Positions 1 to 6,110 of a stretch of DNA of 6,110 nucleotides are shown here, one piece after another. A program made the translations under genes and the position numbers. Numbering within the stretch: the stretch's first letter is position 1; each line of letters begins with the position of its first letter. The stretch spans positions 1 to 6,110 of the forward strand of contig JAFVEJ010000160.1 of NCBI GenBank assembly GCA_017476085.1, in the 5' to 3' direction. A model generated the notes under the pieces. That model was given only the letters and a program-made list of their open reading frames with translations, did not search any database and had not been told where the DNA came from. Source of the DNA: Alphaproteobacteria bacterium (GTDB taxonomy: Bacteria > Pseudomonadota > Alphaproteobacteria > RF32 > CAG-977).

Positions 1-32
1 AGTCCGGCAAAGTTATCCCCGTGAAGAAATAG
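1..32 (+). CDS. rplX: 50S ribosomal protein L24, C-terminal end only
   Basis: Only the last nine codons and a TAG stop (30-32) are inside the window; the frame reads [10 protein letters not shown] short basic tail of this kind follows the conserved KRSG-type motif in alphaproteobacterial L24, and L24 is the expected gene immediately before L5 in the spc operon. L24 is an assembly-initiating protein of the large subunit. The stop codon overlaps the AGGAG at 31-35 that serves rplE, so the two genes are probably translationally coupled. The identification rests mainly on position, because the visible part is very short. Confidence 0.8.
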
Positions 33-43
33 GAGTAGGGAAT

Positions 44-589
44 ATGGCAAGACTTTATGATCATTATAAAAAAGTAATTCGTCCCAAGCTGGAAAAGGAA
101 TTTGGTTATAAAAACCAGTTAGAAATTCCCCGTTTGGAAAAAATCGTTATTAACATGGGTGTCGGTCGTGACGCCGTGGAAGACCGTAAAGCTGTTGATT
201 CAGCCGTTCGCGATTTGACGGCGATTGCCGGTCAGAAACCCGTTGTAACGTACGCGAAAAAATCCATTGCCGCTTTCAAGCTGCGCGAAGGCATGCCGAT
301 CGGCTGCAAAGTGACTTTGCGCCGCGAACGTATGTATGAATTTCTGGATCGTCTGGTCACGATGGCTTTGCCGCGTGTTCGCGACTTCCGCGGAATTTCA
401 AATAAAAGCTTTGACGGCAAGGGAAATTATGCTATGGGTTTAAAAGAACAGATTGTTTTCTTGGAAATTGATTACGATTCTGTTGATAAAGTCCGTGGTT
501 TGGATATAGTATTCTGCACATCGGCCAAAACCGACAAGGAAGCGAAAGCGCTCTTGGCGGGATTTGATATGCCGTTTGCGAAAAACTAG
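44..589 (+). CDS. rplE: 50S ribosomal protein L5
   Basis: This is a full-length L5 of 181 residues (E. coli L5 has 179). L5 binds 5S rRNA and, with L18 and L25-type proteins, forms the central protuberance of the large subunit, where it contacts the P-site tRNA and S13. Family hallmarks are [11 protein letters not shown] at residues 31-41, the [19 protein letters not shown] stretch at 63-81 followed by [11 protein letters not shown] (83-92), and the RDFRGIS segment at 113-119. The ATG is preceded by AGGAG at 31-35 with an 8-nt spacer, and the start matches the family's basic N-terminus. In E. coli S8 represses this operon by binding the mRNA around the rplE start; I could not identify a convincing equivalent here. 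Confidence 0.98.
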
Positions 590-609
590 AGCGATTGGAG
601 TAAAAGAAT

Positions 610-915
610 ATGGCAAAAACAAGTGCTGTTGAACGCAATAAGAAACGTGAACGTCTGGCTAAACAATACAAAGCCCGCCGTGCCGCTCTTAAAGCAAAAA
701 TCAAAGATCGTTCTGTTTCTGAAGAAGAACGCTTTGACGCCGTGTTGAAGTTAGCTGAATTGCCTCGCAATTCTTCCTTCACCCGCGTCCATTTGCGTTG
801 TGAATTGACAGGTCGTTCTCGCGGTAACTACCGCAAGTTCAAACTGTCGCGTGTTGTGTTGAGGGATTTGGCCTCCGCTGGTCAGATTCCCGGCATGGTT
901 AAGTCTAGTTGGTAA
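610..915 (+). CDS. rpsN: 30S ribosomal protein S14, zinc-independent form
   Basis: This 101-residue protein is the long, zinc-free type of S14, a head protein of the small subunit that binds the 3' domain of 16S rRNA late in assembly. The conserved C-terminal half is intact: LPRNSS at 51-56, R-C-TGR-RG-YRKF around 63-77, LSR at 79-81, and the terminal IPG-VKSSW. The paired CxxC motifs of the zinc-binding short form are absent; the only cysteine is Cys64. The start has GGAG at 597-600 with a 9-nt spacer and lies 20 nt after rplE. Its place between rplE and rpsH is standard. Confidence 0.98.
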
Positions 916-942
916 CAGTAAGTTAGGTAAGGAGATACTACC

Positions 943-1341
943 ATGTCATTTTCCGATCCGTTGGGAGATATGCTGACCCGTATTCGTAACGGTCAGCAGG
1001 CTCGTAAGAGCGACATTACGGTGCCGGCGTCCAAGCTCCGTGAAAACGTCTTGGATGTTTTAAAGCGTGAAGGTTTCATCCGCGGTTATTCCCGCGTGAA
1101 CGTCCGCAAAGGCATTGACGAAATTAAAGTTGAACTGAAATACTATGAAGGCCGTCCGGTCATCAGCGAGATTTCCCGTGTTTCCACGCCGGGACGTCGT
1201 GTTTATTCCCGTGTTAAGGACTTGCAGAAGTTCTATAACGGTTTAGGCATTTCAGTGTTGTCGACGCCGCAGGGCGTTATGTCCGATCACGAAGCTCGCG
1301 CGGCCAATGTCGGCGGCGAAGTTTTGTGCAAAGTATTCTAA
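943..1341 (+). CDS. rpsH: 30S ribosomal protein S8
   Basis: S8 is a primary 16S rRNA-binding protein that nucleates the central domain of the small subunit. The 132-residue length is usual for alphaproteobacteria. The N-terminus [18 protein letters not shown] is characteristic, and the family signature [18 protein letters not shown] lies at residues 102-119, where the Ser-Thr pair and following loop contact helix 21 of 16S rRNA. It has the strongest ribosome-binding site in the window, TAAGGAGA at 928-934/935, with about 8 nt before the ATG. In E. coli S8 is the translational repressor of this operon; whether that holds here cannot be read from the protein. Confidence 0.98.
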
Positions 1342-1359
1342 GAAGGGGGGATTAAGAAC

Positions 1360-1896
1360 ATGTCTCGTGTTGGTAAATACCCCGTCATTGTTCCCGCAGA
1401 TGTCAAGGTTGATGTGAACGGTCAGCTTGTTAAAGTCAAAGGGAAGTTGGGTGAATTAGAATATACAGCGGCTGATGATGTTGATCTGAAGCTGGAAGAC
1501 AATAAGTTGTGGGTTGCGCCGCGCAAATCCGAAACCGGTATTAACCGTTCCTCTTGGGGAACGACCCGTGCACGTCTGAATAACCTGGTTAAAGGTGTTC
1601 ATGACGGCTTTTCCAAAAAATTGGAAATCAATGGCGTCGGTTATAAGGCGCAGGTTCAGGGCAAAATCTTGAAGATGAGCTTGGGCTTCAGTCATGATGT
1701 TGATTTTGAAATTCCCGCCGGATTAAAAGTGGCTTGTGCCACACCGACGAATGTTGAAATCACCGGTATTGACAAGCAGGCTGTCGGTCAGTTTGCCGCG
1801 ATTATCCGCGCCAAGCGTCCGCCCGAACCCTACAAAGGAAAAGGCATTAAGTACGAGGGTGAATACATCCTGCGTAAAGAAGGTAAGAAGAAGTAA
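1360..1896 (+). CDS. rplF: 50S ribosomal protein L6
   Basis: L6 sits near the factor-binding site of the large subunit, next to the sarcin-ricin loop, and is made of two similar alpha/beta domains. The 178 residues are normal length (E. coli 177). The N-terminus MSRVGKYPV, the inter-domain INGVGYKAQ at residues 90-98 and the C-terminal signature PEPYKGKGIKY at 155-165 are all present, followed by a basic tail ending KEGKKK. The ribosome-binding site is the AAGGGGGG run ending at 1350, with a 9-nt spacer. It lies 18 nt after rpsH and 12 nt before rplR, as expected for the operon. Confidence 0.98.
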   Translation: MSRVGKYPVIVPADVKVDVNGQLVKVKGKLGELEYTAADDVDLKLEDNKLWVAPRKSETGINRSSWGTTRARLNNLVKGVHDGFSKKLEINGVGYKAQVQGKILKMSLGFSHDVDFEIPAGLKVACATPTNVEITGIDKQAVGQFAAIIRAKRPPEPYKGKGIKYEGEYILRKEGKKK

Positions 1897-1908
1897 AGGG
1901 GAACGAAA

Positions 1909-2271
1909 ATGAGTAAGGCAAGAATTCAATTTGAAAGCCGTCGTATCCGTACCCGTGCTTCCCTGCGGCGTAAATCCGCCGGACGTTTGCGTTTATCCGT
2001 ATTCCGTTCGGGACAGCATATTTACGGGCAGATTATCGACGACAAGGAAGGCAAGACTTTAGCCGCCGCTTCGACGACGGAAAAAGAAGTCAAGGCTTCT
2101 GTTAAAAATGGTGCCACGGTTGCTGCCGCTGCTGTTGTCGGCAAGCTGGTTGCGGAACGTGCTCTGAAAGCCGGAGTCAAAGAAGTTTGCTTAGACCGAG
2201 GCTGATATGTTTATCACGGCCGCGTAAAAGCTTTGGCGGAAGCGGCTCGTGAAGCTGGTTTGTCATTCTAG
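1909..2271 (+). CDS. rplR: 50S ribosomal protein L18, interrupted by an in-frame TGA
   Basis: L18 binds 5S rRNA together with L5 and anchors it in the central protuberance. Residues 1-98 are a normal alphaproteobacterial L18: a basic N-terminus, [20 protein letters not shown] at 26-45, and the run up to CLDRG at 94-98. A TGA then falls where the family has the second glycine of DRGG-Y-YHGR. The same frame continues after it with [18 protein letters not shown] and LSF to a TAG at 2269-2271. Read through, the product would be 120 residues, the usual length; stopped at the TGA it is 98 and lacks the conserved terminal strand and helix. The downstream part shows no decay, so the interruption is recent, recoded, or an error in the sequence. 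The start has AGGGGA at 1897-1902. The identity is certain; its functional state is not. Confidence 0.93.
2203..2205 (+). other. in-frame TGA codon within rplR
   Basis: The codons around it read GAC CGA GGC TGA TAT GTT. The conserved residue here is glycine, so one T-to-G change at 2203 (TGA to GGA) would restore the family sequence without any frame change. The base after the stop is T; UGAU is not the classic leaky UGAC context, which argues against simple readthrough. A restart at the ATG at 2207 would give only six codons, so the 3' part is not separately translated from there. Confidence 0.9.
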
Positions 2272-2275
2272 GGGA
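2270..2275 (+). promoter_or_regulatory. Shine-Dalgarno sequence of rpsE, overlapping the natural rplR stop
   Basis: AGGGGA lies 8 nt before the rpsE ATG and shares two bases with the TAG at 2269-2271, the expected end of full-length L18. The same stop-on-SD arrangement occurs at rplX/rplE and nearly so at rplF/rplR and rpsE/rpmD. It implies that ribosomes normally finish rplR at this TAG and pass to rpsE by translational coupling. Termination at the TGA 64 nt upstream would weaken that coupling. Confidence 0.75.
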
Positions 2276-2283
2276 AAGTAATT

Positions 2284-2898
2284 ATGGCACGCACACCTAA
2301 TACAGAACGCCGCCGCGGCGGCGATAAAGAACGTGAAAACGATCAGCGCGTTGATTTTCATGCTGAACGTGATCGCGAAATGGATGAAATTGTTGACAAA
2401 CTCGTTTATGTCAACCGTGTTGCTAAAACCGTTAAGGGCGGCCGCCGTATGGCCTTTGCCGCTTTGGTGGTTGTCGGCGATCAGCGCGGCCGCGTCGGAT
2501 TTGCATCCGGCAAGGCGCGTGAAGTTCCCGAAGCAATTCGTAAGGCAACCGAGAAAGCTAAACGCGAAATGATCCGTATTCCTTTGCGTGAAGGACGGAC
2601 TTTGCATCATGACGTGCGCGGCAGATTTGGCGCCGGTGAAGTCGTTTTAAGAACGGCTCCCGCTGGTACGGGAATCATCGCGGGCGGTCCTATGCGCGCT
2701 GTTTTCGAAACAATGGGTATTCAGGACATTGTGGCTAAATCGCTCGGTTCTCAGAACCCGCATAATATGATCAAAGCGACTTTTGCGGCTTTGAAAACCG
2801 TTAATTCTCCCCGTATGATTGCGGCTAAGCGCGGTAAAAAGGTCGGCGACGTTGTCGCTGCCCGTGACGGCGCGAATGCAGCGGCTGTAAAGGAGTAA
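2284..2898 (+). CDS. rpsE: 30S ribosomal protein S5
   Basis: S5 lies at the mRNA entry side of the small subunit and takes part in decoding fidelity and mRNA unwinding. At 204 residues it has the long form seen in alphaproteobacteria, with an extended charged N-terminus (residues 1-35, rich in Arg, Glu and Asp). The N-terminal double-stranded-RNA-binding-like domain carries [14 protein letters not shown] at 43-56 and [11 protein letters not shown] at 71-81. The C-terminal domain carries [18 protein letters not shown] at 123-140. The tail is Ala/Lys-rich. It starts 12 nt after the expected end of rplR and is followed by rpmD after 4 nt. Confidence 0.98.
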
Positions 2899-2902
2899 GA
2901 TA

Positions 2903-3094
2903 ATGGCTAAGGCAGCAAAAACAATTAAAATCAAACAGACCGGCAGTATAATCGGCGCGACAAAAGTTCAGCGCGCGACGATGCTGGGGTTGGGCTTGAA
3001 GAAGATGAATGCCGAAAAAGTGTTGGAGGATACTCCGGCTGTACGCGGCATGATTACAAAAGTTGCCCACCTGGTGACTGTGGTTGAAGAATAA
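2903..3094 (+). CDS. rpmD: 50S ribosomal protein L30
   Basis: L30 is a small large-subunit protein, 63 residues here, in the usual 58-66 range. The frame shows the family pattern: a first beta strand (KTIKIKQTGSIIG, residues 6-18), then KVQRATMLGLGLKKMN at 21-36, and a C-terminal strand ending the fold (GMITKVAHLVTVVEE). AAGGAG at 2890-2895 sits directly before the rpsE stop codon and 7 nt from this ATG, so it is coupled to rpsE. The following gap of 63 nt before rplO is much larger than elsewhere in the block and holds a hairpin. Confidence 0.97.
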   Translation: MAKAAKTIKIKQTGSIIGATKVQRATMLGLGLKKMNAEKVLEDTPAVRGMITKVAHLVTVVEE

Positions 3095-3096
3095 GC

Positions 3097-3133
3097 CGGA
3101 TGTGCGCTGTTTAAATTTGAGCAGCGCACACCG
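3097..3133 (+). promoter_or_regulatory. strong RNA hairpin between rpmD and rplO
   Basis: TGTGCGCTG (3101-3109) pairs perfectly with CAGCGCACA (3122-3130). With A3100 bulged, CGG at 3097-3099 also pairs with CCG at 3131-3133, giving 12 pairs plus a possible U-G closing pair over an AT-rich loop of about 10 nt. No T-run follows, so it is not a standard intrinsic terminator. Likely roles, by inference, are an RNase cleavage or mRNA-stabilising element, or control of the rplO start, which has no good Shine-Dalgarno sequence and begins 24 nt after the stem. Confidence 0.7.
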
Positions 3134-3157
3134 ATTGAAATAAAGCGAGTTAAGAAA

Positions 3158-3616
3158 ATGAAACTGAATGAAATTCGTGATAATGACGGTGCCCGTAAAA
3201 GCCGTATGCGCATTTGCCGCGGTATCGGAAGCGGCAAAGGCAAAACAGGCGGACGCGGCGGCAAAGGTCAGACGGCTCGTACAGGCGTGGCAATCAACGG
3301 TTTTGAAGGCGGTCAGATGCCTCTGTATCGTCGTTTACCAAAGCGCGGCTTCAACAACATTTTCGCAAACAAGTATGCGGAAATCAGTTTGGGGCGTTTG
3401 CAGGCGGCGATTGACAAGGGTGTTATTGATGCGGTTGCAGAAATCAACGCTGACGTTTTGTGCAAAGCCGGTGTTCTGAAGCAGACTTATGACGGTTTGC
3501 GTTTGTTGGGCAACGGCGAGCTGAAGGCAAAAGTGACGATCAAGGTTGCAGGCGCGACGGCGGCTGCAAAGGCTGCTGTCGAAAAGGCCGGCGGTCAGGT
3601 TGTCATTGCCGAATAA
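3158..3616 (+). CDS. rplO: 50S ribosomal protein L15
   Basis: L15 is a late-assembly protein of the large subunit with a long glycine- and arginine-rich N-terminal extension that threads through 23S rRNA. The 152 residues fit the family. Recognisable parts are [14 protein letters not shown] at 1-14, [18 protein letters not shown] at 21-38, [18 protein letters not shown] at 48-65, and the C-terminal globular domain with [15 protein letters not shown] at 116-130 and AAVEKAGGQ at 139-147. The start is fixed by the canonical MKLNE N-terminus, although only weak purine runs (AAGCGAG near 3143-3149) precede it. It is separated from rpmD by a hairpin and from secY by a terminator-like hairpin. Confidence 0.97.
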
Positions 3617-3627
3617 TCACATACAAT
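3600..3627 (+). promoter_or_regulatory. possible sigma70-type promoter for secY-adk
   Basis: TTGTCA at 3600-3605 and TACAAT at 3622-3627 each match five of six bases of the -35 and -10 consensus and are separated by 16 nt. The first box lies in the last codons of rplO. Transcription would start near 3634, inside the first arm of the hairpin at 3632-3658, so secY mRNA from here would begin with that hairpin. This is pattern matching only; alphaproteobacterial -10 boxes are often degenerate. Confidence 0.35.
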
Positions 3628-3631
3628 AGTG

Positions 3632-3658
3632 CAAAAGAGGGGCTCTCCCCCTCTTTTG
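3632..3658 (+). terminator. terminator-like hairpin between rplO and secY
   Basis: CAAAAGAGGGG (3632-3642) and CCCCTCTTTTG (3648-3658) form a perfect 11-bp stem with a 5-nt CTCTC loop. The 3' arm ends in TTTTG and is followed by TGTGTTT, an interrupted T-run. The form is that of an intrinsic terminator with an imperfect U-tract, so it may be partial, lowering secY and adk expression relative to the ribosomal proteins. It sits 15 nt after the rplO stop. In E. coli rplO and secY are cotranscribed without such a strong separation. Confidence 0.65.
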
Positions 3659-3697
3659 TGTGTTTAGAGTTTGGAAATTTTTTGAAAGAAAAAAGAA

Positions 3698-5050
3698 ATG
3701 GCTTCTCAAATAGATAAAATGGCGACCGGATTAGGTTGGGAAACTTTTGCAAAAGCGACAGACCTTCAAAAACGTCTTCTTTTTACATTGGGGGCCATGG
3801 TCATTTATCGTTTAGGTACTTTTATTCCTCTGCCGGGGATCAATGCTGTTGTTCTGGAAGATATCTTTACCAGACAAGCCGGCGGTATTTTAGGAATGTT
3901 TAATATGTTTACAGGCGGCGCGTTGTCCCGTATGACGTTGTTCGCTTTGAATATTATGCCGTATATTTCGGCATCGATTATCGTGCAGCTGGCCGGATCC
4001 GTTTTGCCGTCTTTGATCGCATTGAAAAAGGAAGGTGAGTCAGGACATCGCAAAATGAACCAATATACTCGTTATTTAACGGTATTGATTACGATCGTTC
4101 AGGCTTACGGTTTAGCTGTCGGTTTGGAAACAATGGTCGGTTCGGCGGGAACATCCGCCGTGATCAATCCGGGGCAATGGTTCCGTTTTACGACGGTCGT
4201 TTCTTTGTTGGGCGGAACGATGTTTATCGTATGGCTGGGCGATCAAATTACTGCGCGCGGCGTCGGAAACGGTTCTTCTTTAATTATTACAGCCGGTATT
4301 ATGGCGGGCATTCCGATGGGGCTGGCTCAAACTTTTGAATTGGCCAGAGCGGGTTCTATGTCAACGCCGACTTTGTTTGCGGTGATGTTGATGGTGTTGG
4401 CGTTGGTTTATTTCGTTGTATTTATTGAACGCGCTCAGCGCCGCATTTTAATTCAGTATCCGAAACGTCAGATGGGCGGTCGTATGATGAACAGCGAAAG
4501 TGCACATTTGCCGTTAAAGCTGAATCCGACGCGCGAGCTACCGCCCATCTTTGCCAGTTCTTTGCTGTTATTGCCGATGACGATTGTTAATTTCTCGGTA
4601 AAAAGCGGCAACAGTGCGGATTGGATCGTGACATTATCAACGATTCTGGCGCATGGCCAGCCGGTTTATTTGGCGTTGTATGCCGGATTGATTATTTTCT
4701 TTACATTCTTTTATACGGCGGTTGTTTTCAATCCGGAAGACACGGCGGATAATCTGAAACGTCATGGCGGCTTTATTGCCGGTATTCGTCCGGGAAAAAG
4801 CACGGCGGAGTATTTGGATTATGTTTTAACCCGTTTGACGGTTTTAGGGTCTGCCTATTTAGCGGCAATTTGTTGTTTCCCTGAAATTATGATCGCAAAG
4901 TATTCCGTACCGTTTGTTTTAGGCGGAACGACTTTGTTAATCGTTGTGTCAGTGACAATGGAATTTGCGGCGCAAATCCAATCGCATTTAATCGCGCATC
5001 AGTATGAAGGACTGATGAAAAAGGCGAAACTTAAAGGACGCTTGAAGTGA
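3698..5050 (+). CDS. secY: preprotein translocase subunit SecY
   Basis: SecY is the channel-forming subunit of the SecYEG translocon in the inner membrane, through which unfolded secretory proteins and nascent membrane proteins pass. The 450 residues and ten predicted membrane segments (roughly 25-42, 76-98, 121-142, 162-181, 192-213, 224-243, 284-302, 322-343, 378-398, 404-421) fit the family. Hallmarks: YRLGTFIPLPGI at 37-48, the plug region GGILGMFNMFTGGALSRM at 62-79, GDQITARGVGNGSSLI at 181-196, the cytoplasmic loop PGKSTAEYLDYVLTRLT at 365-381, and the C-terminal AQIQSHLIAHQYEG at 425-438. The start agrees with the alphaproteobacterial N-terminus but has only an A-rich leader and no clear Shine-Dalgarno sequence. 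It ends in TGA, the only complete gene in the window to do so, overlapping adk by 4 nt. Confidence 0.98.
   Translation: MASQIDKMATGLGWETFAKATDLQKRLLFTLGAMVIYRLGTFIPLPGINAVVLEDIFTRQAGGILGMFNMFTGGALSRMTLFALNIMPYISASIIVQLAGSVLPSLIALKKEGESGHRKMNQYTRYLTVLITIVQAYGLAVGLETMVGSAGTSAVINPGQWFRFTTVVSLLGGTMFIVWLGDQITARGVGNGSSLIITAGIMAGIPMGLAQTFELARAGSMSTPTLFAVMLMVLALVYFVVFIERAQRRILIQYPKRQMGGRMMNSESAHLPLKLNPTRELPPIFASSLLLLPMTIVNFSVKSGNSADWIVTLSTILAHGQPVYLALYAGLIIFFTFFYTAVVFNPEDTADNLKRHGGFIAGIRPGKSTAEYLDYVLTRLTVLGSAYLAAICCFPEIMIAKYSVPFVLGGTTLLIVVSVTMEFAAQIQSHLIAHQYEGLMKKAKLKGRLK
5033..5038 (+). promoter_or_regulatory. Shine-Dalgarno sequence deciding the adk GTG start
   Basis: AAAGGA inside the last codons of secY lies 8 nt upstream of GTG at 5047. 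The alternative ATG at 5077 has no comparable purine box and would remove the first beta strand (HLVLM) that leads into the P-loop. This favours the GTG start and coupling through the GTGA overlap. Confidence 0.7.
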
Positions 5051-5709
5051 TCAGCAACGGCAAACACCTTGTTTTAATGGCTCCTCCGGGAGGCGGAAAA
5101 GGAACACAGGCGCGTTTGCTGCGTGATCGTTTGAACATACCGCATTTGTCCACAGGTGAAATGTTACGCAATGCGGGGCGTGCCGGAACGGAAATAGGGT
5201 TGCGGGCCAAGGCTTTGATTGACAAAGGCAATTTTGTTCCCGATGAAATGATTATTTCCATTATTTCTGAACGTTTGGATGAACCGGATTGCAAAGAAGG
5301 ATTCATTCTGGACGGTTTTCCCAGAACTTTGCCGCAAGCCAAGGCTTTGGATGAACTTTTGTTCGAAAAAGGCCGCCGCTTAGACCATGTGATAGAAATT
5401 CAAGTGCCGGATGATATGATTATTCAGCGTATTATCGGACGCTTTTCATGCGCAGATTGCGGCGCGATGTATCATGACACGTTAAAACCGACAAAAGTGT
5501 TCGGAAAGTGCGATGAGTGCGGCGGATCGAATTTTCTGCGCCGCCAGGATGATAACTGGCAAACGGTTGTTGACCGCTTAAAAACATACCGTATGATGAC
5601 AACACCTGTTTTGCCGTACTTTCAGCATGAAGGATTGCTTGAAACGATTGACGGCACGGGCGGTGTGGAAGAAGTCGCCGAAAAACTGAAAAAGATTATC
5701 GGACAATAA
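5047..5709 (+). CDS. adk: adenylate kinase, zinc-finger LID type
   Basis: Adenylate kinase interconverts ATP and AMP with two ADP in the cytoplasm. The 220 residues are the long bacterial form. The P-loop is APPGGGKGT at 12-20 with catalytic Lys18; LSTGEMLR at 34-41 contributes to the AMP site; DGFPRT at 89-94 carries the conserved arginine Arg93. The LID domain has four cysteines as two CxxC pairs (Cys135/138 and Cys155/158), the structural zinc site of many alphaproteobacterial and Gram-positive enzymes, followed by RRQDDN at 165-170. The gene starts at GTG in a GTGA overlap with the secY stop. The secY-adk order is common in alphaproteobacteria, but here a terminator follows directly instead of rpsM. 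Confidence 0.97.
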   Translation: MISNGKHLVLMAPPGGGKGTQARLLRDRLNIPHLSTGEMLRNAGRAGTEIGLRAKALIDKGNFVPDEMIISIISERLDEPDCKEGFILDGFPRTLPQAKALDELLFEKGRRLDHVIEIQVPDDMIIQRIIGRFSCADCGAMYHDTLKPTKVFGKCDECGGSNFLRRQDDNWQTVVDRLKTYRMMTTPVLPYFQHEGLLETIDGTGGVEEVAEKLKKIIGQ

Positions 5710-5738
5710 AAAAAGAGGCTGAGGAAAGCCTCTTTTTT
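5709..5738 (+). terminator. intrinsic terminator after adk, probably bidirectional
   Basis: AAAAAAGAGGCT (5709-5720) pairs perfectly with AGCCTCTTTTTT (5727-5738) over a 6-nt GAGGAA loop. The A-run before and T-run after make it usable from either strand. It begins at the last base of the adk stop codon and marks the end of the secY-adk unit. On the minus strand it also coincides with the stop codon (5737-5739) of a short frame, consistent with two convergent genes sharing it. Confidence 0.92.
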
Positions 5739-5853
5739 ATATATTTTTTTTCTTGATTTCAAATTCGCGTAGAATAGCAATCATGGATTTCTGTTGCTCT
5801 TCGGACAGCATGCGGATTTTTTGAACCAGAATTGCGCAACAGAAATCCGGTTT
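5737..5853 (-). pseudogene. possible C-terminal remnant of a convergent minus-strand gene
   Basis: Read on the minus strand, the frame is open from a stop at 5854-5856 to a TAA at 5739-5737. It ends in a helical, charged tail, MLSEEQQKSMIAILREFE (starting at the ATG at 5811) followed by IKKKNI. Such endings are common in small helical proteins such as helix-turn-helix regulators, but the protein is not recognisable. It ends exactly at a bidirectional terminator, which supports a real convergent gene. No upstream coding sequence continues beyond about 5850, so only the tail survives here. It could also be chance. Confidence 0.3.
5785..5848. repeat. 13-bp perfect inverted repeat with 38-nt spacer
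   Basis: GGATTTCTGTTGC at 5785-5797 is the exact reverse complement of GCAACAGAAATCC at 5836-5848. The bases flanking both arms do not pair further. One arm lies in the minus-strand tail frame and the other just before the start of recognisable methyltransferase sequence, so the repeat coincides with the apparent junction between two unrelated pieces. It may be a recombination footprint, an assembly or amplification chimera at shared sequence, or a simple hairpin. Confidence 0.6.
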
Positions 5854-6110
5854 TTAACAGAAGCAACCGTCCGCTTATGTTTTATCCTTTATATGCAGAC
5901 CCCGATAAATTGGATGTATCTCTGACTAAAACAGAAAGACATACTGTTGAAATTTATCCCAGAAATTCACTTGGCGAAGATGGTTGTTGGACATGGGGAT
6001 TTCAAAAAGCTTCTCAATTTACTGATTTATTGATTGCCAATCTTGCAAATACAGGAAAATGGAGCGTATTCAGAAAAGATTATTTAGAAGGAACCAGCCT
6101 TTTTACAAAG
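5853..6110 (+). pseudogene. fragment of a type III restriction-modification DNA methyltransferase (Mod)
   Basis: The frame is open to the window edge. From 5865 it reads NRPLMFYPLYADPDKLDVSL, then EIYPRNSLGEDGCWTWG, then LIANLANTGKWSVFRKDYLEG. This matches my recollection of the central region of type III Mod subunits, where a (RPN)MFYPLYV-P segment is followed by YPKNS-GEDGRW-WG and GKW-VFRKDYL. Mod subunits methylate adenine in the recognition sequence and guide the Res nuclease. The catalytic N-terminal part (DPPY and the AdoMet site) would lie upstream but is not there: adk and its terminator are. The first ATG (5877) has no ribosome-binding site. GC is about 35% by hand count, well below the ribosomal genes, and all three Arg codons after the ATG are AGA, against mostly CGT/CGC upstream. 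It is probably acquired DNA, truncated at its 5' end; the 3' end is cut by the window. No search was run. Confidence 0.6.

Follow-up and report, generated by a model that had tools for sequence, protein, structure and literature searches.

The sequence analysed, referred to here as the window, spans 6110 bases of a metagenome assembly from an uncultured alphaproteobacterium and most likely represents a whole contig record, with its SecY listed on one 6110-base contig. It carries rplE, rpsN, rpsH, rplF, rplR, rpsE, rpmD, rplO, secY and adk. L5, L6, L18 and S5 were named by profile, and the other genes by translation and gene order. Apart from one TGA in rplR, all ten genes are open frames, so contig quality is not poor overall. 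The interrupted gene falls into two parts:

1909..2205, plus strand: N-terminal part of rplR (L18), 98 codons up to the TGA, assigned by frame and profiles
2206..2271, plus strand: in-frame 3' part of rplR, which codes for the 21 conserved C-terminal residues of L18 and ends in a TAG stop

The rplR frame opens with ATG at 1909, meets TGA at 2203–2205 and resumes without a shift to TAG at 2269–2271. In profile searches, the 21-residue tail by itself fitted positions 94–114 of TIGR00060 (E 1.1e-07) and positions 96–116 of PF00861, which shows that the frame past the TGA is no chance frame. This confirmed the initial annotation, which had read the frame as stopping at 2203–2205 and the in-frame tail as the end of L18; its argument that the undecayed downstream part excludes an old pseudogene also holds. 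The truncated L18 stays under the NCBIfam cut-off (74.8 versus 87.85 bits), and the form with X at the stop passes TIGR00060 at 115.9 bits, covering positions 7–114 of 114. In the PDB, 67 distinct sequences match the read-through L18, and the best bacterial chains reach its last residue, although these matches say nothing about the cause of the TGA. The organism itself most likely makes an ordinary L18 of 120 residues.

L18 in related genomes and protein databases

Scanning genome contigs with S5 yielded 568 relatives; the 80 best loci were retained. The top locus (L001) is from the alphaproteobacterium UBA2903, whose family is represented here by 12 genomes. Eleven of these match window positions 1360–2898, the closest being G008 (92% over 1539 bases), followed by G006 (90%). 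G008, the nearest genome compared, is most likely another species. For the operon alignment we used eight relatives, seven family genomes and L001, which are 77–90% identical to the window (G008, 90% over the operon); G003, G004 and G005 lie outside this alignment and served solely in the unseen-residue test described below.

The L18 frame passes the site in all eight aligned relatives. The codon at the TGA site is GGA in G008, G006, G011, G012 and G001, and GGT, GGG or GGC in the other three. With PF00861, we found exactly one L18, at this locus and with no internal stop, in 11 of the 12 family genomes; the remaining one, G007, gave no PF00861 match. Among the 80 loci, 79 cover the DRGG motif in which the TGA falls (projected from G008 by tblastn), and none has a stop there. 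The initial annotation had considered a natural shorter L18 shared by related genomes; when rplR was aligned, the relatives did not end at this codon (8/8 aligned, 11/11 profile matches, 79/79 loci).

We also searched a protein database with the 98-residue L18 and with the form carrying X at the stop, and took the best 120 of 7295 and of 7998 matches, respectively. Among the 166 distinct L18 proteins listed, 165 are 112–122 residues long. The exception, P0158, has 100 residues, is 65% identical and ends just past the same motif; it may be a partial sequence. This single protein among the matches listed is what speaks for a naturally shorter L18. Against it, the truncated form does not reach the family cut-off, and the tail is undecayed. 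The related idea of a broken copy accompanied by a second intact rplR elsewhere meets a single match, at this locus, in 11 of 12 family genomes, and none in the twelfth. We regard both versions as having almost no probability. The 98-residue L18 of the window itself is absent from the best matches listed (best 120 of 7295 and 7998) and could belong to the P0001 cluster. P0001 is an intact L18, 98% identical and found on three contigs; it equals the G008 L18 plus one Asn, and therefore does not prove that an intact copy exists in the same species.

Two patches of transversions in rplR and secY

Comparison with G008 revealed that the TGA does not stand alone. The following features are relevant:

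2193..2205, plus strand: error-like patch 1, in rplR, three transversions relative to the nearest relative G008 (2193, 2199 and 2203)
2226..2226, plus strand: synonymous transversion in rplR; its GTA codon is absent from the eight aligned relatives
4532..4546, plus strand: error-like patch 2, in secY, six transversions relative to G008

The rplR genes of the window and G008 differ at 11 positions. Three of these are the patch transversions, which lie within 11 bases; the rest of the gene contributes seven transitions and the transversion at 2226, all synonymous. The change at 2226 may be part of the patch or natural. Within the patch, the change at 2193 causes F95L, that at 2199 produces CGA and that at 2203 creates the in-frame TGA at codon 99, at sites where the eight aligned relatives have TTT or TTC, CGC and GGN and the window has TTA, CGA and TGA. 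This CGA is the sole one among the 141 Arg codons of the window, and the G008 L18 protein is identical to that of the window except for the two patch changes. The TGA is thus not an isolated nonsense change, as the positions 2193 and 2199 are also aberrant.

Column 95 of L18 is F in 88 of 88 related loci; among the 166 distinct database proteins listed, 165 have F and one (P0133) has L. The TGA itself replaces a glycine of the DRGG motif, as the initial annotation had it, but this is the second and less conserved of the two. Of 88 related loci, 65 have G at the second position (next listed S 13, A 6 and P 3), compared with 75 of 79 for the first, where the other four have S. Likewise, the 166 database proteins listed have G 114, A 35, S 8, P 4, Q 3 and E 2 at the second position and G in all 166 at the first. 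In its family assignment and its place between rplF and rpsE, the gene is an ordinary uL18 gene (TIGR00060/PF00861), full length with X; what sets it apart is the TGA that interrupts the frame at codon 99, together with F95L, and both lie in the patch.

In secY, five of the six transversions fall in codons 279–281 and turn GVI into REL, and the sixth is synonymous. The motif TGVIPP consequently appears as TRELPP in the window. Across 77 related loci, SecY residue 279 is Gly in 77, residue 280 is Val in 77, and residue 281 is Ile in 73 and Met in the rest. Among 120 SecY database proteins listed, 118 have TGVIP, one has TGVNP, and TRELP occurs only in the window's own entry. The window SecY is already in the protein collection with its odd motif (P0167); its 90% cluster has eight member sequences, and the odd motif was verified in one of them.

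We asked how far such changes extend by projecting relatives (72–90 loci per gene, of 91) on the ten window proteins and counting the 1755 columns with 40 or more relatives. Only seven window residues, the stop included, are not shared by any relative; five of these are inside the two patches: L18 95, L18 99 (the stop) and SecY 279, 280 and 281. The other two, L15 93 and SecY 269, sit at more variable columns. In the remaining 1748 columns, the window residue is seen in relatives. Two further stretches, 4367–4397 in secY and L15 93–97, were considered as extra patches. Only L15 V93 was unseen, at a variable column, and both stretches were therefore taken as ordinary divergence.

The patches also stand out by substitution type. 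All nine differences from G008 inside them are transversions, compared with 159 of 558 elsewhere (Fisher p 1.5e-5, with patch limits drawn post hoc). Transversions private to the window were more tightly clustered than in all 20,000 permutations, which were run over the coding columns that do not vary among relatives, for spans of 11 and 13 bases and with either the six closest or all eight relatives. For a span of 36 bases and all eight relatives, the permutation gave p 0.0001. All private changes pooled also cluster, with p from 0.0001 to 0.016 depending on the span and relative set. The permutation is silent on rplR alone, because its maximum is the secY patch; moreover, only 2199 and 2203 counted for rplR, since relatives carry either T or C at column 2193. 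Outside the patches, the ribosomal genes differ from those of G008 mostly by synonymous changes; in S5, 51 are synonymous and one is nonsynonymous.

Decoding of UGA and origin of the patches

UGA can be recoded in several ways, including insertion of selenocysteine, UGA readthrough and the UGA-to-Gly codes of some uncultured bacteria. The window resembles such cases in that conserved coding sequence continues past a TGA in frame. It differs from them in that the TGA is single and unconserved, UGA serves as a stop, and RF2 exceeds its cut-off in 11 of 12 relatives and SelB in none. The rplR TGA is the sole in-frame TGA in 1801 codons, all eight Trp codons of the window are TGG, and GGN codons are in normal use. 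A second TGA terminates a gene of the same window:

5048..5050, plus strand: TGA stop codon of secY, the same in 8/8 aligned relatives

TGA is thus a normal stop here. The in-frame TGA in rplR is conserved in none of the eight aligned relatives, 11 L18 profile matches or 79 loci.

RF2 scored over the cut-off in 11 of the 12 family genomes. In G002, the RF2 profile gave a 269-bit match plus two fragments on one contig; the 269-bit match is perhaps RF1, and the two fragments may be a split RF2. The RF2 match contains one internal TGA in G001, G005 and G009, which may be the known RF2 frameshift site, and an internal TAG and TAA in G003. SelB was over the cut-off in none of the 12 family genomes, with sub-threshold matches in all 12; among controls, 2 of 14 were over the cut-off and weaker matches occurred as well. 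Scanning the window against Rfam with E up to 1 yielded three matches below threshold (5240–5298 and 5706–5778), none of them near the TGA, a result of limited value.

The initial annotation had listed readthrough with insertion at UGA among its options, and this gained no support. If the TGA were real and decoded by a near-cognate or suppressor tRNA, full-length L18 would be made, and the undecayed, L18-typical frame past the TGA would be explained; a sequence error, however, predicts an identical undecayed tail. No stop occurs at the site in any relative examined (8/8 aligned, 11/11 profile matches, 79/79 loci), the TGA is the only one in frame in 1801 codons while TGA terminates secY in the window and 8/8 relatives, and RF2 and SelB are over cut-off in 11 and 0 of 12 family genomes, respectively. 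Nor would readthrough account for the secY patch or F95L, and we consider it exceedingly unlikely. Reassignment of UGA to glycine or another amino acid in this lineage could appeal to one TGA at an often-glycine position. One TGA per 1801 codons, exclusive use of TGG for Trp (8/8), normal use of GGN, the secY stop shared with 8/8 relatives and RF2 over cut-off in 11 of 12 genomes make this vanishingly improbable.

The TGA is, very probably, a local consensus error of the 6110-base metagenome contig. As the nearest genome (G008) is only 92% identical and likely another species, the error is deduced from sequence comparison. That the TGA belongs to a small patch of wrong letters is most likely because a second patch lies in secY and both genes are intact in relatives. 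Error is favoured over mutation because the two patches hit nearly fixed residues in a window in which 1748 of 1755 columns are normal. A living cell would hardly acquire two such patches by mutation, whereas a local consensus error could readily produce them. The initial annotation had envisaged an error of one base, T for G. Error is indeed the best supported explanation, but it would have to encompass at least three transversions in rplR as well as the secY patch.

The patches are confined, consist of transversions only and lie in genes that are intact in relatives; we infer an origin outside the cell, in the reads, the library or the assembly. The contig consensus would have gained three transversions in an 11-base stretch of rplR, one creating a stop, and six in a 15-base stretch of secY, breaking a conserved motif. 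Candidate routes are a single low-quality read where coverage is thin, a local misassembly or a library chimera. The substitution types within the patches are mixed. Metagenome assemblies are described as holding local assembly errors without any supporting read, with 13 in one 1.13-Mb genome (PMC7111523). The patches resemble the errors described there as a short odd consensus in a good contig that yields false protein sequence; the cases in that account are defined by a lack of read support, and the patches here were recognised by sequence comparison. Sequencing errors are also described as increasing toward read ends, with motif bias (PMC4787001), but the rise and bias described in that account would not alone explain the patches.

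Clustered substitutions do occur in nature, and the patches could be real DNA, the product of recent clustered mutation, for example by template switch, in a minor or dying lineage that chanced to be assembled, with a truncated L18. The secY sequence offers something in favour of this: the 11 bases at 4540–4550 are the exact inverse complement of 4470–4480 and cover three derived bases, and adding two distant inverted matches of 10–11 bases covers all seven differing secY sites. Cover of seven sites by inverted words of at least 10 bases was reached by 37 of 5540 placements, with the word length chosen post hoc. The nearby inverted match is nevertheless weak, as it was equalled by 63 of 2000 random placements, and a library chimera would look identical to the inverted-copy pattern. 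The three sites of the rplR patch have no inverted match of at least 8 bases. This patch shares direct words with 5378–5386 (9 bases) and 5715–5722 (8 bases), a type of cover that is common (2228 of 5540 placements for 8 bases and 3185 of 5540 for 9 bases). Real mutation would further require two events in one 6-kb stretch, each in an essential gene and at nearly invariant residues, in a background in which most other ribosomal-gene differences are synonymous (S5, 51 versus 1; L18, no others beyond the patch). A real mutation cluster is therefore possible but strained, and we consider it unlikely. That the patches are real and the bacterium survives by UGA readthrough or with a 98-residue L18, while tolerating a SecY without its GVI residues, is very unlikely.

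With local consensus error as the preferred explanation, the locus carries a caution: when a core gene on a metagenome contig shows a lone in-frame stop, this can mimic recoding. Checking the whole contig for residues unseen in relatives exposed the second defect, and this points to the sequence rather than to biology. Unseen residues at conserved columns, combined with clustering and the share of transversions, could serve as a screen for public contigs.

The region downstream of adk

The region after adk is variable, and the window tail (5710–6110) was matched by none of the seven relatives compared at E 1e-3. Judged by reading frames, adk is followed by rpsM in G011 and by an unnamed gene common to G006, G009 and G001; in G012 it is followed by a frame that we take to start like a Cas9 (KYVLGLDLGETSLGWSVIE).

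In the window, an open frame at 5832–6110 runs off the end. It has no Pfam or NCBIfam match, and 14 plasmid records match it; the eight plasmid matches listed show 37–42% identity and are annotated as site-specific DNA-methyltransferase. By eye, we noted a 13-base inverted repeat, with arms at 5785–5797 and 5836–5848, at the meeting point of the methyltransferase-like plus-strand frame and a frame on the minus strand that ends SEEQQKSMIAILREFEIKK. This inverted-repeat site (5785–5848) could be a junction. Directly past adk, 5709–5738 form a terminator-like hairpin with a T run, where the Rfam matches are only sub-threshold. Window positions 5745–5825 have a 78% match elsewhere in G001.
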